A stretch of 64,000 nucleotides of DNA, taken from positions 1 to 64,000 of the forward strand of contig RIBL01000016.1 in assembly GCA_003762875.1 (NCBI GenBank), in the 5' to 3' direction. This document shows, piece after piece, positions 1 to 64,000 of the stretch; the stretch's first letter is position 1, and the number at the start of each line of letters is the position of its first letter. The notes below the pieces were generated by a model. It was given only the letters and a program-made list of their open reading frames with translations, ran no database searches and was not told the origin of the DNA. The stretch comes from Muribaculaceae bacterium Isolate-110 (HZI) (GTDB lineage Bacteria > Bacteroidota > Bacteroidia > Bacteroidales > Muribaculaceae). The translations under genes were made by a program, and so were the position numbers.

Positions 1-105
1 AGCTCCCTGCTTGTCAAGGAACATATCAAGGACTTGTTGACTCCAGAACCGGAGCCAGCACAAATAGCAAATTGCCATCCAACTCTTGACCTCGAATTTG
101 ATTAA
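1..105 (+). CDS. C-terminal fragment of an unidentified protein (cut by window edge)
   Basis: An open frame enters at base 1 and ends at TAA 103-105. It gives 34 residues with a proline/glutamate-rich stretch (TPEPEPAQ) and an acidic end (LDLEFD). I do not recognise the family. It converges on the relaxase gene of element 1 and is probably part of that element, whose outer end is beyond the window. The 143 bp between the two genes show only a weak AACACT/AGTGTT dyad near 105-135. Confidence 0.5.
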   Translation, partial: SSLLVKEHIKDLLTPEPEPAQIANCHPTLDLEFD

Positions 106-248
106 CACTTTTTAAGAGACACTAGTGTTGCGACTCCTTGATTTCGGTACACGTACCGTTGATTGTGCTGAGGTCTTCAGCGATGTTTTGGAGAATATTC
201 TCCGAGAAATTTTCAGGATTTTCTTTCATGCTTTTTCAGTTTTTGAAA

Positions 249-1223
249 TTACACACTTCTGCCTCTTTTTCTCTTTTGACGGCGTTTCATCTCGTTGATA
301 AAAGCCTCTTCTTCCGGGTCGTAGGCGGGACCGACTTGGAAGAGGCCACCGAGTGCGTTGCCGAGTCCTTCGACCATATCGGCACCGGCTTCGATGATTT
401 TTGCTGCGGCACCCGGTTCCTGTTTAGGCTGCTGCCGCATCGGTTTGGGCGAGGGCGATGCCGGCTGGGACTGCCGTTTTTTGTTCCAGTCAAGAGCCTT
501 GCAGATGACATCGTAGGAGCATCTGCCGTTGCGGTCAACCTGCGAAGCCTTGAACTTTTGCCCGTCTTTGAAATAGGAAAGACCATCGACTTCGGTAGAA
601 CCCCGCCGGAATTTTTTCCTGACGGTAATGCCTTTTTGTGCGAGTTCGCGCTGAAAAGTAGTCCAGTCCTTTGCCGATCTTTTGGCGGCTTGAACGGCGA
701 GATAAATCTCCTGTCGGATTTTCGGCCGTCCTTTCAAACTTTGGGCTTTCACATTGTCTTTGTTCTCGCCGTAGGTCAGACCATACTTCCTTTTCATCTC
801 GTCGCAGATTTCGTTGTTGCGGTAATACTCGAAACTGTCGCTTACACATTTGCCGTTATTATCCACCCGATTATAGACGATGTGGCAGTGCGGATGCTCC
901 TTGTCGAGATGCCGGACAATGATAAACTGGGTGTTTTTGATGCCCATTTTATCCATATATTCCAGCGCGAGCTTCACCATAAATTCATCGCTCATGCGCT
1001 CGGCATCTTTAGGAGAATAGGACAACGAGATGTGTCCGCACCAGTGTCTGACCCTGCTGTTGAGGTGCCGCTGACACTCAAAACCGTCGATAATATTTTT
1101 CGGAGTGTCGGTCAACAGACCCTCTGAATAGAGCAGACGGGCCTCTTTGTTTTTCTCTTTCAGCGCGAGAGCATACTCCACGCAGCCCGAAAAACAGCTT
1201 CCTTTAGTTATGCCTCCAATCAT
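249..1223 (-). CDS. Relaxase / mobilization nuclease (MobA/VirD2-like), element 1
   Basis: 324 aa. Relaxases nick the transfer origin and stay bound to the 5' end during conjugal transfer. The histidine metal-binding motif is visible as RHLDKEHPHCH at residues 104-114 (H105, D107, H110, H112, H114). The length suits mobilizable-element relaxases, which depend on a co-resident conjugation apparatus. The C-terminal third is basic and proline/glutamine-rich, and the last residues are KRRQKRKRGRSV. The ATG lies inside the end of mobC (20-bp overlap), so the two are translationally coupled. The element 2 relaxase (26980-27915) is a divergent paralog with the same motif and the same basic GRSV end. 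Confidence 0.93.
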   Translation of the reverse strand: MIGGITKGSCFSGCVEYALALKEKNKEARLLYSEGLLTDTPKNIIDGFECQRHLNSRVRHWCGHISLSYSPKDAERMSDEFMVKLALEYMDKMGIKNTQFIIVRHLDKEHPHCHIVYNRVDNNGKCVSDSFEYYRNNEICDEMKRKYGLTYGENKDNVKAQSLKGRPKIRQEIYLAVQAAKRSAKDWTTFQRELAQKGITVRKKFRRGSTEVDGLSYFKDGQKFKASQVDRNGRCSYDVICKALDWNKKRQSQPASPSPKPMRQQPKQEPGAAAKIIEAGADMVEGLGNALGGLFQVGPAYDPEEEAFINEMKRRQKRKRGRSV

Positions 1224-1569
1224 AAGACAGCCTTGTATAAAGAGTTTTTATCTCCTTGCTCATACCTTTGAGAGACCACTCCACGAGTTTGAAACCCGCT
1301 TCGTTGGCTTTCTTTGCAAGCTGATTCAGATTGTTCGCCATGCTCCCTATCTGCCGTAGAATCGACATATCTTCGGGTGTGGCTACTGCCGTAACCTTGG
1401 CGTTGAGCAGAGCGTGACGCCAGAAGTCTGATAACTTTCTGCCGGATTTTCGACAGTTTTCCTGCACGGTATGATATTGTTCTTCATTGAGCCTGACACT
1501 GACAACGTATGATTTGCCAGACTTCTCGGTTGCTCCCGGAGGAGCTTTCTTTCTTCTTGTGAATGTCAT
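1204..1569 (-). CDS. mobC: MobC-type relaxosome accessory protein, element 1
   Basis: 121 aa. It begins with a basic region followed by a ribbon-helix-helix-like stretch (SYVVSVRLNEEQY, about residues 20-32). The C-terminal half contains MANNLNQLAKKANEAG, the MobC signature. MobC proteins bind near oriT and help the relaxase to nick. It overlaps the relaxase start by 20 bp and is preceded by a dyad at 1633-1683 that may be oriT. The element 2 counterpart (27912-28271) has the matching MKNNLNQTAHVANRDG segment. Confidence 0.9.
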   Translation of the reverse strand: MTFTRRKKAPPGATEKSGKSYVVSVRLNEEQYHTVQENCRKSGRKLSDFWRHALLNAKVTAVATPEDMSILRQIGSMANNLNQLAKKANEAGFKLVEWSLKGMSKEIKTLYTRLSYDWRHN

Positions 1570-1632
1570 TGTCTTGGGATTTTGAGATTCGACATTGTGA
1601 CCATCGGGAACGGACTCCAGCCGCCCGGTAAC

Positions 1633-1683
1633 GGAGGATGCAAGGTCGGAAATGTTTACATTGCCACTACCTTGCTATCCTCC
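1633..1683. repeat. Imperfect inverted repeat upstream of mobC, candidate oriT
   Basis: GGAGGATGCAAGGT (1633-1646) pairs with ACCTTGCTATCCTCC (1669-1683), with one extra base in the right arm and a small inner AATG/CATT hairpin. It lies in the 185-bp gap between mobC and the DUF3408 gene, where mobilizable elements often keep oriT. The arm GCAAGGT resembles the GCAAGTT arm at the same relative place in element 2 (28343-28409). A regulatory role or terminator is the alternative. Confidence 0.4.
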
Positions 1684-1754
1684 TATTCCTTACAGAATAT
1701 CCGGATACCGGCGTTGCCGATGGCTTCGCCATTTTCACTGCCTTGGGGCAGTGG

Positions 1755-2165
1755 TCAGAACGATTTACTGATTAGGGTGAACCAGCCTTCATAGTTGGCG
1801 GCGTTATTGTCAAGATGCTCATTGATGATATGCTCGACAAAGTTGCTGACGCTGTAGCCGGGACCACCGAAGAATCGGGCAGTGCGCTCGACACGGTCAA
1901 ACGTCTCATTGCTGATGGCTACCTGATGCTTGTTGTCCTTGCCGAGTTTAATCGGGGCAAAGAAGGCGGTGCGGTAATCTTCGAGTTCGCTCTTGCGCTG
2001 CTTGGCGGTGGGACGGGTTGATTTGGACTGAACGGTTTCGCTCTGTTCGGCGATTGGCTGAACTTCGGGATTGGTAGAATTTTCCATAGTTTCAGAGAAA
2101 ATTGAATTGTTAGACATATCAGTCATTTCGGATGACTGAGGATTCGAGATTTTTGATTGTGCCAT
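1755..2165 (-). CDS. DUF3408-type mobilizable-element protein
   Basis: 136 aa. The N-terminal 60 residues look disordered (Ser/Gln/Glu-rich). The C-terminal part has the pattern of DUF3408 proteins of Bacteroides conjugative and mobilizable elements: a conserved VAISNETFDRVERTARFFGG segment followed by a helix ending in the IINEHLDN region. The molecular role is not established; a DNA-partition or transfer-accessory role is usually suspected from context. It is separated by one base from the toprim-like gene upstream and lies 185 bp before mobC. Element 2 has no copy. Confidence 0.65.
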   Translation of the reverse strand: MAQSKISNPQSSEMTDMSNNSIFSETMENSTNPEVQPIAEQSETVQSKSTRPTAKQRKSELEDYRTAFFAPIKLGKDNKHQVAISNETFDRVERTARFFGGPGYSVSNFVEHIINEHLDNNAANYEGWFTLISKSF

Positions 2166-2166
2166 T

Positions 2167-2952
2167 TCATTCAGATTTTAGTGAGCTTTCGCTCGGTTTG
2201 TATTCTTCGATGCCTACGAGTTCCAGCTTTAGCGCGTCAACGAGTTGCCGCAGTGCCGGATTACGTTGCATCATTTGTTCAAGGATTCCGTGTGGAGTTT
2301 GCTCGGCTATCAGGAAGTCGGCAATGTCAAGACCTTGTTCACGCTGCTCATCAGTGGCCATCTGTTCAAGCGATTCAAACAGAGTTGCCTTTATTCCCGA
2401 ATCATCGAATAGCGTCAGCTTCTTGCGCCAATCGTCAGTAGCGTTAAGGTCGGGCACCAACATCACCTCTCTGCCTCGGAGTGCTTGGATTGCCTCGCGG
2501 TTGAGACAACTGCACTTGCCGCCTGTGGCGAGCCACAGATATTGCGGGAGGTAATGTGTTGCGAGTATTGCCGTCTTCTCACTCTCCACAATGGCAACCG
2601 GCTTGTCGCGGATGTATGGGAGCAGATGCTCACCGAAGAAACATTGGGTTAACTTGAAGTCGGGCAATCTCAATACCGAGTGTACCCAGTTGATGTGTGG
2701 GAACGGCTCCTGCACACGATGTCCGGTCAATCGGTCATACAGCATAATCTTTCCGCCACGGACTTCACCGTCAGCCGCGATTTGCCAGAACACCGTGGCA
2801 CCTTGCCAATGCTTTGATGTGCCTACGCGATACATTTCCATCAATCGCCGTGCTTCATCACTTCCAATTATCGCCGCCACGAAAGCGAAGAGATTGTTTC
2901 GGTCGTAGCCACGCATGGTGGCCGCCACCATTGCATCATCAATCCTGCTCAT
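2167..2952 (-). CDS. DUF6371/toprim-like protein, apparently lacking the N-terminal zinc finger
   Basis: 261 aa. The middle and C-terminal parts match toprim-like proteins found beside DUF3987 ATPases on Bacteroidetes elements. GTSKHWQGATVFWQI is near residue 43, and VAIVESEKTA starts the toprim-like core (acidic VESEK near residue 118, then LVPDLNATDD near 158). Family members I know usually start with a Cys-rich zinc-binding segment of about 60 residues; this frame starts just after where that would end. The start overlaps the DUF3987 gene by 14 bp. It could act with DUF3987 in replication priming (inference). Confidence 0.6.
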   Translation of the reverse strand: MSRIDDAMVAATMRGYDRNNLFAFVAAIIGSDEARRLMEMYRVGTSKHWQGATVFWQIAADGEVRGGKIMLYDRLTGHRVQEPFPHINWVHSVLRLPDFKLTQCFFGEHLLPYIRDKPVAIVESEKTAILATHYLPQYLWLATGGKCSCLNREAIQALRGREVMLVPDLNATDDWRKKLTLFDDSGIKATLFESLEQMATDEQREQGLDIADFLIAEQTPHGILEQMMQRNPALRQLVDALKLELVGIEEYKPSESSLKSE

Positions 2953-4351
2953 CGGTAGTAACTTTGTTAGCGGAGTAACACGACAGCTTCTTATACCACC
3001 CTTGGCGTATTCGCCGGAAGAGAGTGTTGAGATTGCGGGTGAGAAACATCTTGAAGGTATGGTCTTTCATCCCGAACCGCTCGGCTATACGGATGCCGTC
3101 AGCGGTTGAAAATTCCTCTGTGAGATGTTCATACACTGTGCGGTGGAGTTCATTCAGTTTCTCCTCGCTGATACAGGTGAGTACACTGAGCGCATTGCCC
3201 CGGAAATATTCAGCCAGTTCAATTGCTCCTGCCACGTCTTTATCGTCGATGACAGAGGGGCTAGGCTCCCCGTCGCTGACTGCCCAGCGAACAATACGGA
3301 GTATCAGACAGAACCGGAGTACATAGATTTCGAGCTTGCAGAAGAAACTGACCACATTGTCGCTCATCTCATTATCGCATAGCGCGGCGTTCTCATGTTG
3401 CCACTCATAAAGTCTGCGCTTGGCATCCGCAGTGAACCGCATGACAGTGGGCATAGGCTCCTTCTCCTCGTTGACCACACACTCCACTGAAAGAAGCCGG
3501 TTGAGTATGCGCTCCCATTCACGGTTGAGGTCGTCGCGTACTTCATCCTCGTTCCATCTCGGTTTGCCGTTGCTCTTGGTCATTGCAAAGAGTATGCGGT
3601 CAATGAAACCGTTGGCTGCTCTCTCACCGTTGGCAAGTTCGGTGAGAAGACGTTTTTGGATTGTTCCGACCACCGAGATGAACGGACGCTTGATGAAGAT
3701 GGAGTTCTGACAATTCTTGCGGTCTGACATTGTAGTGCTGCCGTTGAAAGCCGAAAGCCAGAATTGTTCTTCCGAGCCGGTGTTGTAACGTGTGAAGTTC
3801 TTGAACCATGCCGACAACTCATCAATCCATAGGCATAAGCCACGAGGATTGTGGGAGTGAATGGCACTGAGACCCTCCTGCGTCACGTCCGACACGAGGT
3901 AGCGCAGACGCTTAGGCTCTTTCGGGAATTCCTCCAGTCCGGCACTGATGCGTTCTTTGCGACTCATCGCTATAGCCTGCTGATACTCGCAATGCTTTTT
4001 CTGAAACTCTTGGTTGTTTTTCCAGTCAGCATTGACTAACGGGCGCATCACGAAAGTAAGCGGGTGCGATTTACAATCTCCGGGGCGTCCGACAATCGCG
4101 ATATACACGATTGCCGATTCCTGCCAGTTGCGTTTCACCTCGATTCGGTGTGTATTGCCGATTGCCACAGATATGGCGGCAATCATAGCCGATGCCGTGT
4201 AGTCAATCGGAAAACCACAGGTGGTGTTGAGTTCGAGGATAATCCTTTGCATCTTGGCGGGGAACACATGTACCGGGAAATCACTGTCGGATGTCTTGGC
4301 GTGATTCATCAACGCGCTGATCACAGAGTCCGGGGTAATATTCTTTTCCAT
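2939..4351 (-). CDS. DUF3987 ATPase (primase/helicase-like), element 1
   Basis: 470 aa. The N-terminal half holds a Walker-A-like loop, VGRPGDCKSHPL (G88 to S95), and a conserved CLWIDELSAWFKNF segment near residue 173 that fits a Walker B role. DUF3987 proteins are thought to be replication-associated ATPases of mobile elements and phages. The C-terminal half is helical with a winged-helix-like end (IAERFGMKDHTFKMFL). Element 2 carries a close paralog of 455 aa (28631-29998) with the same WFKNF/WVKNFNRYN, GSEEQFWLS and SVVGTIQKR blocks. Downstream is the toprim-like gene, overlapping by 14 bp. Confidence 0.85.
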   Translation of the reverse strand: MEKNITPDSVISALMNHAKTSDSDFPVHVFPAKMQRIILELNTTCGFPIDYTASAMIAAISVAIGNTHRIEVKRNWQESAIVYIAIVGRPGDCKSHPLTFVMRPLVNADWKNNQEFQKKHCEYQQAIAMSRKERISAGLEEFPKEPKRLRYLVSDVTQEGLSAIHSHNPRGLCLWIDELSAWFKNFTRYNTGSEEQFWLSAFNGSTTMSDRKNCQNSIFIKRPFISVVGTIQKRLLTELANGERAANGFIDRILFAMTKSNGKPRWNEDEVRDDLNREWERILNRLLSVECVVNEEKEPMPTVMRFTADAKRRLYEWQHENAALCDNEMSDNVVSFFCKLEIYVLRFCLILRIVRWAVSDGEPSPSVIDDKDVAGAIELAEYFRGNALSVLTCISEEKLNELHRTVYEHLTEEFSTADGIRIAERFGMKDHTFKMFLTRNLNTLFRRIRQGWYKKLSCYSANKVTTDEQD

Positions 4352-4355
4352 AGGC

Positions 4356-4742
4356 TCAGAAATTATAGCCCCCGCGGGGACGGCGTTTCATACCAGCAGT
4401 GATAGCCGCTGCGGTTTCGGCGAGGGATGGAGCGGCGGAGTGTTTGCGACCGCCTTCGATCCAGGCATAGATTTCGTCCTCATAGAAATAGAGGAGCTTG
4501 CCGCGCTTGTAGCTCGGAATGGGATCATTCGGAGCCTTGACCGCACGGTAGAGGGTAGAAAGTGACTTGCCTATTATCTGGCAAGCTTCTTTCGCATACA
4601 CGAGTCTGCGTGAAGGCTTGGACTGTTTGGAGTGGCTGGCGATGCCTGCCTTTTCAAGTAGGTCAAGCACTCGGTCGAGTTTCTCGGAGAGACCGCTTAC
4701 CACATGTGGCAGCTGGTCGAAAGTTGGTGTTGATGTTTCCAT
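4356..4742 (-). CDS. Small helix-turn-helix (excisionase-like) protein, element 1
   Basis: 128 aa from the ATG at 4742. A longer frame to 4826 exists, but METSTPTFDQLPHVVSG aligns with the start of the element 2 homolog (METSISFDKLPEAVTY), so the inner start was chosen. Residues 1-45 form a helical, probably oligomerising region. Residues 50-105 are a MerR/excisionase-type HTH (YAKEACQIIGKSLSTLYRAV, then a wing ending in FYEDEIYAWI). The C-terminus is basic (KRRPRGGYNF). It is 4 bp upstream of DUF3987 and probably controls that operon or acts in excision or replication. Confidence 0.75.
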   Translation of the reverse strand: METSTPTFDQLPHVVSGLSEKLDRVLDLLEKAGIASHSKQSKPSRRLVYAKEACQIIGKSLSTLYRAVKAPNDPIPSYKRGKLLYFYEDEIYAWIEGGRKHSAAPSLAETAAAITAGMKRRPRGGYNF

Positions 4743-4874
4743 ATCAGTACGGTGTTGAATTGTTTTTGGAAATAGAACCGCACTGATTGAAAGTGAGTTG
4801 ATGGTGAAATAAATAACCATGCTCACTTCCTAAAATAACCGATTGGCAAGTGTTAACGCTTTGAAAATCAGACG

Positions 4875-4988
4875 ATATTTCTTGGAAATATTTGTATGGT
4901 GATTTAATCAAAGATTAGGTGAATTTGTGGTTATTTTGAGTAATAACCATAGATGACTTTCGCCAGTGTGAAAAGTTGAGTAATTTTG
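4875..4988 (+). promoter_or_regulatory. Promoter region of the GNAT gene with two dyads
   Basis: TAATTTTG at 4981-4988 matches the Bacteroidetes -7 consensus TAnnTTTG, 20 bp before the GNAT start codon. Upstream are two dyads: ATATTTC-TTG-GAAATAT (4875-4891) and GGTTATT/AATAACC (4929-4948). The region also lies between the divergent HTH gene and GNAT, so the HTH protein is a plausible ligand (inference). Confidence 0.5.
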
Positions 4989-5008
4989 TACCATAAATCG
5001 AACTCATT

Positions 5009-5533
5009 ATGATATATATCGAAACTGAACGACTTATTTTACGTTCATGGAAACCGGAAGATTTGCCTTTGTTCATTGCAATGAACAAGGACGTTCGCGT
5101 TATGCGTTATTTTCCGGCAATTCTAAATGATTCCGAGACGGAGGCATTTTACAGACGGATACAGAATGAGTTCAGTCAAAAGGATTGGGGGCTCTATGCT
5201 TTGGAAATAAAGTCTACAGGGGAGTTTATCGGATATGTTGGACTGCATGAGATTGGTTTCGATGCAGACTTCACTCCCGGAGTTGAAATAGGGTGGCGTC
5301 TTGCCGCTGATTATCACAATCAGGGATATGCAACCGAAGCCGCCAAAGCTGTGCTGAGTCTGGCAAAGAGTGCGGGAATTGAAAGGCTGTTTTCTTTCAC
5401 TGCAAAGATAAATGCCCCGTCAGAGCGTGTGATGCAAAAGATTGGAATGGTAAAGGCCGGAGAGTTCAGGCATCCTAATCTGTCGGATGATTCTCCGCTG
5501 TGTGTTCATGTGCTTTATAAGCTTGATTTATAA
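5009..5533 (+). CDS. GNAT N-acetyltransferase, RimJ/RimL-like
   Basis: 174 aa. It opens with the family hallmark ETERLILRSWKPEDL. The acetyl-CoA-binding region follows at residues 93-120, where EIGWRLAADYHNQGYATEAA gives the Q/R-x-x-G-x-A-like loop (here NQGYATEA), then FTAKINAPSERVMQKIGM. This group acetylates N-terminal or side-chain amines of proteins or small molecules; the substrate cannot be told. It is the only plus-strand gene in this part of element 1, has its own promoter, and is flanked by a terminator, so it is likely independent cargo. Confidence 0.85.
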   Translation: MIYIETERLILRSWKPEDLPLFIAMNKDVRVMRYFPAILNDSETEAFYRRIQNEFSQKDWGLYALEIKSTGEFIGYVGLHEIGFDADFTPGVEIGWRLAADYHNQGYATEAAKAVLSLAKSAGIERLFSFTAKINAPSERVMQKIGMVKAGEFRHPNLSDDSPLCVHVLYKLDL

Positions 5534-5539
5534 CAAAAG

Positions 5540-5575
5540 GGCGAATAACCATGACAAAAGTCACGGCTATTCGCC
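5540..5575. terminator. Hairpin terminator between convergent genes
   Basis: GGCGAATAACC (5540-5550) pairs with GGCTATTCGCC (5565-5575) with one mismatch, and an inner TGAC/GTCA pair extends the stem. It sits 7 bp after the GNAT stop and before the end of the minus-strand membrane gene, so it may serve both directions. Confidence 0.6.
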
Positions 5576-5600
5576 AATACTATACCGGAAAGTTCCCTTG

Positions 5601-7007
5601 TTATTTCCTATTCTTCTTTTTAGCAGCCTCTAATTTGGCTTTAACCTCTTCCTCTGCCAATCTCTTGGGGATAATGTCGAGATTAATGGTCTTATAGCGT
5701 TTATAATGCTCGAAAAGATAATTCATTTCTTTGGCAGAGAGTAAAGGAATGCGGTCTTTCCCCGGATTCCTATCGGCAAGTTTCGCAATAATAGTTCCTA
5801 CCTGCACGGTGCCGAAACTTTCAGCAAATACATTCTTGATGAATAAGGCGATGTTTTCGCCTTTCAGTTTCAGGAATTTCCCGACATTATAGCCAAGATG
5901 CTTCAGGTCTTCTTTTGACAGGTGATTGCTCCGTAGCTGAACAGTATCGAACCGGGCTAACGGATTGACTGTCCAGATTTTTGCATTATTGTGTAGTTTG
6001 TCCAGTTCGTGAGACTCCATGAACTGTTCCATCGTATGTGTAATATATGCACAGATAAACGACACTTGTTCAAGATTATATAGTTCTTCGTGACGTTTTA
6101 GTTCGTTAAACGCCTCATCACATCGCTGTTTTCGTGTCATTATCTCCTCATGCGATTCGATATTGTCTTTGTGTTTCTCATAAAAATCACAAATTGGACC
6201 CATGTCCTCAAGATAATACACCGAACCATCGGGAGTAACGTAAACCTCTTGCTCTGTTTCCTCTATCAAAGTGGACCCGTCCGGATTCTTGTGAACATCC
6301 TGAATGCATACCGATGAGAAGAAACCTACATCTTCATCATATTCCCGCTTCTTTTGAATGCGGGTAACTCCGTGCTCATGGTCATAACGCTCCTCATCTG
6401 TCATAGAGTCAAGATATACGTTGTATGCTTCCTCAAGTTCAGCATCATAGTCTCTCGAATCATTATATGATTTCTCAATCATAATCTCATCGTCAGATAA
6501 TTCCATGCCTACATAAGCCTCTTCTCCATCAGGGAAACGTATATGACGCATACCGTCTACAATTTCCAATACCTCAAACGGTCGGTTTTCATTCATGGGA
6601 ATGGCGACTTTCGATTCTCCTTTGTTCTCTGCTACACAAGCAGTTTCTGGAATCGGCGTTGAGCATTGCTCCTGTATTTCCGGCACATCTGTCGTGGATA
6701 CCGAGACCTTTTCACCGGTCGGTGTCTCGGCAATAGCCATGACTTCACGGCGGCGAAAAAGAGTCGAGAGGCGGTTGAACACATCTTCGATTACCGATTG
6801 AAAACCGCAATAAAGGCCGATTGAGAGGACAAAGAAAACGGCAAAGAGTATATTGCCGGTAAATAGGTCTGTGCCAAAACGATGAATGGCGGCGTGACGA
6901 CCAAGTAAAGCCATGATGCTACATCCGGCAACAACGGCACTCCAGATAAAAATTTTGTCCCGGGTAGGGGGAGTATAGCTCCTCGTGCGCTGGGGCGTAT
7001 TTCTCAT
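5601..7007 (-). CDS. Two-TM membrane protein of unknown function, element 1
   Basis: 468 aa from the ATG at 7007; a TTG two codons upstream is less likely. Two hydrophobic helices lie near residues 19-37 and 50-70, followed by a long, acidic soluble region (Asp/Glu-rich, residues 100-290). A helical C-terminal domain ends in a basic tail (KKKNRK). The C-terminal domain resembles that of the element 2 membrane protein (30581-31774): LSKEDLKHLGYNVGKFL aligns with ITKTDLYHYGWNMQQLF, followed by matching FIKNVFAESF/FLQSTFHEHF blocks. Both sit between the integrase and the small HTH gene, so this is a conserved backbone gene of the element family. Function unknown. Confidence 0.7.
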   Translation of the reverse strand: MRNTPQRTRSYTPPTRDKIFIWSAVVAGCSIMALLGRHAAIHRFGTDLFTGNILFAVFFVLSIGLYCGFQSVIEDVFNRLSTLFRRREVMAIAETPTGEKVSVSTTDVPEIQEQCSTPIPETACVAENKGESKVAIPMNENRPFEVLEIVDGMRHIRFPDGEEAYVGMELSDDEIMIEKSYNDSRDYDAELEEAYNVYLDSMTDEERYDHEHGVTRIQKKREYDEDVGFFSSVCIQDVHKNPDGSTLIEETEQEVYVTPDGSVYYLEDMGPICDFYEKHKDNIESHEEIMTRKQRCDEAFNELKRHEELYNLEQVSFICAYITHTMEQFMESHELDKLHNNAKIWTVNPLARFDTVQLRSNHLSKEDLKHLGYNVGKFLKLKGENIALFIKNVFAESFGTVQVGTIIAKLADRNPGKDRIPLLSAKEMNYLFEHYKRYKTINLDIIPKRLAEEEVKAKLEAAKKKNRK

Positions 7008-7011
7008 AAGC

Positions 7012-7062
7012 AAACAGTGGATTAAAATTTTATGTCTTTATAGACAATTTAATCCACTGTTT
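7012..7062. terminator. Long hairpin between two minus-strand genes
   Basis: A 15-bp perfect inverted repeat (7012-7026 against 7048-7062; AAACAGTGGATTAAA) contains an inner TGTCT/AGACA stem. It begins 5 bp upstream of the membrane-protein start and lies 29 bp after the end of the 178-aa gene. It is probably a terminator or attenuator. A poly-U tract on the minus strand is weak. Confidence 0.5.
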
Positions 7063-7090
7063 TGTTCAGCACTCAAGAGTTAATATGAAA

Positions 7091-7627
7091 TCAATCCCAC
7101 CAGCTTCGCATAAAGTAAAGCCTGAGTGTATGGTAGATATGCCATGCCTTTTCAACTCTCAGATGTGATTGCCACAGTGCGCCATCTTTACTATCTGTAT
7201 ATCTGGACAATTCTATCTTACTAAAACGCATGGCATTTTTGTAATTCACATAAACCGGAATTGTGTAGTATGATTCAGGATCGTCTTCAATTTCATACAA
7301 ATTCTCCTTGCTTTCACTTTTTACTAAGTTAAAAGGCTTGCCGACACGTTCGCTACATCCGTCCTCTTCTATAATGTCCAACAACCTTATAGCAAGATTA
7401 AGGCGTTCAATATCACGCTCGGCGTACAGATGATTATGGAAATGAGCTATTGAATCGCGCACTCGGCTTATCTGATGCCGTTCAACAGCGAGAATGCTTG
7501 AATAATCAAAGTCATAGATACGACGTGATATATTGAAATAGGAAAACCATCTTCCGATATTCTCCAAAAATCTGCGGACGCTAAGATCCTTGGCACGATA
7601 GTATAGTCGTATAATTCTATTTCTCAT
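7091..7627 (-). CDS. Unidentified 178-aa protein, partner of the AAA/DUF4143 ATPase
   Basis: 178 aa, basic N-terminus, mostly helical by composition and rich in aromatic residues (IGRWFSYF near 25, YDFDYSS near 38, a WHIYHTLRLYFMRSWWD end). No signal peptide, TM helix or known motif is visible. It starts 4 bp after the end of the ATPase gene, so the two form a unit. It has no counterpart in element 2. I do not recognise the family. Confidence 0.6.
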   Translation of the reverse strand: MRNRIIRLYYRAKDLSVRRFLENIGRWFSYFNISRRIYDFDYSSILAVERHQISRVRDSIAHFHNHLYAERDIERLNLAIRLLDIIEEDGCSERVGKPFNLVKSESKENLYEIEDDPESYYTIPVYVNYKNAMRFSKIELSRYTDSKDGALWQSHLRVEKAWHIYHTLRLYFMRSWWD

Positions 7628-7631
7628 TTAG

Positions 7632-8924
7632 TTATGGTTTAAGAGCAGCAAGTGGTATTACTTTTACGCCATCATTGCGGGTATAGGCCATTGTGCCTCC
7701 TGTGAGGATAATCAACAGATCCGGTTCTCTAATGGGCATCTGCTTTTCTGCCTTGTTTTTCTCACGGATGAGTTCTTTGATTTTTAGCAGGTGTTCTGCA
7801 CCTTTTTCAATTTCCATGCTGCCAAGTTTGCATTCTATCAGAGCATATCTGCCATCTGGCAGATGAAGGACTACGTCAGCCTCCAGTCCATATCTATCAC
7901 GATAATAGGAGATTTGACTGTCAAGGTCAATCGTATATGCACGAAGATCACGAATACACATCTGCTCAAAAATGAAACCGAAGGTCTTTAACTGCATTTT
8001 CAGCGCATCCGGAGTTAGACCAAGTGCGGCTACCGCAATAGAGGGATCACAGAATCCCCGCTTGGGCGCACTGCGAATAGTCGTTTTACTTCTGATTGCC
8101 GGACACCATGCCTCTATATCTTGAATTACGAACAAACGTTCCAGAGCTGTGATGTAATCATCAAGAGTCGGAATACTGCAATTGATATCTTTAGATGCCG
8201 TTATGTCTTCAAGCATGGATGTCTTCTTAGCCAAAGTGGAAATATTCCGGGCATATGATTTCAAAATTTGTCTTGATAGCTTTTCATCACGATTCTTTCC
8301 ATCAATGCGAGAAATATCTTTAGCACAAACACTATTGATGTAGTTACGGGCTACCAACAGCTGCGCGGCAGGAGTATTGCCATTGAGAGACGCAGGCCAT
8401 CCCCCTCGGCAAGCCGCAAAAATTAAATCTTCAATTGACAGTTTTGATGTTGCGCCGTCAAAATCATAATCAGCATTGTTAAACAATTCCGAAATTGACA
8501 CTTGTCCAGATGACTCTTTAGACTCCCATAAACTCATGGGTAGCATTCTGAGAGTAGCAATACGTCCCGTTCCTGAATGTTTGATTTTGTCTTGTGGCAC
8601 GGTGTTAGATCCTGTAAGAATGAACTGTCCCGGTTTACTGCGTTTATCAACCATCGTACGTACTGAATCCCAAAGGACAGGTATGTCCTGCCACTCATCG
8701 ATAAGACGAGGCGTTTCGCCGTTAAGCAAAAGCGATGGTTTTGATTGAGCGGTGACGAGATAGTCTTCTTGCATATCCGGATCTTGCAATTTTATAACGC
8801 TCTTAGCCATTTGTTCCGCGGTTGTAGTCTTTCCACACCACTTAGGCCCTTCTATCAAAACTGCTCCAAAAGCGTCTAATAGAAGATGTAATATTGGGTC
8901 CGCGGTTCGAGATAAGTATTCCAT
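7632..8924 (-). CDS. AAA-family ATPase with DUF4143 region
   Basis: 430 aa from the ATG at 8924; a TTG six codons upstream is rejected. The AAA_14-type P-loop is EGPKWCGKTTTA at residues 25-36 and the Walker B stretch is RLIDEWQDIP near 72. The sensor-like VLTGSN-type segment is ILTGSNTVPQ. The DUF4143 half follows, with a C-terminal DVVLHLPDGRYALIECKLG that fits a PD-(D/E)xK fold (D, then ExK). Such proteins are common in Bacteroidetes accessory DNA, and their targets are unknown. It is upstream of a 178-aa unknown gene, and two 23-bp direct repeats precede it. Confidence 0.85.
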   Translation of the reverse strand: MEYLSRTADPILHLLLDAFGAVLIEGPKWCGKTTTAEQMAKSVIKLQDPDMQEDYLVTAQSKPSLLLNGETPRLIDEWQDIPVLWDSVRTMVDKRSKPGQFILTGSNTVPQDKIKHSGTGRIATLRMLPMSLWESKESSGQVSISELFNNADYDFDGATSKLSIEDLIFAACRGGWPASLNGNTPAAQLLVARNYINSVCAKDISRIDGKNRDEKLSRQILKSYARNISTLAKKTSMLEDITASKDINCSIPTLDDYITALERLFVIQDIEAWCPAIRSKTTIRSAPKRGFCDPSIAVAALGLTPDALKMQLKTFGFIFEQMCIRDLRAYTIDLDSQISYYRDRYGLEADVVLHLPDGRYALIECKLGSMEIEKGAEHLLKIKELIREKNKAEKQMPIREPDLLIILTGGTMAYTRNDGVKVIPLAALKP

Positions 8925-8974
8925 AAACTGTATTTTGCGCAAAGCTACTAATAATTAACGATATTCGCAAGAGA

Positions 8975-9013
8975 TTTGGTGTTTTTGGGGTGATTTGTTT
9001 GGTGTTTTTGGGG
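8975..9013. repeat. Two 23-bp-period direct repeats upstream of the AAA gene
   Basis: TTTGGTGTTTTTGGGG occurs at 8975-8990 and again at 8998-9013, each followed by a near-identical GATT. The pair lies 50-90 bp upstream of the AAA gene start (minus strand) and right after the integrase gene. It is probably an operator or an element-borne binding site. Confidence 0.6.
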
Positions 9014-9051
9014 CGATTCGCTTTTATTATTTGGGATATTTCACTTGGAAG

Positions 9052-10158
9052 TTATTTCAGCGAGATGGAATTAGCGGCATCGCGCTTCTTTTGGTTCACG
9101 ACCTCTGCATAGATCTGGGTGGTGGCCACGTTTTTATGCGTTAGCATTTTGCTGACAGTGTAGATGTCGGTGCCGTTGGTAATCAGGAGTGTAGCGTATG
9201 TGTGGCGCAATCCGTGAAAGGTAATCGTCTTCTTGATACCGGCATCTTTGAGCCATTTCTTGAACGGCTCACGGGTGTGGGCGCGACTCAGTCCTTTGAA
9301 TACCATGCCGCGACCTTGTTCGCCGCAATAAGAGAGGGCTTCATCGCTCAACGGTAATGTTGCCTGAGTCTTGGTCTTTTGGGTTCGGATACGCATACAG
9401 TAGCCGCCATCGGGTGACAGCTCGATGTTCTCCCAACGGAGTTGGAGAATGTCGCTGATGCGAAGTCCTGTCATGCAGGCGAAAAGTGATGCTCGTTTCA
9501 GAACATCAACTTTACAAGGTGTAGTTGCTAACTTCTTCACCTCCTCGATTTCGAGATAGTTGATTTTCGGTTCTTCCCAGTCGATGCGGTCGAGATAGTC
9601 ATTGACATTTTCCCGTAGCCAGCCTTCTTTGTATGCCAATTTCAACAATGCTCGGAAGGTGGACCAGTATCCGGCGGCAGAGTTGCGTGAGATTATGTTG
9701 CCCGTTTGTTTCACCCGGATTCTGAGAATGTAGGTGCGGAAGTCGTTACACAGTCCGATAGTCACGTCTTTCATCAGACATCTGCCATTACAGAAATCTT
9801 TGAAGTGCTTATATACGATTTCCCATTTCTGATATTTCTCTTTGGTCTTGCTCTCGAAGTATTCAAGGAAGTCCGACTGCTTCTTGGTGCGGTCGAGGAA
9901 CCCGAACTCCTCATTGATGATAGCCAGTTCGCGGGTGGCACGGATGCCACGGGCTTTAAGCATGATTTCCTCGTTGTAGTCAAGTTCAAACTTATCCTTA
10001 GGATTGCCGATGAGATACAGACCGAGAAACTCTCGGCGAGACATCTTTTTGATGTGCGGATTCCAGATGGGAGGGTAGTAGTCAAGATAGAGCGACAGTT
10101 TGCCGCTGCGGAGTTTTTCTTTTCGTAGGGTCACTTTGGTGATGGTTGCAGATTCCAT
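9052..10158 (-). CDS. Tyrosine site-specific integrase, element 1
   Basis: 368 aa, the usual length for Bacteroides element integrases. An N-terminal arm-binding region and a core-binding SAM-like domain (residues about 95-190) precede the catalytic domain. Catalytic residues: R233 (TGLRISD), K261, H315 and R318 (HGLRH), H341 and the nucleophile Y350 (TTQIYAEV). It probably integrates and excises element 1 at the mnmE-derived att site at 11392-11403. It is about half identical by eye to the element 2 integrase (31924-33033), with the same gene order next to the four-HTH regulator, so both probably recognise the mnmE 3' end. Confidence 0.93.
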   Translation of the reverse strand: MESATITKVTLRKEKLRSGKLSLYLDYYPPIWNPHIKKMSRREFLGLYLIGNPKDKFELDYNEEIMLKARGIRATRELAIINEEFGFLDRTKKQSDFLEYFESKTKEKYQKWEIVYKHFKDFCNGRCLMKDVTIGLCNDFRTYILRIRVKQTGNIISRNSAAGYWSTFRALLKLAYKEGWLRENVNDYLDRIDWEEPKINYLEIEEVKKLATTPCKVDVLKRASLFACMTGLRISDILQLRWENIELSPDGGYCMRIRTQKTKTQATLPLSDEALSYCGEQGRGMVFKGLSRAHTREPFKKWLKDAGIKKTITFHGLRHTYATLLITNGTDIYTVSKMLTHKNVATTQIYAEVVNQKKRDAANSISLK

Positions 10159-10226
10159 ATTTCTTTGTTTTAGATTTATAATGTGTAAGGGAAAGAGGTG
10201 GTTGCCCGGTGAGAGAAATCACCGGA

Positions 10227-11138
10227 TTATAACTCAATCTTTGGGTTGAATAACTTGGCTAACTCTTTGGCGTTCAGTTTGACATACTTGCCGCAACGGA
10301 GTTTGGTTATCTTGTATGTTTTGACATGGTGATACAGTTGGTCACGGGTCAATGAGTATTTATCCATGGCATCAGCCACCGAAATAAACTCTACATCCTC
10401 GGCTGACTTGGCACCCTTGGCTACATCAAAGTGGTATTGGGAGTAATAGACCTTCGAACCCTCCTTGCGCTTCGGAATACCGATTTTGGAGACAAGAGAA
10501 TATATTGCCGAGAGAGTCATGCCATACTTGGACTGAATATCCTCGACAGAATACCACTCCGTAATTTCCGGATTCTCCTTTTTCGCCGAGAAAATCCGGT
10601 CGATATGGCTCTTGCTGAAATACACCTTACCACGAAGGATTGTCTTAGGCACATTGTTCTCAGCAACGACCTTGTATATCCACGAATCCTTCACTCCGAA
10701 CTTCTCACGAATTTCGGCACGGGTATAGAAATCAGATATTGACTTCGGTTTCCTTTCAGTGGATGCAGACAGATCTGTTTCTTTCGGAGTAAGAAAATTA
10801 AACATCGCCAGAATATCGGCTTTGCTGATAAGAGTCTTTCGTCCGATTCTCGTCACTTTGATTTTACCACGGTTGATGCTGTCATAAATATATGTCCGGC
10901 ACACACCGAGAAATTGCGCCGTTTCTGTCGGAGTCAAGAAATCCTTATCACGGCTTTTTCGGTCGGGATTACACTGGCTGGTTTCCTGATTGGAAAGAGC
11001 CATCTTCTTTTGCCTCATGCGCTCCTTATAGGAATGTTCCGCGCATCGCTTCGAGCAGAAACGTGTAACCGTTGTCTGAGCCATAAAACGGTTGCCACAC
11101 CACTCGCAAATTCTTTCAATTTTAATGTTGCTACTCAT
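10227..11138 (-). CDS. Zinc-motif protein with four tandem excisionase-type HTH modules, element 1
   Basis: 303 aa. The N-terminus has C11, C14, C28 and C32 (CEWC...CSKRC), a likely zinc site. Four MerR/excisionase-like HTH modules follow at about residues 67-112, 137-183, 195-240 and 251-296. Each has the pattern F/W-x-T/S-x2-E/D, a glycine or serine turn, a helix with Y, and a basic wing. This fits a combined excisionase/regulator. The element 2 homolog has the same layout; recognition helices of modules 3 and 4 are nearly identical (MTLSAIY, LTRDQL) while 1 and 2 differ. Four 10-bp-phased repeats lie just upstream (11171-11210). Confidence 0.8.
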   Translation of the reverse strand: MSSNIKIERICEWCGNRFMAQTTVTRFCSKRCAEHSYKERMRQKKMALSNQETSQCNPDRKSRDKDFLTPTETAQFLGVCRTYIYDSINRGKIKVTRIGRKTLISKADILAMFNFLTPKETDLSASTERKPKSISDFYTRAEIREKFGVKDSWIYKVVAENNVPKTILRGKVYFSKSHIDRIFSAKKENPEITEWYSVEDIQSKYGMTLSAIYSLVSKIGIPKRKEGSKVYYSQYHFDVAKGAKSAEDVEFISVADAMDKYSLTRDQLYHHVKTYKITKLRCGKYVKLNAKELAKLFNPKIEL

Positions 11139-11170
11139 TTCGTTGGTGTTTATTTCTCCTTAGTTTGTTC

Positions 11171-11210
11171 GTGCGCGTCCGTTGACGTCCGTCCACGTCC
11201 GCGAACCTCC
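11171..11210. repeat. Four 10-bp-phased repeats upstream of the element 1 regulator
   Basis: GTCC occurs at 11177, 11187 and 11197 and CTCC at 11207, each the end of a 10-bp unit beginning with G. In the first three units the shared part is CGTCC. The array starts 33 bp upstream of the regulator start codon. The equivalent array in element 2 (34081-34120) has the same period and copy number but GTCT instead of GTCC. Confidence 0.75.
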
Positions 11211-11249
11211 ACCACCTTACTGACGCTTGGGGTGAAATGAGTCGCTGTC

Positions 11250-11269
11250 GTACAAAATCCGTACAAAAT
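11250..11269. repeat. Paired GTACAAAAT repeats near the att site (element 1)
   Basis: GTACAAAAT occurs at 11250-11258 and 11261-11269 (11-bp period), with a degenerate third copy (GCATAAAA) one step on. A matching pair, TACAAAT/TACAAAA with 11-bp period, lies at the same place in element 2 (34166-34183). The position between regulator gene and att site suggests integrase arm sites or excisionase sites. Confidence 0.5.
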
Positions 11270-11279
11270 AGTGCATAAA

Positions 11280-11315
11280 AACGCCTAACACTGACAGTTA
11301 TCAGCATTAGGCGTT
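11280..11315. terminator. Hairpin near the element 1/element 2 junction
   Basis: AACGCCTAA (11280-11288) pairs perfectly with TTAGGCGTT (11307-11315) and contains an inner CTGA/TCAG stem. It is flanked by an A-run on the left and T-rich sequence on the right. It probably insulates the element end, like the 34234-34261 hairpin at the end of element 2. Confidence 0.5.
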
Positions 11316-11391
11316 CTTGTAAGATTTAAGTTTTATCGTTCAGTAACAGTCAATTGCTATCAATATAACGCATTGATAATCAACTAATTAC

Positions 11392-11403
11392 TTGCCGATG
11401 CAG
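11392..11403. other. Attachment-site copy derived from the mnmE 3' end (junction of elements 1 and 2)
   Basis: TTGCCGATGCAG is identical to 34306-34317 inside mnmE. On the minus strand the copy here reads TGC ATC GGC AAG TAA, the MnmE ending CIGK-stop, whereas the live gene has AAA TAG at the last two codons. No mnmE body is attached. The simplest reading is that it is the att site left between two elements inserted in tandem at mnmE. Confidence 0.75.
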
Positions 11404-11620
11404 TGCATAGAACTATTTGTCGCTCAAAGGATTGCGGTACTTCCGTTACAAAACCGCATTTCGGCGGCAATCCTTAGCTTATCAACTTTCAAAAATCACA
11501 TCCCAGACCCTTCACGGGTCTGCTTCTTTGTGGATACAAAATTAACGATTTTCAGCGAGAAAAACAAATTGATACAACAAATATTACGGCCTGAATGTTG
11601 CTAATATAGGAAACTTTTAT
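11404..11620. other. Gene-free left end of element 2
   Basis: No convincing gene is present in the 11139-11649 stretch. Besides the repeats and att copy above, this part contains an inverted repeat AAGGATTGC (11427-11435) / GCAATCCTT (11467-11475). It also has a compact terminator-like hairpin, CAGACCC (11504-11510) / GGGTCTG (11516-11522), followed by T-rich sequence. Confidence 0.5.
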
Positions 11621-11628
11621 TAACTTTG
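11597..11628 (+). promoter_or_regulatory. Promoter of the HTH-DUF3791/DUF3990 operon
   Basis: TAACTTTG at 11621-11628 matches TAnnTTTG, with GTTG at 11597-11600 about 20 bp upstream as a -33 element. The expected start of transcription is about 15 bp before the ATG at 11650, so the leader is very short. Confidence 0.6.
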
Positions 11629-11649
11629 CATATGATAATATGAATAGCT

Positions 11650-12078
11650 ATGGCTGATAGATTCGATGAAATAGGGACTCTTTTTCTCCAGCGGAGAAAA
11701 GAGCTTGGACTTACCCAAGAACAGTTGGGCGAGAAGGTCGGTGTGACTAAATCGGAAATTTCAAAGATTGAGAACGGCAGAGGTATCACGTTCTCGACAA
11801 TCAATAAATTGTCCGAAGCATTAGGAGTGTCTGCACATGTAGAGTTGAAACCTAAGGATTCTGTTTCATCCGATGTGATTCATTATATAGTAATGAGCCT
11901 TGGTCTGTTTGCTCGCAAATACAAATTGACAAAAAAGGAGGCTTGTAATTACCTCTCCCGTTTCAAAGGTTTGGATTTCTCAATTCGGAATTATGAAGCG
12001 GAACATCAGCTGTCGCTACAGGAGTGTGTGGAAGATATGGCTGCAATCTGTCAAAGAAATGGAGGTGCAGTGTCATGA
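11650..12078 (+). CDS. XRE-type HTH fused to a DUF3791 domain (putative antitoxin)
   Basis: 142 aa. Residues 8-65 form an XRE HTH (FLQRRKELGLTQEQLGEKVG, SEISKIENGRG, then LSEALGVSAHVELKP). Residues 75-135 match the small DUF3791 domain (IHYIVMSLGLFARKYKLTKK, then the LSRFKGLDF segment). DUF3791 proteins are normally encoded next to DUF3990 proteins, as here; fusion to a DNA-binding domain suggests an autoregulating antitoxin (inference). The stop overlaps the DUF3990 start (ATGA at 12075-12078), and GGAGG at 12061-12065 is an unusually clear ribosome site for Bacteroidetes. Confidence 0.8.
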   Translation: MADRFDEIGTLFLQRRKELGLTQEQLGEKVGVTKSEISKIENGRGITFSTINKLSEALGVSAHVELKPKDSVSSDVIHYIVMSLGLFARKYKLTKKEACNYLSRFKGLDFSIRNYEAEHQLSLQECVEDMAAICQRNGGAVS

Positions 12079-12548
12079 TACTCTACCACGGTTCAAATCA
12101 ACCGATAGCCGAAATTGATTTGTCGCAAGGCAAGAAATTCAAGGACTTTGGACAAGGATTCTATACCACCCACATCAAGGAACAGGCCGTATATTGGTCA
12201 CGTCGAATTGCTGAACGCTTTGGCGGAACACCAACTGTTACAGAATTTGAGTTTGATCTTGATGAAGCTGTAGCAGCCGGATTGAATGTAAAGGTGTTTG
12301 ATAATCCGGATAAGGAGTGGGCACTGTTTGTAATGGCAAACCGCAAGCAGGAAGGAGAACAATTCCATCACGAATACGACATAGTTATTGGGCCGGTCGC
12401 GGATGATAATATGGCTCGTCTCTTCGGACTCTATGATATGGAAATCATCGACCTTGATGCCGTTGTAGCAGGGCTGATTTATAAAGACCTAAATTCTCAG
12501 TACTTCTTTGCTACAGAAGAATCTCTCAAATACATAAAACGGATATGA
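12075..12548 (+). CDS. DUF3990 protein, ADP-ribosyltransferase-like (putative toxin)
   Basis: 157 aa from the ATG at 12075; a start at 12024 in the same frame would lie deep in the upstream gene and is rejected. It begins MILYHGSN, the conserved Y-H-G-S opening of DUF3990, a family placed with ADP-ribosyltransferase folds. GQGFYTT near residue 32 and EYDIVIGPVADD near 98 are other family blocks. It sits between two DUF3791 genes with 4-bp overlaps on both sides, the layout of a tightly coupled toxin-antitoxin module. Toxicity and target are inferred, not shown. Confidence 0.8.
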   Translation: MILYHGSNQPIAEIDLSQGKKFKDFGQGFYTTHIKEQAVYWSRRIAERFGGTPTVTEFEFDLDEAVAAGLNVKVFDNPDKEWALFVMANRKQEGEQFHHEYDIVIGPVADDNMARLFGLYDMEIIDLDAVVAGLIYKDLNSQYFFATEESLKYIKRI

Positions 12549-12787
12549 AACAGACAAACAATAATTTTGATTTCCTTGTAGAATACATCACAGCACGAGT
12601 GGTGGAATGGATTATGAGAGACCAGAATATTGGCCTTGAGGAAGCGCTGCTTTTGTTTCATAATTCAGAAACGTTCGACAAACTCTGTGAAAAACGGACT
12701 GATTTATATATTGAGAGTCCGGCGTATATCTATGATTTGTTAAAAGAAGAATTACGTCGTGGCACTCTTCGCGGCATGACAGAATAA
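12545..12787 (+). CDS. Stand-alone DUF3791 protein
   Basis: 80 aa. FLVEYITARVVEWIMRDQNI is followed by a LLFHNSETFDKL segment and a short C-terminal helix, matching small DUF3791 proteins. It overlaps DUF3990 by 4 bp (ATGA). It resembles the C-terminal domain of the HTH fusion at 11650-12078, so the operon holds two DUF3791 copies flanking one DUF3990. It probably completes the antitoxin or a regulatory complex. Confidence 0.75.
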   Translation: MKQTNNNFDFLVEYITARVVEWIMRDQNIGLEEALLLFHNSETFDKLCEKRTDLYIESPAYIYDLLKEELRRGTLRGMTE

Positions 12788-12803
12788 AATATAAAATCGT
12801 GCA

Positions 12804-13142
12804 ATGAGCCTATTTCTATATCCTGTCAGCACAAGCGAGATTGAAGTTATCAAAGATGCCCCAAGCATCTACTGTTCCTATGGAGATATGGATACACTCC
12901 AGAACTTTAAGTTATGGATGGACTCAATTACTTTGGATGATAATGGATGCTGTATGGACAGCAAACAACTACAGTATGAATTAGAAGACTGTCTGTTTCA
13001 TCATAATGAAGTCATTGAATCAATAAAAGAAGAATATACCTTTGATAAATCATATGCGAATGATTTGATTGAATTGTTTGAGCAATATATAAAACTCTTG
13101 ACCTTTGCCGTTGATGGTGGTTACGGATTGAGATGGAGTTGA
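12804..13142 (+). CDS. Unidentified 112-aa acidic protein
   Basis: 112 aa, strongly acidic, with no TM helix, signal or known motif. A short Cys-Cys pair (GCCMDSKQ) lies near residue 50, and the C-terminal half is helical (NDLIELFEQYIKLL). It starts 17 bp after the DUF3791 gene and overlaps the possible early start of the next gene, so it is likely in the same transcript. Small acidic proteins in such loci are sometimes immunity proteins, but nothing here proves that. Confidence 0.6.
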   Translation: MSLFLYPVSTSEIEVIKDAPSIYCSYGDMDTLQNFKLWMDSITLDDNGCCMDSKQLQYELEDCLFHHNEVIESIKEEYTFDKSYANDLIELFEQYIKLLTFAVDGGYGLRWS

Positions 13143-13159
13143 AAATAACACCGAAAAAT

Positions 13160-13659
13160 ATGGAAATGAAAGAAGTAAAACTTGACATATTTGAATTGGG
13201 CTACTTGCTCTATGCATGTTTCGCGGGTCTCATCTGCGCTCCGGCACAATCGGTAGATTCGTTGACGAATGGTATGATATTCTCACTCCTACAGAGCGAA
13301 TGCAACTTTTCGAGTGGACAATCCGACTCACATACGATGAACGTTGGAACAGCAAGGAAGAAAACTACAAACCGCACTTCGAGCCGGATAGCCGTTGCTG
13401 TGGCGAGGATATAATGTTTGTTCATCGCTACCATCCTTACAACCAATACAAAGTAACGATTGAAGTTGATGGCAAAGAGGAAACCTTCGATACGTTCCTG
13501 CTCAATGGCCGATACTATATTAACACCAGTCAGTTCTTCGCGACTGAAGATGCCAAAGAGATTCGCCACAATCCCAATCCCGATTGGCAGGACTTCATGC
13601 ATCCCGGCGTTGACTACGACCGCAATATAATTGAAAAATACTCTGACATAATCCAATAA
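13160..13659 (+). pseudogene. Unidentified gene interrupted by an apparent 1-nt deletion
   Basis: Two overlapping frames read as one protein. Frame 2 from ATG 13160 (or 13133) gives KLDIFELGYLLYACF and then runs into low-quality sequence that stops at 13414. Frame 1 carries FRGSHLRSGTIGRF and continues as a well-formed 147-aa sequence to 13659 (WYDILTP, PNPDWQDFMHPG). One extra T in the TTT run at 13219-13221 would join them. If the frameshift is real, the gene is damaged or uses the internal ATG at 13216, which has no clear ribosome site. The family is not recognised. It ends 19 bp before the ApeA-like gene. Confidence 0.6.
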
Positions 13660-13678
13660 CGGATGCCATAATTTGGAT

Positions 13679-15004
13679 ATGTTGAACGAAACAATAGAAT
13701 ATAAAGGTTATTGGTGGCTACCTTCTACCCCGGATAAGAAGGTAGCAGGTACTCTTAAATACATACCTAATGATAGTATCCGGTTGGAGGTGATTGGTTC
13801 ATTAGGAACAGACGATGAGATACTTAATGAATTGCATGGAGATGAAAGCATAAGTGTCATTCACGGTTTCACCTCTGATGCCAAGCATATTTCGCTATTC
13901 AACTGCTTCTCATCGGGTAGCCTGAATTTTAGCTGTAATTTCCCAATAATGAGATATTCTTGCAGCCATCTCTTCGTTGGGATCCACATGAATGCTTTTG
14001 ATGATGAGTGCTTTTTTAAGGCAACTATTCAAATGTCGGAGTTAAGCCTATGGTGTTTCCCCGGTGCGCTTCAAACCACATTAACTAAAAAGGAGGAAAG
14101 TTCGGATTATACGGCGGTTTCGATTTCATGGGCAACGGATAGGCCTTATATAAACTCTCTGACGTTCGAGGATTTTAAGTTGTCTTTGGAAAGTTGTGTA
14201 AAATACTATGGAGAACATTTGTCCCCGGAAATCAAACAATACACATCTTTAGTACTGGAATCAAATAAGGATAGGTCATTTTCGCAGTTTCGGCGGCTTA
14301 TGTATCTTTTTAAGCAATTCTTGTCTTTGGCTACATTGAGAACGGTCACATTTTCAAGTATAAAATTGTATTGTAAAAACGAGTATCAAGAATTGTCGTC
14401 AGGTCGCCATTATCATGCAATAGATTATATGTTTGTTCAACATGATAAGACCGTACGGCCAACTCTTAATCATTTTGACTGTTTGTTTGATTATAAGACG
14501 ATTCAGAGTTCTTTTGATAGTGTCATCAATAAATGGCTTTCTGAGTCAGACGATATTGCTCCTATCAGAGAGCATATGATAGATTGTATAAAGAGTAAAC
14601 GAATTTTTTCAAGTGTTGATTTCTTGATTGTAGTACAGGCACTTGAAGGATTTTGGTGGCGATTTCGAGATAGTTCATACCGAGAACAGAATAACATATC
14701 ACGAAGGGATAGAGGGACAAACCTTAATACAATTATCACTCAGTTAATCGGAGAATTTGATAGTGTAGGGAGTCGATTAAAACTTAACGAAATTAATATT
14801 CCTGCGGTGGTTGATTCACGACATTATTACTCGCATTTTATGCCCAAAAGCAAGAAGCCAAATGCTCTTGATGGGCTTGAATTATACCATCTTACAAGTC
14901 AACTAAGAAAACTATTGGTTTGTTGTATGCTGGATTTTATGGGTTTTTCACGTGATGAAATGAGAGATATAATCAAATACTGCAATAATAGCATTCTTAG
15001 ATAG
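13679..15004 (+). CDS. ApeA-like HEPN-domain antiphage protein
   Basis: 441 aa from the ATG at 13679; TTG at 13673 is an alternative. An N-terminal beta-rich region (KGYWWLPSTPDKKVAGTL near residue 9) resembles the ApeA N-terminal domain. The C-terminal helical half holds the HEPN RNase motif R-x4-H as R381-H386 (DSRHYYSHF). ApeA of E. coli is a HEPN protein giving abortive-infection-type phage defence. Here it ends 24 bp before the first inversion repeat of the restriction locus, so it is part of a defence island. The nuclease role is inferred from motif and family. Confidence 0.7.
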   Translation: MLNETIEYKGYWWLPSTPDKKVAGTLKYIPNDSIRLEVIGSLGTDDEILNELHGDESISVIHGFTSDAKHISLFNCFSSGSLNFSCNFPIMRYSCSHLFVGIHMNAFDDECFFKATIQMSELSLWCFPGALQTTLTKKEESSDYTAVSISWATDRPYINSLTFEDFKLSLESCVKYYGEHLSPEIKQYTSLVLESNKDRSFSQFRRLMYLFKQFLSLATLRTVTFSSIKLYCKNEYQELSSGRHYHAIDYMFVQHDKTVRPTLNHFDCLFDYKTIQSSFDSVINKWLSESDDIAPIREHMIDCIKSKRIFSSVDFLIVVQALEGFWWRFRDSSYREQNNISRRDRGTNLNTIITQLIGEFDSVGSRLKLNEINIPAVVDSRHYYSHFMPKSKKPNALDGLELYHLTSQLRKLLVCCMLDFMGFSRDEMRDIIKYCNNSILR

Positions 15005-15027
15005 TGGGAAAAGCAATTGCTAATCAT

Positions 15028-15088
15028 TAAATCGCAATTTAGAGGCGATGTCCCGTCAGCTCTACGACTACTGGTTCGTGCAGTTCGA
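15028..15088 (+). repeat. 61-bp inverted repeat, S-gene central crossover site (silent copy)
   Basis: Identical, inverted, to 18230-18290 in hsdS. It starts with the 14-bp core TAAATCGCAATTTA (15028-15041) and continues through codons for the conserved EAMSRQLYDYWFVQF segment. Inversion between the two copies would attach the silent second half at 15042-15758 to the hsdS first half in frame. Confidence 0.85.
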
Positions 15089-15767
15089 TTTCCCCGACGA
15101 GAACGGCAGACCATACAAGTCGAGCGGAGGCAAGATGGTCTGGAATGAAAAGTTGAAACGTGATATACCTGAAAGTTGGCAAGTTGTCAATTTATTCCAT
15201 GGTGTTGATATTCAGTATGGATTCCCATTCTCAACTGAGTTATTCATTGAAGAGCCAACCCTTGTTCCAGTCGTGCGTATTCGTGATATACTTAATGGAA
15301 CTACTTCAGCATATTCGAAAGAAGATGCTGATGAAAAGTACAGATTGTCAAAAGGAGATGTTGTAGTTGGCATGGACGGCAATTTCCATATGAATATATG
15401 GAGTGATGAAACGGCGTATCTTAATCAACGCTGTGTTCGATTACGGCATATAGAAGGTTGTCCTATTTCAACTTTACAGGTGTTACATGAGATAGCTCCT
15501 TATATAAAGGCTAAAGAACAGAATGCCAAAGGTTCTACGGTTGGACATCTGTCAGACAAAGACTTAAAGGCTATTTGGATTGTTAAACCGCTGACCACCA
15601 CGAAATTCAATCCCGAAATTACATTCGCTAAACTTTCAGAAAAGATAGTGGATAATCGAAATGAGATTGTAGCATTAACAAAACAGCGCGACGAGCTGTT
15701 GCCGTTGCTGATGAACGGTCAGGTATCGGTCATGCCGACAGAGGTAAATTGCGATTTAGTGGCGTAA
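15048..15767 (+). CDS. Silent hsdS cassette: second target-recognition half
   Basis: 239 aa as written, but it has no promoter or N-terminal half and its ATG is internal to the conserved spacer (MSRQLYDYWFVQ). Residues 1-40 are the central conserved region, about 45-195 a target-recognition domain different from that of hsdS, and the end repeats the C-terminal conserved block (QRDELLPLLMNGQVSV). The whole piece from 15028 to 15758 is bracketed by inverted copies of the 14-bp core. It is best read as a storage cassette that becomes part of HsdS after inversion. Confidence 0.85.
   Translation: MSRQLYDYWFVQFDFPDENGRPYKSSGGKMVWNEKLKRDIPESWQVVNLFHGVDIQYGFPFSTELFIEEPTLVPVVRIRDILNGTTSAYSKEDADEKYRLSKGDVVVGMDGNFHMNIWSDETAYLNQRCVRLRHIEGCPISTLQVLHEIAPYIKAKEQNAKGSTVGHLSDKDLKAIWIVKPLTTTKFNPEITFAKLSEKIVDNRNEIVALTKQRDELLPLLMNGQVSVMPTEVNCDLVA
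15726..15758. repeat. 33-bp inverted repeat at the C-terminal end of the silent cassette
   Basis: Identical, inverted, to 17539-17571. It encodes VMPTEVNCDL and ends with the 14-bp core in minus orientation (15745-15758). Beyond a mismatch at 15725 similarity continues through the QRDELLPLLMNGQ codons. Confidence 0.85.
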
Positions 15768-15805
15768 TGTGGGGGGTGGCCTTGCATGAGTCATCATTCT
15801 TGTAA

Positions 15806-15931
15806 TTAGTCTTTGTTCCAGTGGTTTTCACATTCTTGGCAGAAAACCATGCCTTCTTTAATCTCTCTCGAAGAGAGGGGCTGCCCGCAGCATTCGCAGA
15901 CTTTTACTCTAACAGATATTGATTTATCCAT
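15806..15931 (-). CDS. Small zinc-ribbon protein
   Basis: 41 aa from the ATG at 15931; an upstream in-frame start at 15991 is possible. Two CxxC pairs (CECCGQPL and CQECENH) 18 residues apart make a zinc ribbon. It lies within the invertible region between the silent cassette and the recombinase gene, on the opposite strand. Function unknown; it is short but the paired cysteines make chance unlikely. Confidence 0.45.
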   Translation of the reverse strand: MDKSISVRVKVCECCGQPLSSREIKEGMVFCQECENHWNKD

Positions 15932-16058
15932 CTCTTTGTATTTATCTGTTATGGTTGGCACTATTGCCTTCCTATAAGTATATAGTCCCAATCCATTAAA
16001 AAAGTGAATAGTTCGGGCAAAAAAATCGCTATCTTATTAGAAAAACTTTAATATACCC

Positions 16059-17051
16059 ATGAAAGAAAGACTAATAGATGGCGTTATTGCCAAGATGAGT
16101 GGTGGGTTGTCGCCGCAACAGCTTTTCGCTCTGCGAAGGGCACTTGATGATGAACTTGCTGAATTCGATGTAACCTCAGCCCCCAAAGGAGTTGAGAAAG
16201 CACGTAAAGCCAATGATGATTTGGCGGCACAGTTCATCTCTGCAAAGAGAATAGAGGGCTGCTCTGAGAAAACGCTTAACTACTACGAAAATACTATTCG
16301 TGCATTCCTTGATGAAACCTCAAAGGAACTGCATGATGTAACAACTAATGAAATCCGCAAGTATCTGTCGGATTTCCAAGCAAAGAGAAATTCCAGTAAG
16401 ACCACCGTTGACAACGTGCGACGTATTCTGTCGAGTTTCTTCTCTTGGTTGGAAGATGAAGACTATATTGTCAAGAGTCCGGTTAGACGTATCCACAAGG
16501 TGCGTTCTGAAACGACGGTTAAGGAAACTATCAGCGACGAGCATCTGGAGAAACTCCGTGATACTTGCACCGAAGTTCGCGACCTTGCTATGATAGACTT
16601 CTTAGTGTCAACCGGCGTTCGTGTGGGAGAATTGGTAACTCTTAATCGCAACGACATTGATTTCAATGAACGTCAGTGCGTTGTCCTTGGTAAGGGAAAT
16701 AAAGAGCGGACGGTGTATTTCAATGCAAGAGCTAAAGTGCATCTACAAAATTATCTGGTGACACGCACTGATGATAATCAGGCACTGTTCGTCTCACTTT
16801 CTGCTCCGAACAATCGACTCACCATAAGTGGAGTAGAAACGCGACTGCGACAACTCGGTAAAAAGGCCAAGATTTGCCGAATCCATCCCCACAAGTTCAG
16901 GCGCACCCTGGCAACAATGGCCATAGACAAGGGGATGCCAATTGAGCAGGTACAACGGCTTCTCGGACACTGTAAAATTGACACTACGCTCCATTATGCC
17001 ATGGTGAATCAGACGAATGTGCGTATCGCTCACCGTAAATTCTTAGGATAA
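16059..17051 (+). CDS. Tyrosine recombinase, predicted hsdS invertase
   Basis: 330 aa, XerC/D-like. A SAM-like core-binding domain spans about residues 50-145. Catalytic residues: R188 (TGVRVGEL), K213 region (GKGNKERTV), H278 and R281 (HPHKFRR), H304 (LLGHC) and Y313 (TLHYAMV). It differs from both element integrases and lacks their N-terminal arm region. It lies between the silent S pieces, inside the 15028-18290 inverted repeats, the usual position for the enzyme that inverts type I S genes in gut Bacteroidales. Sites predicted: the four TAAATCGCAATTTA cores. Confidence 0.88.
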   Translation: MKERLIDGVIAKMSGGLSPQQLFALRRALDDELAEFDVTSAPKGVEKARKANDDLAAQFISAKRIEGCSEKTLNYYENTIRAFLDETSKELHDVTTNEIRKYLSDFQAKRNSSKTTVDNVRRILSSFFSWLEDEDYIVKSPVRRIHKVRSETTVKETISDEHLEKLRDTCTEVRDLAMIDFLVSTGVRVGELVTLNRNDIDFNERQCVVLGKGNKERTVYFNARAKVHLQNYLVTRTDDNQALFVSLSAPNNRLTISGVETRLRQLGKKAKICRIHPHKFRRTLATMAIDKGMPIEQVQRLLGHCKIDTTLHYAMVNQTNVRIAHRKFLG

Positions 17052-17066
17052 TACACCGATTTTTAG

Positions 17067-17096
17067 TAACTTTGTAGTCTAAAACCGACTACAAAG
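17067..17096 (+). promoter_or_regulatory. Promoter and 10-bp dyad directly before the silent half-S gene
   Basis: TAACTTTG (17067-17074) is a good -7 box. A perfect inverted repeat, CTTTGTAGTC (17070-17079) / GACTACAAAG (17087-17096), overlaps it and ends at the base before the ATG. The dyad could be an operator or, in RNA, a hairpin hiding the start. It means this half-gene is poised to be expressed when an inversion completes it. Confidence 0.55.
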
Positions 17097-17567
17097 ATGA
17101 AAAAAGAGAAAATCGGAAATATTCTTCAAATGCAAAGAGGGTACGATTTACCTGTTTCTCAGATGAGAAATGGGCAAATACCTGTTGTCGGTTCTAATGG
17201 TGTTGTTGGTTATCACGATACTGCAAAATGTTTTACTCCAACTATAACAATCGGTAGGAGTGGAAGTGCTGGCAAAATCCACATGTACGATACTCCCACT
17301 TGGGTTCATAACACAGCGCTTTATCTTACCGATTTTAAAGGTAATAATCCCAAGTATCTTTACTATCTTCTCCGGCTTCTTCATCTTGAGACTCTATGCG
17401 GCAGTAGTGTAATACCATCTCTTAATCGCAATGTAGTGTATCCCATGGTGGTGAACTTCCATGAGAATCGCGAAGATCAAGATGCCATATCATCTATTTT
17501 ATCCAAGATTGATGAAAAAATTGCAGTTAATCATGAGATAAATCGCAATTTACCTCTGTCGGCATGA
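17097..17567 (+). CDS. Half hsdS: alternative first target-recognition domain
   Basis: 156 aa. It contains a complete first TRD (RGYDLPVSQ, GRSGSAGKIHM, SVIPSLNRN) and the start of the central helix (ILSKIDEKIAVNHEINRNL), then ends after the crossover core with PLSA. In hsdS the same point reads NREINRNL followed by EAMSRQL. Inversion of 17539-18290 would replace PLSA by EAMSRQLYDYW in frame, making a full S gene here and truncating the current one. Its last 41 bp overlap the 3' end of hsdS antisense. As it stands it could make a half-S protein, which in some systems dimerises. Confidence 0.85.
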   Translation: MKKEKIGNILQMQRGYDLPVSQMRNGQIPVVGSNGVVGYHDTAKCFTPTITIGRSGSAGKIHMYDTPTWVHNTALYLTDFKGNNPKYLYYLLRLLHLETLCGSSVIPSLNRNVVYPMVVNFHENREDQDAISSILSKIDEKIAVNHEINRNLPLSA

Positions 17568-18828
17568 CCGACACCTGACCGTTCATCAGCAACGGCAGCA
17601 GCTCGTCGCGTTGTTTTTTCAGTTTGTCAGTTTCCAACACAGATTTGAATTGTCTCTCAGCCATACTTTCAACTCTTGATAGCCATTCTCGCTGAAGCCC
17701 TTGAGGAATTTTGAGAATCGGGAATCTCATAAGATCTTCTCGTGAGACCTCCTTAAAAGTTGTTCCAGTCCCCAGTTGTTCTATTTTAGGGAGTTGTTGG
17801 CGAATATAATAAAATATGTAAAACACATCATATCCATCTTTGGGAACAAAACTCTTAAATCCTTGATTTGTACAAAGTGGAACTTCAGATATTGATAATA
17901 AGCCTATCGGGGCTCTACTTGACATAAGTAGGGAATGGGTGGGCAACATGTGTGTACTACATGAATCATATCCTTGTTGAGAAATGTTTCGTGCCCCATG
18001 ATAAACAAATTTACATTGTTGCTCAGACAAATCTTTAGGGGTTATCCAAACAATATCCCCGCCATAATTTGATTCAACGGCGGTTGATGGTGTGGCTCCA
18101 TTGTATATTTCCGCAGCATCGGATAGGTTTTCGACTACCCAATTATCGGGGATTTCACGTTTTAGTCGTTCATTCCACACCATCTTGCCGCCGCTCGACT
18201 TATACGGCTTGCCGTTCTCGTCGGGGAAGTCGAACTGCACGAACCAGTAGTCGTAGAGCTGACGGGACATCGCCTCTAAATTGCGATTTATCTCACGATT
18301 AAGTGCAATCTTTTTATCTATAGCGTAAAGGGTTGCTCCAATCCGTCGCTGTTCCTCCAATTCAGGGATGAATACGATAACATCCTTAATACGGTCAGGA
18401 GTTGTATGCCGAATCTTTGTCTGTTGAGCCGCTGCTCCTAACTGAGATTTTACAATCTTTGATGGCAGTAGGTAATAGCAAAACATTGAATCAAGCTTAT
18501 CCTCTTTACAGCGAATAAGCGCAACATCCTGACTTTGGATATATTTACCCGATTCGGGAATCATTGCAGTACTGCCAAGCAGACCAGGTGTTTGCTCTGT
18601 CAGAGGAGTTATTATATCTCCTTCATTGAGAATAAACTGGCTTTTGACAGGCCCAACAAAATAGAGATTATCTTTCGAGGTGTTTTCCTTGAAACCACCA
18701 TTTTGATAGTCAAAATGACCAAGAGTCAAGCGAATTAACTCCCCTTCCGAAGAATAAAACTCTCCAGACAGAGATGCTCCGCGACTTACGTCCAAAAGTT
18801 CACCAAGTTTGTATTTTAACAATTGCAT
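17527..18828 (-). CDS. hsdS: Type I restriction-modification specificity subunit HsdS (currently expressed version)
   Basis: 433 aa. TRD1 covers about residues 1-150, the central conserved helix 150-215 (ALNREINRNLEAMSRQLYDYWFVQ), TRD2 215-390, then the C-terminal conserved helix (KLKKQRDELLPLLMNGQ). HsdS reads the split DNA target for HsdM and HsdR. It is the last gene of the xre-hsdR-hsdM-rhuM-TM-hsdS operon, 1 bp after the TM gene. The crossover core falls at residues about 180-184 (18277-18290), and a second core at 17539-17552 covers its C-terminus. Thus TRD2 is a removable cassette. Confidence 0.93.
   Translation of the reverse strand: MQLLKYKLGELLDVSRGASLSGEFYSSEGELIRLTLGHFDYQNGGFKENTSKDNLYFVGPVKSQFILNEGDIITPLTEQTPGLLGSTAMIPESGKYIQSQDVALIRCKEDKLDSMFCYYLLPSKIVKSQLGAAAQQTKIRHTTPDRIKDVIVFIPELEEQRRIGATLYAIDKKIALNREINRNLEAMSRQLYDYWFVQFDFPDENGKPYKSSGGKMVWNERLKREIPDNWVVENLSDAAEIYNGATPSTAVESNYGGDIVWITPKDLSEQQCKFVYHGARNISQQGYDSCSTHMLPTHSLLMSSRAPIGLLSISEVPLCTNQGFKSFVPKDGYDVFYIFYYIRQQLPKIEQLGTGTTFKEVSREDLMRFPILKIPQGLQREWLSRVESMAERQFKSVLETDKLKKQRDELLPLLMNGQVSVMPTEVNCDLSHD
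17539..17571. repeat. Crossover core shared by hsdS 3' end and the half-S gene
   Basis: The 14-bp core TAAATCGCAATTTA is at 17539-17552 in plus orientation, and the 33-bp block matches 15726-15758 inverted. It is the left edge of the hsdS TRD2 cassette and the right edge of the silent first half. Confidence 0.85.
18230..18290 (-). repeat. 61-bp inverted repeat, S-gene central crossover site (active copy)
   Basis: Perfect inverted partner of 15028-15088. The core is at 18277-18290 in minus orientation, in hsdS codons for INRNL. Beyond 18230 similarity continues with scattered mismatches through the SSGGKMVWNE codons. Confidence 0.85.
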
Positions 18829-18829
18829 A

Positions 18830-19090
18830 TTACTTTCGTTTTAGTCGTTTTTCAAGTAAAAACTTTCTTGTATAAAGTTCGCGTTCACTACTCGCCATTG
18901 GGAATCGACTAATTTCATGGATAGACTCCAACTCATCTTTAATGGATTCCAGCTCATCCATGCGTTGTTTATGATATATTCTATAGGGCACAATAATTGC
19001 AGCAAGAACGGCAAATAATGACAATAAGCCGGCATAACTATTAAGCAAACCGATGAATTCCGTCAACAACGTTTTTATATTGAAAAGCAT
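18830..19090 (-). CDS. Small single-pass membrane protein in the hsd operon
   Basis: 86 aa. One TM helix at about residues 18-38 (AGLLSLFAVLAAIIVPY) is followed by a charged coiled-coil-like tail (MDELESIKDELESIHEI). It is 1 bp from hsdS and 2 bp from rhuM, so it is co-transcribed. Function unknown. A membrane protein is not a standard type I component; it could tie RhuM or the complex to the membrane, or simply be a passenger. Confidence 0.6.
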   Translation of the reverse strand: MLFNIKTLLTEFIGLLNSYAGLLSLFAVLAAIIVPYRIYHKQRMDELESIKDELESIHEISRFPMASSERELYTRKFLLEKRLKRK

Positions 19091-19092
19091 AA

Positions 19093-20094
19093 CTAATCTT
19101 TATCTAACATACCTCTGATTTCTTTATCGAAATCGGAGTCAATTTGTTGTGTTGGATTGAAAAGGTCGTATTCAGCTTCAGCTTTTGCCTTAGCTTGTGC
19201 CGCCGAGATATTTCCGCGATTAGGAAGTATCTTGTAGTCGTTGAAGGTCAAAAATTTATTGACACTTGCAGCAAATTGTTCCATATTGAATACATTACCT
19301 CGCTCAATTTGACTCTCGATGTAATCGAAGTAAGATGTTACGGTGCGTTCAAGCGATCGTATCTCTTTTTCCGAAAGATAATTTTTAGCAATGCTGACAT
19401 CTGATTTAAGGATGCGGCCATCGGGGGCATATTTCCAAGTGGTCAGACCCATGTGTGGTTTTGTATGGTCTGCTCCGGCATGTATGATTTCGGCTGCCGT
19501 ATGTCCGGTAATCGCATAATGAAACCGATTTTGTACCATTGCATAAAACTCTTTTGTTGTTGGGGCAAGACGGTCGTAATCGATGCTGCATTCGGCATAA
19601 ATGTCGGTTATCTGTTGCCAAATTCGCCGTTCGCTGGCTCGGATTGAGCGAACTCTCTCAAGAAGTTCCCGGAAATAATCTTGACCAAACACGGCGTTTC
19701 CCTGCTTTAAGCGGTCATCATCGAGAACAAAGCCTTTGCGGATATACTCATTCAAGACACGGGTTGCCCACTGTCGGAAAAGCGTAGCTCGTTGACTGTT
19801 CACACGATATCCGACACTAATAATAGCATCCAGAGAATAAAAAGTTTGTTCTCGTTTTACCTGACGGTTTCCTTCCTGTTGAACTATTAAGTTTTTCTTA
19901 ATAGTTGCCTCAGGGGTCAGTTCATTGGTCTCGTAGATGTTTTTGAGGTGCTGATTTATTGCAGGAACAGACACATCAAATAATTGAGACATGGCCTTTT
20001 GAGTAAGCCATAAAGTCTCATTTTCCACATAGGCCTGAACCGTACCTGAGTTATCAGGCAAATTATATAATATAAACTGTATTTCCTTTGCCAT
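19093..20094 (-). CDS. rhuM: RhuM-family protein
   Basis: 333 aa. The N-terminal half has an HTH-like module typical of RhuM (LWLTQKAMSQLFDVSVPAIN, residues 29-48) and the family block YSLDAIISVGYRVNS near 86. The C-terminal half carries the RQWATRVLNEYIRKGFVLDD block, and the C-terminal end is charged. RhuM proteins are often encoded inside type I restriction loci, but their biochemical role is unknown. It sits 5 bp after hsdM and 2 bp before the small TM gene. Regulation or modulation of restriction is a guess from position only. Confidence 0.85.
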   Translation of the reverse strand: MAKEIQFILYNLPDNSGTVQAYVENETLWLTQKAMSQLFDVSVPAINQHLKNIYETNELTPEATIKKNLIVQQEGNRQVKREQTFYSLDAIISVGYRVNSQRATLFRQWATRVLNEYIRKGFVLDDDRLKQGNAVFGQDYFRELLERVRSIRASERRIWQQITDIYAECSIDYDRLAPTTKEFYAMVQNRFHYAITGHTAAEIIHAGADHTKPHMGLTTWKYAPDGRILKSDVSIAKNYLSEKEIRSLERTVTSYFDYIESQIERGNVFNMEQFAASVNKFLTFNDYKILPNRGNISAAQAKAKAEAEYDLFNPTQQIDSDFDKEIRGMLDKD

Positions 20095-20099
20095 TGATA

Positions 20100-21743
20100 T
20101 TAGGAGTTGAATTTGAGGGTGTCAAGTTGTTGTAGTATCTCGTTTTCGAGTCGATGGCTCTCATTGAACAGTTCCGTAAGTTTTGAACGATAGCCGTTCA
20201 TGCGCTGTTCAAATTCCTCTGCTGTTATGTCAACATATTCAATCTTGATGTCGAAATATTGACCAGCCGAAAGTGAGTAGCCTTTCTCCTTTATTTCATC
20301 GTATGTGACTGCTACGGAGAAACCATCCTCGGCTTTCTTTTCGCGGAAAGTATCTACAATCTTGTCGATTTCTTCTGGGCGAAGACGCTTTTTCTGATTG
20401 TTGCCCTCCTTGTATTCCTCGCCAAGTTTTGAGGCATCAACAAGAATAACCTTCTCAGTGGCACGTGAATTGTCGAAGAAAAGTACTGACACGTTAGTAC
20501 CGGTATTGGCAAAAACGTTTGAAGGCATTGAGACAACACCATATACAATCTTGTTGTCAACAATGTGTTTTAGGATTTTATTCTCAATACCAGACTTGGC
20601 GGTAATGAAGCCTGTCGGAATGACGATAGCTCCTTTGCCTGTCTTTTTTAGTGAATTTATAACATGCTGGATGAAGCAAGTGTATATTGCCATGCTCTCC
20701 TTTTTCTTTGCCGGAACATTGGGTACACCTGCCCAGAATCGTGCAGGTTGAGCTGCAATCTTTTCGCGTGTATCAGAGAAATCCATCTTGAATGGAGGAT
20801 TGGAAACCACATAGTCAAACTGGCGAATTGCAGTTCCTTCGTCATTCTTATGATATGGGGAAACAAGAGTGTCTCCTTGAATGGCATGGTCAAGTGATGA
20901 AACCAATCCGTTTAGAAGCAGATTGAGTTTCAACATCTTGTTGCTTCGTTGGGAAATATCCTGAGCGAAGATTGTGCATTTGCTGTTGCCAACCCTATGA
21001 GCCAATGCCATTAGCAGTGTACCGGTACCGGCAGAGGGGTCGTATGCCTCAATATTGTGGAGGTCGTCATCGTCACTCACAAGAAGCCGGGCCATAATGG
21101 TTGCGATGGCATGAGGGGTGTAATATTCAGCATATTTGCCTCCTCCTGCCGTATTGTAATCCTTAATCAGATATTCAAAGATAGTTGCGAAGAAGTCATA
21201 ACCTTTTTCATCGGAGAATGCTTCCTCGAATGAGAAGTTGACAAGTTTGTCAACCAATGCACGTGCGAAAGCCGGGCGTTGGTCGATGTCGGTAACGTAT
21301 GGTGTGAGGCGTTCAAAGAGGGGTATCTTTGTATTCTGTGTAGTTTGAGTAGAGAATATGTCGATGTTCTGTTCTGCAATATCGGTCATGGTCGCATCAA
21401 ATATCTCGTCAAATTCTCCTCGGCTCTGACGATTCCAAAGGCTATACATAAGATGCTCCGGACGCAGTTTCAGTGTCTCAGGCGGCAATGAGACAAGAAG
21501 AAGCTGTCGCTCTGTCTCTGGCATTTCGGAATATGCAAGTTCCCAACGCTCGGAGTCCTGAATTTTCTTTGCAAAGGGACTCTTGGCAATTTTCAATTCA
21601 TGCCCGAATTTGTCGTTGAGAAACTTATACATGAATATCTGAGTGATAATCTTGTATTCGTTGCCATCGTTGCCGAGCCCGTAGGACTGACATGTGGCTT
21701 TGAGGTCGTCGATAAGACGTATGGTTTTTTCTTTGATGTTCAT
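20100..21743 (-). CDS. hsdM: Type I DNA N6-adenine methyltransferase HsdM
   Basis: 547 aa. It has an N-terminal helical domain (about 1-150), then the SAM-binding motif I DPSAGTG at 235-241 and the catalytic motif IV NPPF at 315-318. It protects host DNA by adenine methylation and forms the M2S core with HsdS. The start overlaps the hsdR stop by one base (TAATG), showing coupling. The C-terminal helical tail (about residue 480 on) is the usual HsdS-contact region. Confidence 0.96.
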   Translation of the reverse strand: MNIKEKTIRLIDDLKATCQSYGLGNDGNEYKIITQIFMYKFLNDKFGHELKIAKSPFAKKIQDSERWELAYSEMPETERQLLLVSLPPETLKLRPEHLMYSLWNRQSRGEFDEIFDATMTDIAEQNIDIFSTQTTQNTKIPLFERLTPYVTDIDQRPAFARALVDKLVNFSFEEAFSDEKGYDFFATIFEYLIKDYNTAGGGKYAEYYTPHAIATIMARLLVSDDDDLHNIEAYDPSAGTGTLLMALAHRVGNSKCTIFAQDISQRSNKMLKLNLLLNGLVSSLDHAIQGDTLVSPYHKNDEGTAIRQFDYVVSNPPFKMDFSDTREKIAAQPARFWAGVPNVPAKKKESMAIYTCFIQHVINSLKKTGKGAIVIPTGFITAKSGIENKILKHIVDNKIVYGVVSMPSNVFANTGTNVSVLFFDNSRATEKVILVDASKLGEEYKEGNNQKKRLRPEEIDKIVDTFREKKAEDGFSVAVTYDEIKEKGYSLSAGQYFDIKIEYVDITAEEFEQRMNGYRSKLTELFNESHRLENEILQQLDTLKFNS

Positions 21744-24700
21744 TAGCAGGCTGCGTATGTGGCGTTATACTGGTTGAGGTATTGACGGGCGATGCCGTTC
21801 TTTACGAAATCGTAATCTTCGATTGTGGCGGTATCGCTTATCTGAGGGAAGTGATACAGCATATTTGCGACAATGGAGAGGACTGTCTGCTCGAAGTAGG
21901 CATCCTTTTTCAAGATGTCATTCTTGTCATATACCCGTTGGTCAACCTCCGATTTTATCATGTTGAGAATTATACTAATTTCATAATCACTGAAAGTGAA
22001 AATAGGTTTCGCAGATTTCTCTTTGCGGTCATGATTCACCTCCCGGATTCTTTTGTGAACACGGGCGAACTTGGCGTCTCCATTATATTTCTTTAGAAGA
22101 GCTTTGTTGGCTATTTGAATCGCTTTCAATCTGACAATTATCGAATCGAGAGCGGCGGTCTCTTCATTGAACTTGGCAATGGAATCAATAACAAAGCCGT
22201 GCTCCTTGAATCGCTGGGTGAAGGCTTCTCTCAGAGTGATGAACTCCGGATCGTCTTGGTCGATGTTGTCCATAAAGGCTCGGATAGTATCGCGCCATTT
22301 GTCTTGCAGCTCGCGGCCACCGGAAATAAGTTTCAGCTCCTCTTCTCCAATCTTCGAGAAGGTGAACTCAATATCCTGCATTGCCTCGTTTACAAGAATG
22401 GTGGTCTGCTCATTTGCGTTGAAGGCTTCTTTCTGATTGATGATGGTGATGTGATGCTGTACCTCTTTCAGCATATCTGGAAGTTTGGTCAGTTCCACCT
22501 TTGAAAATTTCTCCTTCAACTCATCATCGCCGAAAGTGCGGACAAGGTTGCCACAATCGCGGGCAGCCTCCAACACTTTTTTCAGCTTCAACAGTTCCTC
22601 CTTGTCTTGTATTGTTGACACCTCCGAACTGAATTCCTCTACATTGTCAACAGTATATTCAAACAGGGTGTCGTGAATATCCCGCATAGTATCAAGTATT
22701 TCCTGCGGATTTTCGAGTACTTGTGTGAACGTGTCGGTTACTCCGCTGCCGTCTTCTTCCGGGTCGTTAAAACGATTTAATTCCTGAAGATAAGCCTCGT
22801 TGGTTTCCTCGAAGTTCCGTTTGATGTCTGCGAAGTCTATGATGTAGCCGTAGCGGTTATTTTTATACGGACGGTTGACGCGAGTCAGAGCTTGAAGAAG
22901 ATTGTGGTCTTTCAGTTTTCTGCCGAAGTAAAGACGCTTCAAACGCGGAGCGTCAAATCCTGTCAGCAACATATTGAACACAATCAGCACACCGACTGTC
23001 ATATTCTTTTTGAAGTCCTTAACTATCTGCTTCCTGGTCTCCTTATCGTCTGTATCGTGTAGAATAAGTTTTGCCTTGATGTCGGTAGGGAAAGAGGCAT
23101 CTTTGTTCATTTCTCGTTGCACCTCATCCCAATACATTGCCAAGTTACGGGCTTGTCCGCTTGTCTCGCAGATAATCATACCTCCTAGAGTATTGTCGCC
23201 ATGTTGCTGACGGAATCTTGTGAGGTCGGTTATGACATAGCGGATAAGTTCCTTGACATAGTTCTCATGCTCGATGATGGTTGATTTCTGAACATCCTTT
23301 TTCAGAACAAGTTGCTCCAACTTATCCATAATCTGAGTGAGTTTCTCCTTGTAGGAGGTCTCAATTTCTTCACGGATGATTTTTAGAGTATAGCCATCTG
23401 CTATCGAGCGGTCGTAATAATATGTATGGAAATAATCGCTGAAGACTGTGGCGGTGGCCTTTTCATCTTTAAGAAGAGGAGTGCCGGTCAGCGCAATCTT
23501 AATGGAATTGGGGTCAGCATCGAAAAGATTGGCAAGGAAGCAACCGCCGGGACGATAGCCACGATGTGCCTCGTCAAGAATGAACACTCTCTGAAGATTT
23601 GTTGCATACTCTGGAAGTTTTACTTTTTCCTTGTCTTCAGCGAAACGCTGGATATTCACTACCGTTATTTCCTGTTTACCACTTGCGCCCTGCTGTGACT
23701 GGTTGCTGCGGAACTGATCCATCAATTCTTTTCTGGAATTGGCGGTGGTGACTACCAAGCCTCGGGCTTCAAATTCCTGTGTTGCTTGTTCGAGAAGGTC
23801 GAGACGGTCAACAATAAAGTAGAATTTGGCGACTTTATTTTGTTTGGCAAAATAGTCGTTAAGGAAATAGGCTAAATGATAGGATAATGCTGTTTTGCCG
23901 CTGCCTTGTGTATGCCATACCACGCCAGCCTTTGCCCCGTTCTCAAGATGTTCTCGGATAGCCAATGCCGCGAACATCTGTTGATAGCGCATAATATGTT
24001 TTTGGTCGGTAATCTCAATCTTTCCGTCAACCTCACGCTCAGATTTTACGTATGCAATGCCGTATCTGAGGATAAACAGCAAACGTTCCGGAGAGCACAT
24101 TGAGGTAAGTATGCGGTTGGTTGGCGTATTGGTATCGAGATTAGTCTTGTATTCCGGAGTTGTATGAATAACTTCGCAATTGAAGTCTTTAAGAATTTTC
24201 TTCTCAAAGTCCTTGTTTATGGGTTTATATGGGTAATTCCGATTGTATGGCGCTACATCAGCATTCGAGCGATTTTCCTCGCGGAAACAGTTGAATGGGG
24301 CAGACTCTTTTGCCGCTGTGCAATAGAATGCACCTTGCAACGGAACAATCCCTCCCATTGTGTCATACTCCATATTGTTAGAGAATATCATCAACTGAGT
24401 AATGTTGATAAAGGAACGGAAACGCTTGTTGGGGAACCGTTGTAGATTCATCCGCTTACTTTCCGCGACCATACCGCCGGAGTTGTTTGGTTTCTTTACT
24501 TCAATGAAAACCAAAGGCATACCGTTTACAAACAATGTAATATCCGGTCTGAACTCATCTTGACCATTCTTGCAGGTGAATTCGGCAGTAAAATGAAATG
24601 TGTTGTTGGATGGGGTCTCATAGTCAATCAGTTTGACTGGAGACACCGCCTTTAGTCTCTGATAGAAAGCATATCCAAGGTCATCATTCTTCAAGTCATT

Positions 24701-24916
24701 GCGTATGTCTTGAAGTATTTGGGAAGCTGAAACCGGAGAGTTTGGATTCAGGTTATTAAATTGCTTTAGGAAGACCTCAATAAGAATATTGGTAGAAGGG
24801 TCATAGACTGTTCCTGCATCTTCCTCAGATATTTTTCCAAAATATGTAAATCCTAAACGAGTCAGATGTACCATTGCCGGCATCTGCACGCGGGTTGCTT
24901 CATTAAATTTGCTCAT
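21743..24916 (-). CDS. hsdR: Type I restriction enzyme motor/nuclease subunit HsdR
   Basis: 1057 aa. The N-terminal PD-(D/E)xK nuclease is visible as RPDITLF (D125) and FIEVKK (E139, K141). The SF2 motor follows, with Walker A TQGSGKTA at 336-343, DEAH at 448-451, the ALTGTP segment and a later helicase block (LTGFDAPRLKRLYF). The C-terminal helical region contacts the methylase. It translocates DNA and cuts when unmethylated targets are met. It is the second gene of the operon and overlaps the XRE regulator by 4 bp. Confidence 0.96.
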   Translation of the reverse strand: MSKFNEATRVQMPAMVHLTRLGFTYFGKISEEDAGTVYDPSTNILIEVFLKQFNNLNPNSPVSASQILQDIRNDLKNDDLGYAFYQRLKAVSPVKLIDYETPSNNTFHFTAEFTCKNGQDEFRPDITLFVNGMPLVFIEVKKPNNSGGMVAESKRMNLQRFPNKRFRSFINITQLMIFSNNMEYDTMGGIVPLQGAFYCTAAKESAPFNCFREENRSNADVAPYNRNYPYKPINKDFEKKILKDFNCEVIHTTPEYKTNLDTNTPTNRILTSMCSPERLLFILRYGIAYVKSEREVDGKIEITDQKHIMRYQQMFAALAIREHLENGAKAGVVWHTQGSGKTALSYHLAYFLNDYFAKQNKVAKFYFIVDRLDLLEQATQEFEARGLVVTTANSRKELMDQFRSNQSQQGASGKQEITVVNIQRFAEDKEKVKLPEYATNLQRVFILDEAHRGYRPGGCFLANLFDADPNSIKIALTGTPLLKDEKATATVFSDYFHTYYYDRSIADGYTLKIIREEIETSYKEKLTQIMDKLEQLVLKKDVQKSTIIEHENYVKELIRYVITDLTRFRQQHGDNTLGGMIICETSGQARNLAMYWDEVQREMNKDASFPTDIKAKLILHDTDDKETRKQIVKDFKKNMTVGVLIVFNMLLTGFDAPRLKRLYFGRKLKDHNLLQALTRVNRPYKNNRYGYIIDFADIKRNFEETNEAYLQELNRFNDPEEDGSGVTDTFTQVLENPQEILDTMRDIHDTLFEYTVDNVEEFSSEVSTIQDKEELLKLKKVLEAARDCGNLVRTFGDDELKEKFSKVELTKLPDMLKEVQHHITIINQKEAFNANEQTTILVNEAMQDIEFTFSKIGEEELKLISGGRELQDKWRDTIRAFMDNIDQDDPEFITLREAFTQRFKEHGFVIDSIAKFNEETAALDSIIVRLKAIQIANKALLKKYNGDAKFARVHKRIREVNHDRKEKSAKPIFTFSDYEISIILNMIKSEVDQRVYDKNDILKKDAYFEQTVLSIVANMLYHFPQISDTATIEDYDFVKNGIARQYLNQYNATYAAC

Positions 24917-25173
24917 AATGTGCCGTCTTTTCTGCCGTATGAGACATAAGGCTCGGAAGCCATATCAAATAAAAAATTGGAATGAAGGAGGGTGCGAACA
25001 TCCACTTTCAAACACTGCGCAATCTCAGAAAGAGTTTCCAATGAGGGTTGTGCTGTATTGGTACACCATTTCGACACAGTTGCCGGGTCTTTTCCAAGCT
25101 GCTGTGCAAGCCATTTATTAGTCTTTTTCTGCTCTGCGAGCACTATTTTTAATCGATTTATGTCTTTTCCCAT
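24913..25173 (-). CDS. XRE-type HTH regulator heading the hsd operon
   Basis: 86 aa. An XRE HTH occupies residues 5-62 (VLAEQKKTNKWLAQQLGKDPA, VSKWCTNTAQPSLETLSEIA). It overlaps hsdR by 4 bp (ATGA), so it is the first gene of the operon. A dyad covering the -7 box of the promoter (25194-25212) is its likely operator; negative autoregulation would act as a controller of restriction, as C proteins do in type II systems (inference). Confidence 0.85.
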   Translation of the reverse strand: MGKDINRLKIVLAEQKKTNKWLAQQLGKDPATVSKWCTNTAQPSLETLSEIAQCLKVDVRTLLHSNFLFDMASEPYVSYGRKDGTL

Positions 25174-25193
25174 TTTCTGAGATTGGTTATATC

Positions 25194-25238
25194 ATTTGCG
25201 TATTATGCAAATTTAGTGATAAATTTTGATGTGGCAAA
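25194..25238 (-). promoter_or_regulatory. hsd operon promoter with overlapping operator dyad
   Basis: On the minus strand TTTG (25238-25235), a 19-bp spacer and TAAATTTG (25215-25208) make a full-consensus Bacteroidetes promoter. ATTTGC (25194-25199) and GCAAAT (25207-25212) form a perfect dyad with a 7-bp spacer over the -7 box and start site. The XRE gene begins at 25173. Confidence 0.75.
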
Positions 25239-25261
25239 AGAATATGCTAAGAAACATATAA

Positions 25262-25295
25262 CGCTACCCCGGCGAGGGGGCTCGTCGGGGTGGCG
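25262..25295 (-). terminator. Terminator of the mobilization-side operon
   Basis: A 15-bp stem with two G-U pairs (25262-25276 against 25281-25295) and a GGGG loop, followed on the minus strand by U-rich sequence. It ends the minus-strand run from the relaxase through 25315 and insulates it from the hsd promoter. Confidence 0.75.
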
Positions 25296-25314
25296 TGAAA
25301 GGGGTTGATGGGGA

Positions 25315-25746
25315 CTATCTCAGGGGGAGGCAGGCGATGGTGCAACGCGGGACGTTTTCATCGGGGATGGGCGGCATGTTGGGGTCGGCTACATACTTGA
25401 AGCCGCAGATGCGTGCGGTCAGGATGAGCCATTTGGAGAAGGCGTTCATCTCTTTACGGAGACGGTCGGCGAACTCGTGATTGGGGCGTGTGCCGAGTTT
25501 GCGGTCGAAGACAACGGTCTCGACAATCATTGTCATGTCGGGGAGGTTGAGGTGGCCTTCGGAGCGTTCCCACAAGCGGATGAAGATGTTGTGGGTGTCG
25601 TCGCGGTAGTTGAGGGTTGCGCCTACGCAGTTCCAGTTGAGAGATACTTCTTCGGGGTCACCGTCGAATACGAGGGCTACATAGTCACGGAGGTCGAGGT
25701 AGAAATCGTCGATTCTACGCTCGGTAAGGGTTGAGATGCTTGTCAT
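25315..25746 (-). CDS. Unidentified protein, tandem paralog A
   Basis: 143 aa from the ATG at 25746; an in-frame start at 25788 would overlap the upstream gene. It shares an ordered set of blocks with the next gene: SLNWNCVGATL versus MLDWNSVGATA, IRLWERSEGHLNLPDM versus YRLWERSNGYLGIPDM, GFKYVADPN versus GFRHIADPD, and a TIACLPL versus QIACLTL end. These point to gene duplication. No signal, TM helix or known domain is seen. It is last in the mob transcript, before a strong terminator. Confidence 0.65.
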   Translation of the reverse strand: MTSISTLTERRIDDFYLDLRDYVALVFDGDPEEVSLNWNCVGATLNYRDDTHNIFIRLWERSEGHLNLPDMTMIVETVVFDRKLGTRPNHEFADRLRKEMNAFSKWLILTARICGFKYVADPNMPPIPDENVPRCTIACLPLR

Positions 25747-25760
25747 ATAGATGGTGGGGG

Positions 25761-26168
25761 TTAAAGGGTTAAACATGCGATTTGACATTCAGTTACTTGG
25801 TTGTCGGCCTCTTCGGGCTGACGGTCGGGGTCGGCGATGTGACGGAAGCCGTTGGCTTTGGCTGCCTCTCCTGTCCATTTGCACAGGGCGAGTACATTCT
25901 CCATGCTGTCGGCTACAGAGAATACATGGACGATGAGAGTCATGTCTGGTATGCCGAGATAGCCGTTGGAGCGTTCCCAAAGACGATACTGGATGTTGTG
26001 GCCGTTGCCGATGAATCGGGCGGTTGCTCCGACACTGTTCCAATCGAGCATCAGCTGGTCGTGGGTTGCACAATAGTTCTCTTCCATGTACATGCAGAAG
26101 TCATAGAAGAAGGCCTTGATGCTCTTTTGAGCATCTGCCGAGATGGGGAGGTTTTTCATTTCTTTCAT
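25761..26168 (-). CDS. Unidentified protein, tandem paralog B
   Basis: 135 aa, a paralog of the gene just downstream (see shared WNxVGAT, RLWERS and ADPx blocks). It starts inside the stop of the TM mobilization-operon gene (4-bp overlap), so it belongs to the same transcript. An N-terminal helical region (AQKSIKAFFYDFCMYMEENY) precedes the conserved part. Function unknown. Presence of two diverged copies on an element suggests partners or two specificities. Confidence 0.65.
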   Translation of the reverse strand: MKEMKNLPISADAQKSIKAFFYDFCMYMEENYCATHDQLMLDWNSVGATARFIGNGHNIQYRLWERSNGYLGIPDMTLIVHVFSVADSMENVLALCKWTGEAAKANGFRHIADPDRQPEEADNQVTECQIACLTL

Positions 26169-26980
26169 TTTTTGTTGGGGGTGTTCTGAGAATTAAGTTC
26201 GTTAATCTCATTGTTAAGGCGGTCGCGTTCAAGAGTCGAGCGGCGGAGTTGCTCCATACGCTGCTCATGCTCGGTGACCATCTTGCGGATATTATCCACT
26301 CTGTCAGGGTCTTGAAACCAGACCTCGATGCTGTCGAGTCCGACACTTGACACGCTTCCATTCATCTGGATAAAGCGATATTTCAGGTCGGTATCGGTGA
26401 ACTTATCCATGTCATGGCTCTGGATAATAATCCACACACCGAGAAAGATACTGATGATGAAACTGGCAACCACGCAAGCGAAACATTTCCATGAGTTGAT
26501 GTCAAACTTGATGGTTTTCTCAACTTTCTGTACTTTGGGCCCAGCATTGACGGCGGCAGTGTTAGACTTGACAGCCGCTTCCAATTTAGTTATGGTCGTG
26601 CCCAACGTACTCAGAGCCTTTGCCATTCCGGAATCTTTCTTTTCTATTTTGGTTCCGAGGTCAGTGAAGTTCTGAGAGTAGTCCTTCGGCTTGGGAATGC
26701 CTGACAAATCGGGTTCCGGTGCCACAACCTTGAACTGAACTTTTTTGAGGCAGTTGGAAATAATGTCCTCAAAAAATTGGGTATCATACACTTCAGTCTG
26801 AACTTGTGAGCCATCAGACTGTTTGGCTTGACCTTTCTCAAACGAAAGCTTCAATTCCTCCAAGAACATATAGACGGTGTTGAGATCGATATTCTTGGGG
26901 CTTGCAGTCGTGTTTGAGGAAGGGGTTGGGAGCGCCCGATTCTTACCGGCCTCTCCCTGTGGTGTTGTGAAGGTATTCAT
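26165..26980 (-). CDS. Single-pass membrane protein downstream of the relaxase
   Basis: 271 aa. A disordered N-terminus (1-30) and a soluble region precede an alanine/threonine-rich coiled stretch (115-150). A TM helix lies near residues 165-187 (CFACVVASFIISIFLGVWII), with a C-terminal coiled coil (EHEQRMEQLRRSTLERDRLN) beyond it. It overlaps the relaxase stop by one base (TAATG). Such proteins follow relaxases in Bacteroides mobilizable elements and may link the relaxosome to the membrane or coupling protein (inference). Confidence 0.65.
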   Translation of the reverse strand: MNTFTTPQGEAGKNRALPTPSSNTTASPKNIDLNTVYMFLEELKLSFEKGQAKQSDGSQVQTEVYDTQFFEDIISNCLKKVQFKVVAPEPDLSGIPKPKDYSQNFTDLGTKIEKKDSGMAKALSTLGTTITKLEAAVKSNTAAVNAGPKVQKVEKTIKFDINSWKCFACVVASFIISIFLGVWIIIQSHDMDKFTDTDLKYRFIQMNGSVSSVGLDSIEVWFQDPDRVDNIRKMVTEHEQRMEQLRRSTLERDRLNNEINELNSQNTPNKK

Positions 26981-27915
26981 TATACAGATCTTCCTTTTTT
27001 AGGTTTACGTCGGCGACTCTTGAACCATGTCGTTTCTGTAACCGGTACATTATCGCCGCTTGAATGAAGTTGAAATAAGTTTAGACCGAGGCTGAAATCC
27101 TGCGACTCTTCTCTGTACTCCTGTTGTGGAGCGTGAGATTGCTGTGGCATCGGCTTCTGACGTTCCGTCTGAGGCTTTATTCTTGGCTTGTTGGCCTCCA
27201 ATGCCCGAATCAACTTGGAGTAGCTGCACGACTTATCAATCTTTGAGCCATTGAACGCATACTTACCCATCTTGAACCGGATGCCCTGCACCTTGTTGGT
27301 GCTTCCGTTGTTGATGAGGGTACATTCTACGCCGTGGCTCTCAACAGCCGCGATAAAGCTGTTGAAATCAGTGTGTCGTGGCAACTCAGCTTTGATGATG
27401 TCGAATATCCGGTAACGTGTCTTGTCTGGCTCACGTAAGCGATTGCGTTTGACTTCCTCTTTGCCGGGTGCCATATACAGTCCTTCTCGCTCGGTAATAT
27501 CCCGACAAACCCGCTGGCTGCGGAAACGCTCGTTGCTATCGGATATAGTCTTGCCGGAATTGCTGACGCGATTGAAAACGATATGGCAATGTGGGTGCTC
27601 CCGGTCGTGGTGACGCACAATCAGAAACTGAGTGTCGCGGATGCCCATTCGTTCCAGATACTCCAGCGCAATTTGCCGCATATAGTCATTGCTCATGCGT
27701 GAGGCATCATTGGGCGAGAAACTCAGTACGGTGTGCCCGACATTCTTTGTCAGCCTCGGATTCATCTCGGCTTGTGCCTCAAAGCTATGGGTAATGCTGT
27801 CAATCGAGTCGAGCATGAGTCCATCGGCGGCTATGATTTCCGCACCTTTTTTGTCATTGAGAACGTATGTTACCGCACCTCGGAATTCCTGTCCTTTCTT
27901 CAACTTCGACATCAT
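26980..27915 (-). CDS. Relaxase / mobilization nuclease, element 2
   Basis: 311 aa. The metal-binding histidine motif is RHHDREHPHCH at residues 101-111 (H103, H107, H109, H111 with D104), followed by IVFNRV. The C-terminus is Gln/Pro-rich and ends in a basic KPKKGRSV tail. It overlaps mobC by 4 bp upstream and a TM gene by 1 bp downstream. The element 1 relaxase is a paralog with a similar end but low overall identity, so the two elements diverged before they met here. Confidence 0.93.
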   Translation of the reverse strand: MMSKLKKGQEFRGAVTYVLNDKKGAEIIAADGLMLDSIDSITHSFEAQAEMNPRLTKNVGHTVLSFSPNDASRMSNDYMRQIALEYLERMGIRDTQFLIVRHHDREHPHCHIVFNRVSNSGKTISDSNERFRSQRVCRDITEREGLYMAPGKEEVKRNRLREPDKTRYRIFDIIKAELPRHTDFNSFIAAVESHGVECTLINNGSTNKVQGIRFKMGKYAFNGSKIDKSCSYSKLIRALEANKPRIKPQTERQKPMPQQSHAPQQEYREESQDFSLGLNLFQLHSSGDNVPVTETTWFKSRRRKPKKGRSV

Positions 27916-28271
27916 AGGCCAAAATGTTTGAGGGCGTTGTCAAGACGGGCGCAAAGCTCGCGGTTTATTTGAGCTGCAAATGCGTACCCATCCCGATTGG
28001 CGACGTGTGCCGTCTGGTTGAGATTGTTCTTCATACCGCATACATCGCGCCGAAATTCGGCAAGTTCTGGAGTCATCCGTTCCTTTACTACTGAGTGTGC
28101 CACGCTCTGTCGGATATACTCAGTAGGGGTCAGCCCGGCTTGTCCGGCCTTGGTCAAAAGGTCGAACTTTTCTGCCGTACAGACTTTCAAAGTGAAGCGG
28201 TAACGCCTCTTTTCAGTGGCTGATTTAGAAGGTCGGCCACCTTTCCTCTTTGGAGATTTCTCATTTGTCAT
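27912..28271 (-). CDS. mobC: MobC-type relaxosome accessory protein, element 2
   Basis: 119 aa from the ATG at 28271 (MTNEKSPKRKGGRPS), which gives a length close to the element 1 MobC (121 aa); a start at 28346 would run through the putative oriT. A basic N-terminus precedes an RHH-like RRYRFTLKVCTAEKF stretch, and the C-terminal half has MKNNLNQTAHVANRDG, the MobC block. Overlaps the relaxase by 4 bp. Confidence 0.88.
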   Translation of the reverse strand: MTNEKSPKRKGGRPSKSATEKRRYRFTLKVCTAEKFDLLTKAGQAGLTPTEYIRQSVAHSVVKERMTPELAEFRRDVCGMKNNLNQTAHVANRDGYAFAAQINRELCARLDNALKHFGL

Positions 28272-28653
28272 TTGAGAGAAAATTAGAAGGTAATTCGCCA
28301 CTTGTGGCGACTGGTTGATAAATAGTTTTAGACCGACGGGATGCAAGTTTAGCCGTGCCGCCGGAGGCTGTCTTCGGCGGGTTTTGGTTGTCCCAAAACA
28401 CTAACTTGCTCCTGTCACTGTAAAATCCACTGCGAGCCTTCGGCATTACGAAGTACCGCTGAGAGAAGCAGAGTCTGAGAAGCAGTCTCTGCCCTGATTC
28501 CATACCCTTTTGATACTCGGATGGTGTAGCTCTGCAAGCCATCGGAGTGTCAAATCGAAGAGTACCGCAGTTTCGGCAGTTTACGCAGTTTCTAAAGTCA
28601 AACTGCTGAATCTGTTGGTACTGCATGAGGTCAGAGTTTGATATAATTCCCAT
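28261..28653 (-). CDS. Doubtful 130-aa frame with Cys cluster, downstream of DUF3987
   Basis: The frame overlaps the DUF3987 end by 23 bp and occupies the place of the toprim-like gene in element 1. Its N-terminal third has a Cys cluster (NCVNCRNCGTL, then CRATPSEY), which could be a remnant of the zinc segment missing from the element 1 protein. The C-terminal half runs through nested inverted repeats (28343-28409) and looks non-coding. It may be a remnant of a toprim-like gene or a chance frame. Confidence 0.3.
   Translation of the reverse strand: MGIISNSDLMQYQQIQQFDFRNCVNCRNCGTLRFDTPMACRATPSEYQKGMESGQRLLLRLCFSQRYFVMPKARSGFYSDRSKLVFWDNQNPPKTASGGTAKLASRRSKTIYQPVATSGELPSNFLSNDK
28343..28409. 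repeat. Nested inverted repeats upstream of mobC, candidate oriT (element 2)
   Basis: Outer arms GCAAGTT (28343-28349) and AACTTGC (28403-28409) enclose two hairpins: CCGCCG/CGGCGG (28358-28380) and GTTTTGG/CCAAAAC (28381-28399). It lies 70 bp upstream of mobC. Element 1 has a GCAAGGT dyad at the same relative place. Shape and position fit an oriT. Confidence 0.5.
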
Positions 28654-29998
28654 GCTTCGACTTTTGAAAAAGTTTGCCGTTGAAGTTCTTCAGAAACTCC
28701 ATGAGCGCACGCTCCGACATGCCGTTTTCCGCAGCCACGGCGATAGCACTCCCAGTAGTAAATTCTGGAGGTAAGGCGGTGACAATGGCCAACTGCTGTG
28801 CGGTGAGCGAAAGCTCTTTGAGAATCGTCTGAACTTTCTTGGCTGACTCCATAAAGTATTCAGCAAGTGTAATGGCTCTCTCAACTGAAATCAGGTCGAT
28901 GACATCTTTCCCGGCATCATTGCAAGCCCATCGTGCCATTTGTATTATCAGGCAAAATCGGATGGCGTATATCTGCAATTTGCAATATATGCCGACAAGG
29001 ATCTCGTTAGGTTCTGTGTCGCATTTGTCTGATAATTCATGCTGCCACTCAAACAGCCTTTCAAGAGCTTCTTCAGCAAAGGGGACGATGACAGGCACAA
29101 TGTCGTTGTTTTCATCGTAGGCACATTCAATGCACATCAACCGGGAAAGAATATTTTGCCATTCATCGGTGACATCGAATGTCGGCTGCTTCATTGACCA
29201 TCGGGTTGACAGCTCCTGTTTGAGTATCACGAAAAGTATGCGGTCAATAAACCCGTTTGCCGAGCGTTCACCTTTGGCGAGTTCCGAAAGGATGCGTTTC
29301 TGCATAGTACCGATAACTGATATGAACGGACGCTTGATGAAGATGGAACTACGGGAACTTTTGCGGTCGGACATCGTTGGCTTTGCACTGAACACCGAAA
29401 GCCAGAACTGTTCCTCAGAGCCGTTGTTGTAGCGGTTGAAGTTCTTGACCCATGCTGAAAGCTCGTCTGAAAGAAGACACAGACCACGGCGGTTTTGAGA
29501 ATGAATGAGGCTCAGTCCCTCCGGCGTTATATCAGAAACCAAGAAGCGGCGGCGGATAGGTTCACGGGGGCAGACATCAATACCTTTTTCTGCACGTTCC
29601 TTCCGGCTCATCTCCAATTGGTCCTGATATTCCAGATACTGTTTCTCATAAATTCTGTTTTGCTCGTAGTCATGCTCTACAAACGGACGCATGGCGAAAC
29701 TCAACGGATGGCTCTTGTTGGCTCCGGGTCTGCCGATTAGTGCCATATACAGAATGGCGCTTTCGTCCCAGCCCTCTTTCATCCTCGCCAGATGAGTGTT
29801 GCCCACCGCGACTGAAACCGCAATCAGCATCGCCGCTCCGACATAGTCGATAGGGAACCCATAGCAATCGTTTACCTCCCTGATGATTTTCTGAATTTTT
29901 GAAGGAAAGATGCTGATGGGGAAGCCGCTACCGGTCAGATTGACGCTAAGGTCAATGGCTTTGTCGAGAATGAGCTGAGGTGTAGATTTCTCACTCAT
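28631..29998 (-). CDS. DUF3987 ATPase (primase/helicase-like), element 2
   Basis: 455 aa. The Walker-A-like loop is GRPGANKSHPL (G89 to S96), and the likely Walker B region is LCLLSDELSAWVKNFNRYNN near residue 172. It is closely related to the element 1 protein (2939-4351) along its whole length. A C-terminal winged-helix-like segment (AENGMSERALMEFL) ends it. It overlaps the HTH gene by 4 bp. Presumed role: replication of the excised element. Confidence 0.85.
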   Translation of the reverse strand: MSEKSTPQLILDKAIDLSVNLTGSGFPISIFPSKIQKIIREVNDCYGFPIDYVGAAMLIAVSVAVGNTHLARMKEGWDESAILYMALIGRPGANKSHPLSFAMRPFVEHDYEQNRIYEKQYLEYQDQLEMSRKERAEKGIDVCPREPIRRRFLVSDITPEGLSLIHSQNRRGLCLLSDELSAWVKNFNRYNNGSEEQFWLSVFSAKPTMSDRKSSRSSIFIKRPFISVIGTMQKRILSELAKGERSANGFIDRILFVILKQELSTRWSMKQPTFDVTDEWQNILSRLMCIECAYDENNDIVPVIVPFAEEALERLFEWQHELSDKCDTEPNEILVGIYCKLQIYAIRFCLIIQMARWACNDAGKDVIDLISVERAITLAEYFMESAKKVQTILKELSLTAQQLAIVTALPPEFTTGSAIAVAAENGMSERALMEFLKNFNGKLFQKSKHGNYIKL

Positions 29999-30378
29999 AG
30001 GCGACAGGATTTGTTTCTACCTCCGGGACGAAGACCCTTGTTCATCTCGGCTACCATCTCGTCATAGGCTTGCGCTTGTGATTTCGGCTTGCCTGATACC
30101 ATATAATCGAGCAGCTCGCTTCGGATAAAGCGCCAGCCTTTGCCGCCGGGATTCTTGTAAGCCGGGACAACGCCGTTTCGCGCCTTTTTATAAAGAGTGT
30201 TCTTACACTCTCCAAGCAATGCGCACGCCTCTTTAGTGGATATAAAATCAGGCGCGACTTTTTGGGGTGGGGAGAGCGCGTTGCGCAACTCCCTCAGTTC
30301 ACCGAGCAGGCTTGTTACCAACGCGGTCAGATAAGTCACCGCTTCGGGCAACTTATCAAAGCTGATGGATGTTTCCAT
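29995..30378 (-). CDS. Small helix-turn-helix (excisionase-like) protein, element 2
   Basis: 127 aa from the ATG at 30378, aligning with the 128-aa element 1 homolog. The helical N-terminus carries PEAVTYLTALVTSLLGEL; the HTH is FISTKEACALLGECKNTLYKKA (residues about 52-73) with a wing ending in FIRSELLDYM. A longer frame to 30492 is rejected because the promoter lies within it. It overlaps DUF3987 by 4 bp and starts the backbone operon. Confidence 0.75.
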   Translation of the reverse strand: METSISFDKLPEAVTYLTALVTSLLGELRELRNALSPPQKVAPDFISTKEACALLGECKNTLYKKARNGVVPAYKNPGGKGWRFIRSELLDYMVSGKPKSQAQAYDEMVAEMNKGLRPGGRNKSCRL

Positions 30379-30446
30379 AAATTTACAACCGAACCCTTGG
30401 GAAAACGGCACGCCGACATGGCATATCCGTGTCAAGGATTCGGTTG

Positions 30447-30454
30447 CAAAATTA
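30447..30454 (-). promoter_or_regulatory. -7 element for the element 2 HTH-DUF3987-mob operon
   Basis: TAATTTTG on the minus strand (30454-30447) matches TAnnTTTG and is 69 bp upstream of the HTH start codon. A -33 element is not obvious. Confidence 0.5.
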
Positions 30455-30580
30455 CAGGGAGAAATAAGGGAGAACAATAGGGTCTGAACCAACGCTAAAG
30501 CGTCTCCAAAACGTCTCTGAAGCTATAAATCAGTACTTTTCTCCGGAGAAATTGAGCGGAGATGGTTTGGAGATGGCTAC

Positions 30581-31774
30581 TCAATAACATGAACCAGACA
30601 AATCCGGGAACTCTGTGATTCCGTCCAAATCATCGTCTAAGTTGTCATCATAATCCTCTTCACGGAATTTGGCGGCAGACGCATAAGCTTTGTCATCATC
30701 TGTCATCCTTCCCGATTTCGAGTCTTTGGAGGGGCTTGCATTTGGCGGCTGTGGAGTTTGACTTGATTGCTGCTGCCTGTATCTTTCCTCTGCCTTTTCT
30801 CGACGTTCAGCCTGTGCTTCGAATTTCTTTTGTTTTTGCTCTTCCTCAAGCTGCTTAGTCAATTCACGCTGATTCCTCTGCTTCTCTCGTTCCAACCGAT
30901 TGCGATAGTTGGGACTGAATTCTTTATTTATTTTGATAATGCCTTTGTCTGCGTCCAGAGTCAGTTTCCCTTTGATTGTCTTCAATTGGAGATCCTCAAA
31001 ATGCTCATGGAATGTGCTTTGCAGGAAGTACGCAGCCTGAGGTCCACTCTTGCTAAAGAGTTGTTGCATATTCCAGCCATAGTGATACAGGTCTGTTTTG
31101 GTAATAGGAGAATGAGTTTCCACTTTTTTGTGGACAGTCTCACTTGCAGATAATACCGACCATGTCTTATTACCAGCTCTCTGAAACTTCGATAACCGGC
31201 TTATGAGTATCTCCAGATTTTCTTTGGTCATATAGGGGCCAAGTACTTCGATTGTGTATAGACACGCCTCTTGGAATGTACGTTGCAATTCTGCTTCAAT
31301 CTCGTTAGCAGCATTGGCGGCAACATTCGACAGGTCAAGCATATTTTCGTTGATAGTCTTGACTAACTCCTCTTTCTCGTCAGAAGCTTTTTCAGCTTTG
31401 ACTGCCAAAACCTCGGTCAATAGTATTCTTGCATCCTCTCTCGTAAGAGGTTGACTCTCGGTCGTTGGCTGTTCAATTTCTGAGTTTTTGTTCTCATTCG
31501 TTGAAGTGTCCGGACATGTAGCGGTCTGCGGAGTTATCCCATGTTTCTTCCAACTCTTCTTGACAAAGAAGTCCGTGAGTTCCTTTATCCCTTCATGGAT
31601 AAGGAAATAAACTCCGATACAACTTGCCAATACCATGAAAAAGAAGAAATTGGCGTTTAAGTCAGTGTGACCTTCACTGACAATCTTGTTTCTCACCGCA
31701 AACGCAAAGAAGAGACTCATTAGAGCTACGAAGAATAGCATCAGCGGATTGTGGCCTTTAATCAGGTCTTTCAT
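30581..31774 (-). CDS. Two-TM membrane protein of unknown function, element 2
   Basis: 397 aa from the ATG at 31774 (MKDLIKGHNP); an upstream start at 31828 is less likely. TM helices lie near residues 11-27 and 42-60, followed by a helical soluble region with an ITKTDLYHYGWNMQQLF block near 230. A charged Glu/Arg/Gln-rich coiled coil covers about 295-345 and an acidic tail ends the protein (DDNLDDDLDG). The mid-C-terminal block resembles the element 1 membrane protein (5601-7007). Conserved position between HTH and integrase genes marks a backbone gene. Function unknown. Confidence 0.7.
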   Translation of the reverse strand: MKDLIKGHNPLMLFFVALMSLFFAFAVRNKIVSEGHTDLNANFFFFMVLASCIGVYFLIHEGIKELTDFFVKKSWKKHGITPQTATCPDTSTNENKNSEIEQPTTESQPLTREDARILLTEVLAVKAEKASDEKEELVKTINENMLDLSNVAANAANEIEAELQRTFQEACLYTIEVLGPYMTKENLEILISRLSKFQRAGNKTWSVLSASETVHKKVETHSPITKTDLYHYGWNMQQLFSKSGPQAAYFLQSTFHEHFEDLQLKTIKGKLTLDADKGIIKINKEFSPNYRNRLEREKQRNQRELTKQLEEEQKQKKFEAQAERREKAEERYRQQQSSQTPQPPNASPSKDSKSGRMTDDDKAYASAAKFREEDYDDNLDDDLDGITEFPDLSGSCY

Positions 31775-31863
31775 TCGATTTTTATAACTCTTAAATTGTG
31801 CTGAATTTTGTAAACAAGAATAAAACACGGAGTTAACGACGATTGTTCGTGACCTGATATGTT

Positions 31864-31899
31864 AAAATGCCACCCTGCATTTCTGCAAGATGGCATTTT
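31864..31899 (-). terminator. Terminator downstream of the element 2 integrase
   Basis: AAAATGCCA (31864-31872) pairs with TGGCATTTT (31891-31899), with an inner TGCA/TGCA pair. It is 25 bp after the integrase stop. Confidence 0.65.
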
Positions 31900-31923
31900 T
31901 CGATAGAACTGAATGGGTGGCGA

Positions 31924-33033
31924 CTATTTGAGCGTGATGGCGTTGGAGGCTTCGCGTTTCTTCTCTCCGACCACTTCGGCATAGATCTGAGTGGTTCTGA
32001 TACTACGGTGAGTAAGCATCTTTGACACGACATAGACATCAATACCCAATGAGATAAGGATGGTAGCGAATGAATGGCGTAGGCAGTGGAATGACAACTT
32101 CTTTGTTATCCCTGCTGACTTCACCCAGTTCTTGAAAGCGTGTTGAGCCATAGAGCGTTTGAAGCCCTTGAAAACAAGTCCGTCACCTCGTTCACCACAA
32201 TATTGCAGTGCTTCTTCACTGATAGGGAGTGTAGCCTCTGTTTCTGTTTTCTCAGTGCAGAGTCTGATGCAGTGACCTCCGTCGGGACTGCGCTCGATAT
32301 TCTCCCATTTTAGTTGAAGAAGGTCACTGAGACGTAAGCCGGTAAATAGGCCGAACATAGAGGCTCGCTTCAATACAGGAATGTCGCATTGAGAGTTTGC
32401 GAGAATTTTCATCTCCTCCAATGTGATATACTCTTTCTTGACCTCCTGCCATTTGAGTCCATCAAGAAAATCATTGACATTTTCAAGCAGAAGTTTCTCC
32501 TTGTATGCCATCTTCAACAAGCAACGGAATGTTGACCAATACCCGGCGGCAGAGTTCGCCGACAGTGGTATCTTCTTTTCCGGGTGGCGCAGTGAGTGGG
32601 ATATGAGAAGATAGTCACGGAAGTCCTCGCACAGGCTCACAGTAACATCGCTGAAAGTGCATTGACCTCCAGTGAAGTTCTTGAAATGGAGATACACACT
32701 CATCCATTTGTCATACTTGCTCTTGGCTTTCTTCTCGAAGTAGGCGAGAAAATCCTGCTTCTGCTTTGTCCTGTCGAGAAAACCAAACTGTTCATTTATC
32801 AGACTCTGATAACGGATGCAACGTATGGCCTCGGCCTTTTCTTCCATTTCCTGATTGAAACGGCGTTGCATTTCGTTGGTGGGGTTCGCAAAGATGACAA
32901 TACCGAGAGTCTCACGGCGTGTCATCTTGTTGGTGTGCGGATTGCGTATCGCCGGGTAATAGTCAAGATACAGCGATAGCTTTCCTCCGGCGTATGGACG
33001 CTTGCGGAGGAATACTTTGGTACATGTATTCAT
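31924..33033 (-). CDS. Tyrosine site-specific integrase, element 2
   Basis: 369 aa from the ATG at 33033 (MNTCTKVFLRKRP), which matches the start of the element 1 integrase; a longer frame to 33090 adds 19 unmatched residues. Catalytic residues: R234 (TGLRLSD), K262 region (TEKTET), H316 and R319 (HCLRH), H342 and Y351 (TTQIYAEV). It is next to the four-HTH regulator and 1.2 kb from mnmE. It probably recognises the mnmE 3' end (34306-34317), giving the copy at 11392-11403 as the other end of the element. Confidence 0.93.
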   Translation of the reverse strand: MNTCTKVFLRKRPYAGGKLSLYLDYYPAIRNPHTNKMTRRETLGIVIFANPTNEMQRRFNQEMEEKAEAIRCIRYQSLINEQFGFLDRTKQKQDFLAYFEKKAKSKYDKWMSVYLHFKNFTGGQCTFSDVTVSLCEDFRDYLLISHSLRHPEKKIPLSANSAAGYWSTFRCLLKMAYKEKLLLENVNDFLDGLKWQEVKKEYITLEEMKILANSQCDIPVLKRASMFGLFTGLRLSDLLQLKWENIERSPDGGHCIRLCTEKTETEATLPISEEALQYCGERGDGLVFKGFKRSMAQHAFKNWVKSAGITKKLSFHCLRHSFATILISLGIDVYVVSKMLTHRSIRTTQIYAEVVGEKKREASNAITLK

Positions 33034-33136
33034 CAGTGTGGGGGGATTAAAATTTGACACAAAGTAAGCATGAGAATCGAGGGAGAACAATAGAGTCCGG
33101 ATGCTCTCCGATGTATCTCCAAATCGTCTCCATTGG

Positions 33137-34036
33137 CTATATCTCCGGGGATTTCAAGAGATTATCCAATTCACGCCGGAGAATATGAGTGTACTTACCC
33201 TTCTTCACACGGGTAATGTTGTGATACTTCAGATAGTGGTGTAGCTGGTCCCGTGTCAGCCCATATTTCTCCATCGCTTCCGGATATGTGTAATACTCCG
33301 GTTCTTTCGGTTCAACCGCACCTTTGGCTAAATCGAAATGATATTTGGAGTAGAATGTAGATGCACCGACTTTCTTCTTGGGGATGGCCTCCTTTGATGC
33401 CAGACAGTATATTGCCGATAATGTCATCCCATATCGCGCCTGAATCTCAGCTGCGGTGTACCACTCAGATATTTCATCACTGGGTTGTTGTTTTGCGAAG
33501 TAAGCGTCAACATGCTTCCGGCTCCAAAGGGTCTTGCCTCTTTGCTGAGTCTTCGGCCACTTTTCTCTCTTGGCAATCTCATACAACCCTGAATTGGATA
33601 TGCCATACTTTTCCTGCACCTCCTTCGATGTGTAGAATTCCGTGATGGGTTCTGACTTTTTCTTTGGACGCTTCAGATATTTATGTCCATTCTCAAAAAG
33701 GCTGTCAACATCCTTTCTGCGGATGAGAGTTTTGCCTTTGAATTGTACTGTCGTTATTGCATTGTCTGCAAAATAACGATAGATGGTTGCTCGGCTTATG
33801 CCTAACAACTGACATAGTTGGGTAGGAGAAAGAAATTCCAGTTTCTCAATCTCCGTTACTTCATCGGTGGCTTTTACATATTCAATCTTAAAAGCCTCAA
33901 TTTTCTGTTGTCTCTTTCGCTCCTTATAGGCGAGTCCGGAGCATCGGTGGCTGCAATACTCCGTCGATGTTTTTCGTGCGACAAACTCTTTGCCGCACCA
34001 TCCGCATCTTTTGATGATTTCAATATTACTGCTCAT
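33137..34036 (-). CDS. Zinc-motif protein with four tandem excisionase-type HTH modules, element 2
   Basis: 299 aa. N-terminal cysteines (CGWC near residue 11, then CSHRC near 28) form a likely zinc site. Four HTH modules follow, starting FLSPTQLCQLLG, FYTSKEVQEKYG, WYTAAEIQARYG and YYTYPEAMEKYG, each ending in a basic wing. It is homologous along its length to the element 1 regulator; modules 3 and 4 have the same recognition helices while 1 and 2 differ. Likely roles are excisionase and control of the integrase (inference). A 12-bp tandem repeat and a four-unit phased array lie directly upstream. Confidence 0.8.
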   Translation of the reverse strand: MSSNIEIIKRCGWCGKEFVARKTSTEYCSHRCSGLAYKERKRQQKIEAFKIEYVKATDEVTEIEKLEFLSPTQLCQLLGISRATIYRYFADNAITTVQFKGKTLIRRKDVDSLFENGHKYLKRPKKKSEPITEFYTSKEVQEKYGISNSGLYEIAKREKWPKTQQRGKTLWSRKHVDAYFAKQQPSDEISEWYTAAEIQARYGMTLSAIYCLASKEAIPKKKVGASTFYSKYHFDLAKGAVEPKEPEYYTYPEAMEKYGLTRDQLHHYLKYHNITRVKKGKYTHILRRELDNLLKSPEI

Positions 34037-34053
34037 ATTTCACATTATTGGTG

Positions 34054-34077
34054 GTTATTTCGCCAGTTATTTCGCCA
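34054..34077. repeat. 12-bp tandem duplication upstream of the element 2 regulator
   Basis: GTTATTTCGCCA occurs twice without a gap (34054-34065, 34066-34077), between the regulator start codon and the phased array. No copy is seen at the same place in element 1. Confidence 0.6.
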
Positions 34078-34080
34078 AAT

Positions 34081-34120
34081 GTGTCTCATCGCGTCTCACT
34101 GTGTCTCATCGGGTCTCAAA
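34081..34120. repeat. Four 10-bp-phased repeats upstream of the element 2 regulator
   Basis: GTCTCA occurs at 34083, 34093, 34103 and 34113, exactly 10 bp apart. Each is preceded by one or two G-rich bases. The array lies 45-84 bp upstream of the regulator start, like the GTCC array of element 1. Confidence 0.8.
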
Positions 34121-34165
34121 AGTCCAAGACCTTTCTGAGGTTAAAAGTAAGACTGACCGACTTGA

Positions 34166-34183
34166 TACAAATCGGGTACAAAA
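34166..34183. repeat. Paired TACAAA repeats near attL (element 2)
   Basis: TACAAAT (34166-34172) and TACAAAA (34177-34183) with 11-bp period. Their counterpart in element 1 is at 11250-11269. Probably integrase arm or excisionase sites. Confidence 0.45.
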
Positions 34184-34233
34184 AAGCAGGTGAAAAGGGA
34201 TGAAAAGTGGTTTTATTGAGCAGTAAGCACGAA

Positions 34234-34261
34234 AAAAGTCGCCCGATAACGAGCGACTTTT
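34234..34261. terminator. Bidirectional terminator between element 2 and mnmE
   Basis: AAAAGTCGC (34234-34242) pairs perfectly with GCGACTTTT (34253-34261), with A and T runs on both sides. It is 41 bp beyond the mnmE stop and closes the mnmE transcript. Confidence 0.75.
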
Positions 34262-34301
34262 CAATAGTTTATGCCATTTATCACCAAATGGTGACAATCA
34301 T

Positions 34302-35738
34302 CTATTTGCCGATGCAGAAATTCTTGAAGATGGTGTTGAGTATTTCTGAGGAGGGGATTTCTCCGGTGATGGTGGCGAGATGGGCGAGGGTTTCGCGGAG
34401 GTGTTGTGCTGCAAGGTCGGTCTCAAGACCGTGTTGCAGACCGTCAATAAGCGGGTGAAGAGAGTCGAGGGCTTGACGCAAGGCTTCAGCCTGACGGAGA
34501 TTGGTTATCATTATGTCAGAACGTTCGCCAGTGCTGTTGTCGTTCTTGGCTGCAATGTTGTGGATGGCTTTTTTTAAATTCTCTATTCCGAGTCCTTGTG
34601 TGGCAGACAAAGGTATGACTGTTATTTTTTCGCTCAAACTGTCGACATTGTTTGAAATAATCAGGCCAAATCCATCAATATAGTCTGTTACTGACTCTTG
34701 TCGGTTGAGCAGGTCTATTTTGTTAAGTCCGATAATGATGTCGGTGTCCAAGCCTCTTATCTCCAATGGTAGAAGAGATGAAAGGGATTGTCTTTCTGCA
34801 GTGGTTGCGTCGGCCAATGCGATAATTATTCTTGCCTGGCTTAGAGCTTTGCGGGAGCGTTCGATGCCAATGCGTTCTATCGGGTCGAGTGTGTCGCGCA
34901 GACCGGCGGTGTCGATAAACCTAAACAGGTAGTCGCCTATTTCAAGGGTTTCCTCTATAGTGTCGCGCGTAGTGCCGTGAATGTCGCTCACGATGGCACG
35001 GTCTTCATCGAGCAAGGCGTTAAGTAGAGAGGATTTCCCGGCGTTGGTCGGGCCGATTATTGCTACGGGAATGCCTTCTTTGATGGCATTCCCGCGTCTG
35101 AAGGAGCCGTGTAGCCGTTGCAGTTCGCCGCGTATTTCCATTGCTGTGTCAATCAGTTGGGTGCGGTCAGCAAACTCGACGTCTTCCTCGGAAAAATCAA
35201 GTTCGAGTTCAAGCAGTACAGCCAGTTGCAGCAGACGTTCTCTCAGAATGGCGAGCCGTTGAGAGATGCCGCCTTTCATCTGGCGCATGGCTATGCGATG
35301 GGCGGCACGCGATGTCGAGGCTATCACGTCAGCCACGCCTTCGGCCTGAGCCAGATCCATACGTCCGTTCATTACGGCCCGGCGGGTATATTCACCTGGG
35401 GAGGCGAGTCGACAGCCGTTGCGCAGCAGTAGAGCCAGGGCTTCGCGTTGAATCCATTTCGACCCATGTACCGACAGTTCAACGATGTCCTCGCCTGTAT
35501 ATGACCGAGGTCCGCGGAATATTGTCGCCACACATTGATCTATCGGTTCACCGGCTTTTTCTCCCAGCTCGCCCAAATGGACTGTATGGCTGTTTGCATC
35601 AGTGAGATTACGGCCTTTCCATAGACTGTTCACTATGGTAATGGCATCGGGTCCGCTTACTCTTATCACAGCGATGCCACCGATCCCGGAGGGCGTTGAA
35701 ATGGCGCATATAGTGTCGTTGGTGTTATTTATAATCAT
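34302..35738 (-). CDS. mnmE: tRNA modification GTPase MnmE
   Basis: 478 aa, full length. It acts with MnmG to build the 5-carboxymethylaminomethyl group on the wobble uridine of certain tRNAs. The N-terminal tetrahydrofolate-binding domain covers 1-120, then a helical domain with an inserted G domain: G1 GPTNAGKS (229-236), G2 GTTRDT (255-260), G3 DTAG (276-279), then NKID. The conserved C-terminal CIGK (475-478) is intact. It is the chromosomal anchor for the mobile elements: its 3' end is the att site. Confidence 0.97.
   Translation of the reverse strand: MIINNTNDTICAISTPSGIGGIAVIRVSGPDAITIVNSLWKGRNLTDANSHTVHLGELGEKAGEPIDQCVATIFRGPRSYTGEDIVELSVHGSKWIQREALALLLRNGCRLASPGEYTRRAVMNGRMDLAQAEGVADVIASTSRAAHRIAMRQMKGGISQRLAILRERLLQLAVLLELELDFSEEDVEFADRTQLIDTAMEIRGELQRLHGSFRRGNAIKEGIPVAIIGPTNAGKSSLLNALLDEDRAIVSDIHGTTRDTIEETLEIGDYLFRFIDTAGLRDTLDPIERIGIERSRKALSQARIIIALADATTAERQSLSSLLPLEIRGLDTDIIIGLNKIDLLNRQESVTDYIDGFGLIISNNVDSLSEKITVIPLSATQGLGIENLKKAIHNIAAKNDNSTGERSDIMITNLRQAEALRQALDSLHPLIDGLQHGLETDLAAQHLRETLAHLATITGEIPSSEILNTIFKNFCIGK
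34306..34317. other. Attachment site inside the mnmE 3' end (attL of element 2)
   Basis: TTGCCGATGCAG covers the last codons of mnmE (Phe-Cys-Ile-Gly-Lys region on the minus strand). The identical 12 bp recur at 11392-11403. Insertion here leaves the MnmE protein intact. Confidence 0.75.
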
Positions 35739-35741
35739 AGC

Positions 35742-36599
35742 CTATTTGCGCATTGTACTCCATTGGTGAAAATTGCACTGGCTTTCCAGCTCGTTCTCAA
35801 GGTCGTCGGGCAGAGAGGCGAAAAAGTCGTGGCCTGTCACGCGTTCCACCTCGTCAATGGTTACGGCGCAAGCCTGCATACCGCCTACTACTTTCCCGTT
35901 AGGCATTATGAAACCGATGCCGCGTGCCGGAGTGGAGTAGGGGGCTATGATTACCTTAAAGAAGCGTTTGGGGACCCATACTTTCGATTCGCCGATTAGT
36001 TCCAACGGTTTGTCGTCAATCACCGGGCCGCACACGATATAAATTCGGCGGTCAATCTGTGCCCATAACCGACATTTTTCCTCGAGGTTTTTCCACGAGC
36101 CTGTGTTGAGTGATTTTACCTGAGGACAGATGTTGGATAGAAAAAAAGTCTCTTCCATAGCTTTGCTATCCCATTTCATGTCACCGGCCGGAGCCATGTG
36201 GCCGCGGTCATAGCCTGAGTTGGAATAGTCCCATGAGTCGGGACATCCCTCAATCTCGGGATCGTTATAAAACTTATTCGTACGGTCAACATCGCCGGTG
36301 GTCTCGTCGGCGGTAAGTTCCCATGACACCCAGTTGGGTATGTGGCATCTGGAGTTGAACGACAAGTCCATGCCTGTATAGCTCTTGAATTGTGACGGCA
36401 CACTCGGATTGGTCACCACTGCCATCAGATTGCCATACTCGCCTTCTTGTGCAATCGGTTGATCCTGCGGATTGTCGCAGCCGTTTAGTGTATGCGCAGC
36501 CCAAAGTATGGACAGCAGAACCAGCGGGGTGATTAAGGATCGCAAGGTGGGGATACGGCTTAGTGTACGCCGGGATTTATATCTTCTTTTTTTTGCCAT
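35742..36599 (-). CDS. Exported DNA/RNA non-specific endonuclease (NUC1 family)
   Basis: 285 aa. After a basic N-terminus, a hydrophobic segment (SLITPLVLLSILWAA, about 21-35) ends in LNGC-DN, which may be a lipobox. The catalytic motif DRGHMAPAGD is at 131-140 with H134, and the metal-binding Asn is in FFLSNICPQ (N156). The family cleaves single- and double-stranded DNA and RNA with Mg2+. It is probably periplasmic or cell-surface. It is 3 bp upstream of mnmE on the same strand, so they may be co-transcribed. Confidence 0.9.
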   Translation of the reverse strand: MAKKRRYKSRRTLSRIPTLRSLITPLVLLSILWAAHTLNGCDNPQDQPIAQEGEYGNLMAVVTNPSVPSQFKSYTGMDLSFNSRCHIPNWVSWELTADETTGDVDRTNKFYNDPEIEGCPDSWDYSNSGYDRGHMAPAGDMKWDSKAMEETFFLSNICPQVKSLNTGSWKNLEEKCRLWAQIDRRIYIVCGPVIDDKPLELIGESKVWVPKRFFKVIIAPYSTPARGIGFIMPNGKVVGGMQACAVTIDEVERVTGHDFFASLPDDLENELESQCNFHQWSTMRK

Positions 36600-36611
36600 T
36601 TTCGTGATGTG

Positions 36612-37751
36612 TCAGAGTGTTATATGATTGATTATTTCGCCTATTTCGGCGGCGTCTTTTACGGAGGTGCCGGTGCCGATTGGGAGACTGATTATTTCAT
36701 CGGCAAGAAGCTCGGTTACAGGGAGTGAGGCATGGCCAAGACCGGCATAACATGGTTGCATATGCGGTGGGGTGGCATAGTGTATATCGGTCCCGACTCC
36801 AGCCTCGGCCAGCAGTTGTCTCATGCGGTCGCGTTTGCCATCGCGCACACGTATCACATATTGGTGCCACACGTTGTCGATTACAGCTTTCGACATGAGT
36901 GGAGTCACAACATCGGGGTGAGAGATGGTGCGTGAATAAGCTAATGCTCGGGCAAAACGGTCGGCGTTTTCGTCATCGGTGTGTGTCAGTTTGACATTGA
37001 GCATTGCCGCCTGTATGGGATCCATCCGGCAGTTGTATCCCTGATAGATGTTGTGATACCTGCGGTCGCTGCCATAGTTGGCCAAGGCTCTAATGGTTGA
37101 GGCGAGGAGAGTATCGTCGGTAGTCACTGCACCTGCATCGCCGAGTGCACCAACATTTTTTGTGGGATAAAAGCTGAAAGCACCGGCATCACCGAGTGCG
37201 CCCGCATGCACTCCGCCTCCGAGTCCGGCAGTCACTGCCCGCGCGCCTATGGCCTGGGCACAGTCTTCAATGATTTTCAGCCCGTGGTTACGTGCGATGT
37301 CAACAAGAGTGTTGTCCCATGCCACGCGACCATACAGATGGACAGTCATGATGGCCTTAGTCCTTTCGGTTATGGCATTCTCAATCAGGCTTGTATCAAT
37401 GTTCATGGTAGAGTCATCGACATCAACAAGCACCGGCTTAAGCCCTGCATCGCTGATGGCAAGCACCGAGGCTATGTAGGTATTGGCAGGGACAATCACT
37501 TCATCACCCTCCGACATAGCTCCGAGCACAACATAAGCCCGCAGTATCAGTCGCAGAGCATCCAGTCCGTTGCTCACACCTATGGCATGACATGAGCCGG
37601 TCATCGCTGCGAGCCTGGACTCAAGCGACTCCACCTCTTCGCCTCCGATATATCGGCCGCTGCGGATGACACGTATGGCGGCCTCGGTCATTTCGTCCAT
37701 ATAGGGGCGGTTGACTTCGCCAAGGTCAAGAAAAGGGTATTTCATGCTCAT
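36612..37751 (-). CDS. fdtB: DegT/DnrJ/EryC1 sugar aminotransferase (FdtB-like)
   Basis: 379 aa. A PLP enzyme with the Schiff-base lysine at K198 ([15 protein letters not shown]) and the family blocks GVSNGLDAL near 58, VIVPANTY near 86 and [11 protein letters not shown] near 160. FdtB-type enzymes transaminate the 3-keto sugar made by FdtA to give dTDP-3-amino-3,6-dideoxyhexose. It overlaps the FdtA-like gene by 4 bp (ATGA); a start two codons later is possible. The product probably feeds a surface polysaccharide or glycoprotein. Confidence 0.88.
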
Positions 37752-38161
37752 ATCACCGGTCCTCTTTTTTTTGCCAAGGCGACAAACTCGTTGTAGTCTC
37801 TCACATAGTCCTCTTCGTCATACTTCATTGAGACGATTGACAGGCACACGCTACCCGAGGCGAAGTTGTCGATGGTGCGCCATATGCCGGCCGGAATATA
37901 AAGTCCCTCAAACGGACGATTGAGTGTAAACGTCAGGCGGGTGAAACCGTCGGTGACATTCACGTCAAAACTTCCGCTTGTGGCCACGAGCAACTGTTGC
38001 ATGGAGTGGTGGGAATGTCCGCCGCGCTCCTCGCCGGCGGGAACGTCATATATCCAGTAAGTCCTTGCTATTTCAAACGGCACCTGGTCACCGTCCTGCA
38101 CGAACGTCAGATTGCCGCGCGGGTCGCATATCTTGGGTAATTGTATTATCTGTGGTTTCAT
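37748..38161 (-). CDS. fdtA: Cupin-type dTDP-sugar 3,4-ketoisomerase (FdtA/QdtA-like)
   Basis: 137 aa. A single cupin domain with [14 protein letters not shown] near the start, the metal-like or catalytic [11 protein letters not shown] (residues about 47-57) and [17 protein letters not shown] near 85. It converts dTDP-4-keto-6-deoxyglucose to the 3-keto isomer for the following aminotransferase. The order fdtA-fdtB with 4-bp overlap supports this. Whether the product is the galacto (Fdt) or gluco (Qdt) form cannot be told. Confidence 0.88.
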
Positions 38162-38178
38162 TATGTATTCTATTATTG

Positions 38179-38239
38179 CAAAAGTAGTAATTCTTTTACA
38201 ATTTCAGAGCTGGAAAACGCGAAAAATAGCTTATCTTTG
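38179..38239. promoter_or_regulatory. Divergent promoters of fdtA and the 131-aa gene
   Basis: On the minus strand TACTTTTG (38186-38179) is a -7 box for fdtA, 18 bp before its start. On the plus strand TATCTTTG (38232-38239) is a -7 box for the gene starting at 38262. Confidence 0.6.
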
Positions 38240-38261
38240 CCTGGAATCAATATATAAACCT

Positions 38262-38657
38262 ATGAATTACGACAACCCATCGGCCGGCTATCAGGTAAAG
38301 CAATACTCCGGCCCTGTAAAACGTTATTGCCAGACCCTATCACTTCGCGATGACCCGCAGTTGATTGAGGAATATTGCCGTCTCCATTCCCCCGAGGTGC
38401 AGTGGCGAGAAATCCGCGATGGCATCCGTGCTGTGGGTATTCTCGAGATGGAAATCTATATTCTCGACACCTCGCTGTTTATGATAGTGGAGACTCCGCT
38501 TGACTTTGACTGGGACGAGGCCATGGCCCGTCTTGCCACTTTGCCTCGCCAAGCCGAGTGGGAGGCGACGGTAGCAGCCTTTCAGCTCTGTCGACCCGGC
38601 TCCACCTCTTCAGAGAAATGGAGACTGATGCGTCGCATCTTCCACCTCTATAAATAG
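38262..38657 (+). CDS. Unidentified 131-aa protein
   Basis: 131 aa from the ATG at 38262 (MNYDNPSAGYQ), chosen because the -7 box is 23 bp upstream; a longer frame from 38112 runs antisense into fdtA. The sequence has an L-rheb-like length but no known motif: VKRYCQTLSLRDDPQLIEEY near 16, WREIRDGIRAVGILEMEIY near 45 and a Trp/Pro-rich end. L-rhamnose mutarotase (RhaM-like) proteins have this size and a similar RYCQTLSLRDDP-type opening, so a RhaM-like fold is my best guess. Confidence 0.6.
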   Translation: MNYDNPSAGYQVKQYSGPVKRYCQTLSLRDDPQLIEEYCRLHSPEVQWREIRDGIRAVGILEMEIYILDTSLFMIVETPLDFDWDEAMARLATLPRQAEWEATVAAFQLCRPGSTSSEKWRLMRRIFHLYK

Positions 38658-38801
38658 GAGGGTGGAGAGTTTTTTGTGAATATGTTGTAAAACACATTCC
38701 GAATGTGTCGATTTGTGAAAAATTATCACTACTTTGCGGTCGCTTTATTACGATAAGGCGTCTTCTTACTATTGTTTAATACCTCAAGACCCATTCGGAT
38801 C

Positions 38802-40961
38802 ATGAAAGTCTATCAAACCAACGAAATTAAAAACATAGCCCTGCTTGGAAGCAAGGGCTCCGGTAAAACCACGCTCGCAGAGGCAATGCTCTACGAGTGT
38901 GGAGTGATAAAACGCCGTGGCACTGTTGAGGCCGGAAACACTGTTTCCGACTCCTTCCCTGTTGAAAAGGAGTATGGTTACTCGGTCTTTTCAACAGTAT
39001 TCTATGCCGAGTTTCTTGGAAAGAAGCTCAATGTGATAGACTGCCCCGGAGCTGACGATTTTGTCGGCAACGCTATCACGGCTCTCAATGTCACCGACAC
39101 GGGTGTCATTCTTATCAATGCCCAGTATGGCGTGGAAGTGGGCACACAAAATATCTTCCGCACCACTCAGAAACTCAAGAAGCCCGTTATCTTCGCTCTA
39201 AATCAACTTGACGGAGAGAAAGCCGATTATGAGAACGTAATCGAACAGATGCGCGAGCATTTTGGCAACAAGATTGTCACCGTGCAGTATCCCATACAGT
39301 GTGGAGCTGGTTTCAATGCCATGATCGACGTGCTGCTTATGAAGAAATACTCCTGGGGACCCGACGGCGGAGTCCCTGTTATCGAGGAGATTCCCGCCGA
39401 CCAGATGGACCGCGCCAAGGAGCTGCATCAGGCTCTCGTGGAGGCTGCTGCCGAGAACGACGAGACTCTGATGGACAAATTCTTTGAAGAAGGCCATCTT
39501 ACCGAGGACGAGATGCGTGAAGGCATACGCAAAGGCCTTATCGACCGTTCGATATATCCGGTGTTCTGCGTTAGCGCAGCCAAAGATATGGGCGTGCGCC
39601 GCATGATGGAGTTCCTCGGTAATGTAGTACCATTCGTAGAGGATATGCCCGCGCCTGTCACTGCCGAAGGAGTCGAGGTCAAACCCGACAGCAACGGTCC
39701 CCTCTCTCTATACTTCTTCAAGACCACAGTTGAACCTCATATCGGCGAAGTCAGTTATTTCAAGGTGATGTCAGGTGCGCTAACTCCCGGTGTGGACCTC
39801 GAAAATGTGACCAGAGGCACACGTGAGCGCATTGCTCAGATGTATTGTGTGTGCGGAAACATCAAGACTCAGGTTGACAAACTGTGTGCTGGCGACATCG
39901 GTGCTACAGTCAAGCTCAAGGATGTGCGCACAGGCAATACTCTCGATGCCAAGGATTGCGATTACAGCTTTGATTTCATCCGCTTCCCCGAACCGAAATA
40001 TCGTCGAGCCGTGCGTCCGGTCACCGAGAGCGATTCCGAAAAACTCATGGCTATTCTCACCCGCATGCACGAGGAGGATCCCACTTGGGTCATCGAGCAG
40101 AGCAAGGAACTCAAACAGGTAATCCTTTCGGGTCAAGGTGAATTTCATCTTCGTACTCTCAAATGGCGCGTGGAAAACAACGATAAACTTCCAATCATAT
40201 TTGAAGAGCCGCGCATACCTTATCGCGAGACCATCACCAAGGCCGCGCGTGCCGACTATCGCCACAAGAAGCAGAGTGGTGGTGCCGGACAGTTTGGCGA
40301 GGTGCACCTTATCATCGAACCATACACCGAGGGTATGCCGTTGCCCGACACCTATAAGTTTGGCAATCAGGAGTTCAAGATGAGTGTTCGTGACACTCAA
40401 GAATTACCTCTCGCATGGGGCGGCAAGCTTGTGGTGCACAATTGTATTGTCGGTGGAGCCATTGACGCACGCTTTATCCCGGCTATTCTCAAGGGGCTCA
40501 TGGACCGCATGGAGCAAGGCCCGCTCACCGGCAGCTATGCCCGCGACGTGAGAGTGTGCATTTATGACGGAAAGATGCATCCGGTTGATTCCAACGAAAT
40601 CTCGTTCCGCCTTGCCGGACGCAACGCTTTCTCCGAGGCCTTCCGCAACGCAGGTCCCAAGGTGCTTGAGCCCGTCTATGATGTTGAGGTGATGGTGCCG
40701 GGCGATGTCATGGGTGACGTCATGAGTGACCTTCAGGGCCGTCGTGCTATCATCATGGGCATGGAGAGCGACAATGGATTCGAGAAGATTATCGCCAAAG
40801 TCCCACTCAAGGAGATGAGCTCCTACTCGACAGCTCTCTCGTCGATTACCGGCGGACGTTCGGCCTTCACCATGAAGTTTGCTTCATATGAACTCGTGCC
40901 CTCTGACGTTCAGGACAAACTCCTGAAGGAGTATGCTGAAAAGGCTCAGGCTGACGATTGA
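38802..40961 (+). CDS. Elongation factor G paralog (EF-G2 type) with altered GTPase motifs
   Basis: 719 aa from the ATG at 38802. It has all EF-G domains: a G domain to about 270, domain II near 300-390, then III-V with a conserved domain IV (KKQSGGAGQFGEV). The G motifs are changed: G1 is GSKGSGKT (16-23), the switch I RGIT is replaced by YGYS (59-62), G3 is DCPGADDF (80-87) with Ala84 where the catalytic His sits, and G4 is NQLD rather than NKxD. An EF-G paralog without GTPase activity, EF-G2, is known in Bacteroides thetaiotaomicron and supports translation in the gut; this looks like its ortholog. Confidence 0.85.
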   Translation: MKVYQTNEIKNIALLGSKGSGKTTLAEAMLYECGVIKRRGTVEAGNTVSDSFPVEKEYGYSVFSTVFYAEFLGKKLNVIDCPGADDFVGNAITALNVTDTGVILINAQYGVEVGTQNIFRTTQKLKKPVIFALNQLDGEKADYENVIEQMREHFGNKIVTVQYPIQCGAGFNAMIDVLLMKKYSWGPDGGVPVIEEIPADQMDRAKELHQALVEAAAENDETLMDKFFEEGHLTEDEMREGIRKGLIDRSIYPVFCVSAAKDMGVRRMMEFLGNVVPFVEDMPAPVTAEGVEVKPDSNGPLSLYFFKTTVEPHIGEVSYFKVMSGALTPGVDLENVTRGTRERIAQMYCVCGNIKTQVDKLCAGDIGATVKLKDVRTGNTLDAKDCDYSFDFIRFPEPKYRRAVRPVTESDSEKLMAILTRMHEEDPTWVIEQSKELKQVILSGQGEFHLRTLKWRVENNDKLPIIFEEPRIPYRETITKAARADYRHKKQSGGAGQFGEVHLIIEPYTEGMPLPDTYKFGNQEFKMSVRDTQELPLAWGGKLVVHNCIVGGAIDARFIPAILKGLMDRMEQGPLTGSYARDVRVCIYDGKMHPVDSNEISFRLAGRNAFSEAFRNAGPKVLEPVYDVEVMVPGDVMGDVMSDLQGRRAIIMGMESDNGFEKIIAKVPLKEMSSYSTALSSITGGRSAFTMKFASYELVPSDVQDKLLKEYAEKAQADD

Positions 40962-40999
40962 CATTAGATAAGAGACAATAGGACAAAAGTCTTAAGAAG

Positions 41000-41060
41000 C
41001 GACAGGAGGTTTTATAATCACAGCAAATATTGTTTGCCAAGATTATAAAACCTTTTGTCG
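41000..41060 (+). terminator. Strong terminator after the EF-G2-like gene
   Basis: A 20-bp stem with two mismatched pairs (41000-41019 against 41041-41060) is followed by TTTTT. It also faces the end of the convergent ClC gene at 41103. Confidence 0.85.
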
Positions 41061-41102
41061 TTTTTGAGGCTTTTAGTGTTTATGGATTTATCGTTGTGTC
41101 GT

Positions 41103-42455
41103 TCAGTTGCGGGGCGCAGTGCTTCGTAACGTCAGGGCCCATACAGTCGCATAGGATGTTACCGAGCAGATGGCCACAGGAAACATCATGCCGTAATAGC
41201 CTGTCATTTCCACAACTATAAACATGGCCATAAGCGGGGCTTTTATTATTCCTGCCATAGCTCCTGCCATGGCTATCAGGGCGCAGTTGCCAAGTGGAAG
41301 TGAAAGCCCGAAAAGCATGTTGAGGATACCGCCGAAGAAAAAACCTGCCATACATCCGGCAAAAAGTGTCGGAGCAAAGTCACCGGCTACACCGCCGCCA
41401 CTGTTGGTGGCGGTGCATGCAAACGATTTGACCACCGCGACACCTCCGCATACGAGCATTATCGTGTCGAGTGTAGGCCGGCCGTCCATGTGCCAGAAAC
41501 TATAGTCGGTCATGGCTGTCAGGTTGCCGTCAATGAGTCGGGCCATAGTCTCGTAACCCTCGCCGTAAAGCGACGGGAATACAAATACAAGCACCGCAAG
41601 TATCACGCCCGAGAGCAAAGCCTTTAGCCACGGTGAACGGCACAATCCGAGCAAACGCTGTGTCAGCACTCCGACGCGTGAATAATAAATCGAATATAAT
41701 CCACACAGTACTCCGAGCACTATAATCCATCCGCTCATGTGAGGGTCGAAATACTGGGGATGGTTCAGCGGGACGTCAAGTGAGAAACCTGTCATGCCAT
41801 AGCTCGTCATGCCGCCTATCACACATGCGATGGTCAGGGCTATCACCGCTACCGTAGTCATCTCCATGCCCATGACTTCGAGTGTAAACATCATGCCTCC
41901 CACCGGGGCTTTGAAAATGCCGGCGATGCCAGCTCCGGCTCCGCAGCCGATTATAATCATCATGAGTCGTGGAGGCAGACCTACCCATCGGCCCAACTGG
42001 CTGGCCAACGCGGCTCCGGTTGATGCTATAGGCCCCTCGGCTCCGGCCGAACCGCCAAACCCAAGTGTCAGCGTCGAGGCCAGCACGGGGCCATAGGTGT
42101 ATGTTGCGGGAATATTGTACTGACCGCGTCTCACCATGTCGCCGATTTTGTCGAGGCCGTGCTCGATGTTGCGTTTCAGACCGTAGCGTTGCAGGGCCAC
42201 GGTGAGCAGAATGCCGACGAGTGGTATAGGTAGCAACGCCCAGTTGACACCATGCTTGTGAAAATGTGACACAAGCAGAAGCGAAAGCCATTTTATAGTC
42301 TCTTTAAGTACAAATGCCCCCAGTCCGGCCAAGAGGCCAACGAGTGCGGCAAGCACAAACAATGATATGGAGGGAGGCAGTGATCCAAGATGCCACTCCT
42401 GAGAGGGCGGTGGTGAGGATGAGAGACGGTTGTTGTCTGGTGATATAGTTGACAT
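41103..42455 (-). CDS. ClC-family chloride channel/antiporter
   Basis: 450 aa, polytopic. The signature selectivity segments are present: GSAGAEGPIA (gating Glu in GAEGP) near residue 133, and GGGVAGDFAPTLFAG near 353 for the GxFxP motif. No C-terminal CBS domains are present, so it is a short, ClcA-like form. It probably exchanges chloride for protons or conducts anions at the inner membrane. It stands alone between two convergent or unrelated units. Confidence 0.92.
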   Translation of the reverse strand: MSTISPDNNRLSSSPPPSQEWHLGSLPPSISLFVLAALVGLLAGLGAFVLKETIKWLSLLLVSHFHKHGVNWALLPIPLVGILLTVALQRYGLKRNIEHGLDKIGDMVRRGQYNIPATYTYGPVLASTLTLGFGGSAGAEGPIASTGAALASQLGRWVGLPPRLMMIIIGCGAGAGIAGIFKAPVGGMMFTLEVMGMEMTTVAVIALTIACVIGGMTSYGMTGFSLDVPLNHPQYFDPHMSGWIIVLGVLCGLYSIYYSRVGVLTQRLLGLCRSPWLKALLSGVILAVLVFVFPSLYGEGYETMARLIDGNLTAMTDYSFWHMDGRPTLDTIMLVCGGVAVVKSFACTATNSGGGVAGDFAPTLFAGCMAGFFFGGILNMLFGLSLPLGNCALIAMAGAMAGIIKAPLMAMFIVVEMTGYYGMMFPVAICSVTSYATVWALTLRSTAPRN

Positions 42456-42554
42456 CGTGACGGAGCAAAAAGACGATTATACATTGTTTTTAACAAATAC
42501 CTTCCGTCAAGAGTTTTACAGTATAATATAAGAGGGTGAGGCTTGAATGCAGAT

Positions 42555-43787
42555 TTATCGAAATATTATGCTGAAACGTGTCAGCCGGTCGTTCCCGGAG
42601 GTCTGGATATTGAAGCGGCAACCGTGTTGGGTGAGTACATCGGATATTAATATCAGCCCAAGCCCCTGGCCGTCGGGTTTGGTTGAATAGAAGGGGGTGA
42701 ACAGATGGGATGCGGCTTCGTCGGAGATGCCTGAGCCGTTGTCAGTCACGGTAAGCAACTTTTCTGGTGACGCGTGTGTTTCTATGGTTATTTTGCCGTT
42801 GCCTTCCGGAGTGATAGCCTCAATGGAGTTTTTGATGATATTGATTAGAGCCTGTTCAAATAGCATGGCGTCAAGCTCGACAATTACAGGAGCGGGAGCC
42901 TGAAGAATCTCCAGACTCACATCGGCACGGCTACACATGGATTCAAGAAAACCACGCCATTCATTAAGTTTGCAGTTGAGGTCAGTAGGGTGTAGGCGGG
43001 CTTCGGGTATCTTAACCACATCGGCATAAGCCGATATGAATTTGCTCATGGCCATGCATCTTGCCGCGCAAGTGTCCATGGACTCGGTCGTATAGGCGGC
43101 ATCATCCATATCTGACTCCCGTATTATGCTGCCGACAGTCTGTAGCATAGACGTGATGCCGGCTACCGAGTTATTTACTTCGTGTGAAATTATGCGTATC
43201 ACTTTCTCATAAGCTCGCTTTTCGGCTTTGACCACCTCCTGTGTCAGTTGCTCTATAAGTATAAACGGGTGAGCATATCCGTTGTCCATAAACGACAATC
43301 GCGAGCAGCGATATATTTTCGAGTCGCTTAGTCGCAGGGTCTCTGTCTCGCCCTGTTGCAGCCGAGCTATGCCGGCAGCGAGCGGTGAGTCGATATCTTC
43401 CGGGCGCAGACCTTTAAGATCTGGCCGGCTTAGAAATTCGCCGGCCGCCGGGTTGTGCATGGTAATACGGCCGTAGGTGTCGAGTATCATTATTCCCATC
43501 GGCGAAACAGAAATGAGCAGGTCGAGAAAGTGATTTTGCTCGCGTATGCGCAATCGCTCGGTTTTCAGCCTGTGCATCATGGTGTTGAACATGTCCACAA
43601 TTCTGTCGGCCTCGGGTTGCCCGACCTTGGTGAGTCGGCTGCTGAAATCCTGTGCGCGTATCAGATCCATGCCGTTGGCTATCCCGCGCATTGGCAGGAT
43701 TATTTTGCGGTAATACCATATTGCAATAATCGTGATGACTGCAAAAAGAGCTGCACCGATGGCGAGAATGAGCTGATGGATGGTCAT
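42555..43787 (-). CDS. Membrane sensor histidine kinase of an NtrC-type two-component system
   Basis: 410 aa. One TM helix (residues 5-25) is followed by a HAMP-like linker (ILPMRGIANGMDLI), a PAS domain (about 85-180) and the phospho-acceptor H202 in ISHEVNNS. The HATPase domain has DNGSGISDEA and GLGLILISDVL. The short N-terminus leaves no periplasmic sensor, so it may sense the membrane or a cytoplasmic ligand through PAS. It is 9 bp after the response regulator gene and must be its partner. Confidence 0.9.
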   Translation of the reverse strand: MTIHQLILAIGAALFAVITIIAIWYYRKIILPMRGIANGMDLIRAQDFSSRLTKVGQPEADRIVDMFNTMMHRLKTERLRIREQNHFLDLLISVSPMGIMILDTYGRITMHNPAAGEFLSRPDLKGLRPEDIDSPLAAGIARLQQGETETLRLSDSKIYRCSRLSFMDNGYAHPFILIEQLTQEVVKAEKRAYEKVIRIISHEVNNSVAGITSMLQTVGSIIRESDMDDAAYTTESMDTCAARCMAMSKFISAYADVVKIPEARLHPTDLNCKLNEWRGFLESMCSRADVSLEILQAPAPVIVELDAMLFEQALINIIKNSIEAITPEGNGKITIETHASPEKLLTVTDNGSGISDEAASHLFTPFYSTKPDGQGLGLILISDVLTQHGCRFNIQTSGNDRLTRFSIIFR

Positions 43788-43796
43788 AGGCGGGGG

Positions 43797-45143
43797 TCAG
43801 TTGAGTCCGTATTTTTCCATGCGCCTGTAGAGTGACTGTCTGGTGATGCCGAGTGACAGGGCTACTTTCGACAGGTTGCCTTCGTGACGGCGTAGGGCAT
43901 CCTCTATGGCCTTGCGTTCCACCTCTTCGAGCGTCATGCCCGCGAGACGGTCATTTATGTTGTCGGTCTCGGCTGTTGGCGTGGCCGTAGTGTGATGCTG
44001 AGCCGCGAAATGTTTTGCTGTGTAAGTTCCGTCGCTGCCGACGATGAGCGTGCGCTCCACCAAGTTGCGTAGCTCGCGTATGTTGCCGGGATAGGGCAGT
44101 GAGGCAAGATAGCGCATGGCATCAGGTGTGATTTCGGCTTTGCCGTCAGTGTGAGATTTTATGTCGGCAAAATGTCGTGCGAGAGATGGTATATCCTCTC
44201 GTCGTTCCCTGAGCGGTGGTAACGTCACGGTGATGAGATTGATGCGGTAATACAGGTCTTCTCTGAAGCGGCCGTCGGCCACCATGGCCGGGAGGTCGGC
44301 ATTGGTTGCACAGACTACGCGAACATTCACACGACGCGTGCGGCTGTCGCCAAGCGGCTCGAATGTCCCTTCCTGGAGCACTCGAAGCAGTTTGACCTGA
44401 CACGACATGTCAAGGTCGCCTATCTCGTCAAGAAATATGGTGCCAGTGTCGGCCATTTCAAATCGCCCCATACGGTCGGCTGTCGCGCCTGTGAACGCTC
44501 CTTTTTTGTGGCCGAACATCTCGCTCTCAAAGAGGCTTGCTGGGACTCCGCCGAGGTTGACCTTGACAAACGGTCTGTCTTTGCGGCGACTGTTGCGGTG
44601 AACGGCTTCGGCTACCATCTCCTTGCCTGTGCCGTTCTCGCCCATAATCAGTATGGATGCGTCGGTCATGGCTGCGCGTCCTACAGTATCGAGTACACGT
44701 GCAAGCCCGGGACTTGAACCGATTATGCCTCCTCGGTCAAAGGTCCCGTCAGTTTCAGTCGGAGCGTCGTGAGACGAGTTTAGTTCGAGTGCCGTGGATA
44801 TTCGCGATAATAGCATGTCGTTGTCCCATGGCTTGGTCACGAAGTCAAATGCTCCACCCTGTATGCCTTTGACTGCAAGAGGTATGCTGCCCCAGGCAGT
44901 CATGAGTATCACGGGAGTGTCGGGCCGAAACAGTTTCACCTGTTTCAGCAATATGAGACCCTCGTCACCGGATGTCGACAACGAGTAGTTCATATCCATA
45001 AGTATCAGTTGAGGTCGGCGGTCGCGCACGATGGCCATTGCCTCCTCTCGCGACGAGGCTGTTACAACCTCATATCCTTTGCGTGTGAGCAGAAGCCTTA
45101 GCGACATCAACACCGTCCTGTCATCGTCAGCAATCAGTATCAT
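43797..45143 (-). CDS. NtrC-family sigma-54-dependent response regulator
   Basis: 448 aa from the ATG at 45143 ([13 protein letters not shown]); a longer frame to 45272 would cross the regulatory sites. The receiver has acidic D6-D8 and phospho-acceptor D50 (LILMDMN). The AAA+ domain has GENGTGKE and the sigma-54-contacting GAFTGA motif. A Fis-type HTH ends the protein ([20 protein letters not shown]). It faces a divergent efflux operon with a sigma-54 promoter and dyads, so it is the likely activator. Confidence 0.93.
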
Positions 45144-45192
45144 GGTGACAAAGATAGTGAAAAAACGGCTGAAATGTATTTTTATTTTTACG

Positions 45193-45240
45193 TGTCCGTT
45201 TTCGGTTGTCCGTTTTTGTAAAAGTGTCCGTTTTCGGACA
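45193..45240 (+). promoter_or_regulatory. Probable activator (enhancer) sites of the NtrC-type regulator
   Basis: TGTCCGTTTTCGG occurs at 45193-45205 and 45225-45237, with a partial copy (TTGTCCGTTTTTG) at 45206-45218. The last copy extends to a perfect dyad TGTCCG-TTTT-CGGACA (45225-45240). They lie 45-95 bp upstream of the sigma-54 -24 element. Confidence 0.75.
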
Positions 45241-45285
45241 GATATAAATCTGGGTAATTTTCTATAAACCAATTATTTGTGAATT

Positions 45286-45300
45286 TGGCACGGTTGATGC
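45286..45300 (+). promoter_or_regulatory. Sigma-54 promoter of the efflux operon
   Basis: TGGCACG then GTTGATGC gives the invariant GG (45287-45288) and GC (45299-45300) with the required 10-bp spacing. It is 43 bp before the ATG of the adaptor gene. The divergent regulator has GAFTGA, the sigma-54 contact motif. Confidence 0.85.
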
Positions 45301-45343
45301 TATATATTCCGCAAAAAATGTTTTTCATCACAACATAATACCA

Positions 45344-46594
45344 ATGGACAGAGAGATACCACAACATGAGATACGTCGGGCGCGCCGTCGCCGCATCGTT
45401 ATCGGAGCGGGCATATGCGTGGCTTCGGTCTTGGGCGTTTTTGCTTTGGGCACGCTGACGACAGTCGGTGTGAAACGCGACAGCATCACAATAGGTGAGG
45501 TCACTACGGGCACGATTGAGACATCGGTCAACAGTTCGGGGACGGTTGTACCAGCTTTTGAGGAGATTATCACTTCGCCTATATCATCGCGCATAGTCGA
45601 GGTGTATTGCCGTGTGGGCGACAGCATCGAGACCGGCACTCCGCTTCTGAGACTCGATCTGCAGAGCGCGGAGACCGAGATGCGCAGACTTTCCGACCAG
45701 ATGCGCATGAAGCAGGTGGAGCTTGACCGTGAAGACGCCACATGCTCGACATCACTTGCCAATATCGAGATGCAGATTAAGGTCAAGTCCATGGAAGTCG
45801 ACCGTCTGAGAGTTGAATTGTCAAACGAGCGTTATCTCGACAGTCTTGGCTCGGGCACCGGCGATAAGGTAAGAGAAGTGGAACTGGCATACAATACCGG
45901 ATGTCTGGCTCTTGAGCAGTTGCGACATCAACTTGATGGTGAGCGTCGCACCTCACAGGCCGACAAACGGGTTAAGGAGTTGGAGATAAGCATATACAAC
46001 AACAGTCTTGTCGAAATGCAACGTACTCTTGATGATGCTCGTGTGCGTGCTCCTCGCACGGCCACGCTTACATATATCAACGATCAGGTAGGGCAGAAGG
46101 TGGCTGAGGGAGAGCGTCTGGCAATTATCTCTGACCTTTCGCATTTCAAAATCAAAGCTCACACCCCCGACACTTATGCCGAACGTATAAAAGTGGGTGC
46201 CACGGCTGTAATCAAAGCCGGGAAAAACAGGCTCAAAGGTAGGGTGTCGGGCATTGAGCCGCAATCGCAGAACGGAATGATAGCCTTTGACGTTCTCATC
46301 GACCGAGAGGCCATGTCGCGCTTGCGTTCTGGACTTAAAGCCGATGTATATGTGATGCACGACATTATGGAGGATGTTGTGCGCATACCCAATGGCCCGT
46401 ATTATAAAGGCCCCGGAGAATATAGGCTGTTTGTTGTGTCGAATGACGGGAAGTCGCTGTCACGCCGCACTATCAGGCTCGGTGACTGCAACTTCGAGTA
46501 TGTCGAGGTGGCCGACGGGCTGCGCCCGGGCCAGCAGGTGGTTGTCTCTGATATGTCGGAATATAAATCGTCGAATAATCTAAAATTAAAATAA
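45344..46594 (+). CDS. Periplasmic adaptor of an ABC efflux system (HlyD/MacA type)
   Basis: 416 aa. An N-terminal TM anchor (residues about 20-40) is followed by a lipoyl-type half motif (TSPISSRIVEVYCRVGDSI), a long coiled-coil hairpin (about 100-215), a second lipoyl half (RTATLTYINDQVGQKV) and a beta-barrel domain. It bridges the inner-membrane ABC permeases and the TolC-type channel. First gene of a five-gene operon under a sigma-54 promoter. Confidence 0.92.
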   Translation: MDREIPQHEIRRARRRRIVIGAGICVASVLGVFALGTLTTVGVKRDSITIGEVTTGTIETSVNSSGTVVPAFEEIITSPISSRIVEVYCRVGDSIETGTPLLRLDLQSAETEMRRLSDQMRMKQVELDREDATCSTSLANIEMQIKVKSMEVDRLRVELSNERYLDSLGSGTGDKVREVELAYNTGCLALEQLRHQLDGERRTSQADKRVKELEISIYNNSLVEMQRTLDDARVRAPRTATLTYINDQVGQKVAEGERLAIISDLSHFKIKAHTPDTYAERIKVGATAVIKAGKNRLKGRVSGIEPQSQNGMIAFDVLIDREAMSRLRSGLKADVYVMHDIMEDVVRIPNGPYYKGPGEYRLFVVSNDGKSLSRRTIRLGDCNFEYVEVADGLRPGQQVVVSDMSEYKSSNNLKLK

Positions 46595-46603
46595 AATACT
46601 ACT

Positions 46604-47278
46604 ATGTCAATTATCACACTAAGCGGTATCACAAAGGTGTATCGTACAAACGAAATCGAGACTGTGGCTCTCGATAATGTGAATTTGTCGGTAAGAAAGG
46701 GTGAATTTCTCAGTGTCATGGGGCCGTCAGGTTGTGGCAAATCTACTCTGCTCAATGTCATAGGGCTGCTTGACAGACCGACCGAGGGATCTGTCGAAAT
46801 CAATGGCACGCTCGTAGGCTTGATGGGTGACAAGGCTCTATCGTCGTTCCGCAACCGCAATCTCGGATTTGTGTTTCAGAGCTTTCATCTCATCAGTTCG
46901 CTCAATGTTATGGACAATGTGGAGTTACCTCTGCTTTATCGTGCCGACAAGGGTGGTGGCGATGTGCGCAAGAGGGTGCGCGATGTTCTTGACCGTGTAG
47001 GCCTCAGCCACCGTATGCGTCACATGCCGTCGCAGCTATCCGGCGGACAGTGCCAGCGTGTGGCCATAGCCCGTGCGATAGTCGGAGATCCCGAAATTAT
47101 TCTTGCCGACGAGCCTACCGGCAATCTTGACTCAAAGATGGGGGCCGAGGTTATGGAGATACTCCACAGTCTCAACAAAGAAGAAGGACGTACCATTGTG
47201 ATGGTGACTCACAATGAAGAACAGGCTCGTCAGACCGATCGCATAGTGAGGTTTTTTGATGGGCGACAGGTGTACTAA
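46604..47278 (+). CDS. ABC transporter ATP-binding protein (MacB/LolD-like)
   Basis: 224 aa. Walker [10 protein letters not shown] (residues about 38-46), Q-loop VFQSFHL, the signature [14 protein letters not shown] (with Cys in place of the usual second Gln), Walker B-region [11 protein letters not shown] and an H-loop MVTHNEE. It powers the two permeases encoded next. It begins 9 bp after the adaptor gene. Confidence 0.94.
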
Positions 47279-47322
47279 TATCTATGTTGCAATGGTCTAT
47301 TCACCTAAAGTAAAAGTAAAAC

Positions 47323-48618
47323 ATGAAAATTGATATAAAATCTATTTATTTAAATCTTCGCCGTCAACCTGTCATAAGCATCGTCACTATAATCGGCACA
47401 TCGCTCGCGATATTTCTGATAATGATAGTGGTGATGCTTGCCGAGATAGGCACTGCGCCGATCACACCTGAGAACAACCGTCCGCGCATGATGCATCAGA
47501 CTTGGACTTCCATAAAATCCACCGACCCGAATAATGGAGGCAGCTGGAACGGAGCCATGAGTTACTCGACATTCAAGGGCGTTTTCAGGGTAATGGAAAC
47601 ACCCGAAGCAGTTACCGCCTATAATTCATGGCCAATGAAAGCGTTGTTGCAGGAGCCCGGAGGCATAGCCGTACCAGCCGTGATGAAGGGGACCGATGAT
47701 GCGTACTGGAAGGTGTTTGACTACGATTTCATCGCCGGACAGCCTTATAACAAGGCTGAGTTTGATGCCGGAGTGCCGGTTGCAGTCATTACGGCTAACA
47801 CTGCACGCGATATATTCGGCACAACTGATGTGGTAGGCCGTGAGATGCTGCTTAACTATGTGCCTTATCGTGTGTGTGGGGTGGTTAAGGATGTGTCGGC
47901 CGCAACAAGACGTACATTTGCCCATGTGTTTGTCCCGTTTTTAAGTAACAGAGAGTGTAATCTTTCTCTTTGTAGCGATTTGATGGGCTCGTTGGCGGCA
48001 ACTATACTTGCACGTTCTTCTGACGATTTCGACAGGATCCGTGACGAATATAATGCTTCGGTGGCACGATATGATAAGGAAATAGCTTCGACAAATTGGA
48101 AAATGGATATCAAGGGTCGACCTTATGTGCAGGAAAAGGAAGCCGCAGGTAGTTATTCCCAAATAGAGCCAGATCTCGATGCGACGCATCGTCAGAGGCT
48201 GATTATATATATGATACTTCTACTGGTGCCGGCTATCAATCTCAGCAGTATGACCGAGAGCCGTCTGCGGGGGCGCATGTCGGAGATAGGTGTAAGGCGT
48301 GCTTTCGGATGCACACGTTTGGAGACAATGTTGATGATTCTTGCTGAAAATCTGCTTGTGACAGTTGTTGCCGGTATCATAGGATTGGTATTAAGCGTGA
48401 TATTTGCATATTTTGTGCAGGATTCTCTGTTTGTCTCCGATATTATAGCGATGGATATTCCGCAGGCTAAGATTGCCATCTCGTCGCTGCTGCATTGGTC
48501 TACATTTATTTGGGCACTCGTGTTCTGCTTTATTCTCAATCTGTTGAGTACGGGTATTCCGGCATGGAGGGCCTCGCGAGCCAATATTGTGGAGTCAATC
48601 GCAGGACACAGAAAATAG
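47323..48618 (+). CDS. ABC permease, MacB/FtsX type (first of two)
   Basis: 431 aa. One TM helix near residues 18-40, a large periplasmic domain (about 45-285) and three further TM helices in the last third (IYMILLLVPAINL, LVTVVAGIIGLVLSVIF, FIWALVFCFILNLL). The linker GRMSEIGVRRAFG is the coupling helix that meets the ATPase. It is the usual 4-TM mechanotransmission permease. It differs strongly from the next gene, so a heterodimer is likely. Confidence 0.9.
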   Translation: MKIDIKSIYLNLRRQPVISIVTIIGTSLAIFLIMIVVMLAEIGTAPITPENNRPRMMHQTWTSIKSTDPNNGGSWNGAMSYSTFKGVFRVMETPEAVTAYNSWPMKALLQEPGGIAVPAVMKGTDDAYWKVFDYDFIAGQPYNKAEFDAGVPVAVITANTARDIFGTTDVVGREMLLNYVPYRVCGVVKDVSAATRRTFAHVFVPFLSNRECNLSLCSDLMGSLAATILARSSDDFDRIRDEYNASVARYDKEIASTNWKMDIKGRPYVQEKEAAGSYSQIEPDLDATHRQRLIIYMILLLVPAINLSSMTESRLRGRMSEIGVRRAFGCTRLETMLMILAENLLVTVVAGIIGLVLSVIFAYFVQDSLFVSDIIAMDIPQAKIAISSLLHWSTFIWALVFCFILNLLSTGIPAWRASRANIVESIAGHRK

Positions 48619-48663
48619 TTCTTATGCAAGCGAAACTCATAACCTTTAAGCGAAGTTTAACTA

Positions 48664-49914
48664 ATGAACAGAAAACTTATAAGCCAGACTCTCAATGACT
48701 GGCGTTCAAATCTGTGGCTCGCTCTTGAGCTGCTTATTGTAAGCGTGGTTGTCTGGTATACCGTAGACTACTGCTACATCACATATATAAACTATAATTT
48801 ACCGATGGGCTTTAATGTAACCCATTGCTATAAAATCAATTTCAGGTCGGTAGAGGACTCAAGCCCTGATTATGTGAGGCGTAGCTCTAAGGAGAATATG
48901 GCCGACAAGCTCGAACTTATCGACCGTCTGCGCCGTCGTCCGGAGATTGCTTATGCCTCTTTCAGCAATGTGGCACATCCTTATAATTCAAGTAATATCG
49001 GGAATAGTTTCCGTTACGACTCTATATGGAGTCAGGGAGGCATGTTGTATAACAGACGTGTGACACCTGACTTTTTCAGGGTATTCAAACTCCGTGGAGC
49101 CAGAGGAGAGTCGTCGGACGAACTTGCCTCGGTTATGGAAACGGATGGAGTGGTGATTTCATCCAATATGTTTGACGATAAGCTCAATCCGTATGACATC
49201 GTGCGCGATTCCATACGCAACAACTGGGAGGCCTATGAAGTCAAGGGGGTGATGCAGCCTATGCGACGCTCGGAGTATGACCAGAAGGATGTGGCGGATC
49301 ACGGCATAATAATCAATATCGACCTCGGAGCTGACGATGCCGATAATGTTACTGATGAATTGTGTGTGCGTGTGCATGACAATATGGATAAGGATTTTAT
49401 ACGCAATCTGATGGCCGACGCTTCGCGTCACTATCGTGTTGGTAATTTATTTATTAGTTCTGTCGAGTCATTTGACAGTCTTAGAGAGCAGGTGGTGGCC
49501 GCAGACCGTCAGCGAGTAGTGTGGATGGCGGCAGGCATGGCGTTTCTGCTTGCCAACGTGTTTCTCGGATTGTTCGGAACCTTTTGGTTCCGAACTCAGC
49601 AGCGTGTCGGCGAGATAGCCATACGCAAAGTCAACGGAGCCACGAGGGGCGACATCTTCCGTCGTCTGATAGGCGAGGGACTCGTCATTCTTTCGGCCGT
49701 CACGCTTCCGGCCATAGGCATTGACGCTATATTGGTGCATTTTGAGTTCAATCAGAGTCTCGTGCCTGAGGCACCGGTGTTCAGTCTGGCCAATCTGCTT
49801 GTATGTGTGTTCATCACTTACGCGCTTATCGCACTGATGATTATTGCCGGCATCTACATTCCGGCCCGTCACGCCATGAATCTCGATCCGGCGGTGGCAT
49901 TACATGATGAATAG
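48664..49914 (+). CDS. ABC permease, MacB/FtsX type (second of two)
   Basis: 416 aa. TM near 15-35, periplasmic domain, then three C-terminal TM helices (MAAGMAFLLANVFLGLFGTF; LVILSAVTLPAIG; FITYALIALMIIAGIYI). The coupling helix is VGEIAIRKVNGATRGDIF. The C-terminal end ARHAMNLDPAVALHDE is typical of MacB-like permeases. Partner of the preceding permease. Confidence 0.9.
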   Translation: MNRKLISQTLNDWRSNLWLALELLIVSVVVWYTVDYCYITYINYNLPMGFNVTHCYKINFRSVEDSSPDYVRRSSKENMADKLELIDRLRRRPEIAYASFSNVAHPYNSSNIGNSFRYDSIWSQGGMLYNRRVTPDFFRVFKLRGARGESSDELASVMETDGVVISSNMFDDKLNPYDIVRDSIRNNWEAYEVKGVMQPMRRSEYDQKDVADHGIIINIDLGADDADNVTDELCVRVHDNMDKDFIRNLMADASRHYRVGNLFISSVESFDSLREQVVAADRQRVVWMAAGMAFLLANVFLGLFGTFWFRTQQRVGEIAIRKVNGATRGDIFRRLIGEGLVILSAVTLPAIGIDAILVHFEFNQSLVPEAPVFSLANLLVCVFITYALIALMIIAGIYIPARHAMNLDPAVALHDE

Positions 49915-49938
49915 TTTTTAATATTTTAGATTAATCCA

Positions 49939-51408
49939 TTGAAAGCAATTATTTCGGCTTGTTTCGTAATTGTAGCGGGTTTTGTCCCGCTACAATCGCA
50001 GAACGTGCTTCCCATCAGTCTTGACGAGGCCATCTCACGGGCCCGCAGCAATAGTGTAGATGCCACGGTTGCTCTTAACCGTCTGCGCACTTCATATTGG
50101 GAATACCGTACATTTCGCGCCGATCTGCTCCCTGAGGTGACGTTTGACGCCACGCTTCCGTCCTATCAGAAGAGCTATACACCCTATCAGTTGAGCGATG
50201 GCTCCTATACCTTTGTGCGCAATAATTACATGCAGCTCAACGGGGCGGTGTCAGTAACTCAGAGCATATGGGCTACAGGCGGCACGCTATCGCTCGATAC
50301 GTCGCTCGACTATATGCGTCAGCTATCCGGCACCGGCACCTCCCGCTATATGTCGATACCTGTGGCCTTGACGTTGAGTCAGCCGATATTCGGCACCAAC
50401 CACACCAAGTGGAATCGCCGCATCGAACCGGTGCGCTATGCCGAGGCCCGGGCCCGCTTTCTATCCGATACAGAGACCGTGGCCATGAATACAATAAGTT
50501 GTTATTTTAATCTTCTAATAGGCAGGGAGCTGATGAATATCGCCCGCCAGAACCTCGAAAATTCTGAAAAGCTCTACGAGATAGCCCGCGCCAAGCGTGA
50601 TATGGGGCAGATAAGTGAGAATGAATTGTTGCAACTCGAGCTCAATCTGCTTGACGCACGTTCGGCGTGTACTTCACGGCTCAGTGACATGAAGAGCCGG
50701 ATGTTTCAGTTGCGTTCATTTCTCGACATTGACGGTGATGTGGAGCTTGAGCCTATGCTTCCTGCCGAAGTGCCCGATGTTACGATACCTTATGCCGATG
50801 CTCTTGACAAGGCTTTGGCCAATAATCAGTTTGCCAAGAATGTCCGTCGTCGTCAGCTTGAGGCCGACTATGAGGTTGCCAAAGCTCGCGGTGACCGCCG
50901 CCAAATCGCGCTTTACGCCCGGGTGGGGCTCACCGGGGCGTCGGATGTGTTGCGTGGCGCCTATGCGCCACTGAAGGACAATCAGGTGGTGGAGCTCGGA
51001 TTTAAAGTGCCACTGCTTGACTGGGGCAGACGTAGCGGCAAAGTGCAGGTGGCCCGCAGCAACCGAGAGGTTGTGGAAGGGCAGCTCAGGCAGGAGAGCA
51101 TGAATTTCCGTCAGGATATTTATGTGCTTGTAGAAAGGTTTAACAATCAGCGTGAGCAGGTGGCAATTGCTGCCAAGGCCGATGAGGTGGCTCAAAGACG
51201 CTATGATACAAATGTCAAGACGTTTATGATAGGTAAAATCTCTGTACTTGATTTAAATGACTCGCAGGTGAAAAAAGATGAGGCCCGCCGTGAATATATC
51301 GAACGGCTGTTTGAGTACTGGTATTATTACTATCAGCTTAGATCGCTTACTCTTTATGATTATCAAAAAGGTGAAGACATTGTGACAGAGGGGGGATTAA
51401 AATTTTAG
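49939..51408 (+). CDS. TolC-family outer-membrane efflux channel
   Basis: 489 aa. No ATG or GTG fits: a stop lies at 49927-49929 and the signal peptide (MKAIISACFVIVAGFVPLQSQ) begins at TTG 49939, so TTG is the probable start. Two OEP repeats follow, with long helical stretches (SENELLQLELNLLDARSACT; the second half near 390). It completes the tripartite pump with the adaptor and ABC parts. Last gene of the operon, before a terminator. Confidence 0.92.
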   Translation: MKAIISACFVIVAGFVPLQSQNVLPISLDEAISRARSNSVDATVALNRLRTSYWEYRTFRADLLPEVTFDATLPSYQKSYTPYQLSDGSYTFVRNNYMQLNGAVSVTQSIWATGGTLSLDTSLDYMRQLSGTGTSRYMSIPVALTLSQPIFGTNHTKWNRRIEPVRYAEARARFLSDTETVAMNTISCYFNLLIGRELMNIARQNLENSEKLYEIARAKRDMGQISENELLQLELNLLDARSACTSRLSDMKSRMFQLRSFLDIDGDVELEPMLPAEVPDVTIPYADALDKALANNQFAKNVRRRQLEADYEVAKARGDRRQIALYARVGLTGASDVLRGAYAPLKDNQVVELGFKVPLLDWGRRSGKVQVARSNREVVEGQLRQESMNFRQDIYVLVERFNNQREQVAIAAKADEVAQRRYDTNVKTFMIGKISVLDLNDSQVKKDEARREYIERLFEYWYYYYQLRSLTLYDYQKGEDIVTEGGLKF

Positions 51409-51436
51409 GTCTATTTTTTACGTTCGGGCTGTCGCA

Positions 51437-51491
51437 TGAAAACCGAGAATTGATATAGCTTGTCATCCAGGCTATCAATTCTCGGTTTTCA
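51437..51491. terminator. Bidirectional terminator between convergent operons
   Basis: TGAAAACCGAGAATTGAT (51437-51454) pairs perfectly with its complement at 51474-51491, reaching into the stop codon of the minus-strand gene. A- and T-rich flanks suit both directions. Confidence 0.85.
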
Positions 51492-52739
51492 ATTTATATT
51501 AAGTGTTATGCCGGCTTCGATATTGAAGTTGAGAGGGCGGGTAGTGTAGAATGTTTCATGGCGGGAGCCGTTGTCGAAATAATAGCTGATGCCGGGTTCG
51601 GCATAAATGCCGATGGAGCGGGTTATGGCATATTGGATTCCTGCGCCGATGGTCGCTGACCATTGCAGCTCGCGCGGACGAAAGCGTTCACTGTTGCTTT
51701 GTGTCACAATACTGTTGTTGATATAATCAGTGTCGAGACGTCCTGACACACATTTCTCCACGCTCGCTCCGGCCGAAAGATAGAGTGAAAGCCTGTTGCT
51801 CTGTAGCAGGGTATAATTAAGCCCGATCGGTATGCCGATGTAATGAAGCCGCTGATTGGTCTCGAAGCGGTAACTGTCGCTGCCCGAAGTAGTCGACGAG
51901 GTGAGATATGCATATGTCACACCGCTCTTCAGGGCAAGTCGTTCGGTGAGGCTGTAGCATATCGAGACGCCGGCTTTGACGGGTTGGTGATGTCGGGTTT
52001 CAGTATGAATCTCTTTCCCCATATTGTTGCGCATTAGTTCGCATAAAGGATCATCGGCCTGGGGAAGTTTGTCAGGGGCAGTCTCTACTGCCGAGTATCC
52101 GGCTATAAGTCCGCTATAGCCGTGTCTTGACGATGAGGCTCCGGGACGGTTGGATATGCCGGCAGAAGCAGTGAGACGTCCCGCCCGTTTGGTGGATGTG
52201 GTGACGGCGAGAAGCGTGTGGCTGGAGGATGTGTGTCGCTGATTGGGCTGATGAGGAGGAGTGGCCGGAGCGGATTGTTGCAGCGGATTGTTGTCGGCAG
52301 GTGTTGAGGTTGTGGTGGTGTCACATGTCATGGCTGGTGAAGGAAGATTGCAAACGTGTCCTTGTGAGCCTGTGGCATGTGGCGGCCGAGCCTTGGCTCG
52401 GGCCATTGGACGAGAGTCAGATGCAACAGGTAGGGACGGGTGTGATATGTCAGGGGTGGGGAGTACGGAATTGGATGATGAATAGGCCGGTGTCGGTATG
52501 CCGGTAGTGTTGGTAGAATCTGACAGCAATAACCATCCCGAGACGAAGATGATAAGGAGCATGGCGGCTGCGGCAGCTGCATAACGCCACGGCATGATGA
52601 AACGCCGACGCGGAGCGGATTCATGTGCTGCACCCCCGGTCATAGTCGACTCTATGCTGTCCCAGACCCCTTCGGGAGCCGGAGTCTCATAGTCGGCCAT
52701 GCGTATGCGCAATTCTGAAGTCCATTTGTCGTCTTTCAT
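51489..52739 (-). CDS. Envelope-spanning anti-sigma factor (Dma-like) with outer-membrane barrel
   Basis: 416 aa. A short cytoplasmic anti-sigma-like segment (YETPAPEGVWDSI, residues 17-29) is followed by an inner-membrane TM helix (about 53-72). A long disordered Ser/Thr/Pro/His-rich linker (75-225) would cross the periplasm. The C-terminal half is a PorT-like beta-barrel domain (AGVSICYSLTERLALKSGVT onward). This layout matches the dual membrane-spanning anti-sigma (Dma) family of Bacteroides thetaiotaomicron, which controls outer-membrane vesicle formation. Its start overlaps the sigma gene by 4 bp. Confidence 0.8.
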   Translation of the reverse strand: MKDDKWTSELRIRMADYETPAPEGVWDSIESTMTGGAAHESAPRRRFIMPWRYAAAAAAMLLIIFVSGWLLLSDSTNTTGIPTPAYSSSNSVLPTPDISHPSLPVASDSRPMARAKARPPHATGSQGHVCNLPSPAMTCDTTTTSTPADNNPLQQSAPATPPHQPNQRHTSSSHTLLAVTTSTKRAGRLTASAGISNRPGASSSRHGYSGLIAGYSAVETAPDKLPQADDPLCELMRNNMGKEIHTETRHHQPVKAGVSICYSLTERLALKSGVTYAYLTSSTTSGSDSYRFETNQRLHYIGIPIGLNYTLLQSNRLSLYLSAGASVEKCVSGRLDTDYINNSIVTQSNSERFRPRELQWSATIGAGIQYAITRSIGIYAEPGISYYFDNGSRHETFYTTRPLNFNIEAGITLNIN

Positions 52740-53314
52740 AGTCTTTTGCTTTGGAGATTATGCTCACTGATCATCTGCGCCAGCATCTTTTTTGCCCTGT
52801 GATACTGCGAGGCGGATGTCGATATACTTATGCCGAGAGTTTCAGCTATTTCTTTGTGGCCGAGGCCTTCGATGGCATAGAGGCTAAACACTGTGCGGTA
52901 ACCCGTAGGCATGTCGCGTATCATGCGGTGTATGGTATCGGTCGGGATGTCGTGCAGTGATATGTCTTCGTTGTCCTCATTGTCGTCAGCTATGTCAGGA
53001 AGCTCGTCGGCATATTGTATGAAATTGAGGTCACGGCTCTTTTGCAGATAGCGCAGAGACTCATTGACTGAGATTCGCGTCATCCATCTGCGCAGAGAGC
53101 CGTCACCCCTGTAATCAAAACTCGTAATGGAGGAGAATATCTTGATGAAGCTGTCGTGCAGTACATCCCTGAGACAAGAATCTGGCACATAACGCGAGCA
53201 TACGGCAGTCAGATAGCTTGCGTGGCGATTATATAGCTCACGCATGGCATGCATATCTTTCCGACCTACGAGTCTGACGAGTTGTTGCTCGCTGTATTCT
53301 CCGTTATGTGCCAT
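52736..53314 (-). CDS. ECF RNA polymerase sigma factor
   Basis: 192 aa from the ATG at 53314 (MAHNGEYSEQQLVRL); a longer frame into the upstream intergenic gap is rejected. Region 2 runs from about 25 to 90 (LRDVLHDSFIKIF; FDYRGDGSLRRWMTRI) and region 4 from about 130 to 185 (MPTGYRTVFSLYAIEGLGHK; an HTH with IAETLGIS). It pairs with the Dma-like anti-sigma gene just downstream and lies 29 bp after nigD, forming a single operon. Confidence 0.93.
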   Translation of the reverse strand: MAHNGEYSEQQLVRLVGRKDMHAMRELYNRHASYLTAVCSRYVPDSCLRDVLHDSFIKIFSSITSFDYRGDGSLRRWMTRISVNESLRYLQKSRDLNFIQYADELPDIADDNEDNEDISLHDIPTDTIHRMIRDMPTGYRTVFSLYAIEGLGHKEIAETLGISISTSASQYHRAKKMLAQMISEHNLQSKRL

Positions 53315-53343
53315 TAATTGGGATGACGGGCTGTGTGACTGCT

Positions 53344-54081
53344 TTATTCCACCGATGTGACTATTCTCTCGGCCGGGAATGAGATTTTGCCCGAAGACTT
53401 GTTGGTGCAATAGTCAAACTCTACTGACTTGGGGCCGGTGAATGAGGTCCATTTCAGATTGAGCTTCACCGTCTCGCCCTGAGTGTCGGGGAGTGCGTCG
53501 AGCGAGAATGCTATGAGTGCGTCTCTTGTCACGCCGGCCAGGTCGCCCTTGGCATCGTGACGCAGTTCTAACTCATAGGGATTGTCGGGGTTGGTGCCGG
53601 TGAGAAGATTGACGTGATGGGGGATTGCGGTGTTGCCCCAGATGGTACGGAAGCGGAGAGTGATATATCCGTCTTCGACGATGGTCACCCAGTCTCTCAC
53701 GATATCGACCGGGTCGTTGCCATAGGTGATGTTGTTGCCGTCGGGCAGAGAGGGTATCGTGGCCTTTGTGCGGATGCTGTCAATCCAGTTGACATACGCG
53801 GCCTTGGAGTAGTCGCCGGCGGGCTGGTCGGTGATGCTGATATTGGCCAGGGCTCTCACCTGCTTGCCGTCAAACAGTCCTGTCTTGAGATTGGTCGGGA
53901 GCAGGGTAGTCTTTTCGTCAAGCTGCAGATAGGGTGTTTTGTCAGGACTTGTCTTGACTGTCACGAGTGCGTTGGGATAAACTGTGCTCCAGTCGGCGTC
54001 ATTGTCATCGTTGTCACATGATGTGAATGCCATCGAGGCAAGGCAAAGGCCGATAGTGGCAGGGATGAATGTCTTTCTCAT
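53344..54081 (-). CDS. NigD-like lipoprotein
   Basis: 245 aa. A lipoprotein signal (LCLASMAFTSC, Cys near 22) is followed by an acidic DNDDNDADW stretch, then two beta-sandwich-like domains; the NigD hallmarks include ALVTVKTSPDKTPYLQLDE and DYCTNKSSG near the end. NigD1 of B. thetaiotaomicron is the effector through which Dma1 loss causes hypervesiculation. Here nigD, sigma and anti-sigma genes are contiguous on one strand, which strengthens the match. Confidence 0.85.
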   Translation of the reverse strand: MRKTFIPATIGLCLASMAFTSCDNDDNDADWSTVYPNALVTVKTSPDKTPYLQLDEKTTLLPTNLKTGLFDGKQVRALANISITDQPAGDYSKAAYVNWIDSIRTKATIPSLPDGNNITYGNDPVDIVRDWVTIVEDGYITLRFRTIWGNTAIPHHVNLLTGTNPDNPYELELRHDAKGDLAGVTRDALIAFSLDALPDTQGETVKLNLKWTSFTGPKSVEFDYCTNKSSGKISFPAERIVTSVE

Positions 54082-54204
54082 TTCAGATTATTTTTAGCTT
54101 AAATAAATAGTCGTTTTATCCCTTAAATCCAGAATAAGCCCAAATCTTGCATTTGGAATTGTTAAATACTATTAAAAATAGACGGCGGTCAGTTGGTCTT
54201 GAAG

Positions 54205-54244
54205 AATTAAGCCCCGGCACACTTTACAATGCGGGGGCTTAATT
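54205..54244 (-). terminator. Terminator downstream of the cysteine desulfidase-like gene
   Basis: AATTAAGCCCC (54205-54215) pairs with GGGGCTTAATT (54234-54244), 25 bp after the gene end on the minus strand, followed by A-rich/T-rich sequence. Confidence 0.7.
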
Positions 54245-54269
54245 GAATTTTAAATTCTTAATTTACAAT

Positions 54270-55550
54270 TTACTTGCTTGTCATAATCTGGAGCACAAGA
54301 CGGTCGGTCTCGTTCATGGCCTCGCGACCGATCTTTGTGAGATTGTGGATTGTGGCGTCGACATCATCGCTGACGATGCCTTCGGATGCGGTGACACACT
54401 TGCCGTTTATGGCGAGCATGGCAGACATCATGGCTGTCGAAACGCCTGACGAAATTTTCATGGCGCACGAAGGTTTGGCTCCGTCGCAAAGCATGCCGGT
54501 GAGGTTGGCCACCATGTTTTTGACGGCTGCGCATATCTCGTTGAATCCTCCTCCCATGAGATATACGAGTGCCGATGACGCGCCGGTCGATGCTACCACA
54601 CATCCGCAAAGTGCGGAGAGGCGGCCGAGACTCTGCTTGATGTATATGCTCGTGAGATGGCTAAGCACAAGGGCTCGGATGGTCTGCTCTTCGGTAGCTC
54701 CTGTATCCTGGGCAAAACTTACCACCGGCATGGTCGCTGTAATACCCTGATTGCCACTGCCCGAGTTGGACATCACGGCGATAGGCGCACCTCCCATACG
54801 GGCGTCGCATGCGGCTGAGGTGTAGGAAATCATATGTTCCACGGGAGTATCGCCATAATATTTCAGGCCATATTTGCGTATTGTCGCTCCGAGTGAGTGG
54901 CCATACTCACCCGCAAGAGCTGTCTGCGCGGCATGCATATTGAGGCGACGAGCCTCGAGTATGAATTCGAGTTCTTCTATAGGTGACTCGATGGCGTATT
55001 CATATACGGTTGCGAGGTTAAGCTCCTTATCATCATGGCTCGAATCGTTTCCACCTGACACCTGCTCGTCAAGCATGATTTCACCGTTGCGTTCGAGGCG
55101 TATGAATCGGGTATGTTCGCACGAAATTACTGCACGTGCCGAGTCGTCGCCGTCTGAGACGGTTATGTCAATGTGGAGTATGGAGGGGGCATCAGGCATA
55201 TGGCTGATGTTTATGCGTCCCTCGTTGATATATTGGCGGCCGCTCTCCACGGCTTCGGGACATACATCCTTCATTACCTCCAGCCCGTAAGCTGACTTGC
55301 CGATTAGCGCGCCGAGGGCTATGGCTATTGGCAGACCTATCATTCCGGTGCCGGGTATGCCGACTCCCATTGCGTTTTTGATGATATTGCCGCTCAGACA
55401 GGCTTCGATGTGCGAAGGCCTGCGTCCAAGGAGTTCTGTGGCTTTGGCCACAGCCAGCGACACGGCTACAGGTTCGGTACAACCCATGGCCGGCACCACC
55501 TCACGCTTGATGAGCTGTGAAATAGTTTCTCTTTCCGAATGACTTAACAT
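54270..55550 (-). CDS. L-cysteine desulfidase / UPF0597 family (CyuA-like)
   Basis: 426 aa. It has the family opening VPAMGCTEPVAVSLAVA (Cys near 23), then SYTSAACDARMGGAPIAV, LSALCGCVVASTGASS and MLCDGAKPSCAMKI; these conserved cysteines bind the [4Fe-4S] cluster in the related L-serine dehydratase alpha and cysteine desulfidase proteins. The E. coli homolog (YhaM/CyuA) degrades cysteine to pyruvate, ammonia and sulfide. Monocistronic by context. Confidence 0.9.
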   Translation of the reverse strand: MLSHSERETISQLIKREVVPAMGCTEPVAVSLAVAKATELLGRRPSHIEACLSGNIIKNAMGVGIPGTGMIGLPIAIALGALIGKSAYGLEVMKDVCPEAVESGRQYINEGRINISHMPDAPSILHIDITVSDGDDSARAVISCEHTRFIRLERNGEIMLDEQVSGGNDSSHDDKELNLATVYEYAIESPIEELEFILEARRLNMHAAQTALAGEYGHSLGATIRKYGLKYYGDTPVEHMISYTSAACDARMGGAPIAVMSNSGSGNQGITATMPVVSFAQDTGATEEQTIRALVLSHLTSIYIKQSLGRLSALCGCVVASTGASSALVYLMGGGFNEICAAVKNMVANLTGMLCDGAKPSCAMKISSGVSTAMMSAMLAINGKCVTASEGIVSDDVDATIHNLTKIGREAMNETDRLVLQIMTSK

Positions 55551-55678
55551 TGTAGATGTGATTGGTTATGATTGAAGGTAATATTGATGTCGCAAAGGTA
55601 AGGTATAAAAACTAAAGGTTAATAAAGCTAAAAGTTAATAAAGGTTAACATGAACGGGCCTGCTTGTGAGATGTATTT

Positions 55679-55731
55679 CATAAAAGCGGAGGATACAAAC
55701 CAGACTTGTGTTTGTATCCTCCGCTTTTATG
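55679..55731 (-). terminator. Perfect 22-bp-arm terminator after the fructokinase gene
   Basis: The arms 55679-55700 and 55710-55731 are perfect complements with a 9-base loop, 13 bp after the kinase stop on the minus strand. A/T-rich ends suit termination in both directions. Confidence 0.85.
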
Positions 55732-55744
55732 TAGTGTGTTTGGA

Positions 55745-56626
55745 TTATGATTCTGTCAGTGAGGTGGGCAGTGTGGGCATGGCACCCTGCTGAGTGCATA
55801 CGAAGGCCGAGGTCTCGACTGCTTTCTGATGGGCCTCGCTTACGGATTTACCCTTGAGTATGCTGGCGATGAATGCTGCGGTGAACGAATCACCGGCTCC
55901 TACAGTGTCGGCTACCTCTACCTTTGGAGTAGGTTGGAATGATACGTTGCCGGGAGTGAATACATAGCTTCCGTTGATACCACAGGTCAGTATAAGCATC
56001 TTGAGGTTGTATTTGCCAAGGAGTATCCAGCACTTGTCCTGAAGGTCGATGCCTGGATAGCCAAACATGCGGCTTACTGTCACAAGTTCCTCGTCATTGA
56101 TTTTAAGGATATTGCAGCGCGACATGGAATTGCATAGAATATCCTTGTTGTAGAAACCCTGACGCAGATTCACGTCAAAGACTATTAGAGGATTGTTTTG
56201 CTCGGGGATGGCGTCGAGAAAGCGGTTGATGGTGTTGCGTGACACTACATTACGCTGTGCAAGTGATCCGAAGCATACAGCCTTGGTGCGTTCGGCAAAC
56301 GATTCGATTTTGGTGGTATAGGGGATATTGTCCCAGGCCACGTTTTCCTTGATGTCATACTGAGGGATACCTGCCTGGTCGATTTCGACCTGTACGGTAC
56401 CGGTGGGATAGGGCACAGTCTCAATGCTGTGTTTTACACCCTTGCTGTTGAAGTTTTCAAGCAGTTCAGCTCCGAGTGGGTCGTCACCGATAGCACTGAT
56501 GGCGCAGCTATCGAGGCCAAACTGTGACACATGATAGGCGAAGTTGGCTGGTGCGCCACCTATTTTTTTACCTTCAGGAAGTACATCCCACAGGGCTTCG
56601 CCCATGCCGATAACGATATCATTCAT
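55745..56626 (-). CDS. PfkB-family carbohydrate kinase, probable fructokinase
   Basis: 293 aa. The ribokinase-family entry motif GEALWDVLPEGKKIGGAPANFA is at the start and the catalytic-Asp motif DTVGAGDSFTAAF is near residue 237. It phosphorylates a sugar entering the cell; the GH32 and MFS neighbours make fructose the likely substrate. The order kinase-MFS-GH32-hybrid sensor mirrors the B. thetaiotaomicron levan locus. 13 bp after the MFS gene. Confidence 0.9.
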   Translation of the reverse strand: MNDIVIGMGEALWDVLPEGKKIGGAPANFAYHVSQFGLDSCAISAIGDDPLGAELLENFNSKGVKHSIETVPYPTGTVQVEIDQAGIPQYDIKENVAWDNIPYTTKIESFAERTKAVCFGSLAQRNVVSRNTINRFLDAIPEQNNPLIVFDVNLRQGFYNKDILCNSMSRCNILKINDEELVTVSRMFGYPGIDLQDKCWILLGKYNLKMLILTCGINGSYVFTPGNVSFQPTPKVEVADTVGAGDSFTAAFIASILKGKSVSEAHQKAVETSAFVCTQQGAMPTLPTSLTES

Positions 56627-56639
56627 GATATTTTAAGGA

Positions 56640-57821
56640 TTATTTTATGGTTTTGATTTTCATTGTATAGTACATGAGATATATGACTCCGACGGTCATC
56701 ACGGCCACGGCACCGGCCTGGCCGATGGCATCGGCGGCAAAGCCCATTGCGAGGGGGAAGACCGTACCACCGAAGAGACCCATGATCATCAGGCCCGACA
56801 CCTCGTTTTTCTCTGACGGTGATGACATGAGTGCCTGGGAGAATATCACCGAGAACACGTTGGAGTTGCCGAAGCCGATCAGTCCGATGCCGATGTAAAG
56901 AGCAGTAAGTGAGTGGCATACAAAGAGCATACCCATGGCCACGAGCATCATCAATACGCTAAGGCCGAAGAAAAGGCGTGGTGAGATGGAGCGGAGGATG
57001 AATGCACCGAGAAAACATCCGGCGGTGCGGAATATGAAGTAGATGCTTGTGGCGAAGCCGGCTTCCTCAAGGGGGAGGCCGAGGCGTTCCATAATAATTT
57101 TGGGAGCGGTCGTGTTGGTGCCGACATCGATGCCTACGTGACACATGATGCCGAGGAAGCAGAGCAGGATGAAGGGGCGGCCCAGCAGACGGAGACACTG
57201 GCCTACGCCCGAGGCTTTGTCGGGACGCTCCTCCTCGATGGGAGTGGCGGCAAGCAGTGAGATGGAGAGTACGCTGATGATAGCATAGGTGGCGAAGAGC
57301 ACACGCCAGCCCAGCCCGAAGGTCGGGAGATAGGTAGTGGCACCCCATGCTGCGAGTATCGGGGCGAGGAACGATGCAATGGCCTTGACAAACTGTCCGA
57401 AGGTGAGTGTTGAGGCGAGCTTGTCGCCGCTAATAAGGTTTGTCACGAGCGGATTCAGCGACGTCTGCATAATGGCGTTGCCGATACCGAGCAGCGAGAA
57501 TGCGGCGAGCATTGTAAGATAGCTATCTCCAGCTACCGGGATGATGAGTGATACGGCTGTGACCACAAGGCTGATAAGCACGGTCTTTTTACGACCTATG
57601 CGGTTCATGAGCATGCCGGTGGGCACGGAGAATATCAAAAACCAGAAGAATACGAGCGAGGGAAAGAGGTTGGCCTGCGAGTCGGTGAGTCCGAGGTCTT
57701 TCTGTACGTAGTTGGATGCGGTGCCGACGAGGTCGACAAATCCCATGGCGAAGAAACATAGCATCACGGGGACAATCTGCATCACAAGGCCTTTGCGGCC
57801 ATATGTCAATGTCTGTTCCAT
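56640..57821 (-). CDS. MFS sugar transporter, probable fructose importer
   Basis: 393 aa, 12 predicted TM helices. It opens with VMLCFFAMGFVDLVGTASNYV and has the MFS loop motif after TM2 (GMLMNRIGRKKTVL) and a second copy (SPRLFFGLSVLMM) in the C-terminal half. Placement between fructokinase and GH32 suggests import of fructose across the inner membrane. Same transcript as the kinase (13-bp gap). Confidence 0.9.
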   Translation of the reverse strand: MEQTLTYGRKGLVMQIVPVMLCFFAMGFVDLVGTASNYVQKDLGLTDSQANLFPSLVFFWFLIFSVPTGMLMNRIGRKKTVLISLVVTAVSLIIPVAGDSYLTMLAAFSLLGIGNAIMQTSLNPLVTNLISGDKLASTLTFGQFVKAIASFLAPILAAWGATTYLPTFGLGWRVLFATYAIISVLSISLLAATPIEEERPDKASGVGQCLRLLGRPFILLCFLGIMCHVGIDVGTNTTAPKIIMERLGLPLEEAGFATSIYFIFRTAGCFLGAFILRSISPRLFFGLSVLMMLVAMGMLFVCHSLTALYIGIGLIGFGNSNVFSVIFSQALMSSPSEKNEVSGLMIMGLFGGTVFPLAMGFAADAIGQAGAVAVMTVGVIYLMYYTMKIKTIK

Positions 57822-57911
57822 AGAATTAAGCTGCGCTTAAAGGTTGTGAGTTTATACAATTATGAGAGAGGGCCATAGCCGGAGGTCTCATTATTGAGAA
57901 TTAATCAGAAT

Positions 57912-59758
57912 TTAAATACCGATTGAATAGATTTTCAGATTTTTGATTTTTGCATTGCCTCCGTCTGATTTTAGCGAAAGAGTGGAGTAGGGGACAGTGG
58001 GAAAAACGAGGTTGGTCATGACTCCGCGACCACCGTTGGCGAAAACTTCAATGCTTGAACGGTCAATAAACAGGCGCAGTTCCATATGGCCGTTTCTGCC
58101 GAATACAGGGGTTGTGGTCACGGCTGGGAAATCCTGACTGAAGTCGGTGATTCCGCTCTCGCGACGGTCGAATGACAGGGTGTTGGCTGCCACGTCATAA
58201 GTCAGGGTGACGTGTTCGCCCTCCTTGTTGCCAAGAGTCATGGTCACGTTTTTGCTTTTGGGTGCCTCAATGTCGAGAAGTATCTCACACACGCCGTCAT
58301 TTGCCGATGGGAGTGCATAGGAGCGGGGCTTCTTGCCGATTCCGGCTCGGCCGACATTCTGTGTAAGTTTGCCTCGCAGAGCTTCGGTCTCGGGTGATGG
58401 AACCGATGCGGCATACACCTGGCCATCATCGGCAGTGAAGAGTTCTATTTCACGGGGTAGAGTGTTGGCACTTCTGAACTGGCGTGTTGGCACTTCGGCC
58501 GCATACTGCCAGTTGCTCATCCAGCCGATTACTGTGCGGCGCGAGTCAGGGGCATCGCTGAAGCTGACGGTGGCATAGTTGTCTTTGCCATAGTCGAGCC
58601 ATTTGGTGGGCACATTGCCCTCGGCATCGGTGTCAGGCGTAAATGTCTTGCCGTCAAAGTCACCTGTGAAGTATTGTGTCGCACTTCCCCCGAAAGGACC
58701 GCCGGGGTTGATGTTACATAGCAATACCCACTTTTTACGGTCTGAGCCGTCGACAGGCAGCTCGAAGAGGTCGGGACATTCCCACACACCGTCCTGTGCG
58801 CCGAGACCGCGGCCGAAACGGCTCTGTAGGGTCCATTCCTTCATGTCGGGCGAAGTGTAGATGAGCATCTCATGGTCGAGTGCATGGGCGAGTGTGAGCA
58901 CCCAAATGTTTCGTTCGGCATCCCAGAACATGTTAGGGTCGCGGGCCTCGCTTTCGAGGGTGAGTACGGGATTGCCAGGATATTTTGTGAAAGTCTCGCC
59001 GTTGTCGTGGCTCCAGGCCAGACTTTGCACCTGACTTGTGGCCGCCGATGTATACATGGCTATGACGGCGTCTTTGCCGAATCCCGCGCTCCCGGAGGTG
59101 TCAACGGCCGAACTGCCGCTGAATATCATGCCGAGCCCGTCGGGGGCGAGTACGGCGTCGGGACGATGCTCCCAGTTGATGAGGTCGCGGCTAACGGAGT
59201 GTCCCCAGGAGAGATTTTGCCACTTGGAGCCATAGGGATTCCACTGATAACAGAGGTGCCACTCGCCGTCTTTATAAAACATGCCGTTTGGATCGTTCAT
59301 CCATCCGTAGAGCGGAGTATGGTGATAGACAGGTCGGTATTTCTCGCGGTTTGTGGTGTCAATTGTATCGGTAGTGTGATATTGCTCCAGCAGGCATCCT
59401 CCTTGGCCTCGCGCACCGATGCGCGGTTTTGAGAGGTGACGATATTGAGCACAATGTCGTGGCCTTTGTAGGGCGAGAGGTCAAAGGGCACGGAGTAGTC
59501 GGTCTTGGCTTTGGCAAGTCGTACGTTAATGGTACGGTCGAGGCGTCCGTCAACGAGAACGTTGATGATGGCATCATCATTGGATTCCTGAACGGGCAGC
59601 ATTAGGTAGCGTCCGTCTCCTTCCACTCTCACAAGTGTATTATTGGTGCCGAGATGTTCAATCTTGATGCCTCCGTCGGTCGCGGCAGCGGTTATCGATG
59701 CGCTCATAGCCAATGGTAGTGCCAGTGTGGCCATTGTCTTGGGGATTGATATTTTCAT
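57912..59758 (-). pseudogene. GH32 fructan hydrolase split by an apparent frameshift
   Basis: An upstream frame (59297-59758) holds a signal peptide and N-terminal beta domain to EDACWSNITL, then goes out of frame and stops. The true continuation, NREKYRPVYHHTPLYGW, is read in the frame that contains the 462-aa downstream part (57912-59300), which starts at the ATG of MNDPNG. The shift lies near 59368-59375. The downstream part holds all GH32 residues: nucleophile Asp in MNDPNG, ARDP, and the acid Glu in WECPDLF. Intact, it would be about 615 aa, an exported inulinase/levanase. A sequencing error is possible. Confidence 0.8.
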
Positions 59759-59798
59759 TGTCAGATGGTATTAATTATCGGTAATTTTTTTGACATTG

Positions 59799-59922
59799 CA
59801 AATCTACGATATATAATGATGCGGTGGCTATAAAAAACGGTGCAAACACTATGACAAATGTCGCAATGCGCGATTTTTTATATCAAATACACTGTTATTC
59901 ATAATATTAATTATTATCTTTG
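59799..59922. promoter_or_regulatory. Divergent promoters of the GH32 gene and the hybrid sensor
   Basis: On the minus strand TAGATTTG (59806-59799) is the -7 box for GH32, 41 bp before its start codon. On the plus strand TATCTTTG (59915-59922) is the -7 box for the hybrid sensor, 29 bp before its ATG at 59951. Confidence 0.65.
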
Positions 59923-59950
59923 TGAAGCCAAAGTAAAAACTGATAGCCAA

Positions 59951-62704
59951 ATGAAACGGGTAGTAATACGTTTAGTATTGTTATTGTCGCTTGTGCTCAC
60001 ATTCAGTGGTTGTCGTGAGCAGAAGCATTATCGCATAGGAGTGTCGCAATGCAGCCGTGATGACTGGCGCAATAAGATGAACGATGAGATATATCGTGAA
60101 ATTATGTTTCATCCCGAGGCCGAGGTGGAGATACGTTCGGCCGATGACAGCAACGAAAAGCAGATTGCCGACATCCGTTATTTCAAGGACAGCGGTTTTG
60201 ATATCATAATCGCTGCGCCTAACGAAGCCGAGGCCATCACGCCTGTAATAAAAGAGGTGTATGAGTCGGGCATGCCGGTCATAATCTTTGACCGTGACAT
60301 CAACGGTGACTATTACACGGCATCGATAGGTGTCGATAATGAGGAGATAGGTCGCTCGGCCGCTCAATATGCCGCCAGCCTCACGGGCAAAGGCGGCCGT
60401 GTGATAGAGATACGTGGACGTTACGATTCGTCACCGGCCACCGGCCGTCACGACGGTTTTGTCGCCGAGGCGTCACGTGCAGGACTCGAAATAGTGGCTT
60501 CCGCTTATGGCGACTGGAATTATGAGGATGCTACTGTTGCGGCCGATTCACTGTTTAATATATATCATGATATTGATCTAGTGTATGCCCACAACGACCG
60601 AATGGCTATCGCGGCCTCGGAGGTGGCCCGTCGTCATGGCCTTGACTTGAAAGTGATAGGCATAGATGCGGCTCCCGAGATTGGAATCAGAGCTGTGGCT
60701 GACGGGGTGATTGATGCTACATTTCTTTATCCCACTGAAGGCTACGGATTGATACGTACGGCTTTGGACATACTTGAGGGACGGCCTTATGAGCGTAACG
60801 GCCGTTGGCCGTTATCGTCGGCCGTCGACAAGAGCAATGCTGACATACTCCTGCTTCAGAGTCAGGCACTCAAGGAGGAAACTGACAAAATCAAGTTGCT
60901 TAAGACACAGGTGGATGATTATTGGGACCGTCATTCTGTCCAGACCTCTCTTTTTTATGCAGTCATAGCCATTCTCGTATTGCTTTGCGGCATTATTTTT
61001 ATGATGTTGCGGGCTTTCTGGCTACATAAGAGGCATCAGCGCGAACTTATGGAACAGAATCATCTGCTTGAGCAGCAGCGTGATACTGAAAAGGCTCTTA
61101 ACGAGCAGCTTAACGTGGCCACGCAGTCCAAGCTCATATTTTTTACCAATGTATCACATGATCTGCGCACTCCGCTCACGCTCATAGCCGAGCCTGTCGA
61201 ACAATTGGCCGAGGCCGACAATCTCACTCCTCAACAGCATACGCTCATGAAGATTGCCAATAAGAATGTTAAGATACTGCGGCGGCTTATCAATCAGATA
61301 CTTGACTTCCGCACCTATGAGAATGGCAAGCTGAATGTAAATCTTACCGAGGTGCATCCTGCTCCGCTCATGGCTGATTGGGTCGGCTCGTTTGTCGCTG
61401 TGGCCCGCAAACGCAGCATCAGGATTGCTTCCGACATCACGGTGCCCGAAGACTTCACGATGGCGGTTGACACGGAGAAAATGGAGCGAGTCGTGTTTAA
61501 CCTCATGTCCAATGCCGTGAAGTATACTCCTGACAATGGGCGAATACGCTTCGGATGTCGTGAGGAGAGTGGCTCTCTTGTCATCACTGTCGATAATAGC
61601 GGACATGGCATTTCGTCTGAAAATATAGCCAATATCTTCGATCGTTTCTATCAGGTTGACAAGGTTAATCCCAACGGGTCAGGTATAGGATTGTCGTTGG
61701 TCAAGGCTTTTATCGAACTGCACGGCGGCACAATCGGAGTGGAAAGCGAGGAGGACAAAGGTTGTCGTTTTACAGTCATTCTGCCTGTGCGTCACGTCGA
61801 TACGCCCGTTGCCAATGAAATCCACAGAGTGATATCCGACAGCGACGTAGAGGTCGAGCTGGGTGAAATAGAGCCTGAACTACTGTCCAATGACGATGAC
61901 CGTCCGCTGCTGCTTGTTATAGACGACAATGAGGATATATTGAATATGGTGGGCGAGCTTCTCAAAGACACTTACCGCATCATTACGGCCTCCAATGGTA
62001 AAGACGGCATACGCATGGCATCGAAATATGTCCCTGACCTTATAATCTGTGATATGATGATGCCTGTCATGGATGGACTGGAGTGTTGTCGTCGGCTCAA
62101 AGGGGAGATGTCAACATCTCATATCCCAGTGCTTATGCTCACGGCATGCTCGATGGACGAGCAGCGCATACAGAGCTATGAGAGCGGTGCCGATGGCTAT
62201 GTGGCCAAGCCGTTCAACAGCCGGCTGTTGAGCATGCGGTGCAAGAATCTTATTGACAACCGCAAGCGCATCAAGGAAATCTGGGCATCCTCGGCTACAG
62301 CCAACTCTGTAGTGCAGACCTCTTCGGCACAGAATACGGAGCATGCTGGTAAGAGCATTCCCGTTGCCAAAGATATTGATAGTGAGTTTTATGCCCGATT
62401 TCTCGCTAATGTCAAGACCGGGATGGTTAACCCTGACCTGAGTGTCGACATGCTTGCGTCGGAGATGGGTATGGGCCGCTCGCAGCTTTACCGCAAGATA
62501 AAGTCTCTGACTAATTTCTCTCCTGTGGAGTTACTCCGAAATCTGCGTCTGAAACAAGCTCGCGAACTCCTGACAACAACCGAAAAGTCAATAAGTGAGA
62601 TTGCCTATGAAGTAGGTTTCACGGCTCCGGCCTATTTTACCAAATGTTATCGTGAGATGTATGGCGAGACTCCTACCGACGTGCGTGCCCGGCTCGGCTA
62701 TTAG
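59951..62704 (+). CDS. Hybrid two-component system regulator with periplasmic sugar-binding sensor
   Basis: 917 aa from the ATG at 59951; an earlier in-frame start at 59858 is rejected because the -7 box lies between. A signal peptide ending in FSGC (C21) precedes a type I periplasmic-binding-protein sensor (about 25-305). A TM helix (about 325-345), HisKA with NVSHDLRTPL, HATPase (DNSGHGIS; NGSGIGLSLV), a receiver with IICDMMMP, and an AraC HTH (about 815-915) follow. It matches the BT1754-type fructose sensor that activates fructan loci. It adjoins GH32 and the SusC gene. Confidence 0.94.
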   Translation: MKRVVIRLVLLLSLVLTFSGCREQKHYRIGVSQCSRDDWRNKMNDEIYREIMFHPEAEVEIRSADDSNEKQIADIRYFKDSGFDIIIAAPNEAEAITPVIKEVYESGMPVIIFDRDINGDYYTASIGVDNEEIGRSAAQYAASLTGKGGRVIEIRGRYDSSPATGRHDGFVAEASRAGLEIVASAYGDWNYEDATVAADSLFNIYHDIDLVYAHNDRMAIAASEVARRHGLDLKVIGIDAAPEIGIRAVADGVIDATFLYPTEGYGLIRTALDILEGRPYERNGRWPLSSAVDKSNADILLLQSQALKEETDKIKLLKTQVDDYWDRHSVQTSLFYAVIAILVLLCGIIFMMLRAFWLHKRHQRELMEQNHLLEQQRDTEKALNEQLNVATQSKLIFFTNVSHDLRTPLTLIAEPVEQLAEADNLTPQQHTLMKIANKNVKILRRLINQILDFRTYENGKLNVNLTEVHPAPLMADWVGSFVAVARKRSIRIASDITVPEDFTMAVDTEKMERVVFNLMSNAVKYTPDNGRIRFGCREESGSLVITVDNSGHGISSENIANIFDRFYQVDKVNPNGSGIGLSLVKAFIELHGGTIGVESEEDKGCRFTVILPVRHVDTPVANEIHRVISDSDVEVELGEIEPELLSNDDDRPLLLVIDDNEDILNMVGELLKDTYRIITASNGKDGIRMASKYVPDLIICDMMMPVMDGLECCRRLKGEMSTSHIPVLMLTACSMDEQRIQSYESGADGYVAKPFNSRLLSMRCKNLIDNRKRIKEIWASSATANSVVQTSSAQNTEHAGKSIPVAKDIDSEFYARFLANVKTGMVNPDLSVDMLASEMGMGRSQLYRKIKSLTNFSPVELLRNLRLKQARELLTTTEKSISEIAYEVGFTAPAYFTKCYREMYGETPTDVRARLGY

Positions 62705-62815
62705 GTGGTAAGAGAATTGTTGCCTTTACTATGAAAAAACGTGCAAGGGGTTAATATTCATACTTCTTGCAACATATATTATAGACACATAGTAGGTTTC
62801 TGGCATATCTTTGCG

Positions 62816-62823
62816 TCAGAAAA
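62816..62823 (+). promoter_or_regulatory. Promoter -7 element of the susC-like gene
   Basis: TATCTTTG matches TAnnTTTG, 22 bp before the susC ATG. A -33 element is not clear, as expected for a regulator-dependent promoter. Confidence 0.6.
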
Positions 62824-62845
62824 CCAAACCAATTAAATTAATAAC

Positions 62846-64000
62846 ATGAAAAAATCAATCCTTAGTGCGGTTTTATTGTTTATAATGGCAATCGCTGCAC
62901 AGGCCCAGAACATCACGGTGCATGGAACGGTTGTTTCAAAGACCGACGATGAGCCGCTGATTGGGGCAAGCGTCGTTCCCGACGGCAATGCCGGAGCCGG
63001 CGTCGCAACCGACATTGACGGCAACTTTACACTTTCAGTTCCCGAAGGCACCGGCCTTACCGTTTCATATGTGGGATTCAGATCTCAGACAGTCAAGGCT
63101 GCCCCACAGTTATCGATTATACTTGAAGAAGATGCCGAGATACTCGACGAAGTGGTAGTGGTCGGTTATTCATCAGAAAAGAAATCCGATCTAACCGGTT
63201 CGGTGTCGGTTGTCAAAATGAAGGATGTGTCTGACACTCCTACCGGCAATGTCATCCAGGCATTGCAGGGTCGTGTGGCCGGTATGAACATCACCACCGA
63301 CGGCACCCCCGGAGGTCTCAGCACCGGCACTTCAATACGCGGTGCCTCCTCGTTCAGAGGCGATGCCAACGGTCCGCTTTATGTGATTGACGGAGTGATG
63401 ACACGCGAGAATCCCGGCACAATACTCAACAGCAATGATGTAGAGTCAATTCAGGTGCTCAAGGATGCCGCCTCGGCTGCCATTTATGGCGCGCAGGCTG
63501 CCAACGGCGTGATTATCATCACAACCAAGCGTGCCAAGCAGGGCGAATGTCGTGTGACTTTTGACGCAACCCTTACTCTTCAGACCTATAACAGCGGTCT
63601 TGACATGCTTAATGCCGACCAATGGGGCGAAGTGTACTGGTCGGCCTACAAATATACCTATGGCACCACACCATCATCAAGTGAACTTTATGGCAACGGT
63701 GCTACTCCTCAACTCCAACCTTACACCAACCTTAACGGTGTCATCGTCAATCCGCAGAACACCGACTGGGAGAAAGAGATACACCGCACAGCCCTCATGC
63801 AGACCTACAGCGTAGGACTCTCCAAGGGTTCGGAGAACGGTGCCTCGTCAATGTCACTGAGCTGGCTTGATCACGACGGTATTATCAAAGGATCAGATTT
63901 CCAGAAAGCCAATGCCCGTTTCAGCTCCGACTACGGATATCTTAACAATCGTCTGCGTGCAGGTGGCAATGTCACACTCAACTGGTGGCGTCAGCACAAT
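62846..64000 (+). CDS. SusC/RagA-type TonB-dependent receptor, N-terminal part
   Basis: 385 codons are present and the frame runs off the window. A signal peptide (MKKSILSAVLLFIMAIAAQAQ) is followed by a carboxypeptidase-like regulatory domain (GTVVSKTDDEPLIGASVV) and a TonB-box-region/plug with the family blocks ALQGRVAGMNI, SIRGASSFRG, YVIDGVM, SIQVLKDAASAAIYGAQA and NGVIIITTK. It imports oligosaccharides with a SusD partner expected downstream. Next to the fructose sensor and GH32, it probably takes up a fructan. Confidence 0.96.
   Translation, partial: MKKSILSAVLLFIMAIAAQAQNITVHGTVVSKTDDEPLIGASVVPDGNAGAGVATDIDGNFTLSVPEGTGLTVSYVGFRSQTVKAAPQLSIILEEDAEILDEVVVVGYSSEKKSDLTGSVSVVKMKDVSDTPTGNVIQALQGRVAGMNITTDGTPGGLSTGTSIRGASSFRGDANGPLYVIDGVMTRENPGTILNSNDVESIQVLKDAASAAIYGAQAANGVIIITTKRAKQGECRVTFDATLTLQTYNSGLDMLNADQWGEVYWSAYKYTYGTTPSSSELYGNGATPQLQPYTNLNGVIVNPQNTDWEKEIHRTALMQTYSVGLSKGSENGASSMSLSWLDHDGIIKGSDFQKANARFSSDYGYLNNRLRAGGNVTLNWWRQHN

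Follow-up and report, generated by a model that had tools for sequence, protein, structure and literature searches.

A two-residue code in the first module of a multi-module, excisionase-like regulator tracks a helically phased repeat array in integrated elements of Bacteroidales

Background

When a protein with four tandem helix-turn-helix (HTH) modules is encoded directly beside four short DNA repeats spaced by one helical turn, does each module read one repeat, or is the array recognized in some other manner? This question is raised by one end of an integrated element in the 64,000-nt stretch of DNA analyzed here (the window, meaning that whole stretch), for which an initial annotation had proposed that a single regulator molecule lies along its array like beads on a string. 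Apl, lambda Xis, P2 Cox and Pukovnik Xis, recombination directionality factors (RDFs) of the winged-HTH (wHTH) type, are small proteins with one module; unlike these, the family to which the present regulator belongs carries two to eight modules together with a zinc ribbon. In the following, natural variation among relatives of the regulator and of its array is used to ask which part of the protein accompanies which part of the DNA.

Results

Two related elements in tandem

The window contains two related integrated elements, arranged in tandem at the 3' end of an ORF (34302-35738, minus strand) that we take, by recognition of its sequence, to be mnmE, a gene also known as trmE. Both elements present the same order beside their copy of the att core, namely the regulator gene followed by a tyrosine integrase gene (Table 1). 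The core TTGCCGATGCAG occurs twice in the window, and at least two matches were also obtained in 3 of 100 shuffled windows when one mismatch was allowed. Contigs of other genomes likewise carry several relatives each, examples being G097 contig 7, G117 contig 2 and G215 contig 1.

Table 1. Positions of features of the two elements in the window
Feature	Position	Strand	Remarks
Element 1 tyrosine integrase	9052-10158	-	Arm-DNA-bind_5, SAM_5 and Phage_integrase family matches
Element 1 regulator, putative RDF	10227-11138	-	303 aa; zinc ribbon and four HTH_17-type wHTH modules
Module 4 (aa 251-297)	10248-10388	-	Little tracking of repeats (best column z 5.1)
Module 3 (aa 195-241)	10416-10556	-	Little tracking of repeats (highest z of any column 5.8; module 1, 14.7)
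Module 2 (aa 137-183)	10590-10730	-	No tracking of repeats
Module 1 (aa 67-113)	10800-10940	-	Recognition-helix specificity residues X=Thr82 and Z=Asp86, by covariation
N-terminal zinc ribbon and following helix	10989-11138	-	Cys11, Cys14, Cys28, Cys32; predicted secondary structure
Element 1 array, four 10-bp units	11165-11204	-	Cores CGGAC, CGGAC, CGGAC, CGAAC on minus strand; proposed sites of four module-1 protomers
Constant flank	11207-11215	-	GTGGTGGAG on minus strand; same in L009 and L017 despite different arrays
Element 1 TTTTGTACG direct repeats, 11 bp apart	11249-11257, 11260-11268	-	May be arm-type sites of the integrase; weak covariation
att end of element 1	11388-11403	-	Copy of last codons of mnmE, TGCATCGGCAAGTAA on minus strand; family-wide motif
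att core TTGCCGATGCAG, element 1	11392-11403	-	Inside the att end
Element 2 tyrosine integrase	31924-33090	-	ORF; recognized by likeness to element 1 integrase
Element 2 regulator, paralogue	33137-34036	-	40% identical to element 1 regulator; ribbon and four HTH_17-like modules
Element 2 array, four 10-bp units	34081-34120	-	Core GAGAC, unlike element 1
Element 2 GTACAAA-type repeats, 11 bp apart	34164-34171, 34175-34182	-	Sequence
att core TTGCCGATGCAG, second copy	34306-34317	+	At 3' end of ORF 34302-35738 (minus strand)

A regulator with four winged-HTH modules

The four HTH modules first read from the regulator sequence were borne out by profiles and by modelling. Pfam HTH_17 scores 86.5 bits on the protein (cut-off 27), with three stretches passing individually; a module profile built in this analysis finds four modules; and an AlphaFold2 model (16 sequences, mean pLDDT 70.5, pTM 0.28) displays four separate wHTH-like folds in a row after the N-terminal ribbon and a long helix, the relative placement of the modules not being predicted by this model in view of the low pTM. 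The four cysteines of the ribbon are invariant among 16 sequences and presumably hold zinc. Searches with the model by Foldseek returned Pukovnik Xis (probability 1.00, E 0.07-0.1), chains of the BldC-DNA complex (probability 0.99-1.00, E 0.24-0.5) and TraN (probability 0.99, E 0.004-0.009), while the top three matches by E-value, to a ligase at about 20 A rmsd, were disregarded as unrelated. The profile of module 1 also matches Pukovnik Xis (E 2.8e-8), and BldC is absent from its 16 sequence matches. By its HTH_17 score, module-1 profile and Foldseek matches, the regulator thus possesses the Xis/HTH_17-type winged HTH expected of an RDF. Two close relatives (L005, L008) contain an internal TAG stop and are probably decayed copies; L034 and L037 have the same open frames as these two, the records, under their names, being apparently identical.

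Register of the arrays

Aligned to relatives and read on the coding (minus) strand, the units of element 1 are TCGCGGACGT GGACGGACGT CAACGGACGC GCACGAACAA, the array ending 26 bp before the start codon of the regulator. Repeats had initially been placed at 11177, 11187, 11197 and 11207; GTCC or CTCC is present at each of these positions, but the register was off by one unit. The CTCC at 11207-11210, counted earlier as the fourth repeat, belongs to the flank that stays constant while arrays differ, and the true fourth unit, containing GTTC at 11167, lies one unit nearer the gene. The spacing of one helical turn stood, both at this array and in relatives: its 10-bp score is 14.3, whereas none of 60 shuffled upstream sequences from homologous loci exceeded 6.2, and three GGACG units at 10-bp steps with up to two mismatches, expected 0.05 times in the window, gave three matches, all overlapping at the array. 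Element 2 has the units TTTGAGACCC GATGAGACAC AGTGAGACGC GATGAGACAC. Pattern searches of the window with mismatches yielded no second array for either element, returning only overlapping registers of those already described. In the genome, the two-unit pattern has one further match without mismatch (C41), and 25 matches with at most one mismatch, against 9 for the reversed control.

Repeat number does not follow module number

Relatives were found in 101 of 397 genomes of the family (E up to 1e-20) and, with the element 2 protein as query, in 55 of 392 genomes of the order. The set comprised the loci L001-L031; 129 fetched stretches, chosen so as to omit fragments at contig ends and some near-duplicates, were added, and later a further 20 stretches (one a duplicate) and 31 titled loci, 15 of whose titles name Muribaculaceae or genera belonging to it. 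Complete proteins among the relatives contain 2, 3, 4, 7 or 8 modules by the module profile. The 220 bp upstream were scored for periodicity in 88 non-redundant loci whose genes are complete: the best period was 10 in 81, 11 in four, 7 in two and 9 in one, with a median period-10 score of 13.8 (shuffled maximum 6.2, 60 sequences). One two-module homologue (L178) has an array of about five TGAAACATGTT-like units with a period of 11 bp (score 18.6, against 3.2 for 10 bp). No clear array was seen upstream in L105, L153 and L158.

If each module occupied one site, numbers of modules and repeats should rise together among homologues, a check that the initial annotation had itself named. Repeats could be counted at a score of at least 8 in 74 of the 88 loci, the uncounted 14 comprising four two-module, four three-module and six four-module loci. 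Two-module proteins were accompanied by four (2 loci) or five units (3 loci) and three-module proteins by four (1 locus) or five (7 loci); arrays of 3, 4, 5 and 6 units were found at 4, 41, 9 and 1 four-module loci, respectively; five units accompanied proteins with seven (3 loci) and eight modules (1 locus), and two loci at which one module was found had four and six. Roughly four or five units are therefore present whatever the number of modules (Spearman -0.22, p 0.05, n=74), and the equality of modules and sites that marks one-module-one-site readers does not hold across these 74 of 88 loci. By eye, five loci (L125, L127, L163, L126, L128) show two or three extra units of similar core tens of bp upstream of the proximal array.

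All four units track module 1

Covariation was examined in 135 four-module loci with enough upstream sequence, representing 80 distinct arrays. Removal of arrays scoring below 15 (13 of the 80) and of exact duplicates left 94, from which 45 representatives less than 85% identical to each other were drawn. Unit positions are numbered 0-9 with AC at positions 6-7, and four loci (L068, L069, L073 and L124, of which L068 and L124 are among the representatives) were re-phased by hand by 2 bp, with the flank as guide. The strongest association of any module column was that of module 1 column 15 (hereafter X) with bases 4-5 (z 14.7), followed by module 1 column 19 (Z) with base 3 (z 12.0), each over 45 representatives and 60 shuffles. 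Other columns of module 1 (26, 29, 3 and 13) gave z values of 8-9, and the best columns of modules 2, 3 and 4 gave 4.2, 5.8 and 5.1, the values for modules 3 and 4 concerning base 3. Element 1 has Thr82 at column 15 and Asp86 at column 19.

The association of X and Z with the bases is present in every one of the four units. Nor is it confined to close relatives: among loci with modules 2-4 less than 40% identical, pairs sharing the column-19 residue agreed at base 3 with a frequency of 0.91 (51 pairs), against 0.38 for pairs that differ in it (216 pairs). Bases were also predicted across clades, using only loci with modules 2-4 less than 70% identical and a matching residue, which were available for 156 or 164 of 180 units. 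Module 1 correctly predicted base 3 in 154/156 units, base 4 in 129/164 and base 5 in 123/164, where the maxima from 100 shuffles of module 1 were 0.68, 0.55 and 0.52, respectively; modules 2-4, as predictors, achieved 0.29-0.66 (at most 0.66, 0.45 and 0.34 for bases 3, 4 and 5). Instead of each site tracking a different module, all four units thus track module 1. Modules 2-4 were also considered as readers of the sequences flanking the array (-40 to +35 around it), but their best corrected values (at most 0.59, against 0.82 and 0.76 for the module-1 code) revealed no clear pattern, and this candidate was rejected.

Within arrays, pairs of units agree at base 3 with a frequency of 0.98, at bases 4 and 5 with 0.83 and 0.76, at bases 8 and 9 with 0.46 and 0.50, and at bases 0 and 1 with 0.26 and 0.24; the agreement of the AC core (0.96-1.00) is partly by construction, AC having been favoured by the array caller. 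Each repeat unit appears, from this pattern, to be under selection. Position 8 presents a separate feature of four-module arrays, in that unit 3 has G after AC (0.86) and unit 4 has A (0.90) regardless of core; the module-1 code does not explain this difference, and the preference of the array caller for A or G at position 8 is the same for all units.

A two-residue code

Written as X..Z against the three bases preceding AC, the commonest readings in a 70-row table, which also has exceptions, are A..R = GAG, A..N = TAG, S..R = GGG, R..N = TGC, R..R = GGC or GAC, M..R = GGT or GAT, T..R = GGT or GGA, T..D = CGG (element 1), Q..K = TTG or TTT, P..G = TTT, K..N = TAC and D..K = TAT. Two correspondences are nearly without exception in the representatives: where Z is Arg, base 3 is G in 60/60 units (15 loci), as opposed to 0/120 with other residues, and where X is Arg or Lys, base 5 is C in 35/36 units (9 loci), as opposed to 1/144. 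Automatic phasing without a score filter (53 loci) gave 57/60 against 4/152 for the first and 27/36 against 3/176 for the second, and removal of the hand-phased loci (51 loci) gave 56/56 against 4/148 and 27/28 against 3/176. The relationships are less sharp in 25 loci with other module numbers (34/44 against 3/56, and 16/32 against 6/68), a set including two loci with one module found; one of these (L061) is a piece of a close four-module relative (96%), and slipped through the identity filter owing to its truncated module. The extra upstream units seen by eye in L163 and L126 (7 and 8 modules) also fit their module-1 residues, A..R = GAG.

Covariation within these loci hence shows two residues of the module-1 recognition helix, four apart, that would specify three adjacent bases in all four units, and the regulator very probably recognizes the array, as had been supposed at the outset. 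A plausible structural counterpart is available in BldC. In the BldC-DNA structure, Arg30 contacts the guanine in a 5'-YpG step, and guanines at bp 7, 8 and 17 are within reach of Lys26 (PMC5859096); counted on the printed 20-mer, bp 8 and 17 are two positions away from the Arg30 pair, the same offset that base 5 has from base 3 here. In the present arrays, units matched to Z=Arg have a pyrimidine before the G in 59/60 cases, so that the pairing of YpG with an Arg at i+4, characteristic of BldC-like binders, is recovered by covariation. From their spacing and neighbours, X and Z would correspond to Lys26 and Arg30.

Apparent exchange of array and module 1 among related elements

Element 1 (L001) and two relatives (L009, L017) provide the clearest natural swaps. 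Among these three, nucleotide identity is 93-95% in the DNA upstream of the array and 84-91% in modules 2-4, but falls to 40-45% in the array, 46-65% in module 1 and 67-69% over the zinc ribbon with its linker; the linkers between modules are at 67-86%, and all four repeats differ. In the clearest relatives, comparison of the DNA thus shows array, zinc ribbon and module 1 changing together, as would a single specificity cassette. Two of the five pairs compared in DNA give no clean contrast of this kind: L090/L136 are 60% identical upstream, 52% in module 1 and 64-77% in modules 2-4, and L085/L082 are 62% identical in the array, 77% in module 1 and 83-84% in modules 2-4. More generally, pairs with modules 2-4 at least 75% identical had a unit similarity of 0.91-0.97 when module 1 was at least 80% identical (159 pairs) and of 0.21-0.24 when it was below 60% (276 pairs). 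The spacer bases of the units are correlated with module-1 identity as well (r 0.38-0.53), since array and module 1 would move as one block; contact is therefore indicated by the residue code across unrelated clades, and not by this bulk correlation.

We also asked whether elements residing in the same genome are selected to differ in specificity, and found no support for this. Most such pairs do differ, but so do pairs between genomes: the same (X,Z) was common to 5/53 within-genome pairs and 548/7206 pairs between genomes, four of the five sharing pairs being identical or near-identical copies, and one pair (L025/L209) having been removed by hand as one place fetched twice (54 to 53). The genome G097, with five elements and five specificities, is an anecdote in this regard.

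Position of the array in the att region

The motif of the mnmE tail lies upstream in 149/167 loci with enough upstream sequence (not de-duplicated; 0/174 in the control), at a median of 256 bp from the start codon, and in 138/145 loci with more than 700 nt downstream the integrase gene is next, on the same strand (from 177 loci, not de-duplicated), as expected for an RDF encoded beside its tyrosine integrase. Among the representatives, 4/45 lack the motif, and in 34 of the remaining 41 the mnmE stop and the array are separated by 182 bp, give or take 2 bp. The distance from the array end to the start codon ranges over 17-49 bp in 41 loci, only nine of them being within 2 bp of the median. Spacing that is fixed to the att end but variable to the start codon favours excision control, which had been named as one of two functions suggested by the location of the array, and supports its assignment to the att region. 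Sites in direct repeat about one turn apart, at a fixed place near att, are a hallmark of RDFs; those of the present family are deduced from covariation.

A second pair of repeats, TTGTAC-like and 11 bp apart, recurs near -61 and -50 from the array, at least two copies being present in 28/45 loci by a strict pattern. The best ten covarying pairs for these repeats (27 representatives) involve five residues of the integrase arm domain (10, 18, 20, 37 and 40, with residue 10 in the top pair), integrase residues 216, 276, 283 and 299, and one residue in module 4. Our guess is that they are arm-type sites of the integrase, for which this covariation is suggestive at most.

Discussion

Proposed role of the array and competing explanations

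We consider it likely that the array is the site of the regulator at the integrase-bearing end of the element, and that the reader of each unit is the module 1 of a different protein copy, about four protomers taking part, one per turn. The four 10-bp units would accordingly be filled by four aligned protomers, in the manner of BldC, Apl and Xis, and the resulting filament may shape the att DNA and promote integrase-mediated excision, the regulator acting as an RDF. The observed spacing fits such a filament, which would need a constant distance to att. Modules 2-4, and the additional modules of relatives with up to eight, have by the same covariation no role in array specificity; among the close relatives examined, modules 2-4 also vary less than module 1. 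We would guess at contacts with a second stretch of DNA, with the integrase or with a neighbouring protomer.

The initial proposal, in which one molecule lies along the array with one module on each repeat, draws on the fact that modules and units both number four in each of the two elements and in 41/55 counted four-module loci, and on the tandem wHTH motifs that TraN of plasmid pIP501 applies to adjacent half-sites (PMC10877727), TraN being also among the Foldseek matches. It is nonetheless very improbable: repeat number does not rise with module number; as predictors of the units, modules 2, 3 and 4 do not exceed the highest value obtained from 100 shuffles of module 1, and module 1 itself predicts every unit; and in the natural swaps the complete array switches while modules 2-4 stay 84-91% identical in DNA. 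A reading still harder to credit is that binding involves a single unit, slippage having kept its passive copies similar. Expansion and homogenization do occur in tandem arrays, but slippage would homogenize all positions of a unit, whereas bases 0 and 1 are alike at chance frequency within arrays that agree almost completely at base 3.

The array could, alternatively, serve solely as an operator through which the regulator represses its own operon, its position near att being incidental. Proximity of the array to the start codon is in keeping with this, as is the fact that RDFs such as Apl also regulate transcription (PMC7498355). We regard it as unlikely, given that the distance kept constant is the one to att (34/41) and not that to the start codon (9/41), and that the TTGTAC-like pair occupies a near-fixed place between array and att in 28/45 loci. 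Own-operon repression may, however, accompany the excision role that we favour, since Apl doubles as a repressor and RdfS binds promoters too.

Relation to known systems

Phage 186 Apl has five direct repeats at att, spaced 10-11 bp apart and presumably bound by one monomer each, near integrase sites (PMC7498355). The present arrays resemble those of Apl and other wHTH RDFs (lambda Xis, P2 Cox, Pukovnik Xis) in the placing of direct repeats, at steps of about one turn, close to att and to integrase sites, but Apl binds with low sequence specificity (PMC7498355), in contrast to the sharp and divergent two-residue specificity found here. BldC, a MerR-like protein of Streptomyces, places protomers head-to-tail on direct repeats, with base contacts by Lys26 and Arg30 (PMC5859096); contact residues four apart and the pairing of Arg with YpG would be shared by X and Z. 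Unlike the present regulator, BldC has 68 residues, binds 9-bp repeats in whiI with AT-rich minor-groove readout, and is a developmental regulator acting away from att. RdfS of ICEMlSym R7A, an HTH_17-group RDF from an integrative and conjugative element, forms a head-to-tail oligomer and binds attP and promoters (PMC11963761). It belongs to the same HTH_17 group as our regulator but has a single wHTH and an extra N-terminal helix, and its authors were unable to find a consensus motif (PMC11963761), whereas the repeat motif of the present family is clear. TraN carries two wHTH motifs per chain, with base contacts that include the pairs N24/Q28 and H82/R86, four residues apart (PMC10877727), and so resembles the regulator both in having more than one wHTH per chain and in its residue pairs; unlike TraN, whose two motifs sit on halves of one site, modules 2-4 here set the specificity of no repeat. 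SGI1-type islands are inserted at the 3' end of trmE (PMC8409611), the same target gene end as that of the elements in the window, but they are gammaproteobacterial, and the likeness considered here is that of target site.

By analogy with these systems, the regulator would work much as known RDFs and BldC do, and what is new would lie in the number of modules, the sharp two-residue specificity and the exchange of cassettes. Among the titles and opening lines of abstracts listed from the open-licence PMC literature, we found no multi-module regulator family of this kind, no such array and no such code. Apl and RdfS, as described, have low or undefined sequence preference (PMC7498355, PMC11963761), whereas the present family offers a readable protein-DNA code, exposed by dozens of natural changes of specificity on a shared scaffold and att site, together with the cassette in the clearest cases. 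A broader picture, which we put forward tentatively and with considerable doubt, is that of a large Bacteroidales family of multi-module excisionases in which module 1 carries the two-residue code (X for bases 4-5, Z for base 3), an exchanged cassette of array, ribbon and module 1 keeps excision control separate among elements sharing the mnmE att site, and the extra modules (one to seven) hold a second DNA segment, the filament becoming a multivalent bridge within the intasome. The family allows the evolution of excisionase specificity, and cross-excision between elements at one att site, to be asked about directly, and it raises the question of why up to seven further modules are retained in a protein whose array is read by just one. 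A set of excisionases whose sites were distinct and could be predicted would, in addition, be a useful resource in Bacteroides genetics.

Neighbouring loci

Two further loci in the window were noted in passing. Beside the att end, at 11650-12548, a protein with HTH_3 and DUF3791 matches in the family scan is followed by an overlapping ORF (12024-12548); the pair, of which the scan covered the first protein, looks like a regulatory or toxin-antitoxin-like two-gene unit. The region at 15028-18828 resembles, by eye, a type I restriction locus containing hsdS-like pieces in opposite orientation, which have inverted repeats in common (208 nt at 81%, 79 nt at 96% and 45 nt at 89% identity) and enclose a tyrosine recombinase gene (16059-17051); it is possibly a phase-variable hsdS inversion system.
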